Assembly (NCBI GenBank): GCA_035624455.1
Contig: DASPRM010000166.1
Location: 1 to 63,374 of the forward strand
Length of the DNA: 63,374 bases
Direction of reading: 5' to 3'
Source: Terriglobales bacterium
Lineage (GTDB): Bacteria > Acidobacteriota > Terriglobia > Terriglobales > Acidobacteriaceae
The notes under the pieces are model-generated. The model ran no database searches and was not told the origin of the DNA. It saw only the letters and a list, made by a program, of their open reading frames with translations. The translations under genes were made by a program, and so were the position numbers. Below, in pieces: positions 1-63,374 of the stretch. Position 1 is the stretch's first letter. Every line of letters starts with the position of its first letter.

Positions 1-231
1 CAGTGCAGAATTACCTGAAGCCGGTTCAGTAGTCGACATCGGATAACGACCCTGACGTGCCCCTCTGGCTGTTCTTACTAGGGTGGGAAATCGAGGCGCA
101 GCTCCGAGGCAAATGCAAGTCGTACAGCATCTCACTACTGAATGCTGCCGCGAGCCCGGCGGGGCTTTCAGCTATTCGCCGCTGTGATGCCTGATTTCGA
201 CGGTAATCACGGTCCAGGCGTAGTCGCTTCA
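1..231. other. Left edge without a supported gene
   Basis: The first 231 bases hold no reading frame I can defend. A plus-strand frame runs from the edge to a TAA near base 46 and could be the last codons of a gene outside the window, but it is too short to identify. The longer minus-strand frame here overlaps the 3' end of the methyltransferase and has no family features. Confidence 0.4.
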
Positions 232-1254
232 TTACGAGGAGTCGTTTGGCTTGGTGCCAGTGATGACCCACACGTCGCGATACACATTCCTTGCCTTCAC
301 CAGCCGGAACCCGCAAGACTTGAGGGCGTGAACCATGTCGGCCCAGGTTGCTAAGGGGAAGGTAAATCCGACGAACTGTGCGATCAGGCGAGCCAAGGGC
401 CGAGTTCCGTCCTTGCTGAGATACCGATCCACGAGGACGAGGAGCCCATTTTCCGGAAGACGGTCGTACGAGTTCTCTAACAGCCGCTTCGAGACCGCGC
501 CGATATCACAGAACATGATGACGTCGAAGCCGGCAGGCAGCTGTTGGCGAATGTCTCCTACTCGCGTACTGATGCGCCTGGACAGTCTCGCACGCCGGAT
601 ATTTGCGGCAGCAATCTGGCAGACCGGAGCGATATCAAGAACACAGGCACGCAAATGCGGGTTTTTCTCAGCGAGTGCGATCGACATAACCCCCGAGCCT
701 CCGCCTACGTCGAGCACTGCCCGGCGCCTCGACAGATCCAAGTAGCCTGCCAGGGCCTCTGCGTCATAGCGGTGATAATGAAACAACATCTGCGTGAAGT
801 CTTCGGCCTGTCGCCGGTCCTCTTTCATGACTTCGATGTAGCTGGGCTCGTCCAGCCCCTTTATTGACTTGCAACTTCTGCCGGAAGTGAGCGCCTTTTC
901 CAGCACGGCCAGCGCCTCATAGGCCTCTACGCATTCCCTGGAGTACTGGCGGGTCCAGTAAATCGAACGCTCCTCAATGAAGTACTTCTTTGCGAAAGAC
1001 GTGTTCCAGTACACATCGTTGGTCTTGTGCAAAAGGCCGAGAGCTACCATTGAATTCAAGAAGGCGCGGTGGTAGACGTTGTGCAGGTTAAGAGCACGCG
1101 CGATGGCGCTGGCTTTCATGTGCTTCCTTCCGAGCAGTCGAAACAGTTGCAATCTCTCTGCAGCGACGACCAGGCGGGAAATAATGAACGCCGTTTCTAT
1201 GCCAATACCCGCGAGGACTTTCTTAGGGAATTTGTCCAGTGTTGGCTCATCCAT
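232..1254 (-). CDS. SAM-dependent O-methyltransferase (Methyltransf_2-like)
   Basis: This 340-residue protein is a class I methyltransferase of the acetylserotonin/hydroxyneurospore O-methyltransferase type. The N-terminal third is a helical, winged-helix dimerisation region. The Rossmann core carries the glycine-rich SAM loop VLDVGGGSGVMSIALAE, followed by the acidic strand end CVLDIAP and the GDIRQQLP segment; the tail FRLVKARNVYRDVWVITGTKP matches the usual last strands. The ATG at 1254 was chosen over an upstream GTG because a GGAGG lies seven bases before it. The gene stands alone, so its substrate (a small aromatic or isoprenoid hydroxyl is typical of the family) cannot be inferred. A CRP-like palindrome lies 55 bases upstream of the start. 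Confidence 0.85.
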   Translation of the reverse strand: MDEPTLDKFPKKVLAGIGIETAFIISRLVVAAERLQLFRLLGRKHMKASAIARALNLHNVYHRAFLNSMVALGLLHKTNDVYWNTSFAKKYFIEERSIYWTRQYSRECVEAYEALAVLEKALTSGRSCKSIKGLDEPSYIEVMKEDRRQAEDFTQMLFHYHRYDAEALAGYLDLSRRRAVLDVGGGSGVMSIALAEKNPHLRACVLDIAPVCQIAAANIRRARLSRRISTRVGDIRQQLPAGFDVIMFCDIGAVSKRLLENSYDRLPENGLLVLVDRYLSKDGTRPLARLIAQFVGFTFPLATWADMVHALKSCGFRLVKARNVYRDVWVITGTKPNDSS

Positions 1255-1578
1255 CTGAGAGCCTCCGTTTCGGCTCCAGCAAGGATGAGCGCGGCGTCCC
1301 GAATGTGCTGTGAGGAGGGTCACGATAATGGTTTGATGATTGTCCGACCCTGAAGTCGACCCGTAGATGTTCTAATCAGAATGTTGTTGAAGGTTCATTT
1401 CCGGGCCGCTGAATGTTGAACCGCGAGTGCTGAAGGCGTGCGCCGGGCTCCAAAGCACTTTCCCCTTTTGGGCTCCTTCCGTCCGCCGAACGCACGGGCA
1501 ATTTTCACAATCGAATATAAGCTTCACTTCCGATTCAAGCTGTTATTGTCAATGTCGATGTTGAATTAGGAAGTGCGC
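1255..1578. other. Divergent intergenic region
   Basis: This 324-base region separates the divergent methyltransferase and small membrane ORF. It contains the GGAGG ribosome binding site of the methyltransferase (1262-1266) and a CRP-like palindrome at 1309-1324. A TATAAG at about 1526 could be a -10 box for the rightward gene, but I see no convincing -35. No conserved reading frame is visible. Confidence 0.5.
1309..1324. promoter_or_regulatory. CRP/FNR-like palindrome upstream of methyltransferase
   Basis: TGTGAGGAGGGTCACG matches the CRP-family pattern TGTGA-N6-TCACA at nine of ten positions and is centred about 62 bases upstream of the methyltransferase start. It overlaps the longer GTG-started version of that frame, which is another reason to prefer the shorter start. 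Confidence 0.4.
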
Positions 1579-1860
1579 ATGGCTACCCAGAGCAGTAGCT
1601 CAGGTATTGGAGCATCATCTAAGGCGCGCGCCAAGATTCTGATGATGCCTCACCTGGAGCCCTATTGCACTTCGCCCAAGCCGCCTGCCGGTCTCTGGAT
1701 TTCGCGCTGGCGCAGAAACTCGCGCCGGCCATTTGCATGCATAGCAACTCGCCGGCTCAAGCAGCGAGCTCGCGCGCTCTGGAAGACGGCGCTGATCACC
1801 ATGATTTTCTGGCTAGCGCTCTCCTGGCTGGCGGTACGAGTACTGTTGGGCGGTTTGTAA
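1579..1860 (+). CDS. Small hypothetical membrane protein
   Basis: I do not recognise this 93-residue protein. It has a polar, arginine-rich body and one hydrophobic segment at the extreme C-terminus (about residues 70-91), which suggests a tail-anchored or single-span inner membrane protein. The ATG at 1579 follows an AGGA; a GTG two codons earlier is the alternative. A clear intrinsic terminator begins 50 bases after the stop, which is the main reason to accept the gene. A minus-strand frame of 135 residues overlaps it but has no start signal or recognisable features. Confidence 0.45.
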   Translation: MATQSSSSGIGASSKARAKILMMPHLEPYCTSPKPPAGLWISRWRRNSRRPFACIATRRLKQRARALWKTALITMIFWLALSWLAVRVLLGGL

Positions 1861-1910
1861 CAGGGCAGGGCTCGCAATCGAGTGTAACCTCCTGATGATG
1901 TCCTGACTTC

Positions 1911-1943
1911 CGGCGGTGGACTCACCCACCGCCGCTTTTTGTT
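1911..1943 (+). terminator. Rho-independent terminator
   Basis: A perfect nine-base stem (CGGCGGTGG with CCACCGCCG), a six-base loop and a following CTTTTTGTTT tract make a textbook intrinsic terminator for the small ORF ending at 1860. Confidence 0.85.
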
Positions 1944-2111
1944 TGAGCTCACTTTGCCGCTGCCTCGCCCCCAACGGGATCCCTCTAGTAGCCGCAATCC
2001 TGTTGAAACTCTCATCATCTGAGCTCCAAACTGCTGCCTTATCTTGTCAAGAACTTCATCAGTCCCCATGTCCTAGATCACCGAGCTGATGAACAATTCA
2101 TCACCCTGAAA

Positions 2112-2127
2112 AGTGAGCATTATCACA
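2112..2127. promoter_or_regulatory. CRP/FNR-like palindrome upstream of the cytochrome operon
   Basis: AGTGAGCATTATCACA matches TGTGA-N6-TCACA at nine of ten positions. It lies 145 bases before the cytochrome c start, in the only sizeable gap ahead of the redox/two-component operon. Confidence 0.45.
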
Positions 2128-2271
2128 GCCCTGCCTCTCCATCTCATAGAAACTCCTACTCGAGAGCGCACTGTGCACCGGTCCGAACTCCAGGCCCCAT
2201 CAGCATGAGTCAGGCGCCGGCGGCCCAGGCCATCTTGATTTGGCCCGTCATACCAGAAGGAGAGCATTCCT

Positions 2272-2580
2272 ATGAAATTCGCAAAGCTCACGATCGCGAT
2301 TCTGGCGATCGCGTTGGCCCTGTTCCTCATCTTGCCCAACCTGTCTTGGGCGGAAGATGGCGCCGCCGTATACAAGGCGAAATGTGCTGCCTGCCATGGC
2401 CCAGCCGGGGAAGGTAAAGTCGGACCGGCAATAAAAGGCACTAAACTCACCGACCAACAAATCGTGGACCTGCTCACAAAGGGGGAAGCAGGCAAGAAGG
2501 CCCCCCATGCCAAAGCAGTTAATGGCCTTACCGAAGATCAGGCGAAAGCGGCTGCCAGCTTCGTTAAGGACCTGAAGTAA
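2272..2580 (+). CDS. Exported mono-heme c-type cytochrome
   Basis: This 102-residue protein starts with a signal peptide (hydrophobic residues 6-24, cleavage likely after SWA at 27) and carries one heme-c motif, C38-A-A-C41-H42, in the context AAVYKAKCAACHGPAGEGKVGP typical of small class I cytochromes. It should be a periplasmic electron carrier. There is no methionine after residue 1, so the usual methionine axial ligand is absent; H79 in GKKAPHAK sits about where that ligand is expected and could give bis-histidine coordination. A strong ribosome binding site precedes the ATG. It is the first gene of the redox operon and may exchange electrons with the ferredoxin/NrfD pair or load the heme sensor kinase downstream. 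Confidence 0.88.
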   Translation: MKFAKLTIAILAIALALFLILPNLSWAEDGAAVYKAKCAACHGPAGEGKVGPAIKGTKLTDQQIVDLLTKGEAGKKAPHAKAVNGLTEDQAKAAASFVKDLK

Positions 2581-2888
2581 CCACCGCAACCGGCCCTCGG
2601 CCGGCTGCGGTTGGAACCGGGGTATGCAGTGATGATCACCGCCGATTTGCGCGCGGTTCATCCAGCTAGCCTGGCAGTCTCGCCGACCTTCGACGGTCTC
2701 CGGGCTCTGGTTCTTGGGACAAAAGTATTTATCGCCGGGCCTCGACCCTTCCCCCGGAGGCCCGGGGATTTTCCTTACTGCACTTTGGTTCTCCCACTGA
2801 GTGGTTTTACCTCTTCCACGATTGCGGCTTTCGAATCCGCTTCTACGCGCGCCGTGCGTCGCGTTCCCGTTTTTTTGGAGAGATCTGT
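2581..2888 (+). other. Intergenic region with hairpins between cytochrome and ferredoxin subunit
   Basis: This 308-base gap contains a strong hairpin at 2584-2610 immediately after the cytochrome stop and a GC-rich stretch around 2740-2770. The GGAGAG ribosome binding site of the next gene is at 2877-2882. The frame upstream of that gene is open but encodes no hydrophobic or twin-arginine signal, so I do not extend the gene into it. Confidence 0.5.
2584..2610 (+). terminator. Strong hairpin after cytochrome gene (attenuator or mRNA stabiliser)
   Basis: CCGCAACCGGCC and GGCCGGCTGCGG form a 12-base stem with one A/C mismatch and a three-base loop. There is no T tract, so it may act as a 3' stabiliser that separates a highly expressed cytochrome message from the rest of the operon rather than as a full terminator. 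Confidence 0.5.
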
Positions 2889-3671
2889 ATGAGCAAGGCA
2901 CTTCTTTATGACGCCACCCTGTGTATCGGGTGCAAACAGTGCGAGGCCGCCTGCGCTGAGCACAACAAGCTGCGCTACGACGACGGTGTCGCCTCAGAAG
3001 CCCGCCAGTCCGAGCACAAATTCACAGTGGTGCTCACAAAGAATGACAAATTTATGCGCCGCCTGTGCATGAATTGTCAGGATCCGGCTTGCGCCTCCGT
3101 TTGTCCCGTTGGCGCTTTGCGCAAGACCTCCGGTGGTCCAGTGACCTACGAAGCCAGCCGCTGCATGGGATGCCGCTATTGCATGGTCGCCTGCCCCTTC
3201 GGCGTTCCTAAGTACGAGTGGAATTCCATCAATCCCAAGGTTCAGAAGTGCACCATGTGCAGTGATCGCGTCCTGGCTGGACTGCAGACCAGCTGCGCCG
3301 AAGCCTGTCCGACGGGGGCCACCAAATTCGGCGACCGCGAACAACTCATCGCCGAGGCCCGCAAACGGATCCAGGACAACCCCGGCAATTACCTCAACCA
3401 CATCTATGGGCTGGACGAAGTCGGCGGTACCTCGGTTCTTCTACTTTCCAGTGTGCCTTTCGAGGAATTCGGCTATCGGACCGATTTCCCGCGTGATCCG
3501 CTGCCACTTCGCACTTACCAGGTGCTCTCCCGCATTCCCGACTTCGTACCGTTGGGCGGCATTTTGCTTGGTGGCGTCTGGTGGATCACGCATCGTCGCG
3601 AAGAAGTAGCCGCCGCCGAAAGGCAAGACCGTGAGAAGCCATCATCCGCTCGAAAGGAGAGCGCTCAGTGA
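2889..3671 (+). CDS. Four-cluster ferredoxin subunit (HybA/DmsB/HmcB type)
   Basis: This 260-residue electron-transfer subunit has sixteen cysteines in four groups: C12/15/18/22, C60/63/68/72, C92/95/98/102 and C121/124/136/140, the pattern of the DmsB/HybA/NrfC family that relays electrons between a catalytic subunit and a quinone-linked membrane partner. A hydrophobic segment near residues 216-234 (VPLGGILLGGVWW) resembles the C-terminal anchor of HybA. Unlike HybA, no Tat or Sec signal precedes the first cluster, so the iron-sulfur domain may face the cytoplasm. The stop overlaps the start of the NrfD-like gene, so the two are translationally coupled. No catalytic molybdenum or nickel-iron subunit is present nearby. 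Confidence 0.9.
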   Translation: MSKALLYDATLCIGCKQCEAACAEHNKLRYDDGVASEARQSEHKFTVVLTKNDKFMRRLCMNCQDPACASVCPVGALRKTSGGPVTYEASRCMGCRYCMVACPFGVPKYEWNSINPKVQKCTMCSDRVLAGLQTSCAEACPTGATKFGDREQLIAEARKRIQDNPGNYLNHIYGLDEVGGTSVLLLSSVPFEEFGYRTDFPRDPLPLRTYQVLSRIPDFVPLGGILLGGVWWITHRREEVAAAERQDREKPSSARKESAQ

Positions 3672-4840
3672 AGTTCAAGATTACCTTTTGGAAAATCGTA
3701 TTCGTTGCGCTCATGCTGGCGGGCGCCTATGCCACTCTCATCCGCTTCACTCGCGGACTAGGCCCGTCAACCAATCTCAGTGACCAGTTTCCCTGGGGCA
3801 TATGGATTGGCTTCGACGTCCTCTGTGGCGTGATGCTGGCCGCCGGCGGTTTCACCTTAACCGCCGCCGTGCATATCCTTCACATCAAGCGTCTTCATCC
3901 CATCGTCCGGCCCACAATTCTTACCGCATTCCTCGGATATGTTCTCGTCTGCGTAGCGCTGCTGTTTGATCTGGGCCGCCCCTACAACATCTGGCATCCG
4001 CTCATCATGCGCAACCCCCACTCCGTGATGTTCGAGGTCGCCTACTGCGTCATGCTGTACACCACGGTTCTCACACTCGAATTCTCACCCATCGTCCTCG
4101 AGCGCCTGGGGTGGCAGAAGCCGCTCAAGATTATTCGCACAGCCCTGATCCCACTGGTGATCTTTGGCGTCATCCTCTCGACGTTGCACCAGTCATCACT
4201 CGGCACCCTCTACCTCATCATGCCCACTAAGCTTCATCTTTTCTGGTACAGCCCGCTGCTGCCCGTCTTCTTCTTCCTCTCCGCGATCGCGGTCGGGCTA
4301 GCCATGACCATCTTCGAATCCTCCATGAGCTCGAAACATTTCGGTCGTGAGCTGGAACTGCCCATCCTGCAGGAATTGGGACGCGTGCTCCTGGTGGTGC
4401 TAACTGTATACGGCATCCTGCGCTTCGAGGATCTGCTCCATCGCGGCGTTCTCAAACTGCTTTTGACCTCCGGTTATGAACGCAATCTCTTCCTGCTGGA
4501 AATCGGCCTCAGCGTGGTCGTTCCTGTCATCCTGCTTGTCTTTAAGAACATCCGCAACTCCGCAGGTGGGCTTTACTTGACCGCCGTTCTTGTTGTCCTC
4601 GGATTCATTACCAACCGCCTCAATGTCAGCATCACCGGCATGGAAACTGCCGCCGGCTTGCATTACATCCCCAAGTGGACGGAGGTGGCTATCACTGGCG
4701 CCATCATTGCCGCAGGATTTTTTCTGTTTGCGATGGCCGTGAAGTACTTACCCATCTTCTCCGAGCACCAGACTGCGGAAAGGCCGTCCGAAGTGCCGGT
4801 GCTGGTGAAAGCAACGGTCTTGAGCCATGCCGGAGACTGA
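3668..4840 (+). CDS. NrfD/HybB-family quinone-interacting membrane subunit
   Basis: This 390-residue polytopic protein has about ten hydrophobic helices and resembles HybB/NrfD/PsrC, which couple quinone chemistry in the membrane to a ferredoxin subunit. The segment GPSTNLSDQFPWGIWIGFDVLCGVM in the first loop and the LGRPYNIWHPL motif are typical of the HybB branch. Translation begins at a GTG whose last two bases overlap the TGA of the ferredoxin gene. With that gene it should form a membrane module that oxidises or reduces quinone. The 3' end overlaps the sensor kinase start by 14 bases, so module and sensor are likely made together. Confidence 0.9.
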   Translation: MKFKITFWKIVFVALMLAGAYATLIRFTRGLGPSTNLSDQFPWGIWIGFDVLCGVMLAAGGFTLTAAVHILHIKRLHPIVRPTILTAFLGYVLVCVALLFDLGRPYNIWHPLIMRNPHSVMFEVAYCVMLYTTVLTLEFSPIVLERLGWQKPLKIIRTALIPLVIFGVILSTLHQSSLGTLYLIMPTKLHLFWYSPLLPVFFFLSAIAVGLAMTIFESSMSSKHFGRELELPILQELGRVLLVVLTVYGILRFEDLLHRGVLKLLLTSGYERNLFLLEIGLSVVVPVILLVFKNIRNSAGGLYLTAVLVVLGFITNRLNVSITGMETAAGLHYIPKWTEVAITGAIIAAGFFLFAMAVKYLPIFSEHQTAERPSEVPVLVKATVLSHAGD

Positions 4841-6518
4841 TCAACTCGATGCTGCCGAATCATATGCTGCGCCATCGCACCTCTGGCGTTTCCGTCGCCT
4901 GAGCCGCAGCCTCAGCACTAAGCTGATTGTCCTGTTGCTCGCGGCCATGATCGTCACCTTCGCTCTCCTCGGCTACGTCAACATCCGCCTCCACCGCCGT
5001 CATCTGGAAAGCGCTACTCTCGCCGCTGCTGAACGCATGAGCGACACAATGAAGCGCAGCGCCTCCTATCACATGATGCGCAACGACCGCCAGGCATTGT
5101 ACGAGCTCATCAATACGATCGCGCGCGAGCCTGGAATCCTTCGCATTCGCATCATCAATGAAACCGGCAACATCAGTTTTTCCAGCGATACCAGCGAAGT
5201 TGGGAACCGGGTCAATACCCAGGCCGAAGCCTGCACCGGTTGCCATGCCCAGGCGCAGCCACTCACACGTCTGAATCGGCCTGATCGTTTTCGCATCTAC
5301 CGCGCCGATGGTTCCAGGATTCTTGGAATCATCACCCCGATTGAAAACGCTCCCGCGTGTAGCAACGCCCAATGCCACGCCCATCCCGAGAGCCAGAAGA
5401 TTCTGGGAGTGCTCGACACCAACCTGTCGCTCGCGCGCGCGGACTCTGCTCTCGCCGAAAGCACACGCCAGATGCTCGCTTACACGGCATTCGCCGTGCT
5501 ATTCATCGCAGCCCTTACCGCTTTATTCGTGTGGCGCGTACTTGCTCGGCCAGTAAAAGCCCTGACCTCCGGTACGGAGAAGCTGGCCGAGGGTGAACTG
5601 GGATACCAAATCGCTATCGATTCCTCTGACGAACTGGGGGATCTGGCCCGCTCGTTCAACGACATGAGCCTACAACTGCGTTCCGCCCACGAAGAGATTA
5701 CCTCCTGGGCACGCACTCTGGAAGAGCGTGTCGCTGACAAAACCCGCGAGCTCAAGAATGCCCACGAGCAGATCCTGCACGCGGAGAAAATGGCGTCTCT
5801 CGGCAAGATGGCTGCCGTTCTGGCGCACGAGATCAACAATCCCCTCTCCGGCATTCTCACCTACGCCAAGCTGCTCCGGCGCTGGATCGACCGCGTCCAA
5901 ATTGAAGAGAGCCGCCACAAAGAAATCCAAGAATGCCTTAGCCTGATCGAGAGCGAAAGTCGCCGCTGCGGAGACTTGGTGAAGAATCTGCTTACCTTTT
6001 CCCGCACCGCGCCGCTTAACATCGCGCAGGGCAATCTGAATTCCGTTGTCGAGCGCGCCCTGAAACTGGTTCAGCATCAGCTCGACATGGCGGGCATTCA
6101 ACTTCAGACCGATCTGGCTGAAGATCTTCCTACAATCGCTTGCGATCAGGCGCAGATCGAGCAGGTCCTCCTGGCTTTGATCATGAACGCGCACGACGCC
6201 ATGCCGCGGGGCGGCAATCTGTGGGTGCGCACCCGCTACTTGCCGCAAAGCCAGCAGGTGGAGATTCAGGTGCGTGACGATGGCGTTGGAATTCCCAAGG
6301 ATTTGCTTCCGCAACTCTTCGAACCGTTTTTCACCACTAAGGAAACTGGTAAGAGCGTAGGTCTCGGGCTCGCTATCAGTCACAGCATTATCGAGCGCCA
6401 TCATGGTGTGATCGAAGTGGAGTCCGAACCCGGGAAAGGAACTACTTTCTACATTTTCATGCCGGCAGATGCCAAAGCTGCATCGCCTAGCTCTGCCCTG
6501 GCAGCCACATCGAGGTAA
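4827..6518 (+). CDS. Membrane sensor histidine kinase with two c-type heme motifs
   Basis: The 563-residue protein has two membrane segments (about 31-51 and 217-239) bracketing a periplasmic domain of roughly 165 residues. That domain contains two heme-c attachment motifs, C136-T-G-C139-H140 and C178-x4-C183-H184, so the sensor probably binds covalent heme and responds to redox state or a gaseous ligand. A HAMP domain (about 236-290) and a coiled coil lead to HisKA, with the phospho-acceptor H334 in VLAHEINNPLSG, and a HATPase domain with DDGVGIPKDLLPQLFEPFFTT and GLGLAI. It overlaps the NrfD-like gene and is followed five bases later by its response regulator. The ligand is unknown. Confidence 0.92.
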   Translation: MPETDQLDAAESYAAPSHLWRFRRLSRSLSTKLIVLLLAAMIVTFALLGYVNIRLHRRHLESATLAAAERMSDTMKRSASYHMMRNDRQALYELINTIAREPGILRIRIINETGNISFSSDTSEVGNRVNTQAEACTGCHAQAQPLTRLNRPDRFRIYRADGSRILGIITPIENAPACSNAQCHAHPESQKILGVLDTNLSLARADSALAESTRQMLAYTAFAVLFIAALTALFVWRVLARPVKALTSGTEKLAEGELGYQIAIDSSDELGDLARSFNDMSLQLRSAHEEITSWARTLEERVADKTRELKNAHEQILHAEKMASLGKMAAVLAHEINNPLSGILTYAKLLRRWIDRVQIEESRHKEIQECLSLIESESRRCGDLVKNLLTFSRTAPLNIAQGNLNSVVERALKLVQHQLDMAGIQLQTDLAEDLPTIACDQAQIEQVLLALIMNAHDAMPRGGNLWVRTRYLPQSQQVEIQVRDDGVGIPKDLLPQLFEPFFTTKETGKSVGLGLAISHSIIERHHGVIEVESEPGKGTTFYIFMPADAKAASPSSALAATSR

Positions 6519-6523
6519 CTGCA

Positions 6524-7882
6524 ATGGAAGGCAAAGGGAAAATTCTGATCGTTGACGACGAACTCAGCGTACGTGACTCGCTTAACAAATGGTTCCGCGA
6601 AGAAGGCTACGAAGTCGGAACCGCCGAGAACGCCAGCGAAGCTCTCTCCCGCATGGCGGAACAATCCTGGGACGTATCGCTGGTGGACATCAAAATGCGC
6701 GGCACCGACGGCATCGAGCTGCAGCGCCGCATGCACGAAATCGATCCCGAACTGATCTGCATCATCATGACCGGCTACGCTTCCGTCGAAACTGCGGTCG
6801 CCGCTCTTAAGAATGGCGCTTATGATTACGTCACTAAACCGCTCGATCCGGACGAGATCGCTCACACCGTAGCCAAAGCTCTCTCCCACCGTCGCACCCA
6901 GGAGGAGAATGTTCGCTTGCGGGAGGTAGTCGCTGAAACCGCCATTCCTTCTGACCTGGTTGGACAGAGCGCGGCCATGAAGCGCGTATTCGAGGCCATT
7001 GAGACTGTGGCGCCCACCGACGTCACCGTGCTCATTAACGGCGAAAGCGGCACGGGCAAGGAACTGGTTGCTCGAGCCATCCATGCTGCCAGCCCGCGCC
7101 GCTTTCACCCGCTCGTCGTGCTCCACTGCGGTGCGCTGACAGAAACTCTGCTGGAAAGCGAGCTGTTTGGGCATGAGAAAGGAGCCTTCACCGGCGCCCA
7201 GTATCGCAAGAAAGGCAAGTTTGAGATCGCCGAGGGCGGTACGATTTTTCTCGACGAAATCGGCGACATCAGCTTAAAAACCCAAACTGATCTCCTGCGC
7301 GTACTGCAGGAACGCGAGATCGTACGGGTGGGGGGGAATCAGCCCATCCATGTCGATTTCCGCTGTGTTGCCGCAACTAACAAGAAGCTTGAAGACCTGA
7401 TCGACGAAGGAAAATTCCGGCCCGACCTCTTCTATCGCTTGAACGTGTTTCGCATCGAGCTGCCTCCGCTTCGTGATCGTAAGGAAGATATTCCGCTGCT
7501 GGTAAATCACTTCACCAAGAAGTTCTCATTACAGATGAACAAACGAATCAACCGCGTAGCACCCCCGGCGATGGATCTGCTGCAGCAATACGAATGGCCC
7601 GGCAACGTCCGTGAACTCGAAAATGCGGTTGAACGCGCTATGGTCGTTGCGCAGGAGCCCGAACTACGCGAGCAGGACTTCATCCTCCATTCCAAAACCG
7701 CACCCGAGCCCCCGGAGGCGAAGACGTTGGAGGCTATGGAGCGGATCCACATATTGCGTGTTTTGGAAGAGTGCGGCTGGAACCAGACGCGCACTGCCGA
7801 AGTGCTCAACATCGACCGCGTTACCTTGCACAACAAACTCAAGAAGTATGGATGGAGCCGCGGTGCTCTCGTTGAAAAATAA
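6524..7882 (+). CDS. NtrC-family sigma-54-dependent response regulator
   Basis: The 452-residue regulator contains a receiver domain with phospho-acceptor D55 (VSLVDIKMRGTDG), an AAA+ domain with Walker A GESGTGKE and the sigma-54 contacting loop GAFTGAQ, Walker B GTIFLDEIGD, and a Fis-type helix-turn-helix at the C-terminus (NQTRTAEVLNIDRVTLHNKLKKYG). It should activate sigma-54 promoters when phosphorylated by the adjacent heme kinase. GAGG eight bases upstream supports the ATG. Its targets are not evident: no convincing -24/-12 promoter was found by eye in the nearby intergenic regions. Confidence 0.95.
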   Translation: MEGKGKILIVDDELSVRDSLNKWFREEGYEVGTAENASEALSRMAEQSWDVSLVDIKMRGTDGIELQRRMHEIDPELICIIMTGYASVETAVAALKNGAYDYVTKPLDPDEIAHTVAKALSHRRTQEENVRLREVVAETAIPSDLVGQSAAMKRVFEAIETVAPTDVTVLINGESGTGKELVARAIHAASPRRFHPLVVLHCGALTETLLESELFGHEKGAFTGAQYRKKGKFEIAEGGTIFLDEIGDISLKTQTDLLRVLQEREIVRVGGNQPIHVDFRCVAATNKKLEDLIDEGKFRPDLFYRLNVFRIELPPLRDRKEDIPLLVNHFTKKFSLQMNKRINRVAPPAMDLLQQYEWPGNVRELENAVERAMVVAQEPELREQDFILHSKTAPEPPEAKTLEAMERIHILRVLEECGWNQTRTAEVLNIDRVTLHNKLKKYGWSRGALVEK

Positions 7883-8428
7883 ATGAAGCGCTTGCAACTG
7901 CTCGCGGTAGGCGAACTCGAGGGGCGCGTGCTGGAAGGCTTAGCTGTCCAGCTCGCCCACCATTTCGCCACTCCTTGTCAGGTGCTGACCACTACCTTGG
8001 ATCCGAAATTTGCCTTTCATTCCGAGCGCGGCCAGTATCACTCCAGCGAGATTCTCGCTTGCGTTCAGCATCACGTGAACAGCAACACTTGGCGTTTGCT
8101 CGCCGTTACCGACGTTGACCTCTACATCCCCATCCTCACCTTCGTTTTCGGTGAGGCACAGATGGGCGGCTTTTGTGCTCTCATTTCCACTCACCGGCTG
8201 CGCCAGGAGTTCTACGGCCTTCCTCCCGACCTCGATCTTCTGCATACCCGCATGCTGAAGGAGGCGGTCCACGAATTGGGCCACACCTTGGAATTGACCC
8301 ATTGCGACGATTACCGCTGCGCGATGGCCGGTTCACATGCGGTGGAATGGATCGATTTGAAAGAGAACTCGTTTTGCCGATCCTGCGCCAACCGCGTGCT
8401 GGAACTCGTGGGGCACGGTCCCCGATAG
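7883..8428 (+). CDS. Archaemetzincin-like zinc protease
   Basis: This 181-residue protein carries the archaemetzincin zinc signature: H130-E131-L-G-H134, H140, then C141, C146, M148 and a C165-R-S-C168 pair, following the family layout HExxHxxGxxHCx4CxM...CxxC. It is therefore a small, probably cytoplasmic metallopeptidase with a catalytic zinc and a second structural zinc. The usual glycine between the histidines is replaced by E137, which is uncommon and may affect the turn that brings in the third histidine. The ATG follows the response regulator stop with no gap, so it belongs to the same operon and may be an effector or regulator of that system. No signal peptide is seen. Confidence 0.85.
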   Translation: MKRLQLLAVGELEGRVLEGLAVQLAHHFATPCQVLTTTLDPKFAFHSERGQYHSSEILACVQHHVNSNTWRLLAVTDVDLYIPILTFVFGEAQMGGFCALISTHRLRQEFYGLPPDLDLLHTRMLKEAVHELGHTLELTHCDDYRCAMAGSHAVEWIDLKENSFCRSCANRVLELVGHGPR

Positions 8429-8512
8429 CTCAACGCCGAAATGCGATCCCGACGATGGTAGGCATAATGCAAGAATTCTTACTGCCTTCGTTCCCCAGTA
8501 AAGAGGCCGAAA

Positions 8513-9226
8513 ATGAAAATGTTCTTCAGATTTCAACTATTTTTGATTTTGCTCTGGGCAGTTCAGTTTTTGCCAGCTCAAGAACGTCCTTTCATTCAGC
8601 CAAACACCATATACGTAGGTGCAGACGGTAAGTATGAGACGCCGCCGGATACTATCGTGTTGCAGTTCAATATTTCCGCTCAGGAAAAGTCTTCACGTGA
8701 TGCCTATGACAGGGCTGCGAAGGCGGCTGAACAAGTTCGCGAAATCCTGCGCTCCAACGGAATCGATCCCCGGCAAGCCGAGGTTGGCTATTTCTCCCTG
8801 ATGCCTGTGTACGACTATCAGTCACCCAAGCGCAAGCTCGAAGGTTATCGCGCCAGTTCCAATGTAACGCTCAAACTTCGCGACTTCAGTAAGCTTCCCG
8901 CAATCGAAGACAAGCTGGCGGATATGGATGTAACTGGAAATCAATCCATCAATTACACCCTGGAAGACATGGAAGCAGCGAAGGCAAAAGCCTCCGAGGA
9001 TGCCTTCCATAAAGCGCGTGCGCAGGCCGCAGCCATCGCACAGGCTAGCAACCGATCTCTGGGTGAATTGGTTTTTGCCTCCGTCAACATCGCGGAGCCC
9101 ATTCGGCCTATGCCTATAATGGCGCGGGCGGAAGCCATGGCTCCGGCGCCTCCTCCAACAGCAGAATTTTCTCCTCAAAAGATCACGATCACGGCACACG
9201 TGAATGCGCTGTTTGCACTGAAGTAG
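8513..9226 (+). CDS. SIMPL (DUF541) domain exported protein
   Basis: This 237-residue protein has an N-terminal signal peptide (MKMFFRFQLFLILLWAVQFLPAQ) and a SIMPL/DUF541 domain. Visible family features are the opening strand DTIVLQFNISAQEKSSRDAYDRAAKAAEQVREILRSNGI, the GYRASSNVTLKLRDFSKLP segment and the DAFHKARAQAAAIAQASNRSLGELV helix. SIMPL proteins are periplasmic or outer-membrane associated with poorly defined roles, including oxidative stress tolerance. It lies 84 bases after the protease gene, so it could be co-transcribed or have its own promoter. Confidence 0.88.
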   Translation: MKMFFRFQLFLILLWAVQFLPAQERPFIQPNTIYVGADGKYETPPDTIVLQFNISAQEKSSRDAYDRAAKAAEQVREILRSNGIDPRQAEVGYFSLMPVYDYQSPKRKLEGYRASSNVTLKLRDFSKLPAIEDKLADMDVTGNQSINYTLEDMEAAKAKASEDAFHKARAQAAAIAQASNRSLGELVFASVNIAEPIRPMPIMARAEAMAPAPPPTAEFSPQKITITAHVNALFALK

Positions 9227-9309
9227 GAGGATCGAATAGTCGCGGAGCCAAATCTTAAGCTTTCAGGTTAGCTGTGGCCCTTTCGCGGCGAGTCTGGCGC
9301 GTTAGCCCT

Positions 9310-10113
9310 CTAAGCCTTCGCAAAGATTCGTCCCAGGAAGCCCTTCTTTTTCACAGGCGCAAAGTGCAACGCCTGCAGCAATGATTCGATTTCCTGCTCG
9401 GAGAGCGGCGGCGTGTCCTTCCGCAGTCGAATCATCTCCTGAAAAGAAGTGAAGCGGTCGATGCAATAGAAGCAGTCGCGGATGTGCTCCTCCGCCAACT
9501 CCCGTTCCCGCCAGGAGACCTGGCCATTGATGAGGTTGTTGAACGTTTTGAGTGGAAGGCAATGTTCAGTTCGGGTCTTTTCCGCCGCCTCAATAAGCAC
9601 GCGTGCAGACACGTTAAACGCCTGCGCCGTGGCGCCAGGGAGCACTTGCCCCAGTTTTTGCTGCGCCATTTCCTTCACCGCATTCGCGGTAGCCTCTGCG
9701 TTCATCATGATCGGTGCGATCTGCGGGGCTGTGTACCCTTTTACGAAGAGCCATAGGATTTCCTGCTCGACCACGTTGAGCTTGCGCATGATCTCGCGCA
9801 TCTGATCGAGCGAAATCTCCGGAGCCGGAATCCGCGAATTGGCGCGGCCATAGGCGAAAACCAACTGGCGGAACTCCATCATGAACTCGCGTTCATTCTG
9901 AAATTTAAAGCTCCGGAACCAGGCATTTCCGTCCTTCTGTGCGCTCTCGAAGACGCCTTGGATATGGCTACCGATCTCGGGAGAGAGCGAAGGAAAGTAG
10001 TGGCTTAGCAGCAAGCGCGAAATTGGCGCATAGTCTCGGACGAACTCATGCCAACCCGTACGCTGCCCGTCGGCGCACTCCTCCACCATCAGAAAAATTG
10101 TTCGGATTGCCAT
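9310..10113 (-). CDS. Sigma-like factor fused to a zinc anti-sigma (ZAS) motif
   Basis: The 267-residue protein appears to combine two roles. Residues about 20-90 (GWHEFVRDYAPISRLLLSHYF onward) resemble an ECF sigma region 2, and residues 102-155 (MREIMRKLNVVEQEILWLFVKGYTAPQIAPIM) look like sigma region 4, a DNA-binding helix-turn-helix. The C-terminal part then carries H210-IRD-C214-FY-C217, the HxxxCxxC pattern of zinc-binding anti-sigma domains, within AEEHIRDCFYCIDRF. Normally these functions sit in two adjacent genes. There is no transmembrane segment. No separate anti-sigma gene is next to it. Region 2 is weakly conserved, so it might be a regulatory sigma relative rather than a working sigma factor. 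Confidence 0.6.
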   Translation of the reverse strand: MAIRTIFLMVEECADGQRTGWHEFVRDYAPISRLLLSHYFPSLSPEIGSHIQGVFESAQKDGNAWFRSFKFQNEREFMMEFRQLVFAYGRANSRIPAPEISLDQMREIMRKLNVVEQEILWLFVKGYTAPQIAPIMMNAEATANAVKEMAQQKLGQVLPGATAQAFNVSARVLIEAAEKTRTEHCLPLKTFNNLINGQVSWRERELAEEHIRDCFYCIDRFTSFQEMIRLRKDTPPLSEQEIESLLQALHFAPVKKKGFLGRIFAKA

Positions 10114-10250
10114 ACCGGATGCGTCGTGGCGACTGCCGTTCCAGTCTAGCAGAAGGAATACCTGCGCAGGGTAAGTTGCGACCTACTTACTCATGACGCT
10201 TCTATCTGCTTGCAGATCGTTCGCATCGCAGACGCAGCGAAGATCATCTT

Positions 10251-10955
10251 TCAGCGGTGTAGCTTGGCCTCGTCCAGCGTCAGGGCCCGCTGCAACACCA
10301 TCTGCACGCTGGTTCCTTCTGGCAACAGGATATCGTTGCCTCTGGTCAACATTGCGATTGCCAATCCGGTTGCTGCCCCGGCAGCCCCGCCAATCCCCAC
10401 GCCCTTTCCCGTGCCGCCGCTCGCGAGACCACCGATGACCGCGCCAGTCGCTGCGGTCTGGGCAACCTGCGCGGCGTCCTTCCCCTTTGAGGAATTCTGC
10501 TGAATGGTGCCCTCTTCTCCCTTTACGTGTTGGTTTTCCGCTCCCGGCACATTTTCCACTGCTCCCGGCAACATCGTGGTATAGCCGCTGGGAAATACCA
10601 GGCTGGTGAAATGCATCAATACTTCTGCGCGTCCTTTAACGCGGCCCGGCCTCTTCACCTCCGTGATCCGACCCTGAACGTAAGTCCCGGCAGGAATGAT
10701 CACGCGGTCATTCCCCGTAATAGGGAAAGTTGTCTCAGCATAAACCGCATCGCCCACCTTGACGCTCTTTGTGGAGATTCCCTGCTTCAAATGCAGGGGG
10801 ATTTGCGTGCCTGCAGGAAGGGTGACCTTGCCCTCGCTGAAAATCGGCGAAAGATTGGTTCCGTGCGCGAATGGGTCTGTGTTGGACAGCGGCTCTTGCG
10901 CCATAGCCGCGCACACCAGAACGGAAAGTAGTGACACCAACTTTAGAGCACGCAT
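10251..10955 (-). CDS. Exported glycine-zipper protein (TrbI-like)
   Basis: The 234-residue protein begins with a signal peptide (MRALKLVSLLSVLVCAAMAQ). The middle (about 43-115), with LPAGTQIPLHLKQGISTKSVKVGDAVYAET and IPAGTYVQGRITEVKRPGR, resembles the beta-barrel repeats of TrbI/VirB10-like proteins. Residues about 165-205 form a glycine/alanine-rich zipper (ATGAVIGGLASGG...GGAAGAATGLAIAML). Similar stand-alone proteins are frequent in Acidobacteriota; the function is unknown and no conjugation genes are nearby. GGAGGAG ten bases upstream supports the start. It lies just upstream of the sigma-like gene on the same strand and could share a transcript. Confidence 0.7.
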   Translation of the reverse strand: MRALKLVSLLSVLVCAAMAQEPLSNTDPFAHGTNLSPIFSEGKVTLPAGTQIPLHLKQGISTKSVKVGDAVYAETTFPITGNDRVIIPAGTYVQGRITEVKRPGRVKGRAEVLMHFTSLVFPSGYTTMLPGAVENVPGAENQHVKGEEGTIQQNSSKGKDAAQVAQTAATGAVIGGLASGGTGKGVGIGGAAGAATGLAIAMLTRGNDILLPEGTSVQMVLQRALTLDEAKLHR

Positions 10956-11096
10956 AGCGCTGGTCTCCTCCAGGCTAACTGGTGGCCAAGTATAGCTCCG
11001 AATCTACGCGTTTCTTGCTTTAGGTAACTAGATTCCGCGTCTGTTGCAAAGGGTTGTCCCGAAACGATCAACCAGCTAGGCAACATCGCTGATTTT

Positions 11097-11139
11097 GTCA
11101 TCACGAGCAGGCTTCAGCCTGCCAGAGATCTGCAGTTCC
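11097..11139 (+). repeat. Intergenic hairpin repeat, copy 1
   Basis: The element starts GTCATCACGAGC and ends GAGATCTGCAGTTCC, with a perfect six-base hairpin (GCAGGC-TTCA-GCCTGC, 11107-11122) inside. Copies with the same ends occur at 29264 and 32029 and a partial one near 52979. A second small palindrome, TTGGGG-TG-CCCCAA, follows at 11150-11163. The element lies between the ends or upstream regions of minus-strand genes, not in coding sequence. Confidence 0.65.
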
Positions 11140-11231
11140 GCTGAATGCATTGGGGTGCCCCAAGTTCGCGCCGTGATCTTCGGCGCTAATCTGGGATGAC
11201 CAAATGTTGATTGCCGACTGCTAATTGCGGC

Positions 11232-13622
11232 TTAGTAAATCAGATACTTCTTCTTCAATTTCACAAACTCATCCAGTTCATCTCGCCAGCCTTCCGTGAT
11301 AATCCGTGGATCCTCATTCGCCAGCAGCGCGTTAAATGCCGACTGATTGCCCAACAGCTCGATCATCCGATCCAGTTGGAACTGAGACGGATAAAGCTTG
11401 CGCAAGGCCGACGCTAGCTCAATCCCCAATTCCGTCGGATCAAAGAAATTCCGATCCACCACTACAATGTTCACCCCGCCGCACAATTGGTTGGCGTAAT
11501 TGCTGGATATCGGCGTAAAGCTCACCGGCACGAAACGCACCCCCTGGATCATGCGGCCATTGAGATACGCAGCCAGTTCGGTTGGCTTGATCCAGGGTGC
11601 TCCAACCACCTCAAAGGGAGTGCCCGTCCCTCGGCCGACGGATATGTTGGTCCCCTCAACCAAACCCACCCCAGGATAGAGCGTGGCTTCAGTCAGGCTG
11701 CGCATATTCGGCGAGAGATTCACCCAAGACAAGCCTGTGGAATCGAACCAGTCTCCCCGCATCCATCCGTTCATGGGAACGATCCTCAGCCGAGCTCCGA
11801 TGCTTCGTTCCGAATTGAAAAGCTTGGCCAGTTCCCCGACCGTCATCCCATGGCGCACAGGCAAAGGGTGATAGTCCACAAAGGCGCCGCGCTGCAGAGT
11901 GGAGATCGGCCCTTGTACAAATGCCCCAGTGATTGGATTGGGACGATCGAGCACGATCAGATCAATTCCCGCTTTGGCCACACCCTCCAGGAAATAACCC
12001 AGCGTGGTCTCATAGGTATAAAAGCGCACGCCGACATCCTGAATATCGTAGATAACCGCATCCAGATTCTTCAGTACCGCAGGATCGGGGCGTCGTTTAG
12101 CGTCGCTGTCCCCATAAACGCTATACACCGTAATCCCGGTAGCACTGTCGCGTGTATTGCCGATTTGCGCGGTATCCAATCCTCCTGTGACGCCGTGTTC
12201 AGGGCTGAAAATCGCGACCAGTTCCACTCCCGGAGCATGCGCGAGCACATCGATCGTTCGCCGCCCGCTGGAATCGACGCCGGTCTGGTTCGTGACGAGA
12301 CCGATCCGGGTTTTGTGGCTGTCTTTCGATTGCAGCTCTTGGAAGTTGTGCGATTCCAGAACATCAATGCCGGTCTTGACCATTCCATTGCGAAACATCA
12401 CGCGGTGGGCTGCGCTCAAGGTCTCGTTGTATCCAGTAATCTGCCGCAGCCGCACTTGTTCGCTTTCTGACGGTGTCAGTTTCAGCGCCGTCGCCACCGC
12501 AGTCGCCACCCGCGACCGTAAGGAGACGATGGAGTTTTGTCCCCGTGGGTGCACCGAGTTCGCCAGAATGATGATGTAGGTGTTGGTTGATGGGTCAATC
12601 CAGAGCGAAGTTCCGGTGAATCCGGTATGACCAAATGATCCTACTGGCAAAAACTCACCACGGGTGGTGGAAAAAGGCGAATCGATGTCCCAACCCAATC
12701 CTCGCAACGAGCTCGCTGTCGGCGGTTGCTGAGGTGTGCTCATCTTTTCGACGCTGAGAGCGGAAAGGATGGGAGCTCCGCCGTCCAGAAGCGCCTGCGC
12801 ATAGCGCGCGACGTCATCGGCCGTCGAAAACAATCCAGCATGTCCGGCTACTCCGCCCATCCTGCGCGCGGTAGGGTCGTGCACCACCCCACGCAGCATG
12901 ACTCCGCGTTCATCATATTCCGTGGCTGCAATTATCGGCCGCCATGCCGCAGGTGGTGTGAAATCGGTGTGCTCCAGACCCAGCGGTTTAAAGATGTTCG
13001 TGGTCGCATAGGCATCCAGGGAAAAGCCCGACACCCGGCGAACTATCTCTCCCAACACGATGTAGTTGATGTCGCTGTAAAGGAACCGCGAGCCCGGCGG
13101 ATAGACTGGGGTCTCTTCCATCGCCATGCGGACGGCAGTGTCATATCCCTCCCAGTGCTGCTTCAGGTCAAGATCTTCGGCCAGCCCGGAGAAATGCGTC
13201 AGCAATTGGCGCACCGTGATGTCCTGTTTCCCGTTCATCCCAAACTCAGGAATGTATCGCGTGACCGGATCATTCAGTCGAATCTGCCCCTTCTCCAGCA
13301 GTTGCATGCTGGCAGTGGCAGTGACCATGCATTTGGTGAGGGAGGCAACGTCAAAGATCGTGTCGGCGGTCATGGGCTCGCGCGTGGGTTCCAGACTGCG
13401 AAACCCGAACGCCTTCCGGTAAATCACGCTGTGATCATGGCCAATCAGGACCACTGCGCCGGGAGGCTTTTGTTCTGCAATCGCCTTCTCCAAGATTTCG
13501 TCAACTGCGGCAAGACTTGGCTGCTGCGCAAGGAGTGGACAACTCAGGACCAGCAGGATCTGCGAGAGGAGCAGTCTGATGGAGAAAGAACGAAACTTCG
13601 ACAACTTCCGGAATGGGCGCAT
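11232..13622 (-). CDS. Secreted serine hydrolase (class C beta-lactamase fold) fused to NamZ/DUF1343 domain
   Basis: The 796-residue protein has a signal sequence (about 1-34), then a beta-lactamase/esterase domain with catalytic S94-L-T-K97, Y182-S-D and H332-T-G motifs. From about residue 439 to the end is a DUF1343 domain, the exo-beta-N-acetylmuramidase family typified by NamZ, with NQTG, SPEHGVTGG, YDIQDVGVRFYTY, DRPNP, RHGMTVGEL and NMRSL motifs. In Bacillus subtilis the equivalent functions are separate genes (ybbE and ybbC/namZ) in the MurNAc recycling cluster. Here they are one polypeptide, presumably trimming peptidoglycan fragments outside the cytoplasm. ATG 13622 gives the best signal peptide; a TTG 57 bases upstream is the alternative. 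Confidence 0.88.
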   Translation of the reverse strand: MRPFRKLSKFRSFSIRLLLSQILLVLSCPLLAQQPSLAAVDEILEKAIAEQKPPGAVVLIGHDHSVIYRKAFGFRSLEPTREPMTADTIFDVASLTKCMVTATASMQLLEKGQIRLNDPVTRYIPEFGMNGKQDITVRQLLTHFSGLAEDLDLKQHWEGYDTAVRMAMEETPVYPPGSRFLYSDINYIVLGEIVRRVSGFSLDAYATTNIFKPLGLEHTDFTPPAAWRPIIAATEYDERGVMLRGVVHDPTARRMGGVAGHAGLFSTADDVARYAQALLDGGAPILSALSVEKMSTPQQPPTASSLRGLGWDIDSPFSTTRGEFLPVGSFGHTGFTGTSLWIDPSTNTYIIILANSVHPRGQNSIVSLRSRVATAVATALKLTPSESEQVRLRQITGYNETLSAAHRVMFRNGMVKTGIDVLESHNFQELQSKDSHKTRIGLVTNQTGVDSSGRRTIDVLAHAPGVELVAIFSPEHGVTGGLDTAQIGNTRDSATGITVYSVYGDSDAKRRPDPAVLKNLDAVIYDIQDVGVRFYTYETTLGYFLEGVAKAGIDLIVLDRPNPITGAFVQGPISTLQRGAFVDYHPLPVRHGMTVGELAKLFNSERSIGARLRIVPMNGWMRGDWFDSTGLSWVNLSPNMRSLTEATLYPGVGLVEGTNISVGRGTGTPFEVVGAPWIKPTELAAYLNGRMIQGVRFVPVSFTPISSNYANQLCGGVNIVVVDRNFFDPTELGIELASALRKLYPSQFQLDRMIELLGNQSAFNALLANEDPRIITEGWRDELDEFVKLKKKYLIY

Positions 13623-13745
13623 TCTGGACTCGGATGGCAAGTGCAACGCGAATGTACAAGAGGCAGAGGGCACCCGCAAGACGCGAAGGTTTAGCCCCTG
13701 TTGTCATGCTGATGACCCAGGATGGGCGGAAGAACGCGCGAGCTA

Positions 13746-13776
13746 ACAAAAAAGGCAGGTGCTTTCACACCTGCCT
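13746..13776 (-). terminator. Rho-independent terminator of the TonB-dependent receptor gene
   Basis: On the minus strand AGGCAGGTG and CACCTGCCT pair into a perfect nine-base stem with a six-base loop, followed by a run of six or more T residues. It lies 28 bases after the receptor stop codon. Confidence 0.88.
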
Positions 13777-13803
13777 CCTCAAATCGAACTCAGAATCCCG
13801 CTT

Positions 13804-16800
13804 CTAGAACTCGAAACGGATTCCAAATTGCGAGCGGAACGGCGCGCTGAAGCCAGGTCCAAAAGAGCCGCCTCCCGTGCCGTACACCCCACCGTTCAGA
13901 GCGCAATACGGTCCGCTGATCGGTCCACTGAGCGGTTGCAGGAAGTTGGGTTGGCTGGCATCGTTAGCCACCGAATTACACTTGTTGAAACGGTTAAACA
14001 GGTTGTGGAACTCCCAGAAGGGGCGAATTGCCAGCCAGTCCGTGGGATGGAACCGCTTGGCAATGCTGAGGTCCATTTGCACGAAGGCGTCCCCGCGCAG
14101 GGAGTTGGGTTTGACCTGCGTACATCCCGGAGCGGAGGTAATGGGTGCATTGTTGGGGTTGGACCCTACACAAACCCGATCTACGTACGGCCGCCCATCG
14201 CCATCGATGTCAACACCAGGGTAAAAGTCGATCGGACGCGCCGATGACGCTTGGAACAGTGGCGCCAGTTCGATCCCCCACTTCGGCATGAAGATGCCGC
14301 TGATCACAAACCGATGCCGCTCGTCGAAGTCCGTGGGTCCCCAATTGTTGGAGCGGAACTGGAAGGCTCGATCCGACGTCAGGTAGGAACCTCCATACGA
14401 CGACACTGGAATTCCGCCCCAGGAACGCGACCAGGACAGAACGTAGCTGGCCTGAAACCCGATATTGTGCGACATGCGCTTCTTGAATACGAAGTTGATG
14501 CCGTCATAGAGCGAGCGGTTATTGCTGGCAGCAGTACGCAAATCGGCAAGCCGGCCTGCGCCAATTCCCGCCGCCGCAAACGCCGCATCCAGCAAGCGAG
14601 TACCAGCTCCATTGACGCAGCGCGGATCTGACGTGGAACCCCCGAAGGCTGGGTTGCATATCGACCCGATCCGGGGATTGTCGTCCAACATGCGGAATTC
14701 ATGCGTTCCTAGCACGTGGGTGTAATCGACGGACAAAGCGTACTCGGGATTCAGTTCGATCGCGCTGCCGATCGACATCTGCTGCGACCAGGGATCGGTC
14801 AGTTTAGGATCGTCCAAGCGGCCGCGCGCGCCGAAAGCCAGATCGGTGGCAGCAGCAGCAGGCGCCGGCAGTGGGTCGATGCCATAGCGGAAAGTTGCCA
14901 GATCACCGGCGGGAGACGGAGGACCGCTGCTATTCGACAAGTCGATCAGACCGCTCTGGTATAGCGTAGTGTTCGACTGCTGAATGGACCACAACGTCAG
15001 GTTTTGGAACACCTGATCGCGTGCGATGCCATAACCGCCGCGGATCACGATTTTACCCGCCCCCGTAGGATCCCAGGCAAAACCGATTCGTGGTTGGAAT
15101 TCCTTATAGGAAGCGGTGGTTCGCGTCAAATCATCGGTGCTGCCGGCGAGATACTTCGCTCGCGCCAAGCCCTCGGCAGCGGCGGGGCTGGTCGGATTGG
15201 CGGCAATTAGTTGCCGCAGAATCGTAACTACACGGTTCGTCTGCAAGGGGTCAGTGCGCAACTGGGGTGGAAGAACGAACAAATTCGCATCCCAACGCAG
15301 GCCGAGGTTTAATGTTAAGTGGGAAGTAACCTTGAAATCGTCCTGAAAATACAGCCCCAGGGCGTGAGGATTTTGAGGATTGTCAGTACGGCCGTTGCCG
15401 GCGCTATATATCAGTTCTTGCACTGCACCTGGCGTTGACAATCCTTGAGGATAGTCCGCGGCTTTAGCGCCAAAAATAGTCGTCGGATCATCAAAGAAGA
15501 TAAGTTGGTATCCAAGACCGGAGAAGAAATAGCCACCCATCTTGGCAATGTAAATCCAGTTCGCGCCCACTTTCAGGTTGTGACGTCCTTTCACCCAGCT
15601 GAAGTCGTCGCGGAACTGGTATTTGCGGATCAGGGTTTGTTGCGGAACGTTTATATTATTGCCCAACTCCGCACTTGGGAACGTCAGCAACGGGTTAACC
15701 GCGGTTCCGCCCCCGGCTACCGGCAATGTGAAGGTGCGGCCGGGAGTGGCATTGATCTCATTCACGAAATCCTGGAACTGAAAGGCAGCGACGTTCACCT
15801 TGTTATTCGAGAGCGCATAGCTGTCCTGCAGCACCATGGAATGGAACTGGTTGGTATTGGCAGTCGCTTCTGAAAGATCTGCAATTGGAGTCCCCGCCGT
15901 TGTCGGTTGGTCATTCAGCGTGTTCCACCGCTCGCGGCCGTAGCGCGCAAAAATGCTATGGCGCTCATTGAATCGATAGTCGAGCTTGATCGTCGCAAGC
16001 TGATCAAAAAATGGCGTGTCGATCTTGGTGGCGGGAGATGCCTGGGGCAGAAGCTCCAGGTTGGCCACCGCCGTGGGGTCGGGATTGATGGCCGCCAGCT
16101 CGCGCTTGTACTCGTAAGCTCCAAAGAAGAAAAACTTGTCCTTAATAATCGGTCCGCCCACCGATCCGCCGAAGTGATAGCGATGGTAAACAGGCTTGGA
16201 CAGTTCCACATCGTCGGGTGTGAACAGCTTGCCGTCGGGGCCGGCCGTGCGGTCGAATTCTGACTTTGCGTTAAAGGTGCTAAGTTGAAACTCGCCAAAA
16301 GCTGTCCCGTGCAGTTTGTTGGTGCCCGACTTGGTCACCACGTTCACGACACCCGCCACCGCGCGTCCGGATTCAGCGGTGTACCGGTTAGTGACGACGT
16401 TGAACTCCTGGATGCCTTCTAAGGTGTAATTCTGTACGATGCCGCCGATAACCGTATCTTTGTTGTCTCCCCCATCAACGTTGTAATCAAAAGCGCGACC
16501 GTCGCTTCCGCCAGCGCTCACCGTGCCTGAGCGGCTCTTCGTGGGATCAAAATTGGGTGCGGGTTTCACCCCAGGGACCAGGGCCATCAGGGAAGCGAAA
16601 TTGCGATCTCGCACCGGAAGATCTCTGACTTCCTGCGGGGAAACCGAGCCCCCGATGTCAGATCTACTAGTCTCAATCAGAGGGGCTTCGCCGCTGACCT
16701 CCACCACCTCGGTAGAGGTACCGGTGCGCAACGTAAAGTTCAGGGTTAGCGCTTGACCTACAATGATTTCAATATTCTTCTGCTCGAGCGTGGCAAATCC

Positions 16801-17049
16801 CTTGGCTTCGGTCTTAAGGTTGTAATGTCCGGGAGGCAACGCCACCAAGCCATAGTTCCCGGTGGAATTAGTTTGCGTGGAGCGCGTAAAGCCGGTTTCG
16901 ACCTCTGTCGCACTGACTGTAGCCCCGGTCACCACCGCTCCGGAGGGGTCGACCAAAGTTCCATTGATCTGACCGGTAGTCACTTGCGCAAAGGCACTCG
17001 ATGCAATGAGCAGCGCTGGAAGGAAAAGCAGGCGGATATACTTTTTCAT
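13804..17049 (-). CDS. Oar-like TonB-dependent outer membrane receptor with carboxypeptidase-like N-domain
   Basis: The 1081-residue protein has a signal peptide (MKKYIRLLFLPALLIASSAFAQ), an immunoglobulin-like carboxypeptidase regulatory domain (about 25-105; TTGQINGTLVDPSGAVVTGATV), a plug with VRDLPVRDRNFASLMALVPGV and NVVTKSGTNKLHG, and a long beta-barrel ending RSQFGIRFEF with a terminal aromatic residue. This is the Oar/CarboxypepD_reg architecture abundant in Acidobacteriota, usually linked to import of large glycans or peptides. The ATG at 17049 was preferred because GGAGG lies eight bases upstream. It has its own terminator and is followed on the same strand by the hydrolase-NamZ gene, so muropeptides are a possible ligand, but this is inference. 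Confidence 0.92.
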   Translation of the reverse strand: MKKYIRLLFLPALLIASSAFAQVTTGQINGTLVDPSGAVVTGATVSATEVETGFTRSTQTNSTGNYGLVALPPGHYNLKTEAKGFATLEQKNIEIIVGQALTLNFTLRTGTSTEVVEVSGEAPLIETSRSDIGGSVSPQEVRDLPVRDRNFASLMALVPGVKPAPNFDPTKSRSGTVSAGGSDGRAFDYNVDGGDNKDTVIGGIVQNYTLEGIQEFNVVTNRYTAESGRAVAGVVNVVTKSGTNKLHGTAFGEFQLSTFNAKSEFDRTAGPDGKLFTPDDVELSKPVYHRYHFGGSVGGPIIKDKFFFFGAYEYKRELAAINPDPTAVANLELLPQASPATKIDTPFFDQLATIKLDYRFNERHSIFARYGRERWNTLNDQPTTAGTPIADLSEATANTNQFHSMVLQDSYALSNNKVNVAAFQFQDFVNEINATPGRTFTLPVAGGGTAVNPLLTFPSAELGNNINVPQQTLIRKYQFRDDFSWVKGRHNLKVGANWIYIAKMGGYFFSGLGYQLIFFDDPTTIFGAKAADYPQGLSTPGAVQELIYSAGNGRTDNPQNPHALGLYFQDDFKVTSHLTLNLGLRWDANLFVLPPQLRTDPLQTNRVVTILRQLIAANPTSPAAAEGLARAKYLAGSTDDLTRTTASYKEFQPRIGFAWDPTGAGKIVIRGGYGIARDQVFQNLTLWSIQQSNTTLYQSGLIDLSNSSGPPSPAGDLATFRYGIDPLPAPAAAATDLAFGARGRLDDPKLTDPWSQQMSIGSAIELNPEYALSVDYTHVLGTHEFRMLDDNPRIGSICNPAFGGSTSDPRCVNGAGTRLLDAAFAAAGIGAGRLADLRTAASNNRSLYDGINFVFKKRMSHNIGFQASYVLSWSRSWGGIPVSSYGGSYLTSDRAFQFRSNNWGPTDFDERHRFVISGIFMPKWGIELAPLFQASSARPIDFYPGVDIDGDGRPYVDRVCVGSNPNNAPITSAPGCTQVKPNSLRGDAFVQMDLSIAKRFHPTDWLAIRPFWEFHNLFNRFNKCNSVANDASQPNFLQPLSGPISGPYCALNGGVYGTGGGSFGPGFSAPFRSQFGIRFEF

Positions 17050-17382
17050 GCCACGACCTCCTGTTGGGGAAAACCTGTCCAGATGAAGCAGCGCCGGGAG
17101 GCAACGGGCGAACACCTATTATTTCGGGAGCAAGGGCTCAATTTCTCCGCAGGACTCGTCCCACCACCCGAAACTGCGAGTTATTTACTTTGTTACTGCC
17201 CGTTTATCCCCGATTATCGGCAATTCACAATCCAAAAATGCACACTCGTAACGGATTGAAAACAATCACGCTACCCAAAGTGGAACAGTGGATATCCAGC
17301 AAATGGAATTGTTCGGAACCCTCGGTTACGGGTTTTCATATGATCGTTGAATCCGAATCCAAGGCGAGAGAGTGACTCTTAA
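17050..17382. other. Divergent promoter region between receptor and serine hydrolase
   Basis: This 333-base region must hold promoters for the leftward receptor and probably the rightward hydrolase-murQ-murA genes. I see the receptor's ribosome binding site at 17058-17062 and an 11-base palindrome CCGATTATCGG at 17210-17220 that could be an operator. No promoter can be assigned firmly. Confidence 0.4.
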
Positions 17383-18573
17383 GTGATTGCCTTTCGCACG
17401 TGGGTGCTGTCTGCTATAGAGAGTTCTGGAGGAAAGCGAGGCTCAACGCCCCTGACCACGTCAAACACCACGACTGCGTTTCAACGCTCACTGAAATCGC
17501 AGCGCTCCAATTTCTCGCCAGCCTTCGAAGTGCTCGAGCAAGCCATCGCCGACGGTGCCTTTCCCGGCGCCTCGTTTGCCGTGACGCACCGCGCTCAATT
17601 CGTGGCGATGGATGGCGTAGGACGATTCACCTATCAGCCGGAATCTCCGCCGGTGAAGCCGGAAACCATATGGGACTTGGCCTCCGTCACCAAAGCGGTC
17701 GCAACTACCAGCGCCGCCATGCTTTTTTTCCAGCGAAGTCTTTTGGATCTTGATCTTCCACTTGTGGAGATCGCTCGCAACTTCGATACCGGCGACCCTC
17801 GCCGACGGCAGGTCACGATACGAATGCTGCTTACTCATAACTCCGGTCTTCCCGCTTACGAGCGCCTCTTTAAGACGGCCCACAGACGCGAGGAGCTGAT
17901 CAAGGCCGCCTTCACTCTTCCCCTGGTCACGGATCCTGGAACCCGCACCGAGTACAGCGACATCGGGTTCATCATTCTTGGTGTGTTGCTGGAACAGATA
18001 ACGGGCGAACCGCTGGATCGATTCTGTCGCCGCGAGATATTCGATCTGCTGGGAATGAAGCAGACGACGTTCAATCCGCCCACGGAGTGGCGGACCCAGA
18101 TTCCCCCCACTTACGACGATCGTGAGTTTCGCCATGGCATCGTGCAAGGCGAGGTGCAAGACGAAAATGCCTGGGTCATGGGAGGAGTCGCTGGGCATGC
18201 CGGTTTATTCTCTAGTGCTGGTGATCTCGCCCTTTTTGCGAACTGCATCCTGCAGGGAGGGGCACCGATCCTCGAGCGGCACACCGTGGATCTGTTCTGC
18301 CAACGGCAACTGGGGAGTGCCCGAGCTCTCGGCTGGGACACGCCCACCCCACCTTCCCAGGCCGGCCGATACTTCTCTCCCAACTCAATCGGCCATCTTG
18401 GCTATGCTGGCAGCTCGTTGTGGATCGATCGCGACCGCCAGCTGGCCGTGGTTCTTCTCACCAACCGTACTTGGCCGGACCGTAGCTTACAAAAGATCAA
18501 ATACGTCCGGCCCATATTCCACGATGCCATTGTGCGCTCGCTGGGAATTGACGTGCCAACCGATCACAGTTGA
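17383..18573 (+). CDS. Serine hydrolase, class C beta-lactamase/esterase family
   Basis: This 396-residue protein has the penicillin-binding/beta-lactamase fold with catalytic S101-V-T-K104, a Y-S-D motif in TRTEYSDIGFIILG and a late HLGYAGSSLWID segment. It is clearly related to the N-terminal half of the hydrolase-NamZ fusion on the other strand (shared RMLLTHNSGLP / QLLTHFSGLA, GGVAGHAGLFS and SSLWID segments). No export signal is evident from the GTG start, so it may be cytoplasmic, like YbbE-type companions of MurNAc recycling genes. It is 29 bases upstream of murQ, suggesting an operon. Its substrate is unknown; a peptidoglycan peptide or ester is likely from context. Confidence 0.85.
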   Translation: MIAFRTWVLSAIESSGGKRGSTPLTTSNTTTAFQRSLKSQRSNFSPAFEVLEQAIADGAFPGASFAVTHRAQFVAMDGVGRFTYQPESPPVKPETIWDLASVTKAVATTSAAMLFFQRSLLDLDLPLVEIARNFDTGDPRRRQVTIRMLLTHNSGLPAYERLFKTAHRREELIKAAFTLPLVTDPGTRTEYSDIGFIILGVLLEQITGEPLDRFCRREIFDLLGMKQTTFNPPTEWRTQIPPTYDDREFRHGIVQGEVQDENAWVMGGVAGHAGLFSSAGDLALFANCILQGGAPILERHTVDLFCQRQLGSARALGWDTPTPPSQAGRYFSPNSIGHLGYAGSSLWIDRDRQLAVVLLTNRTWPDRSLQKIKYVRPIFHDAIVRSLGIDVPTDHS

Positions 18574-18602
18574 GTATAAAGACTATCTCCTCCGAAACGT
18601 AA

Positions 18603-19526
18603 ATGAAGCCAAAGCGCATTTCCTCAGCTGTAGATCTGGCCCGGCTCGAGACCGAACGCCCCAATAAGGCATCCTCGGACCTCGACACCAGGTCGGCACT
18701 CGAAATCGCTGGGATCATCAATGCCGAAGACAAGAAGGTGGCGGTCGCCGTGGGCAGCGCCCTGCCGCAAATTGCCCGAGCAATCGAAACGGTCCGCGAC
18801 GCGCTGCGCAGCGGGGGCCGGCTGATTTACGTTGGGGCAGGCACCAGTGGCCGCATCGCCGCCCTGGATGCGGTGGAGTGTCCGCCTACCTTCAACGTTA
18901 GCCCGAAGGTAGTGCAATACGTAATCGCAGGAGGAGTCCGCGCCTTAGGCTCTGAAGCTGAGGCGAGTGAAGACTCTCGGGAGGCGGGACGGCGGGACTT
19001 AGGGAGGTTAAGCCCGACTTCGAAGGATGTTGTGATCGGCATTGCCGCTAGCGGCCGCACACCGTACACTCTGGCCGCCATCGAATACGCTCGCCGGAAG
19101 GACGCGAAAACGGCGGCAATTGTCTGTAACCCCGGCACGCCCCTCGAAGCCGCTGCCGAGGTCCCCATTGTTATCGAAGTGGGCCCTGAAGTGGTTTCCG
19201 GCTCCACCCGCATGAAGGCGGGCACCGCTCAAAAGCTGGTGTGCAACATGATCACCACCGGTGCCATGGTCGGTCTGGGCTATGTCTACGGCAATTTGAT
19301 GGTCAATGTGCGGCTGAAGAACAAGAAGCTGCTCGAGCGCGGCATCTCCATCCTTCAGCAAGCCGCCGGCATCCAACGCGATATCGCCATTCGCACCTTA
19401 CGTGCTTCTGGACGAAGCCTTCCGGTTGCTCTGGTGATGCTGAAGGCAGGGATTTCGAAACAGCAAGCTCAGCAGCGGCTGAAAGCTACACGCGGCAACG
19501 TCCGCCAGGCGATTGATGCGGTGTAG
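18603..19526 (+). CDS. murQ: N-acetylmuramic acid 6-phosphate etherase
   Basis: This 307-residue protein is MurQ, which cleaves the lactyl ether of MurNAc-6-phosphate to give GlcNAc-6-phosphate and D-lactate during cell-wall recycling. The SIS domain is visible as LIYVGAGTSGRIAALDAVECPPTF, with the catalytic glutamate in VECPPTF and a second in EASEDS, then IGIAASGRTPYT and GPEVVSGSTRMKAGTAQKL. The C-terminal helical part ends with a UBA-like segment. MurQ needs MurNAc-6-phosphate, but no MurNAc kinase or PTS transporter is in the window, so that step must lie elsewhere. The neighbours (serine hydrolases, NamZ domain, murA) fit a recycling locus. Confidence 0.95.
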   Translation: MKPKRISSAVDLARLETERPNKASSDLDTRSALEIAGIINAEDKKVAVAVGSALPQIARAIETVRDALRSGGRLIYVGAGTSGRIAALDAVECPPTFNVSPKVVQYVIAGGVRALGSEAEASEDSREAGRRDLGRLSPTSKDVVIGIAASGRTPYTLAAIEYARRKDAKTAAIVCNPGTPLEAAAEVPIVIEVGPEVVSGSTRMKAGTAQKLVCNMITTGAMVGLGYVYGNLMVNVRLKNKKLLERGISILQQAAGIQRDIAIRTLRASGRSLPVALVMLKAGISKQQAQQRLKATRGNVRQAIDAV

Positions 19527-19669
19527 AAAGCAGGCAGCAGATGTCAGAAGCACGCGCCCAGCGTCGCCGAGCAGCACCGCAATCTAGTCTTACACACCTT
19601 CGTGATCATCCATCCAGCCCGGCGGCTCGACTTACAATCTCGGTTCCGTACAATAACTCAGAGGTTGGA

Positions 19670-20977
19670 ATGGACAAGTTTGTCATCCGGGGTGGCAACC
19701 CTCTCCTGGGAACGATTCGCATCAGTGGCGCCAAAAACGCAGCTCTGCCTGCTATGGCAGCCGCCATTCTGACCGAAGAACCGGTGATCCTGGAAAACAT
19801 TCCCCAGGTCCGCGATATCGAAACCGAACGCAACCTTCTCACCAGCATGGGCGCGGAGGTGGAACTCGGTTACGGACGCGCTTACCACCGTACCACCATT
19901 TGTTGCAAGAATCTGAGCTCCCCGGAAGTCAGATACGAACTGGTGAAGACCATGCGGGCCTCTACCCTGGTCTTGGGTCCTCTGGTAGCTCGCATGGGAA
20001 TTGCACGAGTCTCGATGCCCGGCGGCTGCGCCATTGGTGCGCGACCGATTGATCTGCACATCAAAGGCCTCGAGCGACTGGGAGCCTCCATTACCCAGGA
20101 GCACGGCTACGTTGAAGCTCGCGCTGACCGTCTCCGCGGTGGCCACATCGTCTTCGACCGGATTACCGTCACCGGCACCGAGGACTTGCTGATGGCAGCC
20201 AGCCTGGCCGAGGGTCCCACTCTGTTAGAGAACTGCGCCCGCGAACCCGAAGTCAAAGACCTTGCTGATCTTCTCATCAAAATGGGGGCTCAGATAGAAG
20301 GCGCAGGTACTTCGACCATTCATGTGCAAGGAGTCGAAAGGTTACACGGCGCGCGTCACCGTATCATTCCTGACCGCATTGAAGCCGGAACCTTTGTGGT
20401 TGCCGGCGCGCTGACCGGGGGTGATCTGAACATCGCCAACTGCGATCCCGCTCACCTTACGGCTCTGCTGAACAAGCTGGAAGAAGTTGGAGTGAAGGTC
20501 TGGCGGGGGGCGGAATCGGTACGCGTAATGGGAAACGGCGAATTGAAGGCTGCGGATATGAGTACCGAAGAATACCCGGGCTTCCCTACTGACATGCAGG
20601 CGCAATATATGACTCTGGCGACCCAGGCGAATGGCACGTCAATCATCACCGAAAATATTTTCGAGAACCGCTTCATGCATGCGCAGGAATTGACCCGCAT
20701 GGGAGCGAACATCAAGATCGAGGGCAGACGCGCCATCGTGCGGGGCAAAACTCCCTTGAGCGCTGCCGCGGTGCTGGCATCGGACCTGCGTGCATCGGCC
20801 TCCCTGGTATTGGCAGCGCTGTTGGCCGATGGTGAGACCATCATCGACCGCGTCTATCACATCGATCGCGGCTATGAGCGCATTGAAGAAAAACTGCGCG
20901 GGGTTGGGGCCGAAATAAAGCGCATCAAAGAGTTATTTCCCAAGAGACCGGCGATGCCAGTCGAGCAACTGACTTAA
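19670..20977 (+). CDS. murA: UDP-N-acetylglucosamine 1-carboxyvinyltransferase
   Basis: MurA catalyses the first committed step of peptidoglycan synthesis, adding enolpyruvate to UDP-GlcNAc in the cytoplasm. The 435-residue protein starts [16 protein letters not shown] and carries K22 in [11 protein letters not shown], the phosphoenolpyruvate-binding C120 in [15 protein letters not shown] (the fosfomycin target), and the late [13 protein letters not shown] and [16 protein letters not shown] motifs. The ATG at 19670 is preceded by GAGG; an upstream in-frame start adds 43 residues unlike the family. It lies 143 bases after murQ, so recycling and new synthesis genes are side by side. It converges with the DUF481 gene, leaving only 18 bases between stops. 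Confidence 0.96.
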
Positions 20978-20995
20978 TCACCTAACTGGTTGGAA

Positions 20996-22054
20996 TCATT
21001 TCCCCGCCCCTGCCAGCGTGATCGCCAACCCCGTAGTCAGCAGAAAATCGTTACCCTTTGTACCTGGTAGCGGGTTACTCACATAGCGGTCGCTGGCCGT
21101 GATCTGCCAGGCAAAGATGCGGCTGATCTTAGTCGTGAATCCGGCATCGAAGGCAAACCGATAATCACCTGTCGATCCGCTCAAGTACGGAAGGATGTAA
21201 GCCTTCTCGTTAAAGCTGGTGCGCTCGGAAAGCTTCTGCGTCCACTCCTGGCCGATGCTCGCGGTAGCGTAGTTATTGGAAACCCCCGTCCCGTACTTCT
21301 CATGCGTCCACGCCATTCCGCCCAGGATGTCAAAGGTCGTCTTCGGCTTGGCAATCAGATGGTAGCCGAGACCGCCGCCGATAATCGATCGAATGTCCAG
21401 CTTCTGCAGATCGTTGGACTCGAAGTCTCCACTGACATAACCGAACACTTTCTTGGTGACATTCCGTTCGTAGCGGATCCCCCCGCGGATCGTGTTGGCG
21501 CTGACCGTGTCCGTAATGTCATCCTTGTTATAAACCGATGCCTCATACAGGCTGATTTTGTCATTGCCAGTCTTACGATCCATATTGGCGCCGATGGCGA
21601 GGTTGGTGGTGGCGCTGTTGCCACGCGCCAGCGCCAGCCCAAAATTGGCTCCGCCTACCCACCCTTCCATCAACCCCGGATGCAGCGATTTTTCGTAAGC
21701 CTGCTGCTCGGATTCCGATCGCAGCGCCTTCAAGTTAACAGCAGGAACCCGAAGCTCACGATTGTCGCTGGTGTTTACTACGATCTCCGAATCCTGCCGG
21801 CTTAGGCTCGATACACTTAGCTTCTGCTGATCTGAAGTCTGGACATAAACCGGCTTTTCTGCCGTTACCTTGCTGATCGCGTCCCACTTGATCGTCACGG
21901 CGTCGGCAAAATCCGTCTTGAGCGTAAGCTTGTTGTCGTCCAGCTTGACGATGCTCCCTGTTAGCCGGTCTCCATTCTTCAGGACCACCTGGTCTGCACC
22001 AGCCTTACAGGACAGCAGCACGAGTGCGAAGAGCAGCAAAGACTTGCGGTTCAT
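20996..22054 (-). CDS. DUF481 outer-membrane-type protein
   Basis: The 352-residue protein has a signal peptide ending near SCKAGA and a first domain (about 21-115) containing DQVVLKNGDRLTGSIVKLDDNKLTLKTDFADAVTIKWDAI, a small beta motif seen in many DUF481 proteins. The rest is rich in alternating beta strands (GYVSGDFESNDLQKLDIRSIIGGGLGYHLI, TASIGQEWTQKLSERTSFNEKAYILPYL), consistent with a YdiY-like salt-induced outer membrane barrel. The segment SCK could be read as a lipobox, but the hydrophobic stretch fits a standard signal equally well. It is transcribed alone. The function of the family is unknown. Confidence 0.85.
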   Translation of the reverse strand: MNRKSLLLFALVLLSCKAGADQVVLKNGDRLTGSIVKLDDNKLTLKTDFADAVTIKWDAISKVTAEKPVYVQTSDQQKLSVSSLSRQDSEIVVNTSDNRELRVPAVNLKALRSESEQQAYEKSLHPGLMEGWVGGANFGLALARGNSATTNLAIGANMDRKTGNDKISLYEASVYNKDDITDTVSANTIRGGIRYERNVTKKVFGYVSGDFESNDLQKLDIRSIIGGGLGYHLIAKPKTTFDILGGMAWTHEKYGTGVSNNYATASIGQEWTQKLSERTSFNEKAYILPYLSGSTGDYRFAFDAGFTTKISRIFAWQITASDRYVSNPLPGTKGNDFLLTTGLAITLAGAGK

Positions 22055-22354
22055 AGAGATTCTCCGTTGTCCGGGTTGAACAGCCCGGAAATACTAAGGC
22101 ACCAGTAAACACATCAGAAGAGAAAGATCGAAATCACGCCTGGATTTCCCCAGGATCACAAAGTCAAATCATTTTTGAAGCGCGAGAAATTTTCTGGGAC
22201 GAGCCGTTCGCTCATCGGTATGCTCTCATAGAAAGAGGGTCTGGAAATCCACTCAGCGGGCATGGTTTTCCCGCCTCCAATGCGCCGGCCAGAAGCCCTT
22301 GCCTATAATCAGGGAACTAACTTCCATCTGGATTTCGTTTCAAGGAGCCTGCTC
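22055..22354. other. Divergent intergenic region
   Basis: This 300-base gap separates the divergent DUF481 and M13 peptidase genes. It contains the AAGGAG ribosome binding site at 22342-22347 for the peptidase and a half-site GGATCACA near 22153 without a matching partner. Nothing else is recognisable. Confidence 0.4.
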
Positions 22355-24445
22355 ATGTCGATGTTTCGTGGTTTGCCGTGCGTCATTCTGCTGTCGATCT
22401 CATGCACCATGCTGGGCCAAAGCGCCGCTTCGGGTTTTCCCCCTCCGCCTGCGCTGAACCATTTCGACGCTGGGGTTGTCGATCGGGCACTCGATCCGTG
22501 CAACGACTTTTACAAATTTGCCTGCTCGAAATGGCTGGCAGCGAATCCGATTCCACCAGACCAGGCGGTCTGGGGAACAGGCTCCAATCTGCAACTGTGG
22601 AACGAAACCATGCTGCGAGAAACGATGATTCAGGCGTCTGATCCAAAAGCCTCGCGCGATGCCACCCAGCAGAAGATTGGTGACTATTGGGCAGCCTGCA
22701 TGGATGAGAGCGGGATTGAAAGCAAGGGTCTGAAAGCGATTCAGCCCGACCTGGATCGCATCAAGGCTCTAAAGAGCAAGGCAGAGCTGCCCGAACTTAT
22801 TGCCCGAATTCACCAGAGCGTTCCCGCGGCTTGGAATGGCGACGAAAATCAGACCGCGGTAGCCGCTTTCGGCGTCGGCCCGCAGCAGGACTTCAAGAAT
22901 GCCGCGTTGGTCGTGACCAGCATGGACCAAGGCGGCATGGGCATGCCAGGCCGCGATTTCTATCTCGACAACAATCCCAAGCTCAAGGAGACCCGGGGGA
23001 AATATAAGGAACATGTGCGCAAGATGTTCCTTCTCACAGGCGAGAGCGAGGCCCAGGCCACCGCAGATGCCGCTGTGGTGCTCAAGATGGAAACCGCCTT
23101 CGCACAGGCAGCCATGGACCCGGTCAAGCGCCGTGATCCTGAGAACATTTATAACGTGATGACGCTTACACAAGTGCAGGCCCTGACTCCTTCCTTTGAC
23201 TGGAACCGCTACCTTAAAACCGTCGCTGCGCCCACTCCCCAGCACTACATCGTGACTGAGCCGAAGTTCTTTCAAGCCTTGGAGCAAGCAATCAAGGATG
23301 AGCCGCTCGAGCACTGGAAAACCTACCTCCTGTGGTGGACTCTTCACGGCAATGCTCCTTACCTGAATAAAGCCTTCGTGCAGGAGAATTTCGATTTTTA
23401 TGGCCGCACCCTCACCGGGGCGCAGCAGCAACGCCCACGCTGGCGCCGCTGCGTTGCTTTCGCCGATCGTGATCTCGGCGAGGCGCTGGGCAAAGCCTAT
23501 GTGGCCGAGGCTTTCCCGCCGGAAAGCAAGGAGCGCGTCGATGAAATGGTAAGCAGCATCGAACAGGCACTGGCTCGCGACATTGACTCTCTCAACTGGA
23601 TGAGCCCCGAGACCAGGAAGCAGGCGCATATCAAGTTGGCTGCCATCGAGAACAAGATCGGATATCCCAAGGTATGGCGTGATTACTCCAGCGTGACGAT
23701 TGTGCGCGACAACTTCCCCGAAAATATTCACCAGGCAACGGCGTTCGAGTTCCGGCGCCAGCTGAACAAGATCGGCAAGCCGGTGGATCGCGGCGAATGG
23801 GGTATGACGCCACCCACCATCAACGCTTACTATGATCCCCAGTTGAACACGATCAACTTCCCTGCTGGCATACTTCAGCCGCCCTACTTCGACCCCAAGG
23901 CAGATGACGCGGCCAATTACGGTGCCATTGGCGTGATCATCGGCCACGAAATTACTCACGGCTTCGACGACCAAGGCCGCAAATTTGACGCCAAAGGTGA
24001 TTTACGCGACTGGTGGACGCCGGAAGATGCAAAGAAATACGACGAGCGCGGGAAATGCATCTCGGACGAGTACACGGGAGAAATTCCCGGCCTGGGCGTC
24101 AAGCAAAATGGACTGCTTACACAAGGAGAGGACACCGCCGACAATGGCGGAATTCGTATTGCTCTGATGGCTCTGGAAGAGAAATACAGAAAAGCCGGCA
24201 AATCGTTGGACGAGCCCGGTCCTGACGGATGGACAGCGCGCCAGCGCTTTTTCCTGGGTCATGCTTACTCGTGGTGTGATGCCTGGCGTCCGGAGGTCGC
24301 CCGCACCATTGTGACCACGAATCCGCACTCGATGCCTGAATTGCGGGTGAACAATGTGGAATCGAACATGCCAGAATTCTCCCAGGCCTTTAGCTGCAAG
24401 CAGGGCGTGAAAATGGTGCGCGCCAACGCGTGCCGTGTGTGGTAG
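22355..24445 (+). CDS. M13 family (neprilysin-like) zinc endopeptidase
   Basis: The 696-residue enzyme is an exported M13 oligopeptidase. A signal peptide (MSMFRGLPCVILLSISCTMLGQS) is followed by the M13 N-terminal domain with PCNDFYKFACSKWLAANPIPPDQ. The catalytic domain has NTINFPAGILQPPYF, the zinc site IIGHEITHGFDDQGRKFD and the third ligand in GEDTADNGG, and the protein ends with the family's terminal CRVW. AAGGAG seven bases upstream fixes the ATG at 22355; the longer frame adds a non-signal extension. It likely degrades peptides in the periplasm. The gene is monocistronic, ending at a shared hairpin before convergent pnp. Confidence 0.95.
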   Translation: MSMFRGLPCVILLSISCTMLGQSAASGFPPPPALNHFDAGVVDRALDPCNDFYKFACSKWLAANPIPPDQAVWGTGSNLQLWNETMLRETMIQASDPKASRDATQQKIGDYWAACMDESGIESKGLKAIQPDLDRIKALKSKAELPELIARIHQSVPAAWNGDENQTAVAAFGVGPQQDFKNAALVVTSMDQGGMGMPGRDFYLDNNPKLKETRGKYKEHVRKMFLLTGESEAQATADAAVVLKMETAFAQAAMDPVKRRDPENIYNVMTLTQVQALTPSFDWNRYLKTVAAPTPQHYIVTEPKFFQALEQAIKDEPLEHWKTYLLWWTLHGNAPYLNKAFVQENFDFYGRTLTGAQQQRPRWRRCVAFADRDLGEALGKAYVAEAFPPESKERVDEMVSSIEQALARDIDSLNWMSPETRKQAHIKLAAIENKIGYPKVWRDYSSVTIVRDNFPENIHQATAFEFRRQLNKIGKPVDRGEWGMTPPTINAYYDPQLNTINFPAGILQPPYFDPKADDAANYGAIGVIIGHEITHGFDDQGRKFDAKGDLRDWWTPEDAKKYDERGKCISDEYTGEIPGLGVKQNGLLTQGEDTADNGGIRIALMALEEKYRKAGKSLDEPGPDGWTARQRFFLGHAYSWCDAWRPEVARTIVTTNPHSMPELRVNNVESNMPEFSQAFSCKQGVKMVRANACRVW

Positions 24446-24529
24446 CACTAACCATCGGCAGAAGTTGCGTTCTGCTCGTGAGATTGGGTGCTCCAGACCG
24501 CCCAGCACGGCAAAAACTAGACGGGATGC

Positions 24530-24563
24530 CCCACCCTTCCGCTCCCTTTTGGCGGAGGGTGGG
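24530..24563. repeat. CCCACCC/GGGTGGG palindromic repeat, copy 1
   Basis: CCCACCCTTCCGC pairs with GCGGAGGGTGGG (one bulged T) around a short loop containing CCTTTT. It lies between the convergent ends of the M13 peptidase and pnp genes and could serve both as a bidirectional terminator. A near-identical element occurs at 52901. Confidence 0.6.
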
Positions 24564-24577
24564 ATCCCAAAATGTCC

Positions 24578-26914
24578 TTACCGCCTTCCGCCTCGATTGC
24601 CACCGCGTCCACCGCGGCCGTCGCCGCGGCCATGACCGCCACCGCCATGACGGCGACCACCACGATCACCGCCACGATCACCACCACGCTCGCCACCGCG
24701 ATCATGATGGCGCTCTCCCCGCTCTGTATACCCGGCGCGCACCGGCTCGTCAGCCTCGTTCCCAGGCTCGACACTGCCGCCTTCGAAGGTCATAGGCGTT
24801 GCAGCCTCGCCGCCCTCCATCTTGGCACGCTGCTCACGCAAGATGGCCTTGCGCGAGAGCCGGATTCGGTTTCCCTCAATAGAGAGCACCTTCACCAGGA
24901 TTTGATCGCCTTCCTTTAGCTCGTCGCGAATGTCCTTAATGCGGTGCTCAGCCACTTCGCTGATGTGCAGCAAGCCATCGGTTCCCGGAAGAATTTCCAC
25001 GAAGGCGCCAAAGTCAGCCAGTCGCTGCACCGTCCCCAGATAAGTTTTGCCAATCTCCGCCGTCGCAGTGATGTCGCCGATCATCTGCAAGGCTTTCTTG
25101 GCTGACTCCTGGTCGTTGGAGGCGATGTTGACTCGACCAGAATCTTCCACATCAATCTTTACGCCCGTCTCTTCGATGATGCCGCGAATCACCTTGCCTC
25201 CCGGCCCGATCAGGTCTTTGATCTTGTCGGTCGGGATCTGCAGGCTGTAGAAGCGTGGCGCGAATTCCGAAATCGTCGAGCGCGGTTCGCTGAGCACCTC
25301 ATTCATCTTGCCGAGGATGAACATGCGCCCTTGCTTGGCCTGAGCCATAGCCTCTCTCATGATCCCGGCTGTAATGCCCGTAACCTTGATGTCCATCTGC
25401 AGAGCCGTTATACCGGTATCCGTCCCTGCGACCTTGAAATCCATGTCGCCATAGTGATCCTCAGCTCCGGCGATATCGGTCAGGATCGCGTACTTCTCGT
25501 CTTCCTTCACCAGGCCCATGGCAACCCCAGCGATTGGCGATTTCAGCGGAACTCCCGCATCCATCATCGCCAGCGATGCTCCGCATACCGTGGCCATCGA
25601 CGATGATCCGTTGGATTCCAGGATGTCCGATACCACGCGCATGGCGTAGGGCCAGTCCGCTTCCGGCGGCAGCACGCCGCTGATGGCGCGCTCCGCCAAT
25701 GCACCGTGGCCGACCTCCCGGCGTCCCGGGCCGCGCAGAAATGCAACTTCTCCTACTGAGAAGGGCGGGAAGTTGTAATGCAGCATGAATCGTTTCTTGG
25801 CTTCGCCTTCGAACTGCTCCACCCGCTGCATGTCTTCACCCGTTCCCAGCGTGGTGGTCACCAGCGCCTGCGTCTCGCCACGCGTGAAGATGGCCGAGCC
25901 GTGGGCCCGCGGCAGAACTCCCACTTCAATCCAGATCGGCCGGATCTGATCAAACTCCCTGCCGTCAGGACGGCGCCGTTGGCCGATCACCTGGTCACGG
26001 AAAATCCGCTCCCGCAACAATTCGAAATAATGCGAAAGCTTGACCAGCTCTTCTTCGTTTTCCTCAGGGATCTCAGCCTTCAGTTCGTTCTTGATTTCCT
26101 TGACTTTGGTGTAGCTTTCCAGCTTGGGATACTTCTCCGTGTTCAGAGCATCCGTAAGACGATCACCCACCTTCGCCTTCAGGCGGTTGTAGTAGGTTTC
26201 ATCGAACTCGACCGGTTCCACCTGGCGTTTCTTCTTGCCGCCTTTTTCCGCCAGCTCCGTAATCGCAGAACAGATTTTTTTGATCTCGGCATGTGCGAAC
26301 TCAATCGCATCCACGATCGTGTCTTCCTGTATTTCACTTGCCCCGGCCTCAATCATGACGATGCCGTCCTTGGTGCCGGCGACCGCCAGACGCAACAATC
26401 CATCGCGCTGCTCGTCATAACTGGGATTCACGACAAACTTGCCGTCGATCAAACCTACCCGCACTGCCCCGATCGGCCCGAGGAACGGAATGTCGGATAG
26501 CGCCAGCGCGCAGGAAGCGCCATTGATAGCCAGCATGTCGGGATCATTTTGTGTGTCTGCAGACAACACCAGGGCTATGACCTGGGTCTCGCATCGGAAG
26601 CCCTCAGGAAATAGCGGTCGGATGGGCCGGTCGATGAGACGGCTAGTGAGAATCTCGCGCTCGCTGGGACGTCCTTCGCGCTTAATGAATCCCCCGGGAA
26701 TGCGTCCTCCGGCGTAGGTGTATTCACGGTAATCCACCGTTAGGGGGAAAAAGTCGATGCCTTCGCGAGGTTCAAGATTGGCTACCGCGGTGGCGAGGAC
26801 GACATTGTCGCCAGTGCGGGCTACTACCGATCCACCGGCCTGTTTTGCTAATTTCCCGGTTTCAAAATTGAGAGTTTTTCCGCCAGAGAGTTCTACGCTT
26901 ACTTCTTGCTTCAT
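24578..26914 (-). CDS. pnp: Polyribonucleotide nucleotidyltransferase (PNPase)
   Basis: PNPase degrades RNA 3' to 5' by phosphorolysis and forms the core of the bacterial degradosome. The 778-residue protein has two RNase PH domains (MKQEVSVELSGGKTLNFETGKLAKQAGGSV... and the active-site region DYREYTYAGGRIPGGF; second copy with TLGTGEDMQRVE and GPGRREVGHGALAERA), then KH (RFYSLQIPTDKIKDLIGPGGKVIRGI) and S1 (GKTYLGTVQRLADFGAFVEILPGTDGLLHISEV). Residues about 725-778 form an extra Gly/Arg/Asp/His-rich tail absent from the E. coli enzyme. It follows rpsO on the same strand, the conserved rpsO-pnp arrangement, with a perfect hairpin between them. Confidence 0.97.
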   Translation of the reverse strand: MKQEVSVELSGGKTLNFETGKLAKQAGGSVVARTGDNVVLATAVANLEPREGIDFFPLTVDYREYTYAGGRIPGGFIKREGRPSEREILTSRLIDRPIRPLFPEGFRCETQVIALVLSADTQNDPDMLAINGASCALALSDIPFLGPIGAVRVGLIDGKFVVNPSYDEQRDGLLRLAVAGTKDGIVMIEAGASEIQEDTIVDAIEFAHAEIKKICSAITELAEKGGKKKRQVEPVEFDETYYNRLKAKVGDRLTDALNTEKYPKLESYTKVKEIKNELKAEIPEENEEELVKLSHYFELLRERIFRDQVIGQRRRPDGREFDQIRPIWIEVGVLPRAHGSAIFTRGETQALVTTTLGTGEDMQRVEQFEGEAKKRFMLHYNFPPFSVGEVAFLRGPGRREVGHGALAERAISGVLPPEADWPYAMRVVSDILESNGSSSMATVCGASLAMMDAGVPLKSPIAGVAMGLVKEDEKYAILTDIAGAEDHYGDMDFKVAGTDTGITALQMDIKVTGITAGIMREAMAQAKQGRMFILGKMNEVLSEPRSTISEFAPRFYSLQIPTDKIKDLIGPGGKVIRGIIEETGVKIDVEDSGRVNIASNDQESAKKALQMIGDITATAEIGKTYLGTVQRLADFGAFVEILPGTDGLLHISEVAEHRIKDIRDELKEGDQILVKVLSIEGNRIRLSRKAILREQRAKMEGGEAATPMTFEGGSVEPGNEADEPVRAGYTERGERHHDRGGERGGDRGGDRGGRRHGGGGHGRGDGRGGRGGNRGGRR

Positions 26915-27034
26915 CTGTATCCTTCTTCTCAGTTGTGCACGTGAGGAAACCCCGTCCAGCAGCCTGAATTCGTGTGGAAAGGGGATCCGAAGACAAGGGG
27001 AACGTGTTCAGCCGGGGACGGCAGAAGAGGCTCT

Positions 27035-27066
27035 CCGATCTTCCGCTAACTATGGCGGAAGATCGG
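27035..27066 (-). promoter_or_regulatory. Perfect hairpin in the rpsO-pnp intergenic leader
   Basis: CCGATCTTCCGC and GCGGAAGATCGG form a perfect 12-base stem with an eight-base loop about 120 bases upstream of the pnp start. In E. coli an RNase III-cleaved stem in the same intergenic region mediates PNPase autoregulation. There is no T tract, which argues against a simple terminator. Confidence 0.6.
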
Positions 27067-27117
27067 CAAACGCACCTATTCCGAGCGCAGCCCTGCGGAC
27101 GCAATCTGGCTTGGCAG

Positions 27118-27384
27118 CTATTTGCGGATGCCGAGTTTCTGAATAACGTCTTTGTACCGCTCGGAGTCGTACTGCTTGAGGTAGTCGAGCAAACGGCGAC
27201 GCTTGCTAACCAACATCAACAGACCCCGCCGCGAGGCGTGGTCCTTGGCGTGTGTCTTGAAGTGGTCGGTAAGCTCGCTGATCCTCTCGCTGAGGATGGC
27301 GATTTGAACTTCAGGACTCCCCGTGTCGGTCGCGTGGGTGCGGTACTGCTCGATGATGCCCTTTTTCTGCTCTCTGGCTAACAC
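27118..27384 (-). CDS. rpsO: Ribosomal protein S15
   Basis: This 88-residue protein is S15, a primary 16S rRNA-binding protein of the 30S subunit. The sequence [35 protein letters not shown] and the block [22 protein letters not shown] are characteristic. The start is a GTG (residue one of VLAREQ), chosen because it gives the usual 88-89 residue length; an AGGAG lies rather far upstream (13 bases). Longer frames upstream encode no S15 sequence. It is followed by pnp, as in most bacteria. Confidence 0.96.
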
Positions 27385-27606
27385 TGAACTTCGTGCACTC
27401 CTGCTTTTCTTCAGTCTCCTTGTTACTTTGGCAGAGTAACATGCGCCTGTCTGCTGTGTAAAGCCAAGCGGAACAAGGGCTTTCGTTGCTGATCTCACCG
27501 TCGAACCAACCTTGCCCGATGCATTAGAATCTCAGTGTTCGGGGGGAATTGAATTCCGCGAGGGCGGACCTCCGCGCAGCCGCCGGCGGGGACAAAGGAT
27601 GCGAAC

Positions 27607-29205
27607 TTGAGGTGCGAGCACTGCGGCACAGATAATGCCAAGCGTAACAAGTATTGCAGAAACTGTGGGGGCCGGATCAGGCCTTTAGAGGTTTCATCGA
27701 GTGAACCACTTGATTGTTGGCAACCCTCGCCAGATGAGACCCCCGGGGTACGGATCGAAGAAGCTCATGAGCCGCCTTCTGATTCCCCCCTTGTACCAGC
27801 TGCGGTCACGAGTGGGTCCTTAGATGCCCTTGTGGGTGGGCCAATTGAGGACTTTGCCGCCGCTGTGCGTCAGTGGGAGACAAGCGCCCATCAATTCCGC
27901 GCGGAAGATGACAAGCCTACTAACGGAAACCGCCTCGAACACCTGGAAACACGAGAACTAACCGAAGAAACTCCACCCTCACCGGTTCTGACCTCCGCGA
28001 GTTTGGCAGATGCGAAGATTCCCCAAACGTCCGAGACTTCATCTCCGGGCCGGCAATCTGAAAATCGCTTCTCCCGAGAGCAACAATCTCCTGCGACCGT
28101 CGTACGAGCCAGCTCTGCGCAGGTTAACTACAGCCTTAACGGCCTTTCTGCAGTCCCAGCATCTCAGGAACGACCCACAATGCGCAGTTCCAGCGCGACG
28201 GGCGGAGCAGTCCCCCCAATCAGCGGTCCCTCATTCCTGGGTTTGAGCGAAGAGCAAGAGGATCCTGACCGCTACGATTACCTGCTTGAAGACGATGGTG
28301 ATCGCCATATCGGCCGTTGGCTGCTGCTCCTGCTATTGGTTGCCGGACTCGCCGCTGGTTACTGGAAGCGCGACGAAATTCGGGACATCGCCAATTCACC
28401 CGATGTCGCACCCATCGTGGCAAAGATCCGCGCCGCGGTTTCTCTGGATAGCTGGATCGCGAGTTCCAAGACATCGAGTGCCCAGCAGCAGACATCCTCT
28501 TCGGAGCAACGGCCAGTCAACCTGCCAGCTTCCACACAGGACACTGCAGCTCGCACGCCTGACAATCCCACAACCGAGCATGCTGCATCGGACGAAGCTT
28601 CACTCCATAAAAGGGAAACAAGCGAGCCCTCGCGTGCGGTTTCAACTGCGGCGCCTGCCTCAACAGACGCCGGGCAAGCCGAAAATCCGAAGGCGGTTCC
28701 TGGCACGGAGAAACACGCCCTGGCAGCTAAGGAAGGCAACCGCGCCGGTGCAACTCCTGCAGCAGAGCTGGCCCCAGCAGAAAAGCCAACACCTCAAAGT
28801 CCGGCTTCCCAGAAGGCCGAGGAGACATCTGGCAAGCGAGCTTCTGCCGTCATTGATACTCCTCCGGATAGCGTGCAACCACGAAATGCCGCACGTCAGG
28901 ATCCTTTACTTGTTGCGGGCGAAGAGTATCTTTACGGTCGAGGCGGGCGGCATAACTGCCAGAAGGCTCTCTCCTCATTCCGTGCCTCCGCGGAACAGGG
29001 AAACCCCGAAGCCATGAGCCACCTAGGCGCCATGTACGCTACGGGCCATTGCGTGACACGCGATCGTGTTCTGGCTTATCAGTATTTCGCCAGGGCCGAA
29101 GAGGCAGGCAGCACCAATCCCTGGATTAGCCGCAACCTGATAATGCTCTGGCGGGAAATGGGCAGCGACGAGCGCCACCTGATCACCAGCGCCAGAGGAC
29201 GCTAA
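27607..29205 (+). CDS. Zinc-ribbon, single-span membrane protein with C-terminal Sel1-like repeats
   Basis: The 532-residue protein starts with a zinc ribbon (C3-x2-C6 ... C17-x2-C20). Residues about 25-225 are low complexity and probably disordered. A single membrane span (about 238-254, WLLLLLLVAGLAAGYW) follows, then another 180-residue Ala/Pro/Ser/Thr/Glu-rich linker. The C-terminal part has a Sel1-type repeat (ALSSFRASAEQGNPEAMSHLGAMYATGHCVTRDRVLAYQYFARAEEAGS). The ribbon should be cytoplasmic and the Sel1 part periplasmic. The TTG start follows AAGGA. It is divergent from rpsO. The function is unknown; it looks like a scaffold or envelope adaptor. Confidence 0.7.
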   Translation: MRCEHCGTDNAKRNKYCRNCGGRIRPLEVSSSEPLDCWQPSPDETPGVRIEEAHEPPSDSPLVPAAVTSGSLDALVGGPIEDFAAAVRQWETSAHQFRAEDDKPTNGNRLEHLETRELTEETPPSPVLTSASLADAKIPQTSETSSPGRQSENRFSREQQSPATVVRASSAQVNYSLNGLSAVPASQERPTMRSSSATGGAVPPISGPSFLGLSEEQEDPDRYDYLLEDDGDRHIGRWLLLLLLVAGLAAGYWKRDEIRDIANSPDVAPIVAKIRAAVSLDSWIASSKTSSAQQQTSSSEQRPVNLPASTQDTAARTPDNPTTEHAASDEASLHKRETSEPSRAVSTAAPASTDAGQAENPKAVPGTEKHALAAKEGNRAGATPAAELAPAEKPTPQSPASQKAEETSGKRASAVIDTPPDSVQPRNAARQDPLLVAGEEYLYGRGGRHNCQKALSSFRASAEQGNPEAMSHLGAMYATGHCVTRDRVLAYQYFARAEEAGSTNPWISRNLIMLWREMGSDERHLITSARGR

Positions 29206-29263
29206 CTCCCGGTGTAAATCATCCGGAAGGAAACCCTCTGAGCAGGGCTTAGTGAATTCGAGT

Positions 29264-29349
29264 GTCATGCTGAGCGACGCGCCGTTGTTGCTTTTCGACC
29301 CGCGTTTTTCGCGGGTCGGAGGCGCGGAGTCGAAGGATCTTGCCTTTTT
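29264..29349 (+). repeat. Intergenic hairpin repeat, copy 3
   Basis: The element starts GTCATGCTGAGCG and ends GAAGGATCTTGCCTTTTT, with a perfect nine-base hairpin CGACCCGCG-TTTTT-CGCGGGTCG at 29296-29318. Its ends resemble those of the copies at 11097 and 32029, while the hairpin sequence differs. Confidence 0.55.
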
Positions 29350-29485
29350 GCTCACCTCACCAGGGCGCTGCATGAGCTCAACCCAGCATCTCTGAGCCGA
29401 GCGCTGACCAAAGGCAGCGACACCCTTATCACCAGTTTTGTTCCCATATCTTTTTCTCGCGCGCTGAAAAAATTCCCCGCGCCGC

Positions 29486-29501
29486 TGTGTGCCAGATCAC
29501 A
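29486..29501. promoter_or_regulatory. CRP/FNR-like palindrome upstream of TonB-like gene
   Basis: TGTGTGCCAGATCACA matches TGTGA-N6-TCACA at nine of ten positions and ends 75 bases before the TonB-like start codon. Confidence 0.45.
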
Positions 29502-29576
29502 ACCCCCGGTGTCTATTCGGGCAGCGCATGCGCCAAACCTGATCGCGGGTCCTCGGTGGCCTGAGAAGGAGGGCGT

Positions 29577-30329
29577 GTGTTCGAAGATTCCCTGTTCGCC
29601 TCAAAACCTGTCCGCAGCTGGCAACGCCGCTGGGCGGCGCTGGCTTCCTTTGTGATGCAGAGCCTCTGTGTTGGCATTCTGCTTTGCATCCCGCTGTTCT
29701 TTACCGACGCGCTGCCGGTTCGGCGCTGGATTTATGGCCCGCTTCCCGCTCCTCCGGCTCCGGCGGCCGAAGCGCCACCCACAACCCAGCGTTCCACTCG
29801 GGCTGCCGCCAGCGAAGTCGTCGGCGTCCACTTGATCCAACCCCCGGCAATTCCTCGCGGCGTAAAGAAGATTGAGGATGACGGGGCACCTCCCGCCATC
29901 TGGAGCAGTGCAGGTCCTGGCGTTGCCGGCAGTACGGGAACTGGCAATGATGATTTCATGAGCACCCTACTGGATCAGGTCCGGCCAACTGCGCCCTTGC
30001 CCAAGGCAACTCTCCCAAGGGGTCCGGCGAAAATCTCCACCGGGGTTGCCGAAGGACTCCTGATCTCCAAGGTGATTCCTGTCTATCCGGCCCTGGCGCG
30101 CTTAGCCGGCATTCAAGGGCAGGTCGTACTGCAGGCGGTGATCGGCAAGGATGGAACCATTCAAAACCTTCACGTGCTGCGTGGACATCCGCTACTGGTC
30201 GAATCGGCCATGGACGCGGTAAAGAAGTGGCGCTACCGGCCATATTTGCTGAACAGCGGGCCGGTAGAGGTGGAAACCCAGATTACGGTCAATTTCTCGC
30301 TCACCGGTAGAGCCATCGATGGCCAATGA
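29577..30329 (+). CDS. TonB-like energy transducer
   Basis: This 250-residue protein has an N-terminal membrane anchor (about 21-42), a proline/alanine-rich linker (PAPPAPAAEAPP) and a C-terminal TonB domain (about 165-247) with SKVIPVYPALARLAGIQGQVVLQAVIGKDGTI and SAMDAVKKWRYRPYLLNSGPVEVETQITVNFSL. It should transmit proton-motive force from an ExbBD complex to outer membrane receptors such as the Oar-like protein of this window; exbB/exbD are not nearby. The GTG start is fixed by GAAGGAGGG four bases upstream. Orphan TonB proteins are common in genomes with many receptors. Confidence 0.88.
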   Translation: MFEDSLFASKPVRSWQRRWAALASFVMQSLCVGILLCIPLFFTDALPVRRWIYGPLPAPPAPAAEAPPTTQRSTRAAASEVVGVHLIQPPAIPRGVKKIEDDGAPPAIWSSAGPGVAGSTGTGNDDFMSTLLDQVRPTAPLPKATLPRGPAKISTGVAEGLLISKVIPVYPALARLAGIQGQVVLQAVIGKDGTIQNLHVLRGHPLLVESAMDAVKKWRYRPYLLNSGPVEVETQITVNFSLTGRAIDGQ

Positions 30330-30376
30330 CGGCTAGGCTGGGAACCCGCCCGATCCTTGCGGACGACACTCCTTCC

Positions 30377-30392
30377 TGTGACGCAACTCACA
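30377..30392. promoter_or_regulatory. Perfect CRP-consensus palindrome upstream of gltA
   Basis: TGTGACGCAACTCACA is a 10/10 match to the core TGTGA-N6-TCACA and lies 180 bases before the citrate synthase start, in the gap between the TonB-like gene and gltA. Confidence 0.55.
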
Positions 30393-30571
30393 GACTGCCC
30401 GTACATCCCCGGCCAGAATCCGACAGCGTGCAGGATTGAGGCCGGAGCTTATTCCCGGCCGTTTCCGCTGCGCATTCATATTCTGGTAGCGGCATTAAGT
30501 CGTCCTCCGGCCTTATAAATTTCTCCGGTTTCAGCGGCCTGGACCGGCTGAACCGCGCTCAGGGAGTAGCT

Positions 30572-31876
30572 ATGGATTCAGAAAGCATCACCCTAACTGA
30601 CAATCGTAACGGGAAGTCCTACACCTTTCCGCTGTTCAACGGCAATCTCCGCGCCACTGACCTTCGCCAGATCAAGCTGCAGCCCGACGACTTCGGCATG
30701 ATGACCTACGATCCTGCCTACATGAACACCGCCGCCTGCCAGAGCCGTATCACCTTTTTGGATGGCGACCGGGGCATCCTCCTATATCGTGGCTACCCGA
30801 TTGAAGAGCTGGCGGAAAACTGTTCCTTCCTGGAGGTCGCCTACCTGTTGCTAAACGGCGACCTGCCCAACGAGGCCGAACTGAAGGAATGGACCACTGA
30901 GATCAATCACCACATGCTCATTCACGAGAACGTGAAAAAGTTCATGGATGGCTTCCATCACGACGCCCATCCCATGGGCATGCTGATTTCCACCGTGGCT
31001 GCGCTCTCGACCTTCTACCCGGCGTCACGCAACATACGTGACCCGCTGGTTCGCAAGCTTCAGATCACGCGCCTGATTGCCAAAATGCCCACCATCGCTG
31101 CGTACGCCTATCGTCACCGCAACGGGCTGCCGTATGTTTATCCCGAGGTTGGCCTGACGTACGCCGAGAACTTCATGAACATGCTGTGGAAACGCACTGA
31201 GCCTCGCTATCTTTCCAACCCCGTAATGGCGCGGGCTATGGAGGTCCTATTCATCCTGCATGCCGACCACGAGCAGAACTGCTCCACCAGCACGATGCGC
31301 GCCGTCGGCAGCTCGCAAGCCGATCCCTATGTATCCCTCGCAGCTGCAGCCGCAGCCCTTTCCGGACCCCTCCACGGCGGCGCCAATGAGGAAGTGCTCA
31401 CGATGCTGGCGCAGATCGGTTCCGTCGATCGCGTCCCCGATTACATCAAGCAGATCAAGGAAGGCCGTGGCAAACTCATGGGGTTCGGACATCGCGTCTA
31501 CAAGAATTACGATCCCCGTGCCCGCATTATCAAGCGAACCGCGGAAGAAGTGTTCAAGGTCACCGGCCGCAATCCCAAGCTCGACATCGCACTCGAGCTG
31601 GAGCGGATTGCACTTGAAGACGAATACTTCATCAAACGCAAACTCTATCCCAACGTGGACTTCTACTCGGGCATCATCTACCAGGCGATGGGATTCAGCC
31701 CCGAGATGTTCACCGTGCTGTTCGCCCTGCCGCGCACCGTGGGTTGGCTGGCACAATGGCAGGAGATGCTGGAGGATCCGGAACAGAAGATCGCGCGTCC
31801 GCGCCAGGTGTACACAGGACATGCGCTGCGCCACCTGGAGACCCACGATGAGAAAAGCGCACTGGTAGCGGATTAG
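30572..31876 (+). CDS. gltA: Citrate synthase
   Basis: This 434-residue type II citrate synthase condenses acetyl-CoA and oxaloacetate at the entry of the TCA cycle. Visible features are the N-terminal domain beginning SITLTDNRNGKSYTFPLFNG, the RGYPIEELAENCSFLEVAYLLLNG block, and active-site motifs LHADHEQNCSTSTMR, GPLHGGANEEVL, MGFGHRVYKNYDPRA and NVDFYSG. Length fits the hexameric, NADH-sensitive bacterial type. AGGGAG precedes the ATG. A perfect CRP-like site upstream and an intrinsic terminator downstream suggest a single-gene transcript controlled by a global regulator. Confidence 0.97.
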   Translation: MDSESITLTDNRNGKSYTFPLFNGNLRATDLRQIKLQPDDFGMMTYDPAYMNTAACQSRITFLDGDRGILLYRGYPIEELAENCSFLEVAYLLLNGDLPNEAELKEWTTEINHHMLIHENVKKFMDGFHHDAHPMGMLISTVAALSTFYPASRNIRDPLVRKLQITRLIAKMPTIAAYAYRHRNGLPYVYPEVGLTYAENFMNMLWKRTEPRYLSNPVMARAMEVLFILHADHEQNCSTSTMRAVGSSQADPYVSLAAAAAALSGPLHGGANEEVLTMLAQIGSVDRVPDYIKQIKEGRGKLMGFGHRVYKNYDPRARIIKRTAEEVFKVTGRNPKLDIALELERIALEDEYFIKRKLYPNVDFYSGIIYQAMGFSPEMFTVLFALPRTVGWLAQWQEMLEDPEQKIARPRQVYTGHALRHLETHDEKSALVAD

Positions 31877-31913
31877 CTGCTCTCAGCACATTGCCTGTTC
31901 TCAGGAAGTGAAT

Positions 31914-31969
31914 AAAGCAGACTGCCCCATTCTCGGCCAGCATTGACCGCGAATGGGGCCTGCTTTTTT
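31914..31969 (+). terminator. Rho-independent terminator of gltA
   Basis: GCCCCATTC (31924-31932) pairs with GAATGGGGC (31951-31959), reinforced by AAAGCA/TGCTTT outside, and is followed by a run of six T residues. It begins about 38 bases after the gltA stop. Confidence 0.8.
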
Positions 31970-32028
31970 CCAGTGTAAGTTAGTCTGCTATCCGGCAGCT
32001 TTTCTTTAGGTAGGCAGCGAGGTGGATC

Positions 32029-32106
32029 GTCATCACGAGCGGGCCCTAATGAGCCTGCTTTTGGCTCATTGGGGTAGAGGTGCGGCCGCCAGGGATCTGC
32101 AGTTCC
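32029..32106 (+). repeat. Intergenic hairpin repeat, copy 2
   Basis: The element starts GTCATCACGAGC, identical to copy 1, and ends GGGATCTGCAGTTCC, identical to copy 1 but for one base. The central hairpin AATGAGCC...GGCTCATT (32048-32070) has a perfect eight-base stem. It sits between gltA and the 3' end of the kor operon. Confidence 0.65.
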
Positions 32107-32171
32107 CCAGAGTCGACGTCGGAGGGGAGCCATCGCCCGTTCAGACTCAATGCCGAATGCTGTTTGCTGTT

Positions 32172-32777
32172 CTACGCGACCCCGTCGAACTCCGGTGTGA
32201 GGATGCCATTTTCAGTCCGGCCTGGTTCTGCCTTGGATCGAGTCAACCCGTACTCCAGGCCGCGATCAAACGCTTTGTCGTTGAGCTCTTTGAATGATGA
32301 CGGAACCGAATCCGCGATAGCACTGCGCAGGGAGTCGGGGGAGAGCAATCCGGTAACTGCCGCGAAAAAGCCTACCATCACCGAATTCAGTACCATCTTC
32401 TTGCCCAGTTCTTCCGCCAGGCGAGTTGCAGGACAACCAAACACCTTGGTTCCAGCTGGAAGATCTGCCACTCGCACCAGATCCTGTTCGATGATGAGCG
32501 TGCCGTTGGGCTTTAGCTCAGGCACAAATTTCGAGTAGGCCTCCTGCGACATCACTATCAGTATGTCCGGCCGCGTGACATATGGATACAGCACCGGAGA
32601 ATCGGACAAGATCACCTGCGCGCTGCAGGCGCCACCGCGGGCCTCGGGACCAAAGCTCTGAGTCATGGTCGCGAATCCGCCTGCATAGATGGAAGCTGCC
32701 CGGCCAATGACAATGGCGGTAAGAATCACCCCCTGCCCTCCAAACCCGGCTACGCGAACCTCGGTCAAATGCTGCAT
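32172..32777 (-). CDS. korC: 2-oxoacid:ferredoxin oxidoreductase gamma subunit
   Basis: The 201-residue protein is the gamma subunit of a 2-oxoacid:acceptor oxidoreductase (KorC/PorG type), recognised by EVRVAGFGGQGVILTAIVIGRAAS, the FGPEARGGACSAQVILSD block and NSVMVGFFAAV. It works with the alpha and beta subunits in thiamine-dependent oxidative decarboxylation of a 2-oxoacid with CoA and ferredoxin. GGAGG precedes the ATG, which overlaps the end of korB by 13 bases. It is the last gene of a four-gene operon in the order delta, alpha, beta, gamma. 2-Oxoglutarate is the likeliest substrate from similarity to KorABCD, but pyruvate or branched-chain oxoacids are not excluded. Confidence 0.9.
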   Translation of the reverse strand: MQHLTEVRVAGFGGQGVILTAIVIGRAASIYAGGFATMTQSFGPEARGGACSAQVILSDSPVLYPYVTRPDILIVMSQEAYSKFVPELKPNGTLIIEQDLVRVADLPAGTKVFGCPATRLAEELGKKMVLNSVMVGFFAAVTGLLSPDSLRSAIADSVPSSFKELNDKAFDRGLEYGLTRSKAEPGRTENGILTPEFDGVA

Positions 32778-33637
32778 GCCGCCTCCGTGCCTTGCTCGAC
32801 GTAACGCTCGCCCAAAGACTCGCTCATCCGGTCGTGCATTAAGACCCGGTAATCGGGACGAGTGCGATCGACAAATTTGCCCACAATGATCTCGCCCTGC
32901 TTGCTGATGCCAACTTCGCTGGTCGGCGCTCCATTGCGAATCTTGCTTTTCTCTTTGTAGAACTTCATGGTGTCAAGGCCGTCGCCCATCTTGTTGCGCC
33001 GCTGATACAGAGTGGGGCACGGCGAGAGGATCTCGATAAAACAAAAACCCGGTTTCTGGAAGATTTCTGCGATCGCTCGCGACAACTGGCGCACGTGATA
33101 GGTGGTCCAGCGTGCAACATAGACCGCCCCCGCTGCCTCTACCAAATGCGGCAAATTGAAAGAAGGATCAAATGTGCCATATGGGTTGGTCGAGGTGATG
33201 ACATCATCGGGAGTCGTGGGCGCGGTTTGGCCTCCTGTCATCGCATAGATCAGGTTGTTCACACAGATAATCTTGAGATCCACATTGCGGCGGGCGGCGT
33301 GAATCAGATGATTCCCTCCGATGGCCGTAAGATCGCCGTCGCCGGAATAGACCACCACATTGAGTTTTGGGTTCGCCAGCTTCAGTCCTGTGGCAAATGG
33401 AATGGCGCGTCCGTGAGTGGTATGGAACGAATCCAACCGGACATACCCGGCAACGCGCCCTGAACAACCTATACCGCTCACGATCGCCAGATTATCCAGG
33501 TCCACCTTGGCATCGAGCAGCGCCCGGGTAAAACAATTGACAGTCGTCCCGATTCCGCAGCCGGGACACCATATGTGCGGCATGCGGTCGGAACGCAGAA
33601 ACGGCTCAACAGGATTGATAATCGCCATCAGGCTCAT
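32765..33637 (-). CDS. korB: 2-oxoacid:ferredoxin oxidoreductase beta subunit (TPP-binding)
   Basis: This 290-residue subunit binds thiamine diphosphate. Motifs include the cysteine pair WCPGCGIGTTVNCF, the SGIGCSGRV block, and the TPP signature YSGDGDLTAIGGNHLIHAARRN followed by NNLIYAMTGGQTAPTTP, typical of KorB/VorB-like proteins. With the alpha subunit it forms the catalytic site; cysteines here and in the delta subunit carry iron-sulfur clusters. The ATG at 33637 is preceded by GGAGG and overlaps the korA stop by four bases (ATGA), so the subunits are translationally coupled. Confidence 0.93.
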   Translation of the reverse strand: MSLMAIINPVEPFLRSDRMPHIWCPGCGIGTTVNCFTRALLDAKVDLDNLAIVSGIGCSGRVAGYVRLDSFHTTHGRAIPFATGLKLANPKLNVVVYSGDGDLTAIGGNHLIHAARRNVDLKIICVNNLIYAMTGGQTAPTTPDDVITSTNPYGTFDPSFNLPHLVEAAGAVYVARWTTYHVRQLSRAIAEIFQKPGFCFIEILSPCPTLYQRRNKMGDGLDTMKFYKEKSKIRNGAPTSEVGISKQGEIIVGKFVDRTRPDYRVLMHDRMSESLGERYVEQGTEAACSI

Positions 33638-34791
33638 TTCACTGCCTCCACGATCGCTTGCAGGATGGCCTCAGGGTTGTGCACGCTGCCGCCGGCATGG
33701 CTCACTGCAATTGTTTTGGCAGCGCCGCCTACAGCGCGCTCGACCTCTTGAACAATCTGGCCCAGATTGATCTCCGGCACTACAAACGCCTTCACTCGGC
33801 TGGCCAATTCGCGAATGCGCGCCGCCGGAAATGGCCAGACGGTAATCAGCCGCAGTTTTCCTACTCGAATTCCCTTTTTCCGGGCCAGGTCGACCGCACG
33901 TTGTGCCACCCGTGAGGTGATCCCATAAGAGACCACCACCACATCGGCCTCACCGAGGTTGGCTTCTTCAGTCAGGGTGATCCGGTCCACCGCATTTTCT
34001 ATTTTTTGCTTCAGGCGGCGTACTAGCCGGTCTTGCACCTGCGGCGTCATCGCCGGATATCCGCGCTCGTCGTGCGTGAGTCCGGTGACGTGAAACCGAT
34101 ATCCCTCGCCGGCGTGCACAATCTCCGGAACGCCATCCTCGTCCGGTTGATACGGCTGATATTGATTAGGCGGTTTGCTAGTATGCCGCCGCGGCTCGAC
34201 TTCGATTTCACCGGCCTGCGGGATCACCACCTTTTCAGTCATGTGGCCCACGACTTCATCCATCATGATCATGACCGGCACGCGGTATTTCTCCGCTAGA
34301 TTGAAGGCCTTTATGGTGAGATCAAAGCATTCCTGGGGCGAATTAGGGCAGACCGCAATCATTCCGTAGTCGCCGTGCGAGCCCCAGCGTGCCTGCATCA
34401 TGTCAGCCTGCGCCGGAAGGGTCGGCAACCCGGTGGACGGCCCTCCCCGTTGCACATTCACAAACACGCAGGGCGTCTCGGTCATGGCGGCATAGCCGAT
34501 GTGCTCCATCATCAGCGAGAAGCCTGGGCCTGAGGTCACCGTAAAGGCCTTGGCGCCGCCCCAAACTGCCCCCTGGATGGCAATCGATGCCGCAAGCTCA
34601 TCTTCCATCTGGATGAAAGTTCCGCCTACGGTGGGAATGCGCGAGGCAAAGCGTTCCACAACCTCCGTGGAAGGTGTAATGGGATAGCCCGCGGCAAAAC
34701 GAGCCCCTGCTGCCAGCGCGCCCTCGCAGCAGGCGTGATCTCCATCGATAAAGTGGACTCCAGTGAGGACTCCACGCGGATCAGCGTTCAT
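33634..34791 (-). CDS. korA: 2-oxoacid:ferredoxin oxidoreductase alpha subunit
   Basis: This 385-residue alpha subunit contains the pyrimidine-binding domain (GDHACCEGALAAGARFAAGYPITPSTEVVE, then EDELAASIAIQGAVWGGAKAFTVTSGPGFSLM) and a transketolase C-terminal-like domain with VVVVSYGITSRVAQRAVDLARKKGIRVGKLRLITVWPFP. It lacks the fused gamma domain seen in other KorA forms, consistent with a separate korC. The ATG has GGAGG seven bases upstream and overlaps the korD stop by four bases. Confidence 0.93.
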   Translation of the reverse strand: MNADPRGVLTGVHFIDGDHACCEGALAAGARFAAGYPITPSTEVVERFASRIPTVGGTFIQMEDELAASIAIQGAVWGGAKAFTVTSGPGFSLMMEHIGYAAMTETPCVFVNVQRGGPSTGLPTLPAQADMMQARWGSHGDYGMIAVCPNSPQECFDLTIKAFNLAEKYRVPVMIMMDEVVGHMTEKVVIPQAGEIEVEPRRHTSKPPNQYQPYQPDEDGVPEIVHAGEGYRFHVTGLTHDERGYPAMTPQVQDRLVRRLKQKIENAVDRITLTEEANLGEADVVVVSYGITSRVAQRAVDLARKKGIRVGKLRLITVWPFPAARIRELASRVKAFVVPEINLGQIVQEVERAVGGAAKTIAVSHAGGSVHNPEAILQAIVEAVK

Positions 34792-35030
34792 GAACCTGCC
34801 TCCGAGTTGTCCGGGGATTTAATCCGGTATCCGAAAATCGCGAAATCAGGGCAGTACATGCCACACAAATCGCAGCCGCTGCATTTCTCTGGAGTAGCAA
34901 GATAAGGGGGGTGGTATCCCTTGGAATTAAAAGCTGTAGAGAGCGCCAGCACTTTCGTCGGACAGAACTCCACACAGAAACCGCAGGCCTTGCAACGCTC
35001 GACGTGAATTTCAACGCTACCTTTAGCCAT
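34788..35030 (-). CDS. korD: 2-oxoacid:ferredoxin oxidoreductase delta subunit (2x[4Fe-4S] ferredoxin)
   Basis: This 80-residue ferredoxin subunit has two cluster motifs, CKACGFCVEFCP and CSGCDLCGMYCP, and passes electrons from the catalytic subunits to free ferredoxin. The start MAKGSVEIHVERC at 35030 follows GAGGA; the longer frame upstream is arginine-rich and unlike the family. It is the first gene of the kor operon. The 286-base region upstream contains a CRP-like palindrome. Confidence 0.93.
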   Translation of the reverse strand: MAKGSVEIHVERCKACGFCVEFCPTKVLALSTAFNSKGYHPPYLATPEKCSGCDLCGMYCPDFAIFGYRIKSPDNSEAGS

Positions 35031-35255
35031 TTCGTCCTCAAAGCGGTGGACTCGGCAAAGGCCGCTATCCGCTCGCCATCTGAACCTGCTTCCACTGCGC
35101 CCCCCAGAATCGGCTCCCTCATCGCAGGAACAAACCATCGTTCTTTGCGTGAGCCCCCCGGCGAAAGACGCTTTCGTTAGAGAAAACGTGCGAGATACGG
35201 GACAAACCCGTCGCCACCACACTGTGGCATTGTGCCGGGCGATGTCCTAGCCGGG

Positions 35256-35271
35256 TATGACACGCGTCACA
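35256..35271. promoter_or_regulatory. CRP/FNR-like palindrome upstream of the kor operon
   Basis: On the minus strand TGTGACGCGTGTCATA matches TGTGA-N6-TCACA at nine of ten positions and shares its first eight bases with the site upstream of gltA. It is about 226 bases before the korD start, between fdhE and the kor operon. Confidence 0.45.
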
Positions 35272-35316
35272 AATAGTTGTGAGGAGCGGGCGGCGTACAA
35301 CCACCGTGATGCCGGT

Positions 35317-36120
35317 TTAGAGTCCCATCACATTCTTCTGCAGCTTCTGGTAACCGTGCTCTTCCGCCCACAAAGAAAGCGGGATGGCAGCCAATTCGTC
35401 CACCTGAGGAATCGCCAGCCCATTCTTGGTGAGATCAATGGTGTTGAGATAGGTGTGGCAGGTGTCACAGGAGTCCACCCGGATGTAGTTGAACTGCTCA
35501 GCCTGATAAACAGGCAGAGACTGATGGTTCTCCTCACCGCAAGCCGGACACTTCGTCCGCAAATAATGCCACTCGCTGGCGCAAAGCGAACACAGCAACG
35601 AGCGGCGGCCTCCATCCCCTTCCGGACGGAGCACAGCTAGCGACGGATTCCCTCCGCAAGCCGGACAGGACGACCTGCCATCCGACTCGGGAATGCTTGC
35701 GTCCTTCAGAACGTATTCTGCGTAGGGCTGCGCCAGGACGAGAACGAAAAACGAGTCCGCACTGACCTCCATTTCTCCTGCCTGGAACGCCACAATTAGC
35801 GCTTTCCAGCGCTGTTCACCACCCTGAGTGAGATCGCGGGCTCGTGAAGCAAGGGCCGCCGGACCCGATTTTTCGATCAGCTTCAGCAAACCGGGAAAGT
35901 GTGGCAAAAGGAGGGCGGGCTTCAGGTCCTGCAGAGAGAATCTCTGAGCGCCATCCCGTAACGCGGAATTAGCACAGAGCTTCTCATACACAGTCTTCTG
36001 GAAACGGGCGACACCGGCGTAGAAGCGCAACACCTCGGCGGCGAAAGGATACTTGGCCGCCAGCTCCTCCGCGCGGCGTGCGCGCGCTTCCCAAGAAGCT
36101 CGCTTAGCTTGCACCACCAT
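35317..36120 (-). CDS. fdhE: FdhE-like zinc-ribbon protein
   Basis: The 267-residue protein resembles FdhE, a rubredoxin-like accessory protein for formate dehydrogenase assembly. An N-terminal helical part (WEARARRAEELAAKYPFAAEVLRFYAGVARFQ) is followed by cysteine pairs CPACGG, CSLC, CPACGEEN and CDTCHTYL, in the order and spacing of the family, with the typical YIRVDSCDTCHTYLNTIDLT ending. No formate dehydrogenase genes lie in the window, so it either serves a distant complex or has been adopted for another metalloenzyme. Its start is nine bases after the pepE stop, indicating a pepE-fdhE transcript that runs toward the kor operon. Confidence 0.8.
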   Translation of the reverse strand: MVVQAKRASWEARARRAEELAAKYPFAAEVLRFYAGVARFQKTVYEKLCANSALRDGAQRFSLQDLKPALLLPHFPGLLKLIEKSGPAALASRARDLTQGGEQRWKALIVAFQAGEMEVSADSFFVLVLAQPYAEYVLKDASIPESDGRSSCPACGGNPSLAVLRPEGDGGRRSLLCSLCASEWHYLRTKCPACGEENHQSLPVYQAEQFNYIRVDSCDTCHTYLNTIDLTKNGLAIPQVDELAAIPLSLWAEEHGYQKLQKNVMGL

Positions 36121-36129
36121 AAGATCCTG

Positions 36130-36831
36130 CTATAACTCCAGTGTGCTCCCGGGGTTCAGTTCTTCCGGTTCCCAGGTGCGGCGAAAAAGGCGCGCCCCAT
36201 TCGAACCATTCAGCGTAACGGCGCCAGCGGACACCAGCAACATCGCACCTTCGCGGAGTCCGACCACCGGAGTTTCATTTTCCTCCAGATACTGCCGCAG
36301 GCGCTCCTCCCGGGTCTCGCCCATGTGCCTGGAATTGGGCTCTGGATCAAGATAATGCGGATTGATCTGGAATGGTACGAGACCTAACGCGTTTAAGCTG
36401 GGCGGCTGCACAATCGGCATATCGTTCGTGGTCTTGATAGTTGGACAGGCAACGTTTGAACCAGCACTCGATCCCATGTAGAGCATGCCGTTCTGGACAC
36501 GTTCGCGAATCCTCCCTAGCAAATCGAAATCGTAAAGACATTTCAGCAGCCGAAAGGTGTTGCCCCCACCGACGAATATCGCCTCTCCTCCCTGAATTGC
36601 CTGCTTCGGATCCGTCGTGTGGATGGAATCCAGGGCATATCCCATCGCTTCGAATCTGTGCCGTGCCGTGGCTGCATACCCATCCCGGTCATGGAGCGCG
36701 TAGGGCACAAACAATACCCGTCCCACGCTGCCCAGGAAGCTGCGGATCTCCGCCTCCGCGTAGTCTAGATACCCTCCGCCGTACAGGGTTGAGGTGCTGA
36801 GCAGCAACGCCCTCTTGGCCAGAGTCTGCAT
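36130..36831 (-). CDS. pepE: Dipeptidase E (peptidase S51)
   Basis: PepE hydrolyses dipeptides with an N-terminal aspartate in the cytoplasm. The 233-residue protein has the expected length and the nucleophile elbow YMGSSAGSNVACP with S122, the GGEAIFVGGGNTFRLL strand-loop and INPHYLDP with the catalytic histidine. The class I glutamine amidotransferase-like fold is evident from the order of these motifs. It precedes fdhE on the same strand with a nine-base gap. Confidence 0.92.
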   Translation of the reverse strand: MQTLAKRALLLSTSTLYGGGYLDYAEAEIRSFLGSVGRVLFVPYALHDRDGYAATARHRFEAMGYALDSIHTTDPKQAIQGGEAIFVGGGNTFRLLKCLYDFDLLGRIRERVQNGMLYMGSSAGSNVACPTIKTTNDMPIVQPPSLNALGLVPFQINPHYLDPEPNSRHMGETREERLRQYLEENETPVVGLREGAMLLVSAGAVTLNGSNGARLFRRTWEPEELNPGSTLEL

Positions 36832-36892
36832 GGCTCACTTTCACCTCGACACCATAGTTCTACCAGCACCCAGGCTTAGGGCCAAGCAAATG

Positions 36893-37600
36893 TCACGCCA
36901 GATCGAATAGCAAAACCTCTGCCGGGTCGCCTTGGATTCTTCCCACGATCTCGATTTTTGATTCGTCAGAGACTGAGGCGCCATCGCCCTGCTCGAGGGC
37001 CAGGCCATTCAATTCCACGCTGCCACGGGCCACCTGGATCCAGGCCCCCCGCCCCGGTGCCAGGCTCTGACTCACAGTTGCTCCGTTGTTGAGCAGTGTC
37101 GCGTACACTCGAGCATCCTGATGGATCGCCACCGACCCATCCTTCCCGTCGGGAGAAGCAATCAGCCGCAGCTTGCCCGCCTTCTCGTCAGCGGAGAAAT
37201 TCTTCTGCTCATAGCTCGGCTCGACGCCCTCCCTATTCGGCAAAATCCATATCTGTAGCAGGTGAACCGGTTTAGACGTCAAATGGTTGTACTCGCTGTG
37301 CATCACCCCGGTGCCCGCGCTCATGCGCTGCACTTCCCCTGGAACGATGCTAGAGCCGTTCCCCATGCTGTCCTTATGCGCCAGAGCACCTTGCAGGACA
37401 TAGGTGATGATTTCCATGTCGCGGTGTGGGTGCATGCCGAAGCCCGACCCCGGCTGTACCCAGTCTTCGTTGATGACTCGCAACGACCGGAAATGTACGA
37501 ATTTGGGATCGAAGTAATCGGCAAAAGAAAAGCTGAAACGACTGTCCAACCAGCCGTGATTGGCGTGCCCCCGATCCTGACTCTTGCGAATGCTAATCAT
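36893..37600 (-). CDS. Pirin family protein (YhhW-like quercetin dioxygenase type)
   Basis: This 235-residue bicupin protein carries the pirin metal site in [31 protein letters not shown] and the later [15 protein letters not shown], plus the segment [25 protein letters not shown]. Enterobacterial YhhW homologues act as quercetin 2,3-dioxygenase in vitro; the physiological role is unclear. A short inverted repeat at 37656-37669 lies in the promoter region and may bind a repressor. The gene is separated from pepE by 61 bases. Confidence 0.9.
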
Positions 37601-37655
37601 CGACTGCCTCCCGCCGCATTCTTCTCTAGTTCGGACAGTATATGTGATGACAAAT

Positions 37656-37669
37656 ATCGTTAAAACGAT
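37656..37669. promoter_or_regulatory. Inverted repeat upstream of pirin gene
   Basis: ATCGTT-AA-AACGAT is a perfect six-base inverted repeat 56 bases upstream of the pirin start, in an AT-rich stretch unlike its surroundings. A dimeric repressor could bind here; no regulator gene is adjacent. Confidence 0.35.
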
Positions 37670-37727
37670 TCATTTTCATGGAGTACGGGAGTATCGGGAA
37701 GTTTAAGACAGTCCATTTTCCCATCGC

Positions 37728-40352
37728 CTATTTTGCTGCTGGTACGAAGGCGTCCGCCAGAGACACGGCCTCAATCGCGGACTGAAGCTCTGCCAGAGAC
37801 GACTGACTCGTGACTTCAATTTCCCTGGCTTCCCCGGGCAGTAGATCAAAATAGTTATCGCTCAGAACAACATCAAAATTGCCAAACGACACATAGACAT
37901 CCTTAGCCAGCACCGAAGAGGTGACGCGAAGTTTGTATTTGCCCGCAGTGCCCGAAAGGCTTGCCTCAACCCTCGTAGCTGGCAAATTGATGTTCTTCAT
38001 GGAATCGAAGAAGTAGGTGTTCTGCGAAACCACTTTTCCGTCTACCGCAAGGTCCACCAACAGCACAATTTGATCTGCATTGGCGCCCTTCAGCAACTCG
38101 TCGCGTGGAACCTCCAACTTCACTGCGCTCGATAGTGGCGCAACGCGCACATCAAGATCTTTCTCCCACAGCGACCTCCCGGAGAAATCCAGCAGTCGGG
38201 CCCTCAGCTTCGCAGGAATCACGGAAGTGCGGTCAGAGACCACATAAAAATTTACGCTCCCCTTCTCTTCCAGTGCAGAAACCAATAGATCCTTGTAAAA
38301 ACGGCGAGCGTAATAATGCAACGCTTTCCAGCGCCCGTAGTAGTCGATGCTGGACCAGGACGCGACCGGCCAGCAATCGTTCAGTTGCCAATACAACGAC
38401 CCCATGGTCCGAGGACGTTGCCGTCGTAAGTGTTCCGCCCCAATGCGAATGGCCTCCGCCTGCAACACCTGGCTGACATAAAGGAACGACCCGAAATCCT
38501 TCGGTTCGCGATAGTAGCGCAGCATGTAGTCGCGAATGCGAGCATTCCCGCCGACATTCTTCTGGTGTGCAAGCATTACCGGCGAGCTGATGTCCAGGTC
38601 TTCCGGCTTGGCAAAGGCGAGAATGGTGCGCAACTCGGGAAATGACTGGAAGCCATACTCTGTCATGAAGCGGGGATGCTGATCGCGATATTCCTCGAGC
38701 GGCGCTAGCGCGTGCCACACTTCCCAATAATGCATGTCGCCGTAATTCTGCGACCCGGGAAGGTCCTGGTAGTTTGCACTGGGAGAACTCGGCCAATAAG
38801 GCGTGCCTCCTCCGTACTCAGCAACTACTGTGGGAAGAATTCCGCTAAAGAGCACCAGGTAGTCCTGCCAGACACGCTCTCGCACCGCAGGCGGCAGACT
38901 CTCTTTCCATACTTTGCGGTCTTTCCAGAAGTACCATGCGGCTTCCACTTCGTTGTTGCCGCACCAGATCACGAGGCTGGGATGATTCCGCAACCGTTTG
39001 ACCTGATAGATTGCCTCCTGGCGAACATTGTCCTGAAAGGCGGCGCCGCCCGGAACCATGGCTCCGCCAAACATAAAGTCCTGCCAGACCATGAGCCCGA
39101 GCTCGTCACAAAGATTGTAGAACTCCTCCGACTCATAGTAGCCGCCTCCCCACGAACGAATCATGTTCATGTGAGCATCGCGCGCCGATTCAAGTATGTG
39201 TCGGTATATTTCCGGCGTAACGCGGTTGGGAAAAGAATCGAACGGAATCACATCGGCACCTTTTCCGAACACGGGAATCCCATTAACCACAAATTCAAAG
39301 CTCGCTCCCGTAGGATCGGGCTCGCGGCGCAATTGCAGAGATCGCAAGCCAGTGCGGACTGCTACCTGGTCCACGGACGTGCCGTCTTGAACCAGCGAAG
39401 CTTTGAACTGATACAGGCTCTGCAATCCGTATCCATTCGGATACCAAAGTGCAGGGTTCGTGATCTCGAGGGGTACCACGATTCGATTCTGTCCGCGCAC
39501 GACCTTCACATTGCGCGCGACCCGCACCGCCGCGTGGGTACCGCTTCGCCCAGTGATGATCACAGTGGCAGAACCGTCCACGGTGGCCTCGACTTCCACG
39601 ATCGCCGACAGATTCGCCAATGAGGAAGTGATTTCGTTCTGCTGTATGTGCAGGTCGCGAATCGTAACCGCATCCCAGGCTTCCAGAGTCACTGGCTTCC
39701 ATATGCCAATGGTTATGTATCGCGGCCCCCAATCCCATCCATAGTTGTACGGTGCTTTACGCGTGTACGGATCAGTAGCTATTCCCTTCTCCGCCACCTG
39801 TGCCACCTGTTGCACCGTTGCGAGATGATAGGGGGCATTCTCAATCTGCTTGAGAACATAGGTGATAGGTGAGTGAAACACTACTCTCAGCGAATTTTGT
39901 CCGCTCTTCAGGTATGACTTGATATCAACTCGCCACTCCCGAAACATGTTGTCTGCTGTGAGCACCGGTTGATCGTTGAGAAACACTTCCGCGTAGGTAT
40001 CGAGTCCGGCAAACACCAGCTCCACGTGAGCCCGCCCGAGCAGTGCAGCGCTGGCTTCAAAGCTGGTGCCGTATTCCCAATCGCTCAGGCCGATCCACTG
40101 CAACCTGGACTCGTTGTCGCGATAGAACGGATCCGGAATCAGTTTGTTCGCGAGCAGATCGGTCTGCACGACTCCCGGCACCGTTGCCGGCAGCCATTCA
40201 CGCGTCAACTCCTGATTCTCAGTGGCGAGAACGCGAAATCTCCATCCGCCATTCAAATTCACCACTTGTTTCGGACTGGCCAAGGCCGGCGTGACAGACA
40301 TTAGAAATAGCACCGAAAAGTCGATCAGGACCGCTTTCCAGCAAGAAGGCAT
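37728..40352 (-). CDS. Secreted beta-mannosidase (glycoside hydrolase family 2)
   Basis: The 874-residue enzyme has a signal peptide (MPSCWKAVLIDFSVLFLMSVTPALA) and the GH2 layout: sugar-binding domain with NLNGGWRFRVL and VPGVVQTDLLANKLIPDPFYRDNE, immunoglobulin-like domain, then the TIM barrel with acid/base in VIWCGNNEVEAAWYF and nucleophile in FMTEYGFQSFPE. The motif RSWGGGYYESEEFYNLCDELGLMVWQDFMF is typical of beta-mannosidases. It should release mannose from manno-oligosaccharides in the periplasm. GGAG seven bases upstream fixes ATG 40352; the earlier start adds a non-signal extension. It is not clustered with other carbohydrate genes. Confidence 0.93.
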   Translation of the reverse strand: MPSCWKAVLIDFSVLFLMSVTPALASPKQVVNLNGGWRFRVLATENQELTREWLPATVPGVVQTDLLANKLIPDPFYRDNESRLQWIGLSDWEYGTSFEASAALLGRAHVELVFAGLDTYAEVFLNDQPVLTADNMFREWRVDIKSYLKSGQNSLRVVFHSPITYVLKQIENAPYHLATVQQVAQVAEKGIATDPYTRKAPYNYGWDWGPRYITIGIWKPVTLEAWDAVTIRDLHIQQNEITSSLANLSAIVEVEATVDGSATVIITGRSGTHAAVRVARNVKVVRGQNRIVVPLEITNPALWYPNGYGLQSLYQFKASLVQDGTSVDQVAVRTGLRSLQLRREPDPTGASFEFVVNGIPVFGKGADVIPFDSFPNRVTPEIYRHILESARDAHMNMIRSWGGGYYESEEFYNLCDELGLMVWQDFMFGGAMVPGGAAFQDNVRQEAIYQVKRLRNHPSLVIWCGNNEVEAAWYFWKDRKVWKESLPPAVRERVWQDYLVLFSGILPTVVAEYGGGTPYWPSSPSANYQDLPGSQNYGDMHYWEVWHALAPLEEYRDQHPRFMTEYGFQSFPELRTILAFAKPEDLDISSPVMLAHQKNVGGNARIRDYMLRYYREPKDFGSFLYVSQVLQAEAIRIGAEHLRRQRPRTMGSLYWQLNDCWPVASWSSIDYYGRWKALHYYARRFYKDLLVSALEEKGSVNFYVVSDRTSVIPAKLRARLLDFSGRSLWEKDLDVRVAPLSSAVKLEVPRDELLKGANADQIVLLVDLAVDGKVVSQNTYFFDSMKNINLPATRVEASLSGTAGKYKLRVTSSVLAKDVYVSFGNFDVVLSDNYFDLLPGEAREIEVTSQSSLAELQSAIEAVSLADAFVPAAK

Positions 40353-40554
40353 CCGTATCTCCAAGGACCCATGTGGCAAAATATACTGCTGCGAATAGGA
40401 ATGTCTGTGCCATACGCAAAACGGGGGTTTTAGCTTACGAAGATGCCGGCTGTCCACAGCTTTTGTTGGGCGTGTTTCTGGGAGCAGGTTCGAGTGGCAA
40501 ACTCACGGGATACGTATGTCTGCGCATCACAGACTCGGCTCGGACTCTGGACCG

Positions 40555-43146
40555 CTATTCGACTGACAATTCTTCACGCAAGGCCTCGCGCAATGAATGA
40601 ACTTCTCCTTCGCGCAACTTGAATCCTTCAGCGGTCAGATAAAAAACATCGATAGCCATCTGCCCTTCGGTGTCGATGAGCGCAACTTCGATATTGCAGC
40701 CACTGCGCGAGAGCGTGGATGCTATGGCGTACAGCAGTCCCGGACGGTCCTGCGCAATCAGTTCCAAAAGGGTGCTGTGGGAAGACGAATCATTGTCGAA
40801 CGCAATGCGCGTCTCGACGGTCACTTTGACCACTCCATTGCCGTCCGCTCCGGCTCGCCGCTCCAGCAACTTCTCCAGATCGGCCTTTCCTGAGAGGACG
40901 TCGACAGCGCTGCGTTTGAAGCGCTCTCGCTCAGGCGGGTTAAGCTCCAGGGTGCGAAAGCGATCCTTGAAGTAGAGTGTGTCCACCACCACCCCAGCCG
41001 CATTGGAAAATGCGTTGGCTTTGATGATGTTCATTCCCCATGCGGACAGCACGCCGGCGATAGTAGCGAACAAGCGCGGACGGTCAACCGTGACCACCGT
41101 CAGTTCGTACAAGTCACGACTCAGCTTCAGAGCCAGTTGCACGGGCTCACGGCGTAGTTGCGAAGCCATCTCGAAGTGAATCGTGACTTGTTCGGCCGCA
41201 TGAGTGCGCAAATAGCGTTGCGGCAGACCTTCGAGAAATTCCCGCACCTGCTTTTCGCGCTTGGGTACAAGGGCACTTACTCGAGAAATCAAATCGCTTT
41301 CCAGTTCGGCATGGAAACGCTGATCATCAACCACTCGGTTCATGTAGTTGGCGGTGGTGATGTAAAGTCGCCACAGGTTCTCCGACTTCCACGGCGTTAA
41401 GGCTTCCGGATTCACCGCCTTGATGTCGCCATAGGTCATCAGGCAAAGCATCTTCAACCGCTCCGGTGTGCCGATCCTCTCTGCGAACATGGCGATGGTT
41501 TCGGGATCGAAAATGTCCCGTCGCAGCGTTGCCGACATTTCCAGATGACTGGCGATCAGGAAACGCACGGTTTCCACTTCTTGCGGCTCAAGTCCCAGTC
41601 CTGACAGCGTACCCACCGTGAGTTGAACGCTGGCTTGCAAATGGGATTCTGTCTGCTTTCCTTTTCCAAGGTCGTGCAGCAGCAACGCCAGATAGAGCAA
41701 TTCCGGACGTTCGATCTCGGCCAGCAACTCCCCATATCGCCTTTCCCACTCCGACTGTGGCTGGCTGAGCCGGTGCAGATTGTCGATGGTGAGAAACGTG
41801 TGCTCATCCACCGTATAGCGATGATAAAAGTCCCGCACCACTAGGGAATCAATCAGCTTGAATTCTGGAATCAATCGGCCCAGCACACCCAAGGAATGCA
41901 TGCTACGGAGCGCCAATGCTGCATTTGCCGCCAGCAAGATTGCGCGCAGGTGTGACCACAGTTCGCCGCCACACGGGAACCGCGCCGTCCCCGATCGCAA
42001 AATCTGCTCAATGCGATGTTCGGTATCGCTGGCCAGCTTCAGCCCATGGTGGGCCATGAACTCGAAGGTGCGCAGCACGAGATCCCCGTCTTGCGCTGCG
42101 CTGGAATGAAAAAAAATCCTGCCCTCCACAACCGAAAAATCTGCGTTGGAGACCCGCGAGCGCCAGCGCTGAAACTGTTGGTAAAGGGATGAACGAGCGG
42201 AAGGAACTTCCTCCAACAACTGTGCAAGCATGCGAAAGATGCAGCGCGCATGCCGAAAATAGGTCCGCATCCATTCTGCGGAGCTGCTTGCCTCACCTCC
42301 TCGCAAACCGATTCCCCGGAGGGCTGCTTCGTCCTGCGCCTCCCAGGTCAGGGTGTTGTCATCACGGCCGTGTTGATAGTGGAGGAAGCAGCGTACCGCC
42401 AGAAGAAAATCCAAGGCCTGCTGCGCCTCTTCGCGCATGGGGGCGGGCAACAGCGTCGCAAGGTCTGGCCAGTCGCCATCCTTTTCGAACATCTTCAGCA
42501 ATGACATCCAATGGGCGACGTTGTAATCCCGCACTCCTCCGGGGCTCTCTTTGATGTTAGGTTCGAGATGAAAAATCGTGTTGCCAAGCCGCGCGTGGCG
42601 GGTACGAGTCACCTCCGAAAGGGCTTGCACCACCCCCTGCCATTCCCGGTTGATCAATTGGGGAACTATCTTGTCATGCAGTCGCGAATAGAGCCGCCGA
42701 TCCCCAACCAGGTAGCGGCAGTCAAACAGAGAAATTGTGAATTCGATGTTGTCCCGATCCACCCGTTCGCATTCCGCTAGCGTGCGAGAAAATGGGCTGA
42801 CGCGGAAGCGGAGGTCCCACATTTCCTGACAGACTCGCCGCACTCTGTCCCTGAGTTGCTGCTCCAGGGAGTTGCCCTCGGACAAAAAGAGCATGTCCAC
42901 ATCGGAGTAGGGAAGGAGCAGTCCGCGCCCGAAACCGCCGAGCGCCACCAGGCAGAACCTCTGGGGACCCTCCGGACTGGAGGAGATCAATTCCTCCCAC
43001 AGGCGGGCAGCTATGGCATTGACCAGATCCGAGCGTCGCTTGGCAGCTTCGTGGCCATCGCCGGTCTCCTCAAACCCGTGGCGAATGCGAGCCGATTCGC
43101 TGAGGTAAAGTTCGCGGAGTGAAGTGCCCACCGGCGGTGCTGGCAT
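40555..43146 (-). CDS. glnD: Protein-PII uridylyltransferase/uridylyl-removing enzyme
   Basis: GlnD senses glutamine and controls nitrogen assimilation by uridylylating or de-uridylylating PII. The 863-residue protein has the nucleotidyltransferase motif LGGFGRGLLLPYSDVDMLFL, the HD hydrolase motif LLLHDLGKGKQTESH and two C-terminal ACT domains (LYELTVVTVDRPRLFATIAGVLSAWG and TLLELIAQDRPGLLYAIASTLSRSG). It lies 85 bases downstream of glnB on the same strand with amt and gltB above, a nitrogen-control block. A perfect 14-base palindrome lies 28 bases upstream of its start. Confidence 0.95.
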   Translation of the reverse strand: MPAPPVGTSLRELYLSESARIRHGFEETGDGHEAAKRRSDLVNAIAARLWEELISSSPEGPQRFCLVALGGFGRGLLLPYSDVDMLFLSEGNSLEQQLRDRVRRVCQEMWDLRFRVSPFSRTLAECERVDRDNIEFTISLFDCRYLVGDRRLYSRLHDKIVPQLINREWQGVVQALSEVTRTRHARLGNTIFHLEPNIKESPGGVRDYNVAHWMSLLKMFEKDGDWPDLATLLPAPMREEAQQALDFLLAVRCFLHYQHGRDDNTLTWEAQDEAALRGIGLRGGEASSSAEWMRTYFRHARCIFRMLAQLLEEVPSARSSLYQQFQRWRSRVSNADFSVVEGRIFFHSSAAQDGDLVLRTFEFMAHHGLKLASDTEHRIEQILRSGTARFPCGGELWSHLRAILLAANAALALRSMHSLGVLGRLIPEFKLIDSLVVRDFYHRYTVDEHTFLTIDNLHRLSQPQSEWERRYGELLAEIERPELLYLALLLHDLGKGKQTESHLQASVQLTVGTLSGLGLEPQEVETVRFLIASHLEMSATLRRDIFDPETIAMFAERIGTPERLKMLCLMTYGDIKAVNPEALTPWKSENLWRLYITTANYMNRVVDDQRFHAELESDLISRVSALVPKREKQVREFLEGLPQRYLRTHAAEQVTIHFEMASQLRREPVQLALKLSRDLYELTVVTVDRPRLFATIAGVLSAWGMNIIKANAFSNAAGVVVDTLYFKDRFRTLELNPPERERFKRSAVDVLSGKADLEKLLERRAGADGNGVVKVTVETRIAFDNDSSSHSTLLELIAQDRPGLLYAIASTLSRSGCNIEVALIDTEGQMAIDVFYLTAEGFKLREGEVHSLREALREELSVE

Positions 43147-43173
43147 GATGCAGTCTAGCCTCGATTGCGCAGG

Positions 43174-43187
43174 TCACGAATTCGTGA
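43174..43187. promoter_or_regulatory. Perfect palindrome upstream of glnD
   Basis: TCACGAATTCGTGA is a perfect 14-base palindrome in the 85-base glnB-glnD gap, 28 bases before the glnD start. The position suits an operator, though a transcript hairpin is also possible. Confidence 0.4.
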
Positions 43188-43231
43188 GCGCGATTTGCTG
43201 CTCGCATAAATTGCAAAAGACGCTTTCTTGC

Positions 43232-43588
<357 letters not shown>

Positions 43589-43602
43589 TTAGCGTCGCGG
43601 CA

Positions 43603-45084
43603 CTACAGCGTCGAGGCCTCCCAGTAATAGCCCTCCTCCCCGTGTTGCGAGAGATCCAGGCCTTGAATTTCGTGCTCGGGAGAAACGCGCAGCCCGATCA
43701 CGCTGTCCACTATCTTCAGAATGAGTAAGGTGCCCACGATCGCCAACGCCCAGGCAATCCCGACACCTACCAACTGATTCAACAACTGATGCGCATTTCC
43801 CTCCAGCAGACCTGAGGGCAAAACATTGCCCTGGGCATCCTTCAAAATCGGATTGATAGCCTTGGCTGCAAAGATCCCCGTCAGCAGCGCGCCCAGAGTC
43901 CCGCCTGCGCCGTGCACCCCAAACGCGTCAAGTGAATCGTCGTAGCCAAAAATCGCTTTCACCTTCGCCACCATCAGGTAACAGACGATGCCCGCTGCGA
44001 GACCGATAAATAACGCTGACATCGGTGACACGAAACCCGCTGCCGGAGTGATCGCCACCAATCCAGCCACTGCACCCGAGATCGCTCCCAGCGCGCTCGG
44101 TTTGCCGTTGCGAATCCACTCCGCACCCGCCCAGCCGATGACTGCCGCAGCAGCCCCAAAATGAGTTGCGACAAACGCGCTGGTAGCCAACCCGCCCGAC
44201 GCAAGTGCGCTGCCGGCGTTGAACCCGAACCAGCCCACCCACAGCAGGCATGCCCCGATGAAGCTCAGAACTACGCTATGCGGCGGCATCGCCTCCTTGG
44301 GATACCCCAGCCGCTTTCCCAGATAGGTGGCACAAACCAGTGCGGAAACGCCCGAAGTCACGTGCACCACCGTTCCCCCCGCGAAATCCAGCGTCGGGAA
44401 TCGGCCGCCGAGCGAAGCGTTCAGCAATCCACCCTTCCCCCACACCATGTGTGCCATTGGGTCATAAACAAATATCGACCACAGGATCAGAAACAGCGCC
44501 ATGGCACTGAATTTCATACGCTCGGCGAAGGCTCCCGTGATCAGTGCCGGGGTGATGATGGCGAACATCAGCTGATAGACCATGAAGGTCTGCTGTGGAA
44601 TCGTAGCCGAGTAGTCAGGATCCGGTTGCACACCGATGCCGCGAAGAAAGACGTTGTGCAGCCCACCAATAAAGCTATTTCCCGCTCCGAATGCGAGGCT
44701 ATAGCTGAACAGGCCCCACAGAACTGTAATGATGGCCATCATGGCAAAGCTCTGCATCATGGTGGCCAGCACATTTTTCTTTCGTACCAGGCCGCAGTAA
44801 AACAGCGCCAGGCCAGGACCTGTCATCATCAGCACAAGGGCCGAACTAGTTAACATCCAGGAGTTGTCGGCCGAACTCTTCGCGTCGGCAACCTGCGCTT
44901 CCAGCCTCGTGAGCCGTTCGGTCTGGCTTTCCGTGGTCACACTTTGGCTTGCGCTTCCCCCCGAAGATGGTTGGCCGCTCGGCACCTGGGCCTGAGTCAG
45001 CAGCTGCAGACAGCACAAAACGAGAAATTGCAGAACAATCGTTCTCAATGCAGGTATTCCTGGCAACCTGAAGAATTTAGGCAT
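43603..45084 (-). CDS. amt: Ammonium transporter (Amt family)
   Basis: This 493-residue protein is an Amt ammonium channel of the inner membrane. After a cleavable signal (about 1-33) and an unusual 50-residue periplasmic segment with a short coiled coil (TERLTRLEAQVADAK), eleven membrane helices follow. Family motifs include ALVLMMTGPGLALFYCGLVRKKNVLATMMQ, FAGGTVVHVTSGVSALVCA and FGVHGAGGTLGALLTGIFA with the pore histidines. The C-terminal tail EHEIQGLDLSQHGEEGY is where PII docks, fitting the adjacent glnB. GGGGAAG supports ATG 45084. Confidence 0.94.
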   Translation of the reverse strand: MPKFFRLPGIPALRTIVLQFLVLCCLQLLTQAQVPSGQPSSGGSASQSVTTESQTERLTRLEAQVADAKSSADNSWMLTSSALVLMMTGPGLALFYCGLVRKKNVLATMMQSFAMMAIITVLWGLFSYSLAFGAGNSFIGGLHNVFLRGIGVQPDPDYSATIPQQTFMVYQLMFAIITPALITGAFAERMKFSAMALFLILWSIFVYDPMAHMVWGKGGLLNASLGGRFPTLDFAGGTVVHVTSGVSALVCATYLGKRLGYPKEAMPPHSVVLSFIGACLLWVGWFGFNAGSALASGGLATSAFVATHFGAAAAVIGWAGAEWIRNGKPSALGAISGAVAGLVAITPAAGFVSPMSALFIGLAAGIVCYLMVAKVKAIFGYDDSLDAFGVHGAGGTLGALLTGIFAAKAINPILKDAQGNVLPSGLLEGNAHQLLNQLVGVGIAWALAIVGTLLILKIVDSVIGLRVSPEHEIQGLDLSQHGEEGYYWEASTL

Positions 45085-45312
45085 AAAGACTTCCCCGCTC
45101 TCTAATGACGCGCATCTTTTGTGGGGGCGATTGGAACGAGTCTCTGGCACGTGGGACAGTTCGAGTAAGAACCAGACCTTCCCGTGGGATACACTTCGAC
45201 CTGCAGTGTCTTACTACTTGTAACTGGCTCAGAGCGCGTTGGGGAAATTGAAATTTTTTATGAGCCCGATTAACGCCAGTTATTCAGCCACCACCTGGCA
45301 TCGGAAACGTTA
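45085..45312 (-). other. Promoter region of amt-glnB-glnD
   Basis: The 228-base gap between gltB and amt has an AT-rich stretch near 45240-45265 (minus strand CATAAAAAATTTCAATTT) that could be a promoter. A TGGCACG on the plus strand at 45146 lacks a -12 partner and faces away from amt, so I do not call a sigma-54 promoter. Confidence 0.35.
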
Positions 45313-48300
45313 CTAATCGGGCGTCAGGCTGCGCTCTTCATTTTCCTCGCGTGACCACGGCCAGCGAATCGAGCGGCGAAGCCCGGGCAACCAACCATCC
45401 CAAACTGACCGCATGGGCAACTCCGTCCCTGCCTGCCGGCGCTCATAACGGGCCAGCGTCTCGGCCCAGGTATGGGCAATGGATGTCGGAAGCTTCACCG
45501 GTTGCACCCTCGCCAGCGGAAGCGGCAGGCGAGCCCGCAGCAACTGCTCCCCTATAGCACTGCCAGTCAACCGCAAATGTTCTCTGAGAACGCGACGCAG
45601 CCAAAGCTCCTCCTGTTCATCCAGATGAGCATGCATCACGAATTCCCGGTTGTATGGCATGCGGGCCACTGCATCCTTCAAGCAATAGGCCAGGCCGCCG
45701 GTCATCCCAGAACCAAAATTTGTTCCCACGGGTCCCAGCGCAAGCACGACTCCCGCCGTCATGTATTCACATCCGTGCTGTCCGATGCCCTCTACCACCG
45801 CCAGGGCTCCGCTGTTGCGTACCGCAAAGCGCTCGCCCGCGCGGCCAGCAACGTAAAGCTCTCCGCTGGTCGCACCGTAAAGAACCGTGTTCCCAACCAA
45901 CACATCGCCTCGCCGGGATGCATCGTATCCCGCCGAGACCGCCACCACTCCGCCGCTCAGCCCTTTGCCGACACAATCGTTGGCTTCGCCCTTAAGACGG
46001 AACGTTACCCCCGACGTAAGGAAAGCTCCGAAACTCTGACCGGCGCTGCCGTGGAATTCGCAGTCTACCGACTTATCTTCCAGGCCAGCGTTGCCGAAGC
46101 GTCGCAACAATTCTCCGCTCAAGGTTGCGCCAGTACTCCGGTCAGAATTGCTGATAGAAAATGTCCGCGAGCGGTGAGGTGTGACCTCCAACTCGGCGGC
46201 TATACGCGTGACCTGGCGATGCACTCCAGCAGGTTCGGTGGTCAGATTAGGCAATTGGATTCGGGTCTCACGAGGCGACTCCAGCAGTCCAGAAATCGCC
46301 TTGGACGATGCATTCTTCCGCGCTACGAGCAGCTCCACCCGGCCGCGAATTTCTTCCAGCGATCTTGCTCCGAGGTTGGCCAGCAACTCTCGCACTTCGT
46401 CAGCGACGCCCGCAAAATAGCTCACCACCATCTCCGGCTTGCCGGCAAATCGTGTTCTCAGCTTTTCGTCCTGCGTCGCGATTCCCACCGGACAAGTATT
46501 GAGGTGACATTGACGAGCCATCACACAACCGATGGCGAGCAGAGCGGCTGTGCCGAATCCGAATTCATCGGCTCCTAACATTGCGGCGACAACCACGTCG
46601 CGTCCAAATTTCAAGCCACCGTCTACCCGCAAACGCACTCGCGACCGCAATCCTGCCTGCAACAGCTCGCAATGCGCTTCACGGATTCCGACTTCCCAAG
46701 GCAGTCCGGTGTTTTTGATGGAGGTCAGGGGAGAAGCCCCGGTGCCGCCGTCATGCCCGCTAATCGTGATGACATCTGCGCCGGCTTTCGCCACCCCTGC
46801 CGCGATGATGCCCACACCGGCGCCGGCCACTAGCTTCACTCCGATCCGGGCCCGCGGGTTGATCGCCCGCAGGTCATAAATCAACTGCGCCAGGTCCTCG
46901 ATACTGTAGATGTCATGATGCGGTGGCGGCGAGATTAGCGACATGCCAGTCACCGCGTGCCGCATGCGTGCGATGTAGGGAGTGACCTTGAACCCAGGCA
47001 ACTGCCCGCCCTCTCCCGGCTTCGAGCCTTGTGCCATCTTGATCTCAAGTTCGTCGGCGTGCACCAGGTAGTCGGCGGTGACCCCGAAGCGGCCGGATGC
47101 TACTTGCTTCACTCGGTTCGCGGCTTCCGGCGAATTCATATAAATCTCAGGATCTTCTCCACCCTCACCCGTGTTGCTTCGCGCCCCAATCTGGTTCATT
47201 GCGACTGCTAGCGCCCTGTGAGCCTCCGGGCTGATTGCGCCCAGCGACATTGCCTGCGAGCTGAAACGCGTAAAGATCTTCTCCCGCGGTTCGACCTCAT
47301 CGAGCGCAATGGGCGCGGATTCGGCGAACTCTAGGTTGTCCCGGACCGCTACCGATTCGCGTGTTCCCGCAATCTGCCGAAAACGTTCGTAATTTTCAGG
47401 TGTGGGGGTCTTGATGTACGCATGCAGGTTGCGCACCAGTTCCGGCGAGGTGGCGTGCAGTTCGCCATTCTTGCGGAAACGGTAGTAGCCCAGATCGCGC
47501 AACTCCTGCGCATCGTTCGCATACGCTGCTGCATGACGCGCCAGCGCATCTTCTAGAATCTCGTTCAGGCTCTTGCCCGCCAGGATGTGGGCTGCATCTT
47601 CGAAGAACTCCCGATGAACTTCGGCATCGAGTCCCACTGTCTCAAACAAGTGACTGTTCCGATAGCTGGCCAGAGTCGAAATTCCCATACGCGCCAGGAC
47701 CTTGCGCAGGCCGCCCTCTATCGCCGTGCGCAATTTTGTCGCGCCACCCGGGGTGATCTCGTTGGCCAACTCAGCCGCCAGATGAGGAAAGACTCCGGAC
47801 GCACCGCATGCCACTAGCAGCGCCACATGGTGCGTGTCGAAAACCTGGCCGCTCTCCACCACCATAGGGACATCGACCGCGCCGGTCGAAACCAGCGCTT
47901 TCCATGCTGCGGCCACCGCAAGCAAAATTGGCAAGGCCGCCCGATCTTTCCCAACTCCCCGATCGCTGAGCACAACCAGACGCGGAGCCAGGAACGATCC
48001 GGCCATTACACGTCCGCGCAGCGATGCCAAAGCCGCCAGTGCGCCTCTCACCCCCAGAGCCGCGTCGAAAGTGATGTCAATACGGGATTCCGGATTCAGA
48101 TGGTTCGCCACTTTTTCCATCTGTTCGGCATCGAGGACGGGCGATCGCAGCCCCAGCTCAGGCGTCAGCAGCAAATCCAGCGACATAACATGGGCTTCGC
48201 GCAAAGGGTCGATGGGCGGATTCGTAACCTGCGCAAAGCGCTGCTTGCAGTAATCCCAAAGCGGGCGCTGCATCTCCGACAGAAATGCTGGTGGAGCATC

Positions 48301-49749
48301 GTCGCCCATGCTCCAGACCGCCTCCTTTCCGTCGGCACAGAGCGGCTGAAACAGAATGCGAAATTGGTCTTCTGTCCAACCCAGCGCCGCGGCCGTGCGG
48401 CGAGGATGGGGTGTGTCGCAGCGAACGGACGCGGAATCCGCTGATGAACCTGACTCCGACGGCAACAAGTAGGATACTGACGGTCTCGCCAGTGCACCGC
48501 TAGCTGTGGTCAGCAGGCCGGAGAGCTCGTGGTTACGGTGCAGAGTGCGATTGAGCAGGTCCACCAGCAGCATCTCGCCAGGACCCAGCCGCCCACGTCG
48601 CTCGATCCGCCGCTCGCTGAAATCTGCGATTCCTACCTCTGAACCCGCCACCACTAGGCCATTGCTGCCTACGGTGTAACGCATAGGACGCAAGCCGTTG
48701 CGATCCAGCTTGGCGCCCACGTACTGCCCATCACTGAACACCAATGCTGCTGGCCCATCCCAAGGTTCCTGCTCGCAGGCTTGCGACTGCAGAAAAGCCC
48801 TGAGTTCCGGACTCATTCTGGCATCGTTCTCCCACGCCGGAGGCACCATCCGCATCATCGCCGCCGCAGGATTCAAATTTTGCCGAATCAGGATTTCGAA
48901 ACTATTGTCGAAACTCGCTGAATCGCTGACGTGCTCCTGTAGACAGTGAAACCACCCGCCAGCTCCGAAAGCCTCCCGCACGAAGCTTTCGCGCGCCCGC
49001 ATCCAGCGGCGATTGGCGCTGATGGTGTTGATCTCGCCGTTGTGCGCCACCATGCGGAACGGCTGCGCCAGCGCCCACACCGGACGGGTGTTGGTCGAGT
49101 ATCGCTGATGAAACACCGCAAACGGGCTCTTGTAATCCGGGTGCGCAATGTCCGGATAAAACGCTGCCAACTGATGCGGCGCCAATAGTCCCTTGTAAAC
49201 CAGCGTCCGCGACGAAAGCGAACAGAAATAGGTCCCCTCTGGCGCTATTGCTTCCACACGTTTGCGGAACAGGAACAACTCCATCTCAAAATCCGCGAGT
49301 GGATTCGCAGGTGCGAAAAAGAATTGCCGGATAACTGGAAGAGTGGACTCGGCGCGATGGCCCAGAACGCCAGGATCGGTGGGAACCTTTCGAAAACCAA
49401 GGTACTTCAAACCCGCGGCATCGACCGACTCAGTAATACATCGAAAAACCTCTTCTTGTTTCTCTTTGCCAGAGGGAAGAAAAGCCATCCCGACGGCATA
49501 CGTAGCCGGAAGTTGAATCCCCAGCTGCCGCGCCTGATCGCGGAAAAACTTGCGCGGAATAGCCGTCAGCAGACCAGCGCCATCGCCGCTGGCGCCATCG
49601 GCATCCACACCCCCACGGTGCGAGAGACGTTCGAGCGCGACCAGCGCGCGCTCGATGACCTCGCGAGACTCGCTGCCGCCCAGTTGCGCGATAAACCCCA
49701 CGCCGCAAGCGTCATGGTCCCTTGCCGGGCTCGGATTCTGCCACTCCAT
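45313..49749 (-). CDS. gltB: Glutamate synthase large subunit
   Basis: GltB transfers the amide of glutamine to 2-oxoglutarate. The 1478-residue protein begins with the class II amidotransferase domain, C15 in RDHDACGVGFIAQLGG becoming the N-terminal nucleophile after processing. The central and FMN domains include GEGGEDPE, MAQGSKPGEGGQLPGFKV, ISGHDGGTGASPL and the 3Fe-4S motif C-x5-C-x4-C in GCVMARQCHLNTCPVGIATQ. The C-terminal GXGXG domain shows GGLSGGVVAVSAGYDA...VGNTVLYGATSGELYVAG. No gltD small subunit is adjacent, so electrons come from a distant GltD or from ferredoxin. A 12-base palindrome lies in its promoter. Confidence 0.96.
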   Translation of the reverse strand: MEWQNPSPARDHDACGVGFIAQLGGSESREVIERALVALERLSHRGGVDADGASGDGAGLLTAIPRKFFRDQARQLGIQLPATYAVGMAFLPSGKEKQEEVFRCITESVDAAGLKYLGFRKVPTDPGVLGHRAESTLPVIRQFFFAPANPLADFEMELFLFRKRVEAIAPEGTYFCSLSSRTLVYKGLLAPHQLAAFYPDIAHPDYKSPFAVFHQRYSTNTRPVWALAQPFRMVAHNGEINTISANRRWMRARESFVREAFGAGGWFHCLQEHVSDSASFDNSFEILIRQNLNPAAAMMRMVPPAWENDARMSPELRAFLQSQACEQEPWDGPAALVFSDGQYVGAKLDRNGLRPMRYTVGSNGLVVAGSEVGIADFSERRIERRGRLGPGEMLLVDLLNRTLHRNHELSGLLTTASGALARPSVSYLLPSESGSSADSASVRCDTPHPRRTAAALGWTEDQFRILFQPLCADGKEAVWSMGDDAPPAFLSEMQRPLWDYCKQRFAQVTNPPIDPLREAHVMSLDLLLTPELGLRSPVLDAEQMEKVANHLNPESRIDITFDAALGVRGALAALASLRGRVMAGSFLAPRLVVLSDRGVGKDRAALPILLAVAAAWKALVSTGAVDVPMVVESGQVFDTHHVALLVACGASGVFPHLAAELANEITPGGATKLRTAIEGGLRKVLARMGISTLASYRNSHLFETVGLDAEVHREFFEDAAHILAGKSLNEILEDALARHAAAYANDAQELRDLGYYRFRKNGELHATSPELVRNLHAYIKTPTPENYERFRQIAGTRESVAVRDNLEFAESAPIALDEVEPREKIFTRFSSQAMSLGAISPEAHRALAVAMNQIGARSNTGEGGEDPEIYMNSPEAANRVKQVASGRFGVTADYLVHADELEIKMAQGSKPGEGGQLPGFKVTPYIARMRHAVTGMSLISPPPHHDIYSIEDLAQLIYDLRAINPRARIGVKLVAGAGVGIIAAGVAKAGADVITISGHDGGTGASPLTSIKNTGLPWEVGIREAHCELLQAGLRSRVRLRVDGGLKFGRDVVVAAMLGADEFGFGTAALLAIGCVMARQCHLNTCPVGIATQDEKLRTRFAGKPEMVVSYFAGVADEVRELLANLGARSLEEIRGRVELLVARKNASSKAISGLLESPRETRIQLPNLTTEPAGVHRQVTRIAAELEVTPHRSRTFSISNSDRSTGATLSGELLRRFGNAGLEDKSVDCEFHGSAGQSFGAFLTSGVTFRLKGEANDCVGKGLSGGVVAVSAGYDASRRGDVLVGNTVLYGATSGELYVAGRAGERFAVRNSGALAVVEGIGQHGCEYMTAGVVLALGPVGTNFGSGMTGGLAYCLKDAVARMPYNREFVMHAHLDEQEELWLRRVLREHLRLTGSAIGEQLLRARLPLPLARVQPVKLPTSIAHTWAETLARYERRQAGTELPMRSVWDGWLPGLRRSIRWPWSREENEERSLTPD

Positions 49750-49777
49750 CTATTATTGTGTAACGTGGAGTGGAAGC

Positions 49778-49789
49778 CGTTGTACAACG
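49778..49789. promoter_or_regulatory. Perfect palindrome upstream of gltB
   Basis: CGTTGTACAACG is a perfect 12-base palindrome 29 bases before the gltB start, a position typical of a repressor site. Confidence 0.35.
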
Positions 49790-49931
49790 CAGTTTTTCGA
49801 TACGGATGATTGAAATTCCGCCGTCGTATTTTTAACAGGGCTTTAACTCGAGAGCCTGCCGAAGAACCGCCTAACCGCGGCACGCTTGTGGGAATTGAGC
49901 ATAGCTGTCTTCTGCCTCGACGCGCGGAATC

Positions 49932-51320
49932 TTACAACCGGTTCAATCCGTCCAGCGCAGCGACTTTGTAGGCCTCTCCCAGAGTCGGATAATTGAAAAC
50001 GGTATCGCGGAAATACTCGATCGTCCCGCCGAAGCTGAGCACCGCCTGGCCGATGTGCACGATCTCGGCTGCGCGGTCTCCTATGACGTGCACGCCCAAT
50101 AGCTTCAGCGTTTCGCGATGGAAAAGCAGTTTCAGAATTCCCTGTGTATCTCCCAGCATCTGACCTTTGGCCAATTCCTCGTACCGCGCGATTCCCACTT
50201 CGTAGGGAACCTTATCGCGCGTGAGTTGTTCCTCGTTGTAGCCGACCATGGAAATCTCGGGGATGGTATATATCCCGTACGGAATCAGATTTTGGGGAAT
50301 GATGCTGGGTTTACCAAACATGTGGCAACTGGCAAGTCGCCCCTGCTCCATGGCGGTGCTTGCTAGCGCCGGAAATCCGATGACATCCCCCGCGGCATAA
50401 ATGTGCGCTACCGCGGTCTGAAAATTTTCGTTAACGTGCAGCTTGCCGCGCCCGTCCGCGCTCAGGCCCGCCGCTTCCAGGTTCAGCTGATCGCTGTTGG
50501 CCTGCCGGCCAACCGTGAATAGCAACCCTTGACCATGCGCCTCTTTCCCGCTCTCCAGTTTGGCAAAAACCCGATCCCGGTCCGCATCGAAGCCCACCGC
50601 CAACACTTTCTCGCCCAGCCGGAAATAAGCTCCTTGGTGCCGAAGATGGAAGCAAAGATTGTCGATCACTTCACGATCGACGAAGTCCAGTAACGTGGGA
50701 CGCTGATCGATTAAAGTCACCTTCACCCCTAGTGCCGCCAGCATGGATGCGTATTCCAAGCCGATTACTCCGGCACCCACCACCAGCATGTCGCGGGGAA
50801 TGTCCTCGAGCGTGTGAATCTGGTCGGAGTCAAAAATGCGTTTGCCATCGATCGGAATGCTGGCATCGTGCGCGGGCCGCGTGCCGCACGCAATCATGAC
50901 TTTGTCAGCGCGCAACAACGTGGAACCGTCATCCCGCACCACTAAAACCCCATGCGGATCAATGAACTGCGCATCCCCTTCGACCACCGTAATGCCGTTG
51001 CGATGAAGCTGGGACTTGATCACCTCAATTTCCCTCGCCATTACTGCCTGTGCGCGGAAATTGAGATCCTGCATCGAAATCCTGTCCTTCAGGGTGTAGC
51101 TTCGGCCGTAAAAAGTGCGCTGGCGAAATCCGGTAAGATAGAGCACCGCTTCGCGAAACGTCTTGCTGGGAATGGTTCCGGTATGCACGCAAACCCCGCC
51201 GATCGTGCGCTTGCGCTCGACCACGGCAACGTTTTTGCGAAGCTTGGCGGCACAGATAGCGGCCTTCTGCCCGGCTGGTCCGCTGCCAATTACTACCAAG
51301 TCATAATGTGGTGTTTCCAT
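49932..51320 (-). CDS. sthA: Soluble pyridine nucleotide transhydrogenase
   Basis: SthA is a cytoplasmic FAD enzyme that reoxidises NADPH with NAD+. The 462-residue protein has the FAD motif DLVVIGSGPAGQKAAICAAKL, the sequence TIGGVCVHTGTIPSKTFREAVLYL in which the second active-site cysteine of related disulfide reductases is replaced by threonine (diagnostic of SthA), the NAD(P) motif MLVVGAGVIGLEYASMLAALG and AAGDVIGFPALASTAMEQGR. The C-terminal dimerisation domain lacks the reductase His-Glu pair region, consistent with no disulfide chemistry. It lies upstream of gltB on the same strand with a 182-base gap. Confidence 0.94.
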   Translation of the reverse strand: METPHYDLVVIGSGPAGQKAAICAAKLRKNVAVVERKRTIGGVCVHTGTIPSKTFREAVLYLTGFRQRTFYGRSYTLKDRISMQDLNFRAQAVMAREIEVIKSQLHRNGITVVEGDAQFIDPHGVLVVRDDGSTLLRADKVMIACGTRPAHDASIPIDGKRIFDSDQIHTLEDIPRDMLVVGAGVIGLEYASMLAALGVKVTLIDQRPTLLDFVDREVIDNLCFHLRHQGAYFRLGEKVLAVGFDADRDRVFAKLESGKEAHGQGLLFTVGRQANSDQLNLEAAGLSADGRGKLHVNENFQTAVAHIYAAGDVIGFPALASTAMEQGRLASCHMFGKPSIIPQNLIPYGIYTIPEISMVGYNEEQLTRDKVPYEVGIARYEELAKGQMLGDTQGILKLLFHRETLKLLGVHVIGDRAAEIVHIGQAVLSFGGTIEYFRDTVFNYPTLGEAYKVAALDGLNRL

Positions 51321-51690
51321 ACTCCTGGCCTCTCCGCGAAGCCGGTAATTATCTCTAAAGCCCGTTCCAGGCGGGAGTCTGCTGCAATGATTTCACCAAA
51401 AATTTACCTGTGAGCTGATGAAGAGCCCATCTCGACTAAGCTCTCGATGCCTACTGCCGGAATCGTCGGCCATGTCAACCGCCGTCACGCTGACGATGCT
51501 CTCGCTGGCTCGCGTCTGAACTCGCCACCGAGAACCGGGCTGAACAGAAAATATTCAGATTCATAACTTCTGACCTCTGCTGCTGGCTGGTAGCTTCGCG
51601 CTCGGCAATGTTACAGTCATCGGCGGTCTTGCGCTCCGAGGCTGCGGCACGAAATCCGGGTTTAGTCTATTCCTGTTTAACTTGAGGCTT
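51321..51690. other. Divergent intergenic region
   Basis: This 370-base gap between divergent sthA and the beta-propeller gene shows no conserved frame, repeat or clear promoter. A GAGG just before 51691 is the only translation signal I see. Confidence 0.4.
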
Positions 51691-52755
51691 ATGAAACACG
51701 TCTTTTTGCTTGCGCTCGTCTCGCTGATGCTTTTGGGATTTGTCAGTTGCGGAGGAGGCTCCTCCCTTGCTCGCGTGTATATCACCGATTTCGGAAGCAA
51801 TACCGTAGGTGCCTTCAACCTAAAGTCCAGCGGTTCTCTTTCCGGCATTGGAACCGGTTTTACGACCCAGCAGTTCGGCGCTCTCTTCTCCCTGGTCGAT
51901 CCCGCTAACAAGTTCCTCTATGTAATCAATTCTCAAAGCAACAACTTGTCCGTGTTCTCGATACTTTCGGATGGCAGCCTCGATGTGTTGCCGGGCAATA
52001 CCACGACAGGGCTCTCACCCGCGGCCATGGTGAGCGACTCTGCCGGCAAATTCCTCTATATCAGCAACTCCTCTTCCAACAACATCTCGGTTTACGCCAT
52101 GGGCAGCGATGGTTCGCTGACCCAGATCTCCGGCTCCCCGTTTCCCGCCGGTGTGGGCGCCAGTTCTCTGGCAATGACACCGAACGGCAGTTTCCTCTAC
52201 GCCACGAACAAAGCAGCGGGAACCGTCTCTGGATTTGCAGTGAATTCTTCCACCGGCGCAGTCACCCCGCTTGCAGCTTCGCCTTTCGCTGCCGGAGTTG
52301 CCCCTGCTTCCATTGCCATCGATTCTGGCGGCCACTTCGCCTATGTTGCCAACAGCGGCGCTGATTCCATTTCGCAGTACTCCATCGACTCCAGCGGAAA
52401 TCTCGTTCCCACCGCCAACTCGCCTTTTCAAACCGGCGGCAGCGCCCCGGTCTCGGTGGCAGTCGATCCCGGCGGCACCTCGCTCTATGTTGCCAATCAG
52501 AATTCCAACAATGTGTCTATTTTTGCAATCGACTCTTCGGGAAAACCAACTGCTTCGCAGCCCTCGCCAGTAGCGGCTGACATTTCGCCCTCCTTCGTGG
52601 CTGTCGATCCCACCGGAAAATTCGTTCTGGTTGCCAACCGTGACGCCAACGACATTTTTATCTTCGAGCGTGGCTCAGCGGGAGCGCTAAGCAGTAGCCC
52701 GAAAAAGGCGGATACGGGGACGACGCCAACATCCATCTCCTTCACTAAGAAGTAG
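51691..52755 (+). CDS. Seven-bladed beta-propeller lipoprotein (lactonase/YncE-like repeats)
   Basis: The 354-residue protein starts with a lipoprotein signal (MKHVFLLALVSLMLLGFVSCGGG, lipid-modified cysteine near residue 20). The rest consists of about seven repeats of roughly 45 residues built on the pattern SPxxxAVDPxGKFLYVxNxxSNNISVFxIxxDGSLxxxxGSPF, as in 6-phosphogluconolactonase-like and YncE-type propellers. No catalytic residues are evident, so it may bind ligands or proteins at the outer membrane. Such proteins are numerous in Acidobacteriota. GAGG near the ATG (an alternative TTG lies nine bases earlier). It is monocistronic, followed by hairpin elements. Confidence 0.8.
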   Translation: MKHVFLLALVSLMLLGFVSCGGGSSLARVYITDFGSNTVGAFNLKSSGSLSGIGTGFTTQQFGALFSLVDPANKFLYVINSQSNNLSVFSILSDGSLDVLPGNTTTGLSPAAMVSDSAGKFLYISNSSSNNISVYAMGSDGSLTQISGSPFPAGVGASSLAMTPNGSFLYATNKAAGTVSGFAVNSSTGAVTPLAASPFAAGVAPASIAIDSGGHFAYVANSGADSISQYSIDSSGNLVPTANSPFQTGGSAPVSVAVDPGGTSLYVANQNSNNVSIFAIDSSGKPTASQPSPVAADISPSFVAVDPTGKFVLVANRDANDIFIFERGSAGALSSSPKKADTGTTPTSISFTKK

Positions 52756-52828
52756 GGATTTGGGTCACGATCGGCACTGCGCAATTTTCCCAAAGAACGC
52801 GTGGGAACGGACGTGCCCGTCCATTCAG

Positions 52829-52847
52829 GTCGAGGCGCAGCCTCGAC
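52829..52847 (+). terminator. GC-rich hairpin after beta-propeller gene
   Basis: GTCGAGGC-GCA-GCCTCGAC is a perfect eight-base stem with a three-base loop about 75 bases after the stop codon, without a T tract. It may mark the transcript end or be part of an intergenic repeat; a similar GGCGCAGCCTCGAC occurs at about 52942-52955. Confidence 0.4.
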
Positions 52848-52900
52848 AGCAGTATTGAACGGGCGGCCCGCTTAAGGTGATAAAAAGTAGATGGGGGTGG

Positions 52901-52934
52901 CCCACCCTTCCGCCGTTTTTTGGCGGAGGGTGGG
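52901..52934. repeat. CCCACCC/GGGTGGG palindromic repeat, copy 2
   Basis: CCCACCCTTCCGCC pairs with GGCGGAGGGTGGG around a loop with six T residues. Both arms and the bulged T match the element at 24530. As there, it lies between convergent gene ends. Confidence 0.6.
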
Positions 52935-52978
52935 AGGTCGTGGCGCAGCCTCGACGACGTAAGCGAGGCGTTATTCGA

Positions 52979-53013
52979 CGGAGCCGCACTTGGCTGCGAG
53001 GAATCTGCAGTTC
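52979..53013 (+). repeat. Intergenic hairpin repeat, partial copy 4
   Basis: A short hairpin (AGCC...GGCT) followed by GAGGAATCTGCAGTTC resembles the right end of the elements at 11097 and 32029; the GTCAT left end is not present. Confidence 0.4.
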
Positions 53014-53029
53014 GACCTCTGTTGTTCAT

Positions 53030-54202
53030 CTATCCCCTTATCAGCCCGCGTTTCAACTCTGCCAGTGAATACTTCGTGTCCCGCCACACGATCCCGCCAT
53101 GCCACAGAACATGACCCATCGATCGCAACATGGTGTAAACCAGTAGCAGCGTGCTGATCGGATGAAAGAAAAAAAACCAAGGCGAGATGGGCGCCCGAAT
53201 GTGCATGCCCAGATACATGCAGAAGATTCCCAACAAAGCGCCGGCAAATCCTAGCCTCGACCATCCCGGCGCGAGCAGCACTCCCACGAACGGCAGCAGA
53301 TTCAAGAACAGCAGCAACGCGCAAGCCCCCAGCGCGCGCCCCACCTTGAAGTGCACCAGCGCAAAGAAGTTTTTCGTAAGATTCTCAATAATCCCCAGCG
53401 CGCCATCGCCCCACTGCAGCGTGATCATGTCGGTCCCGTAGGCGCACCGCTGAGCTGCGCCTGAATCCTTCACCATTTTCCCTAGGCGCATGTCCTCGAT
53501 TACTTCCATGCGCAGCGCCTGGAAGGTGCCGGCTGCCTCATACGCCTCACGTCGCACCAGATTGAAGGCCCCCACTCCCAGGTGATCGCGTGACTTGGGA
53601 TCAGCCACCTTCCACGGCCGATGCCCGAAAACGAACAGGATATTGAATCCCGCCAGCAGAATCTTCTTGCCCAGGCTCCATCCCGTCATCGACGGAAAAA
53701 TCACCAGGTGATCCGCACTCGATTTCCCCACATACGCCATGGCGCGCCGCAACACATCGGAACGAAAGGTGATATCAGCATCAGTGAACAGCAACCAATC
53801 TGCTTTCGCCTGCTCTGCTGCCAGCCACATCGCATGTGGCTTACCCAGCCAACCCGCGGGAAGATGGGATACATGAATCACCTTGAGTTCCGGTTGGCGG
53901 GTATGCTCGGCGGCAATTTGATCCAGGATCTGCCCTGTGGCATCGGATGAGCGGTCATCCACCACCATCACTTCGTAATTCGGGTAGTTGAGCTGGAGCA
54001 AGGAGGAGAGCGCCGGCCGCACATGAGCTTCCTCATTCCGCGCAGGAACAATGATGCTCACCTTGGGCGCGAATTGCGGTTGGTGATCAAACTCCGGATC
54101 GGCCAGATCTGGCACCGTGCGCATGCCGATGGCGGCATCCGCTACCCGCCACAGCCAGATCACTGCCAGCAGAATTCCCGAGCTCCACCAGAACCAGATC
54201 AT
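53030..54202 (-). CDS. Family 2 glycosyltransferase, membrane-bound
   Basis: The 390-residue protein has an N-terminal membrane helix, a GT2 catalytic domain (about 48-270) with VSIIVPARNEEAHVRPALSSLL, VVDDRSSDATG and the metal-binding LLFTDADITF, an acceptor-side EVIEDMRLGKMV motif, and three or four hydrophobic helices at the C-terminus. The layout resembles HpnB- and CrtQ-like transferases that act on lipid acceptors on the cytoplasmic face. Its start overlaps the stop of the MFS gene by four bases, so the two are coupled and may act on the same lipid or metabolite. The exact donor and acceptor are unknown. Confidence 0.88.
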   Translation of the reverse strand: MIWFWWSSGILLAVIWLWRVADAAIGMRTVPDLADPEFDHQPQFAPKVSIIVPARNEEAHVRPALSSLLQLNYPNYEVMVVDDRSSDATGQILDQIAAEHTRQPELKVIHVSHLPAGWLGKPHAMWLAAEQAKADWLLFTDADITFRSDVLRRAMAYVGKSSADHLVIFPSMTGWSLGKKILLAGFNILFVFGHRPWKVADPKSRDHLGVGAFNLVRREAYEAAGTFQALRMEVIEDMRLGKMVKDSGAAQRCAYGTDMITLQWGDGALGIIENLTKNFFALVHFKVGRALGACALLLFLNLLPFVGVLLAPGWSRLGFAGALLGIFCMYLGMHIRAPISPWFFFFHPISTLLLVYTMLRSMGHVLWHGGIVWRDTKYSLAELKRGLIRG

Positions 54203-55431
54203 CCGGCGTGAACCTCAGCAGCTTTCTTTGCGGGAATTTCCGGCGCAAACCTCATCCCCCAGATGAGGACACCTACGCCCACCGCAATGGCGACGAAGGT
54301 AGCAATGAAGCCCTTCTGCAGTGTGCTGCGATCCGAGATGTAGCCGATGAGTGTCGGCGAAAAGGCATCGCCCAGCAGGTGGATGGTGAACAGGTTGACC
54401 GCAATCGCGCTCGCCCGGATGGCCGCGCTGACCGAGTTCACCACGGCAGCGTTCAAAGGCGCATTGTTGAGGAACAACAGAAATTCGGCAGCGAACATCG
54501 CCGGATACATGAGCGGACCGGCGGTATAGACAGCCAGCACCATGGCCGGGATTCCAATCAGCATGGATACGCCCGATACCAGGTAATAACCGCCTGCCGT
54601 CTTCTCCAGCGCGCGGTCGCCCAGCCATCCTCCGAACAGCGTTGCCACTACCGCATTGAAGGCTGTGATTCCGCCGAAAATCAAATTGGCCTCTGACAAA
54701 GGAACATTGCGTACGCGCGACAGAAACGTCGGCATCCAGACCGAGAGCCCGCCGAGCGCAAAAGTCACCATCGCCATCCCCAGGGTAGCCGTCCAGAACG
54801 CCCCGTTGCGGGTCAGACCCAACAGCGTACCTCGCTCTTGCGTTCTCTGGAGATGATCACTGGCTCCACGCTGCGGCTCGGGAATGAACCAGAGCGCTAG
54901 CGCGAGAAGAAGCCCTGGGACTGCGCCGATATAGAACGGCATACGCCATCCGAACCAGTGTCCCAGATATCCGCCCAGCATGTAGCCGGCAGCCGTCCCC
55001 AGGCCGATGTTCAAATAAAAAATCCCAAAAATCCGCCCGCGTTGATGCTCCGGAAACATGTCCGCGAGGAAGGAAGGCGCAATAGTCACAAACGTCGCTT
55101 CCCCGATTCCCACGATCGTGTGCCGCAGCAGCAGCTCGTCGAAGTTAAAGGTGACCGCGGTGAGCAGCGTCGCGATGCTCCACACCACCGCGCCCCCTAC
55201 CATGATCAGCTTTCGCGGGTAGCGGTCGGCAAACCATCCCACGATGGGAGCCGACACCATGTAGCAGATGAAAAATGCGGTGGTCAGAAATCCGAATTCG
55301 GCATCGCTGCGCTTGAACTCCGCCTGTACCAGCGGCTGCACCGCGAACAGCACCGAGCGATCCACATAGTTGAAGAAATTAAGCAGCGACAGGACCACAA
55401 GCGCTGTTCTGGCGTAGTTTTTCTGAGCCAT
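54199..55431 (-). CDS. MFS transporter (spinster-like)
   Basis: This 410-residue protein has twelve predicted membrane helices and the MFS loop motif GWFADRYPRKLIMVGG between helices 2 and 3. The first helix with LSLLNFFNYVDRSVLFAVQPLVQAEF is typical of the spinster branch, whose members move lipids or small organic molecules. FFYLNIGLGTAAGYMLGGYLGHWFGWRMPFYIGAVPGL is also characteristic. It sits between queF and a glycosyltransferase on the same strand, with a coupled start for the latter. The substrate cannot be inferred. Confidence 0.9.
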   Translation of the reverse strand: MAQKNYARTALVVLSLLNFFNYVDRSVLFAVQPLVQAEFKRSDAEFGFLTTAFFICYMVSAPIVGWFADRYPRKLIMVGGAVVWSIATLLTAVTFNFDELLLRHTIVGIGEATFVTIAPSFLADMFPEHQRGRIFGIFYLNIGLGTAAGYMLGGYLGHWFGWRMPFYIGAVPGLLLALALWFIPEPQRGASDHLQRTQERGTLLGLTRNGAFWTATLGMAMVTFALGGLSVWMPTFLSRVRNVPLSEANLIFGGITAFNAVVATLFGGWLGDRALEKTAGGYYLVSGVSMLIGIPAMVLAVYTAGPLMYPAMFAAEFLLFLNNAPLNAAVVNSVSAAIRASAIAVNLFTIHLLGDAFSPTLIGYISDRSTLQKGFIATFVAIAVGVGVLIWGMRFAPEIPAKKAAEVHAG

Positions 55432-55502
55432 TCGCTTGCGCGCCAGTCTACCAGCCGCTCCGTTCGGCAGGAAACCAGCTCATGGAGTGCGGCCAGCTTT
55501 TC

Positions 55503-55919
55503 TCACTTCTTGCCCGCCGCTCTGGGCCACTTCGCCTCAATCACCGTCCCCATCCCGCCGCGGGGACGAAAATCGCCCTTGACCACCGCCCATTTCGGCT
55601 TGGCAAATCGCACCACGTCCTCCAGAATCCGATTCACGGCGTTCTCCTGGAAGATGCCCAAATTGCGATACGCTACCATGTACTCCTTCAACGATTTCAA
55701 TTCCAGGCAGTGTTGGTCGGGCATGTAGGTGATGACGATGGTGCCGAAGTCTGGCAGTCCAGTCTTGGGACAGACCGAAGTGAACTCGGGATTGTCGATC
55801 ACGATCTCGTATGCCGGAAACTGATTGGGAAAGGTCTCAATATCCGGTAACGCCGTGTTGAGGCCAGCCTGCGCGTGTTCTGCCGTATAGCTGGGGCGTT
55901 TGCCAACCATCCCGATCAT
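55503..55919 (-). CDS. queF: NADPH-dependent 7-cyano-7-deazaguanine reductase
   Basis: QueF reduces preQ0 to preQ1, the last free-base step of queuosine synthesis. This 138-residue protein is the short unimodular type: FPAYEIVIDNPEFTSVCPKTGLPDFGTI contains the nucleophile C50 and proton donor D57, and LELKSLKEYMVAYRNLGIFQENAVNRIL is the family's NADPH-binding region. Other queuosine genes are not in the window. It is 71 bases upstream of the MFS gene on the same strand. Confidence 0.95.
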   Translation of the reverse strand: MIGMVGKRPSYTAEHAQAGLNTALPDIETFPNQFPAYEIVIDNPEFTSVCPKTGLPDFGTIVITYMPDQHCLELKSLKEYMVAYRNLGIFQENAVNRILEDVVRFAKPKWAVVKGDFRPRGGMGTVIEAKWPRAAGKK

Positions 55920-56134
55920 TGTAACTGGCCCTACAGTGTGGCCCGAAACGGCAATGACAGGATCAGATTCGGTGCAATTCCTGCTGCTCAGCTGGGCGCC
56001 AGCGCATCAAAATAGTGTATCGACTATCGCCTCGGCGAAGTCCGGACTGGTTTCAGCTTACCAATCTGAATACTGAGCGGACGAGATATCCCAGTCAGAT
56101 AGTTTTCTGTGTTCTATACTTGGATTTGCGTTCA

Positions 56135-57394
56135 ATGGCTGTAGAAAGTCCAGAGCGACAACAAGTTATCGGAAGCGGTCGCTTGGGGTTAGTGGTGATC
56201 GCCCTCTTGGCGGCAGTCGTCATTCTGGCTGCTTTCCAGAGCATGCGTCGGGGCGCGATACCGGTGCGGGCGGCCGAAGCCATGCGCGGAACCATCAGCA
56301 CTGGCATCGCTACCAATGGCAAGATCGAAGCGGTAGATAACTTCGAAGCTCATGCGCCTTCCCCCACCACGGTCAAGCGCGTTCTCGTGCATGAGGGCGA
56401 CCAAGTTAAGCGTGGCCAGCTCTTGTTGCAGCTCGATGATTCCGACGCACGTTCGCAAGCAGCACGGGCTCTCGCTCAACTGCGCGCTGCCGAAGCGGAT
56501 CTGAATGCCATCCAGGTCGGTGGCACTCACGAGGAACTCCTGACCAATCAGACCGAGCTCACTCGCGCGCAAACCGAGTTGCAGGCGGCGCAACACAACC
56601 TCGAAGCTCTGCGCAAATTGCAGGAGACAGGCGCGGCTTCCACCGGCGAAGTACAGAATGCCGAAGTTCGGGTCAAAAACGCGGAGAACCAGGTGAAATT
56701 GCTGCAACAGAAAACTACTGGCAGCCGCTATTCGGTTCCTGAGCGTGAACGCGTCGATGCCCTAGTCGCCCAGGCTCGCGCGGCTTACGAAGCAGCCCAG
56801 GACCTGGTTACCAAATCCAACGTGACCGCCCCTCGTGATGGAACGGTGTATTCGCTACCGGTGAAGCAAGGCGCATTTGTGAATACTGGCGACCTGCTGG
56901 TGCAGGCGGCGGACCTCTCACAAGTCATGGTACGCGCCTTTATCGATGAACCCGACATTGGCCGGCTGACGCAAAACCAAACCGTTACCGTTACCTGGGA
57001 CGCCTTGCCTGGTCGCTCCTGGAACGGGACCGTAACGCAAGTGCCCACCACAGTTACGGTCCGCGGTGCCCGTACCGTGGGCGAAGTTACCTGCGTAGTG
57101 GACAACGCAGATCGAAAGCTCCTGCCCAACGTCAACGTGAGCGTCGCCATTACGACCGCCCGCGATGACAATGCGCTCACCGTTCCGCGCGAAGCGGTCC
57201 ATCAGGATGATGGTCGGCGTTATGTGTATCAGGTAGTCGGCAACGAGCTTCAGAAGAAGGAAGTTGTTACTCGCATCGCAAATCTTACCCGCATCGAAAT
57301 CGTGAATGGCATCCCGGACAATGCGCTCATCGCACTGGGCTCTGTGAACGGCCAGCCACTGCGCGAGGGCACCCAGGTGCGGATCCAGAAGTAG
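56135..57394 (+). CDS. HlyD/RND-type periplasmic efflux adaptor
   Basis: The 419-residue membrane fusion protein has an N-terminal anchor (about 16-34), a biotinyl-lipoyl half-motif EGDQVKRGQLLLQLDDSDARS, a long alpha-helical hairpin (about 105-235, rich in QAARALAQLRAAEADL), the second lipoyl half VTAPRDGTVYSLPVKQGAFVNTGDLLVQ and the beta-barrel domain with GRSWNGTVTQVPT. It should link an inner membrane pump to the TolC-like channel encoded two genes downstream. No pump lies between them. The ATG at 56135 lacks a strong ribosome binding site; upstream in-frame starts add a region without family features. Confidence 0.88.
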   Translation: MAVESPERQQVIGSGRLGLVVIALLAAVVILAAFQSMRRGAIPVRAAEAMRGTISTGIATNGKIEAVDNFEAHAPSPTTVKRVLVHEGDQVKRGQLLLQLDDSDARSQAARALAQLRAAEADLNAIQVGGTHEELLTNQTELTRAQTELQAAQHNLEALRKLQETGAASTGEVQNAEVRVKNAENQVKLLQQKTTGSRYSVPERERVDALVAQARAAYEAAQDLVTKSNVTAPRDGTVYSLPVKQGAFVNTGDLLVQAADLSQVMVRAFIDEPDIGRLTQNQTVTVTWDALPGRSWNGTVTQVPTTVTVRGARTVGEVTCVVDNADRKLLPNVNVSVAITTARDDNALTVPREAVHQDDGRRYVYQVVGNELQKKEVVTRIANLTRIEIVNGIPDNALIALGSVNGQPLREGTQVRIQK

Positions 57395-57450
57395 AGCGCG
57401 AATCACAAACAAGCGTCATTCGTCGCTATTCCAGAGAGAGTGAAAAAAGA

Positions 57451-58449
57451 GTGAAGAAGGCTTTGCAATTTTTATTGGTTATCCTGGGCTTGCTTCTTTC
57501 CGTGCCCCTGTTCGCCGCCGGCTCTCCGGCAGACGTGATTGTTGGCGGACGGGTTGACGATGCTATCGTTGTGCTTAAGCAGCGGGTCCAAAGCTCGCCT
57601 AATGATGCGGAAGCCTATCACCTCCTCTCCAAGGCCTACTATCATTTGAAAAAGTGGGATCAGGCGATCGCCGCAGGGGAGCGCGCGGTTGCCATTGCCC
57701 CTCGCAATGCTGATTATTGGCTCTGGCTGGGCCGCGCTTATGGCGAGAAAGCGGATGAGTCCAGCTTTATTACCGCCGCTGGACTCTCGAAGAAAGTCAA
57801 ATCCGCTTTCGAAAAGGCAGTGGAACTCGACGCCAACAACGTAGACGCTGCTTCCGATCTCGCTGAGTTCTATATGGAAGCCCCCGGATTCATGGGCGGC
57901 GGATTGGATAAGGCGCGCGATCAGGCTAACAGAATTACATCGCTCGATCAGGCCAAGGCGCACTGGATAAACGCCAGGATTGCCGAAAAGAAAAAAGACT
58001 ACGGCACTGCCGAACGCGAATTCCAGGCGGCCATCAAGGCCAGCGGCAACAATGCCAGCTATTGGCTCAATCTCGCCTCCTTCTATCGTCGTGTGAGCCG
58101 GTTCAACGACATGGAAGTGACGGTCAACAAAGCCATCGCCGCGGACAAGCGTGAGAACAACGCTTACTACGATGCTGCCACCATCTACTATCGCGCGGGC
58201 CGCAACCTGCCGGATGCAGCCAACCTCATCCGACGCTATCTGACCATGGCCCCGAGTGATGACGCTCCCGCCTTCCAGGCGCACTATCTATTAGGCGCGA
58301 TTTTGGAAAAAGAAGGCGACAAGCAGGCAGCTGCGGCTGAGTACCGCACCGCGCTCTCTCTGGCTACTGAGTACAAGCCGGCGCAGGAAGGTTTGAAGCG
58401 CGTGTCCTCAGATGCGCTAGCCGCCAGGCAGAGCGCTCCGGCGGAATGA
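57451..58449 (+). CDS. Exported TPR-repeat protein
   Basis: The 332-residue protein has a signal peptide (MKKALQFLLVILGLLLSVPLFAAG) and about six tetratricopeptide-like repeats, for example DAEAYHLLSKAYYHLKKWDQAIAAGERAVAIAP and YWLNLASFYRRVSRFNDMEVTVNKAIAAD. It is a likely periplasmic scaffold. The GTG start follows GAGAGAG. It lies 56 bases after the efflux adaptor and 203 before the TolC-like gene, suggesting an accessory role in the same export system, but this rests on context only. Confidence 0.82.
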   Translation: MKKALQFLLVILGLLLSVPLFAAGSPADVIVGGRVDDAIVVLKQRVQSSPNDAEAYHLLSKAYYHLKKWDQAIAAGERAVAIAPRNADYWLWLGRAYGEKADESSFITAAGLSKKVKSAFEKAVELDANNVDAASDLAEFYMEAPGFMGGGLDKARDQANRITSLDQAKAHWINARIAEKKKDYGTAEREFQAAIKASGNNASYWLNLASFYRRVSRFNDMEVTVNKAIAADKRENNAYYDAATIYYRAGRNLPDAANLIRRYLTMAPSDDAPAFQAHYLLGAILEKEGDKQAAAAEYRTALSLATEYKPAQEGLKRVSSDALAARQSAPAE

Positions 58450-58652
58450 ACAGTTCTGCATCGCGGGCAACTGACTCCACAGCTTCGATATCATCTCGGC
58501 CTGCGGATTTCTTGCGAACTCCGCAGGCTTTTCTTCGCATGGCTCAGGCAGTCCCCTCTTCGCTTACTGCTTGCTATACTCGCCAGTTTCCTATTCAGAC
58601 TGACCTCGCATCTCACAATATTTAATCATCTACTTCCACCGAGGGTGACGCG

Positions 58653-60026
58653 ATGTCCTCAATGCTGCGTTTTTCAACTTCCCGAGCTCTGCATCTTCTC
58701 CAGATTCTGCTGGCGATCTCGGCAGTGGGCAGCCTGCTCCCTTGCTCTGCCGAACCGCTCCCATTTCAGCGAGCCATTCAACTGGCTTTGGCTCACAGTC
58801 CTGCAATGCAAATGGCCACTGCCGAGCAGGTCAAGGCGCAGCAAGCGTATTTTGAGACCCGCAATGTCTATCTGCCGCAGCTGACCTTCGGCTCCGGCAT
58901 TGCTCAGACATGGGGCTTTCCGTTAAGCATTGAGGGCTCTGCGCCCGCAGTCTTCCAGGTAGGCTATCAATCCACGCTGGTGAACTTTGCGCAGCGGGAA
59001 TTCATTCGCTCAGCCCAGCATGATGTAAATGCTTCTTCGCTTAGTAAGGAAGATCAGCGCAAGGCAGTGATCCTGGAAACTTCTCTCGCTTATCTGCAGC
59101 TCGACATTCTCACTTCGCAGATCTCAGTGCTGCAGGCGCAGAAAAATGAGGCTCTTCACCTGGAGAACGTCGTTACGCAGCGGGTACAGCAAGGCGTAGA
59201 CAGCCAGATGGAACTCACCCGCGCCCGGCTGGCGGCAGCGCGCGTCCGCATGCGTATGGCCGATCTCGAAGGCAGTGCCGACTTGCAGCGGCAGAAACTA
59301 AGTCAGCTGACTGGTCTACCCGCCCAAAGCATTGAGACCGTTCCCGAATCTATTCCCAAGCTTCCGGAAGTCAGTCAGGACGAAGACCTGCCCGATAAGG
59401 CCATTGCCTCCAGTCCGGCCGTGAAGATGGCCGAAGAGCGTGTGGCCGCCAGTAATCTCCGCGCCATGGGAGAACACAAAGCCTTCTATCCCTCCATCGA
59501 TCTGGTGATGCAATACGGACTCTTCTCCAAGTACAACAACTACGATCTCTACTTCAATCACTTTCAGCGCAACAACGCCACCCTGGGTGCATCCATACGT
59601 TTTCCATTCCTGAACTTTGTGCAGCGTGCACGGGCTGCGCAGGCGGATGCCGAGATAGTCCGCGTAAAACAACAGGCGGAGACCGTCAAGAACCAGGTCT
59701 CTGCGGAAACTCTCCATTTGCAGCGACAGGTCAAGCAACTTGCGGCCGCCCAACAGGTCGCTATGCTCGAGTATCAACTTGCGCAGTCGCAAGCCGAAGC
59801 GCTGCAGATACGGGTCGAAGCAGGCACCGGGGCGGGGCCTACGCCAGCCAATCTGCCAGAATCCACGGTGACACCCCCCAACCCACGCGACCTCGCGAAC
59901 GCGCGTCTGCAGGCTAGCGATCGGTATAACAGTTATCTGGACACAACCTTCGAATTGGAGCGCAGTCGCATGCAGTTGCTCAAATCCACCGGCGAAATTG
60001 AAAACTGGGCCCTCCCGGGACATTAG
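58653..60026 (+). CDS. TolC-like outer membrane efflux protein
   Basis: This 457-residue protein has a signal peptide (to about SAEP, residue 34) and two OEP repeats rich in long coiled-coil helices: RAIQLALAHSPAMQMATAEQVKAQQAYFETRNVYLPQL in the first half and IASSPAVKMAEERVAASNLRAMGEHKAFYPSIDLVMQYG in the second, each leading to beta strands of the outer membrane barrel. It forms the exit duct for a tripartite exporter, presumably with the adaptor upstream. A GAGG precedes the ATG. A GC-rich hairpin follows the stop at 60040-60069. Confidence 0.88.
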   Translation: MSSMLRFSTSRALHLLQILLAISAVGSLLPCSAEPLPFQRAIQLALAHSPAMQMATAEQVKAQQAYFETRNVYLPQLTFGSGIAQTWGFPLSIEGSAPAVFQVGYQSTLVNFAQREFIRSAQHDVNASSLSKEDQRKAVILETSLAYLQLDILTSQISVLQAQKNEALHLENVVTQRVQQGVDSQMELTRARLAAARVRMRMADLEGSADLQRQKLSQLTGLPAQSIETVPESIPKLPEVSQDEDLPDKAIASSPAVKMAEERVAASNLRAMGEHKAFYPSIDLVMQYGLFSKYNNYDLYFNHFQRNNATLGASIRFPFLNFVQRARAAQADAEIVRVKQQAETVKNQVSAETLHLQRQVKQLAAAQQVAMLEYQLAQSQAEALQIRVEAGTGAGPTPANLPESTVTPPNPRDLANARLQASDRYNSYLDTTFELERSRMQLLKSTGEIENWALPGH

Positions 60027-60039
60027 GATCCTTTCAAAG

Positions 60040-60069
60040 GGGGCCGGAAGCCGCGCCCGCCCGGTCCCC
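60040..60069 (+). terminator. Possible terminator hairpin after TolC-like gene
   Basis: GGGGGCCGG can pair with CCGGTCCCC (one G-U pair) around a 12-base loop, 14 bases after the stop. There is only a weak T-rich stretch afterward, so termination strength is uncertain. Confidence 0.45.
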
Positions 60070-60225
60070 CATTTCTCTTCTTGGTGCCCCATCCTGACCA
60101 TTTACCCAAAGTCCCTTCTGCCCGCGAACTCCAGCTGTTAACCTTGGTATGTTAGGGCTGGCTCGGGCGATGCCCGTGGACAAGCAAAACTTTGGCTAAG
60201 CTGTTAAGATAGTTGTTTCAATAAG

Positions 60226-61740
60226 ATGGCTCTCAAAACGCTGTTTCTGAATCCTCCTTCCTTCGAGAACTTCGACGGCGGCGCCAGTTCGCGTTGGCCG
60301 GCAACCCGTGAAATTGAGTCCTATTGGTACCCGGTCTGGCTGGCTTACCCCACAGGCATGCTCGAAGACGCTCGCCTGCTGGATGCTCCGCCCCATCACG
60401 TGAGCGGCGAGCAGACCATTGAGCTGTGCAAGGAATACGAATTCCTTGTGCTCTTTACCAGCACTCCTGGGTTCCCCGGCGACCTCCGCCTCGCTGAAGC
60501 TATCAAGCAGGCCAATCCAAACATCCGGATTGCCTTCGTCGGTCCTCACGTCACTGTTCTGCCCGAGGAAACCCTCAAGCAGTGCCCTGCAATCGATTTC
60601 GTCGCTCGCAAAGAGTTTGACTACTCGGTCACCGATTTCGCCAAAGGCAAGTCCTTAGACGAAATCCCAGGTATCAGCTTCCGCCGCAATGGCAGCATCG
60701 TTCACAATCCGGACGGTCCCCAGATTCAGGACCTCGATGCTCTTCCCGACGTCACCGATGTCTACCATCGCGATCTCGATGTCCGCCGTTACAACGTGCC
60801 ATTTCTGCTTCATCCTTTCGTCGCCCTCTACAGCACGCGAGGATGCCCTGCGCAATGCACCTTCTGCCTCTGGCCGCAGACCTTGAGCGGACATCCCTGG
60901 CGCAAGCGCTCCTCAGATGCCGTCGCCCGCGAAATGGCCAAGGCCAAGGAATACTGGCCCTGGGTGAAGGAATATTTCTTCGACGACGACACCTTCAATA
61001 TTCAGAAGGCGCGCACTATCGAGCTGTCCGAGAAGCTGAAGCCGCTGAAGCTCACCTGGTCCTGCACTTCCCGCGTCACCACCGATTACGAGACGCTGAA
61101 AGCGATGCGCGATTCCGGCTGCCGTCTTCTGATTGTCGGATACGAGTCCGGAGATGCGCAGATTCTCAAGAACATCAAAAAGGGGGCTACGGTCGAGCGC
61201 GCTCGCCAGTTCACCAAGGATTGCCACAAGCTGGGGCTCACCATCCACGGCGACTTCATTTTGGGCCTTCCGGGCGAGTCACGCGAAAGTATCCGCCGCA
61301 CCATCGATTTCGCTAAAGAACTGGATGTAGAAACCATCCAGGTTTCTCTCGCCCACGCCTATCCGGGGACGGAATTCTACGATTTCGCAGTGAAGAGCGG
61401 CTTCATTGTCCCCGGCAGCGCCATGGTCGACAAAGCGGGCCACCAGTTGGCGCACATCCAATACCCCGGCTTGCCGCCAGAGGAGATTCTGGAGTCAGTG
61501 CACCGCTTCTACGACGAATACTACTTCCGTCCCAAGGCGGTTTTCCGCATCCTGCGGCGAGCGGCCTTCGACTCTGGCGAGCGCAAACGCCTGTATAAGG
61601 AAGCCAAATCGTTTCTCAAGCTGCGGGCTACCCGCAACCGCCTGGTCAAAGAAACACGCAGCAAGACGGCGGTCTCTCCGCCAACGACTCCAGCCAGTGG
61701 CTCCTCCGAAGATCGCGAAGCGGAAGCCGTCAACGCGTGA
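60226..61740 (+). CDS. hpnJ: B12-binding radical SAM protein, HpnJ type
   Basis: The 504-residue enzyme matches HpnJ, the radical SAM protein needed for the cyclitol ether head group of composite hopanoids. The N-terminal cobalamin-binding-like domain opens KTLFLNPPSFENFDGGASSRWPATREIESYWYPVWLAYP, and the radical SAM cluster is C207-PAQ-C211-TF-C214. Later motifs DDDTFNI, IVGYESGDAQILKNIKKG and HGDFILGLPGESRESI fit the family. The C-terminal 30 residues are low complexity. No squalene-hopene cyclase or other hpn genes are in the window; the next genes are two half-size transporters that may handle its lipid product. Confidence 0.88.
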   Translation: MALKTLFLNPPSFENFDGGASSRWPATREIESYWYPVWLAYPTGMLEDARLLDAPPHHVSGEQTIELCKEYEFLVLFTSTPGFPGDLRLAEAIKQANPNIRIAFVGPHVTVLPEETLKQCPAIDFVARKEFDYSVTDFAKGKSLDEIPGISFRRNGSIVHNPDGPQIQDLDALPDVTDVYHRDLDVRRYNVPFLLHPFVALYSTRGCPAQCTFCLWPQTLSGHPWRKRSSDAVAREMAKAKEYWPWVKEYFFDDDTFNIQKARTIELSEKLKPLKLTWSCTSRVTTDYETLKAMRDSGCRLLIVGYESGDAQILKNIKKGATVERARQFTKDCHKLGLTIHGDFILGLPGESRESIRRTIDFAKELDVETIQVSLAHAYPGTEFYDFAVKSGFIVPGSAMVDKAGHQLAHIQYPGLPPEEILESVHRFYDEYYFRPKAVFRILRRAAFDSGERKRLYKEAKSFLKLRATRNRLVKETRSKTAVSPPTTPASGSSEDREAEAVNA

Positions 61741-61764
61741 TCGAAAGCCACGAGTAGCGAATCT

Positions 61765-62205
61765 GTGAATCTGCGGAAGCTTGCAACCTTGGCGGGCGTG
61801 GCGCTGTTTGCCTCCTGCGGCGACGTGGCATTGGCGCGCGGCATGAAAGCCTTTGGCGCGATCTCGCTCGCCCACTGGACATCGATCTTCTCCGCTCTTC
61901 TTAGCCCTTGGGTGATCCTGGGAATCTGCCTGCTGCTGGCCTTTTTCGTCAGCTACCTGTCGGCGCTCTCTTTCGCCGATCTCACCTACGTCCTCCCGGC
62001 AACTTCTCTCGGCTACATTGTGATGGCTCTGCTGGCGAAATTTTTCCTGCACGAAAACATCAGCATCCTGCGTTGGACGGGAATTCTGCTGATTGCCTTG
62101 GGTGTGGGTTTTGTCGCGCGTGGACCAGCTCTTACCCTCGACCACGAGCGTTCTGCCGACCTTGCCGGGAATGTTCATCACGCGCCTGCACGAGGTGAGT
62201 CGTGA
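61765..62205 (+). CDS. Half-size DMT/EamA-like membrane protein 1
   Basis: This 146-residue protein has four hydrophobic helices and resembles one half of an EamA transporter or an ArnE/ArnF-type small multidrug resistance relative. Typical is the end of helix 3 and 4: LTYVLPATSLGYIVMALLAKFFLHENISILRWTGILLIALGVGFVARG. It starts with GTG 24 bases after hpnJ, and its TGA overlaps the GTG of the next gene by four bases. The tightly coupled pair should form a heterodimer. By analogy with ArnE/ArnF it could flip a lipid-linked sugar, but the substrate is unknown. Confidence 0.8.
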   Translation: MNLRKLATLAGVALFASCGDVALARGMKAFGAISLAHWTSIFSALLSPWVILGICLLLAFFVSYLSALSFADLTYVLPATSLGYIVMALLAKFFLHENISILRWTGILLIALGVGFVARGPALTLDHERSADLAGNVHHAPARGES

Positions 62206-62582
62206 AGCACCTTTACACCTGGGTTAGCATTCTTGCCGTCGTCCTCTTCTCCACTGTTGGAGACGTTCTCATCTCACGCGCTATGAAGCGCGTGGGCGAC
62301 TTGGGCCATCTTTTCAAGGATCACGGACTGCTGGCAGTAAGCAAGGCGATGTTTACGAATGCCACTCTTTGGGCCGGAGTCTTCTTCATGGCTCTGGGCT
62401 TCTTCAGCCTCATGACGGCTCTTTCCTGGAACGATGTCTCCCTGGTCGGTCCGGCTTCTGCCTCTCTAACCTTCCTCAGTAATGCTTTCGCGGCGAAATT
62501 ATTTTTGCGCGAGCGCGTCGATCGGCGCCGCTGGATGGCTGCGCTGCTCGTAGCTGCCGGAGTCGCCTTGGTAGCGGCATAG
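62202..62582 (+). CDS. Half-size DMT/EamA-like membrane protein 2
   Basis: This 126-residue partner also has four helices (about 7-25, 48-70, 76-98, 105-125) and the same family signature, VSLVGPASASLTFLSNAFAAKLFLRERVDRRRWMAALLVAAGVALVAA. The resemblance to the preceding protein (both begin with a GDVxxxRAMKxxG segment) indicates an old tandem duplication that now works as a pair. The GTG start overlaps the upstream stop, so translation is coupled. Confidence 0.8.
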   Translation: MKHLYTWVSILAVVLFSTVGDVLISRAMKRVGDLGHLFKDHGLLAVSKAMFTNATLWAGVFFMALGFFSLMTALSWNDVSLVGPASASLTFLSNAFAAKLFLRERVDRRRWMAALLVAAGVALVAA

Positions 62583-62726
62583 CATGCAGTGTTATGCCGG
62601 GTGGAGCGGGCCTTCAGGCCTCCACTGAGAGATCCGAATAATGCCGCCTAGAAGCTCTGCCGCACTCGTTCAGTAACCTAGGTACCCTTTGACGCGCCAC
62701 AATCGCCCCTTAGAATCGCGCCATCG

Positions 62727-63374
62727 ATGATCGAACTGCGGAGCCTGCGAAAAGAGTATCCGAACGTCGTCGCCGTGGATAACGTCGAGGTCACCATACC
62801 CGAAGGCGACATCTATGGCTTGATCGGTCCCAACGGTGCTGGCAAAACGACAACCATTCGCATGGCGTGCGGCTTGCTTTCCCCAACATTCGGCTCCATC
62901 CGCATCTGCAAAATCGACGTCCATCGGCAGCCGGAACTGGCGCAGCGCAATATCGGCTATCTCTCCGATTTCTTCTCCGTGTATGAGGACCTGAAGGTCT
63001 GGGAATACCTCGATTACTTCGCCAATGCCTATAAAATGGCGCCGGAACAGATTCCCGCGCGCATCGACGAGGTGATCCACCAGGTCGGTCTGGAAGTGAA
63101 ACGCGACGCGATGATTAAGGGTTTATCTCGCGGCATGAAGCAGCGCATGGGCATCGCTCGCGCGGTGATCCACAAACCCAAGGTCCTGCTGCTCGACGAG
63201 CCCGCTTCGGGGCTTGATCCCAAGGCACGAGCTGACTTGCGGAACCTGCTCTTAAGTCTGCGCGACTCTGGCGCCACTATCCTCATTTCTTCCCACATTC
63301 TTTCCGAGCTGGAAGGCTTCTGCACCTCCATCGGCATTATGGAGCGAGGACGCATGGTGCGCAGCGGCAAGCTC
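62727..63374 (+). CDS. ABC transporter ATP-binding protein, 3' end outside window
   Basis: The frame opens at the ATG at 62727 and runs off the right edge after 216 residues. It begins MIELRSLRKEYPNVVAVDNV and has Walker A GPNGAGKT, the signature LSRGMKQR, Walker B VLLLDEPASGLDP and the switch histidine in SSHI. This is the CcmA/NatA-like type that pairs with a separate ABC-2 permease, expected just downstream. It is 144 bases after the DMT pair and may be transcribed with hpnJ and that pair. Confidence 0.93.
   Translation, partial: MIELRSLRKEYPNVVAVDNVEVTIPEGDIYGLIGPNGAGKTTTIRMACGLLSPTFGSIRICKIDVHRQPELAQRNIGYLSDFFSVYEDLKVWEYLDYFANAYKMAPEQIPARIDEVIHQVGLEVKRDAMIKGLSRGMKQRMGIARAVIHKPKVLLLDEPASGLDPKARADLRNLLLSLRDSGATILISSHILSELEGFCTSIGIMERGRMVRSGKL

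Follow-up and report, generated by a model that had tools for sequence, protein, structure and literature searches.

The window, i.e. the whole stretch of 63,374 nucleotides that was analysed, carries on its minus strand at 9310..10113 a gene for a protein of 267 amino acids (P0001; ATG at 10113, stop codon 9310-9312), in which sequence profiles and the predicted fold delimit a sigma region 2-like part (residues 1-92), a sigma region 4-like part (residues 102-157) and a zinc anti-sigma (ZAS) domain (residues 185-233). The original prediction, which gave no strand, had read this gene as a single protein joining sigma-like regions to a zinc anti-sigma motif, and the present analysis bears this out. 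The upstream neighbour (10251..10955, minus strand) encodes a TrbI-like protein (E 2.3e-5, below the Pfam cut-off) with a signal-peptide-like start and a Gly-rich segment; at 11232-13679 on the same strand follows an 815-aa protein that, from a reading of its sequence alone, looks like a beta-lactamase-type hydrolase with a second domain. On the other side of the gene, a histidine kinase (4827-6518, plus strand) with the motifs CTGCH and CSNAQCH in its sensor part, which we take to be suggestive of c-type haem binding, is followed by a sigma-54-type response regulator (6524-7882), and this two-component system is adjoined by an M54 (archaemetzincin-type) peptidase (7883-8428, plus strand).

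Relatives of P0001 were found by sequence search in 19 of 200 genomes sampled from its taxonomic family and, within the class, in 64 of 399 genomes at E<=0.001 with the single sequence as query; the profile search detected the fusion family in 60 of the 399 class genomes at E<=1e-8, with one fusion gene per genome if split matches are set aside, so that the conserved architecture in Acidobacteriota, which had been suggested as a check, is there. Profile matches were obtained in 125 of 396 genomes of a phylum sample at E<=0.001, most of those listed spanning part of the profile only; two distant family members were recognised among them (L049, E 2.2e-29; L050, E 1.4e-14), neither of which gave a Pfam match. 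Judging from these comparisons, the fusion is a genuine, conserved Acidobacteriota protein family that occurs in scattered members of the phylum. From 46 loci, 37 proteins were aligned (alignment A1, P0001 being L003), the class members with unfetched loci staying outside it; loci left out were L009 and L011 (located on the contigs of L001 and L002), the partial L021, L022, L024 and L036, and L020 (326 aa, two in-frame insertions) with its gene pieces L023 and L025. Invariant in all 37 members are C185, H210, C214, C217, G197, W201 and E226 as well as E74 and F77, and R82 of the sigma2-like domain is kept in 36. The mean information content is highest in the ZAS domain (2.68 bits; sigma2 2.29, sigma4 2.19), and the sequence conservation indicates that the sigma-like part, too, is still under constraint. 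A decaying pseudogene is ruled out by the intact reading frames throughout the alignment together with the presence of E74 and F77 in 37/37, and a sequencing or frameshift artefact by the intact single ORF across many genomes. A plasmid-borne gene was likewise rejected, the plasmid collection having given no match to the fusion gene. No description of the family was found in the open-licence PMC literature.

Taken as single sequence, P0001 is hardly recognisable as a sigma factor. Its Pfam matches to GerE (E 0.0078) and Sigma70_r4_2 (E 0.069) were both below the cut-off, no NCBIfam family was matched, and the comparison with the PDB gave one chain (E 1.2); when the own genome was searched at E<=0.001, the PF04542 and PF13490 profiles both missed the fusion gene. 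Among the 37 members, Sigma70_r4_2 was matched in eight at E<=10 (best E 0.0029) and the sigma70-ECF family in seven at E<=1; Sigma70_r2 was absent from the 20 families reported at E<=10. The relationship emerged from the comparison of profiles: hhalign aligned A1 with 19 ECF sigma factors (alignment A2) over 163 columns of regions 2 and 4 (probability 96.8, E 2.6e-10), and the A2 profile directly picked up 5 of 23 family members (best E 1e-5), P0001 not being recovered. A2 was composed of 15 of the 19 Sigma70_r2 matches of the own genome plus L051, L053, L054 and L060; L095 (primary sigma factor), L108 (cut by the contig end), L111 and L113 were left out. It is a small set, and four of its ECFs were chosen because they matched A1.

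The AF2 full model is all-helical (mean pLDDT 90.9, pTM 0.88), with helices in a sigma2-like (6-92) and a sigma4-like part (102-157), a linking helix (165-179), the ZAS domain (188-233) and two further helices at the C-terminus. In the structure comparison of the full model, the best 25 rows from Foldseek comprised sigma factors (mostly ECFs), PhyR and, as the last of them, VpsT, an HTH regulator; E was 0.028 or worse throughout, and no row reached E 0.001. VIA superimposed region 2 on region 2 of sigmaE in 2map (Z 9.5, rmsd 5.1, 94 aligned) and on sigmaE in 6jbq (Z 8.8, rmsd 2.1, 82 aligned), and region 4 on SigF in 8jzt (Z 5.6, rmsd 2.3, 62 aligned); PhyR did not appear in the 50 rows that VIA gave for this model, which carries no weight either way. 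Middling Z values are common for helical models, so what counts for the fold is that the top rows agree with the profile comparison. According to model and alignment, P0001 has the sigma2 and sigma4 domain folds of ECF sigma factors: the region 2-like domain at 9838..10113 (minus strand; AF2 model, VIA, hhalign with ECFs), the region 4-like domain at 9643..9810 (minus strand; AF2 model, Sigma70_r4_2 matches, VIA) and between them a linker of nine residues (93-101; 9811..9837, minus strand; AF2 model, alignment). The region 4-like helices had been predicted at about residues 102-155 and are placed at 102-157 by AF2 and the alignment. Region 2 had been left open, and its absence had been named as what would refute the fusion; since both the profile comparison and the fold reveal it, that objection does not apply.

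The ZAS domain (9415..9561, minus strand) is identified by matches to zf-HC2 (18/37 members at E<=10, best E 9.9e-7) and to TIGR03988 antisig_RsrA (17/37 at E<=1, best E 1.8e-4) and by its fold matches to ChrR, RsiW and RslA. Comparison of A1 with 13 ZAS-motif proteins (alignment A3) by hhalign gave a probability of 74 (E 2.8e-5, columns 180-236); the ZAS profile detected 3 of 23 family members (best E 0.0038), P0001 not being one of them. The HxxxCxxC motif noted earlier at H210, C214 and C217 proved to be present in 37/37 members, and a fourth ligand that the original prediction had missed, C185, completes the putative zinc motif C185-x24-H210-x3-C214-x2-C217 in all of them. The proposed ligands are encoded on the minus strand at 9559..9561 (Cys185), 9484..9486 (His210), 9472..9474 (Cys214) and 9463..9465 (Cys217). 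Since the motif is invariant and Cys185 is equally invariant at a fixed spacing of 24 residues, HxxxCxxC is not a chance occurrence; an incidental Cys/His pattern in a helix-turn-helix protein is ruled out by this conservation, by the ECF profile comparison and by the fold of the C-terminal part. When the C-terminal 107 residues were modelled separately (pLDDT 90.1, pTM 0.69) and compared with 350,542 chains, ChrR, RsiW and RslA took the top 11 of the 30 rows from Foldseek, none of them with E below 0.48, and anti-sigma factors the first seven of nine VIA rows, led by ChrR with a middling Z of 7.7 (rmsd 11.1, 71 aligned) and including RsiW and RslA (Z 5.5). The models thus point to a three-helix anti-sigma fold; a further helix after this core (residues 239-248; 9370..9399, minus strand) may possibly be equivalent to helix 4 of anti-sigma factors, and the C-terminus of the protein lies 50 residues past C217. 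The CHCC site would be expected to bind zinc. P0001 contains exactly four cysteines, the fourth being Cys13 of the sigma2-like domain (10075..10077, minus strand), which is kept in 36/37 members compared with 2/19 canonical ECFs. A redox or zinc switch, as originally suggested, may be possible. The distant member L050 (1432-2127) has lost all four ligands and kept E74, F77, Y127, G197, W201 and E226, so that zinc is not needed in every relative.

The fold of a sigma factor is accompanied in this family by the loss of much of what a sigma factor turns towards RNA polymerase and DNA. The Gln of region 2.2 (Gln52) is found in 2/37 members compared with 18/19 ECFs, and the nearby Ala47 and Asp49 in 1/37 each (ECFs: 18/19 and 15/19); Trp76 is present in 5/37 versus 18/19, Asn83 of region 2.4 in 1/37 versus 17/19, and the Gly, Lys and Ser of the GTVKS motif (positions 141/144/145) in 1/37, 2/37 and 0/37 versus 13/19, 12/19 and 13/19. 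Part of the ECF pattern is kept (Tyr28 in 35/37, Arg90 in 23/37, Leu112 in 26/37, Arg117 in 21/37, Thr142 in 26/37, Ala150 in 31/37). The mean net charge of the recognition helix is +0.6 (-2 to +3) in the family and +4.1 (+1 to +7) in the ECFs, that of the 2.3-2.4 helix -0.5 versus +3.05, with overlapping ranges, and that of whole sigma4 -1.2 versus +2.7. The linker between sigma2 and sigma4 comprises 7-14 residues in the family and 17-36 in the ECFs, without overlap of the ranges. Two sigma-like proteins of the own genome (L111, L113) have linkers of 24-25 residues and kept Gln52 and Arg149; both are without Asn83 and one of them is without Trp76, which makes these two positions the weaker marks, as neither is absolute in sigma factors. 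The linker of SigH runs through the active-site cleft of RNA polymerase, and its deletion or replacement by disordered sequence abolished transcription, which the linkers of other ECFs partly restored (PMC6411747). By analogy, a linker of nine residues, even if not a deletion, is unlikely to do the job of the SigH linker. As far as sequence comparison tells, the RNA polymerase- and DNA-facing signatures of regions 2.2, 2.3-2.4 and 4.2 are mostly lost; weak binding of DNA or RNA polymerase may persist, since the charge ranges overlap and some ECF residues remain. In consequence of the lost signatures and of the lost long linker, the self-inhibited working sigma factor that had been envisaged has become doubtful.

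In ordinary ECF systems, as the original prediction had pointed out, the ZAS domain belongs to a separate anti-sigma factor; the fusion of a sigma factor with a zinc anti-sigma domain nevertheless has precedents. In ECF48, ECF52 and ECF53, an ECF and a zinc-finger domain, likely ZAS, reside in one polypeptide, and proteolytic release has been proposed for them (PMC8999054, PMC5826349). Like the P0001 family, these proteins, e.g. SCO4117 (ECF52), which has been studied as a sigma factor (PMC5826349, PMC8999054), carry sigma domains followed by a zinc-finger domain in one chain; unlike it, they are actinobacterial, with one or two transmembrane helices in extensions of up to 400 residues, whereas the P0001 family is soluble, belongs to Acidobacteriota and has a degenerate sigma part. 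Hydropathy gave no indication of a membrane helix, as predicted earlier (highest 19-residue mean 1.6 across the 37 members, 1.14 in P0001), which rules out a membrane-anchored ECF52-like protein. ECF243 (IutY) and some ECF36 proteins are sigma/anti-sigma fusions as well, but with membrane parts, and in CorE-type ECF238 the ECF is followed by a C-terminal cysteine-rich regulatory domain as in the P0001 family (PMC8999054); CorE, however, is a sigma factor that depends on copper and has a CXC motif between sigma2 and sigma4, within the linker, in contrast to the ZAS domain and the very short linker of P0001.

With respect to its metal site, the family resembles RsrA, ChrR, RslA and RsiW, which share HxxxCxxC and a fourth ligand upstream of it (PMC4598750). 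According to the models, the ZAS domain of P0001 has the three-helix fold of ChrR, RslA and RsiW; its proposed ligands, three Cys and one His, are those of RsrA, which is also without a membrane helix. These anti-sigma factors are, however, separate proteins that inhibit a separate sigma factor, whereas the ZAS domain of P0001 is fused behind a sigma-like module. In RsrA, disulfide formation and zinc loss release the sigma factor, but for the majority of ZAS domains the role of zinc is considered to be structural only (PMC4598750). The degenerate sigma part finds its counterpart in PhyR, whose ECF-like domain, degenerate in the promoter and core-RNAP regions, titrates an anti-sigma factor (PMC8103513, PMC4598750). 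PhyR and the P0001 family share a degenerate ECF-like sigma2-sigma4 module with a fused regulatory domain, which is a phosphorylated receiver in the former and a zinc anti-sigma domain in the latter. A PhyR family match was weak and restricted to 2/37 members (best E 0.02), and no Response_reg match, i.e. no receiver domain, was obtained among the 37.

Upstream of the fusion gene, an extended -10-like element (TGCTAGACT; 10143..10151, minus strand) is located 38 nt before the start codon. Its pattern TGnTAnnnT, which we take to be an extended -10 of the housekeeping type, was chosen post hoc and without a chance control; of 17 close orthologues, 12 have it at no more than 45 nt from the start, and it is missing in five (L001, L012, L013, L017 and L008), in the first four of which the fusion gene may be co-transcribed with a TrbI-like gene close upstream. 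A look for a conserved promoter ahead of the orthologues had been suggested; the ECF-type pattern (GAAC, 14-18 nt, GTC), the one pattern tried and run without a positive control, was found within 160 nt upstream in 0/17, and the extended -10-like element appeared in its place. By tblastn, 14 of the 17 close orthologues have the TrbI-like gene upstream of the fusion gene and in the same orientation; it was not found in L004, L008 and L007, the contig of the last leaving about 0.7 kb upstream.

In 23 stretches surrounding family members, no ECF or ZAS gene adjoined the fusion gene, and another ECF-like gene was present in three (L090, 3 kb off and with a ZAS gene; L078, 6 kb; L094, 7 kb). ORF clustering of these stretches, which undercounts because the target ORF was dropped in L079, L080, L081 and L085, revealed no class-wide operon partner and few neighbours common to different taxonomic families: an aldehyde dehydrogenase gene lies near the fusion gene in L075, L089 and L093, and ORF clusters 1 and 9 also recur beside it across families. 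The Pfam scan of neighbours covered 15 proteins. In the more distant L091 (8756-10588) and L092 (8682-10556), the next gene encodes TPR repeats with a weak DUF1223/Omp28 match and is a possible operon partner.

The genomic arrangement of ordinary ECF genes is informative on the origin of the family. Among its matches in the phylum sample, the A1 profile spans six separate, ordinary sigma and ZAS gene pairs across the intervening stop codons (L051, L053, L054, L060, L062 and L067), three of which (L051, L053, L060) are confirmed by Pfam as such pairs, and at 10 of the 19 Sigma70_r2 loci of the own genome an ORF with HxxxCxxC directly follows the sigma gene. An ECF gene followed by a ZAS gene is the order to be expected if the family arose by the fusion of such a pair. 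Probably, then, an ECF gene became joined to the ZAS gene that is often its next neighbour, and the sigma part would afterwards have lost its ability to start transcription.

Taking these features together, P0001 is best read as a soluble fusion of a degenerate ECF sigma factor with a complete ZAS domain of the RsrA/ChrR type that would act as a PhyR-like sigma mimic, i.e. by switching of protein-protein contacts and not in transcription start, a reading to which we assign a probability of about 0.5. The anatomy of the protein is well supported; the partner, the signal and the direction of the switch are what we infer. In the closed state, the ZAS and the sigma-like domains would hold each other; the signal that opens the protein would plausibly be that the Cys3-His zinc site is lost or oxidised, perhaps together with Cys13 of sigma2; the freed face of either the sigma-like or the ZAS domain could then bind an anti-sigma or else a true sigma factor as its partner, and this binding would alter a different ECF pathway, much as PhyR does. 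A more specific version is tentative and in our estimation rather doubtful: a one-protein zinc/thiol-gated switch, in which a dead ECF decoy would be locked by its own anti-sigma domain and released by oxidation of Cys13 and Cys185/214/217, redox replacing phosphorylation in exposing the PhyR-like mimic.

Three other functions have to be weighed against the sigma mimic. That P0001 is a soluble zinc anti-sigma factor whose sigma-like part is a plug, displaced by a real ECF which the ZAS domain then sequesters, would agree with the ZAS domain being both the segment of highest conservation (2.68 bits; sigma2 2.29, sigma4 2.19) and the one with the fold closest to known anti-sigmas, but E74 and F77 (37/37) and R82 (36/37) roughly equal the zinc ligands in conservation, beyond the needs of a plug, and none of the 23 stretches offers an adjoining ECF gene; we regard this function as unlikely. 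Improbable in our view is a genuine ECF sigma factor carrying its own ZAS inhibitor, which upon oxidation or zinc loss would join RNA polymerase and transcribe a stress regulon: against the largely lost signatures of regions 2.2, 2.3-2.4 and 4.2, the short linker, the SigH protein that is dead without its linker (PMC6411747) and the 0/17 upstream regions with the one ECF promoter pattern tried stand the presence of all three domains, the CHCC motif with antisig_RsrA in 17/37 at E<=1, and the fused SCO4117 having been studied as a sigma factor (PMC5826349, PMC8999054).

More improbable still is a cytoplasmic DNA-binding regulator under zinc or thiol control that would use the sigma4 helix-turn-helix only. 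The GerE/LuxR HTH is indeed the best single-sequence match (E 0.0078), and HTH response regulators occur among the fold matches of region 4, but the low mean charges, both of the recognition helix (+0.6 versus +4.1) and of sigma4 (-1.2 versus +2.7 in the ECFs), do not favor such a role.

Compared with ECF48/52/53, the family is new in being soluble, degenerate and from Acidobacteriota; fused sigma-ZAS proteins as such were already known. PhyR is the best-known sigma factor turned decoy. If the sigma-mimic reading is true, P0001 would represent a second decoy family, in another phylum and with a metal-thiol clamp attached to the decoy, and adjacent sigma/anti-sigma gene pairs could collapse into one post-translational switch without any further contact to RNA polymerase. 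As a caution, the transcription competence of fused sigma-like proteins should be checked before they are counted as sigma factors.

A separate observation concerns the family member L020, whose gene (1492-2472, minus strand; 326 aa) contains two in-frame insertions holding a 50-nt repeat (1861-1910 and 2221-2270). The two repeats are 94% alike and have a palindromic core; the 19-nt core was found in 10 copies (<=1 mismatch) in the genome of L020, compared with 0 in three relatives and 0 in a reversed control. The repeat is a REP-like element within a coding gene.
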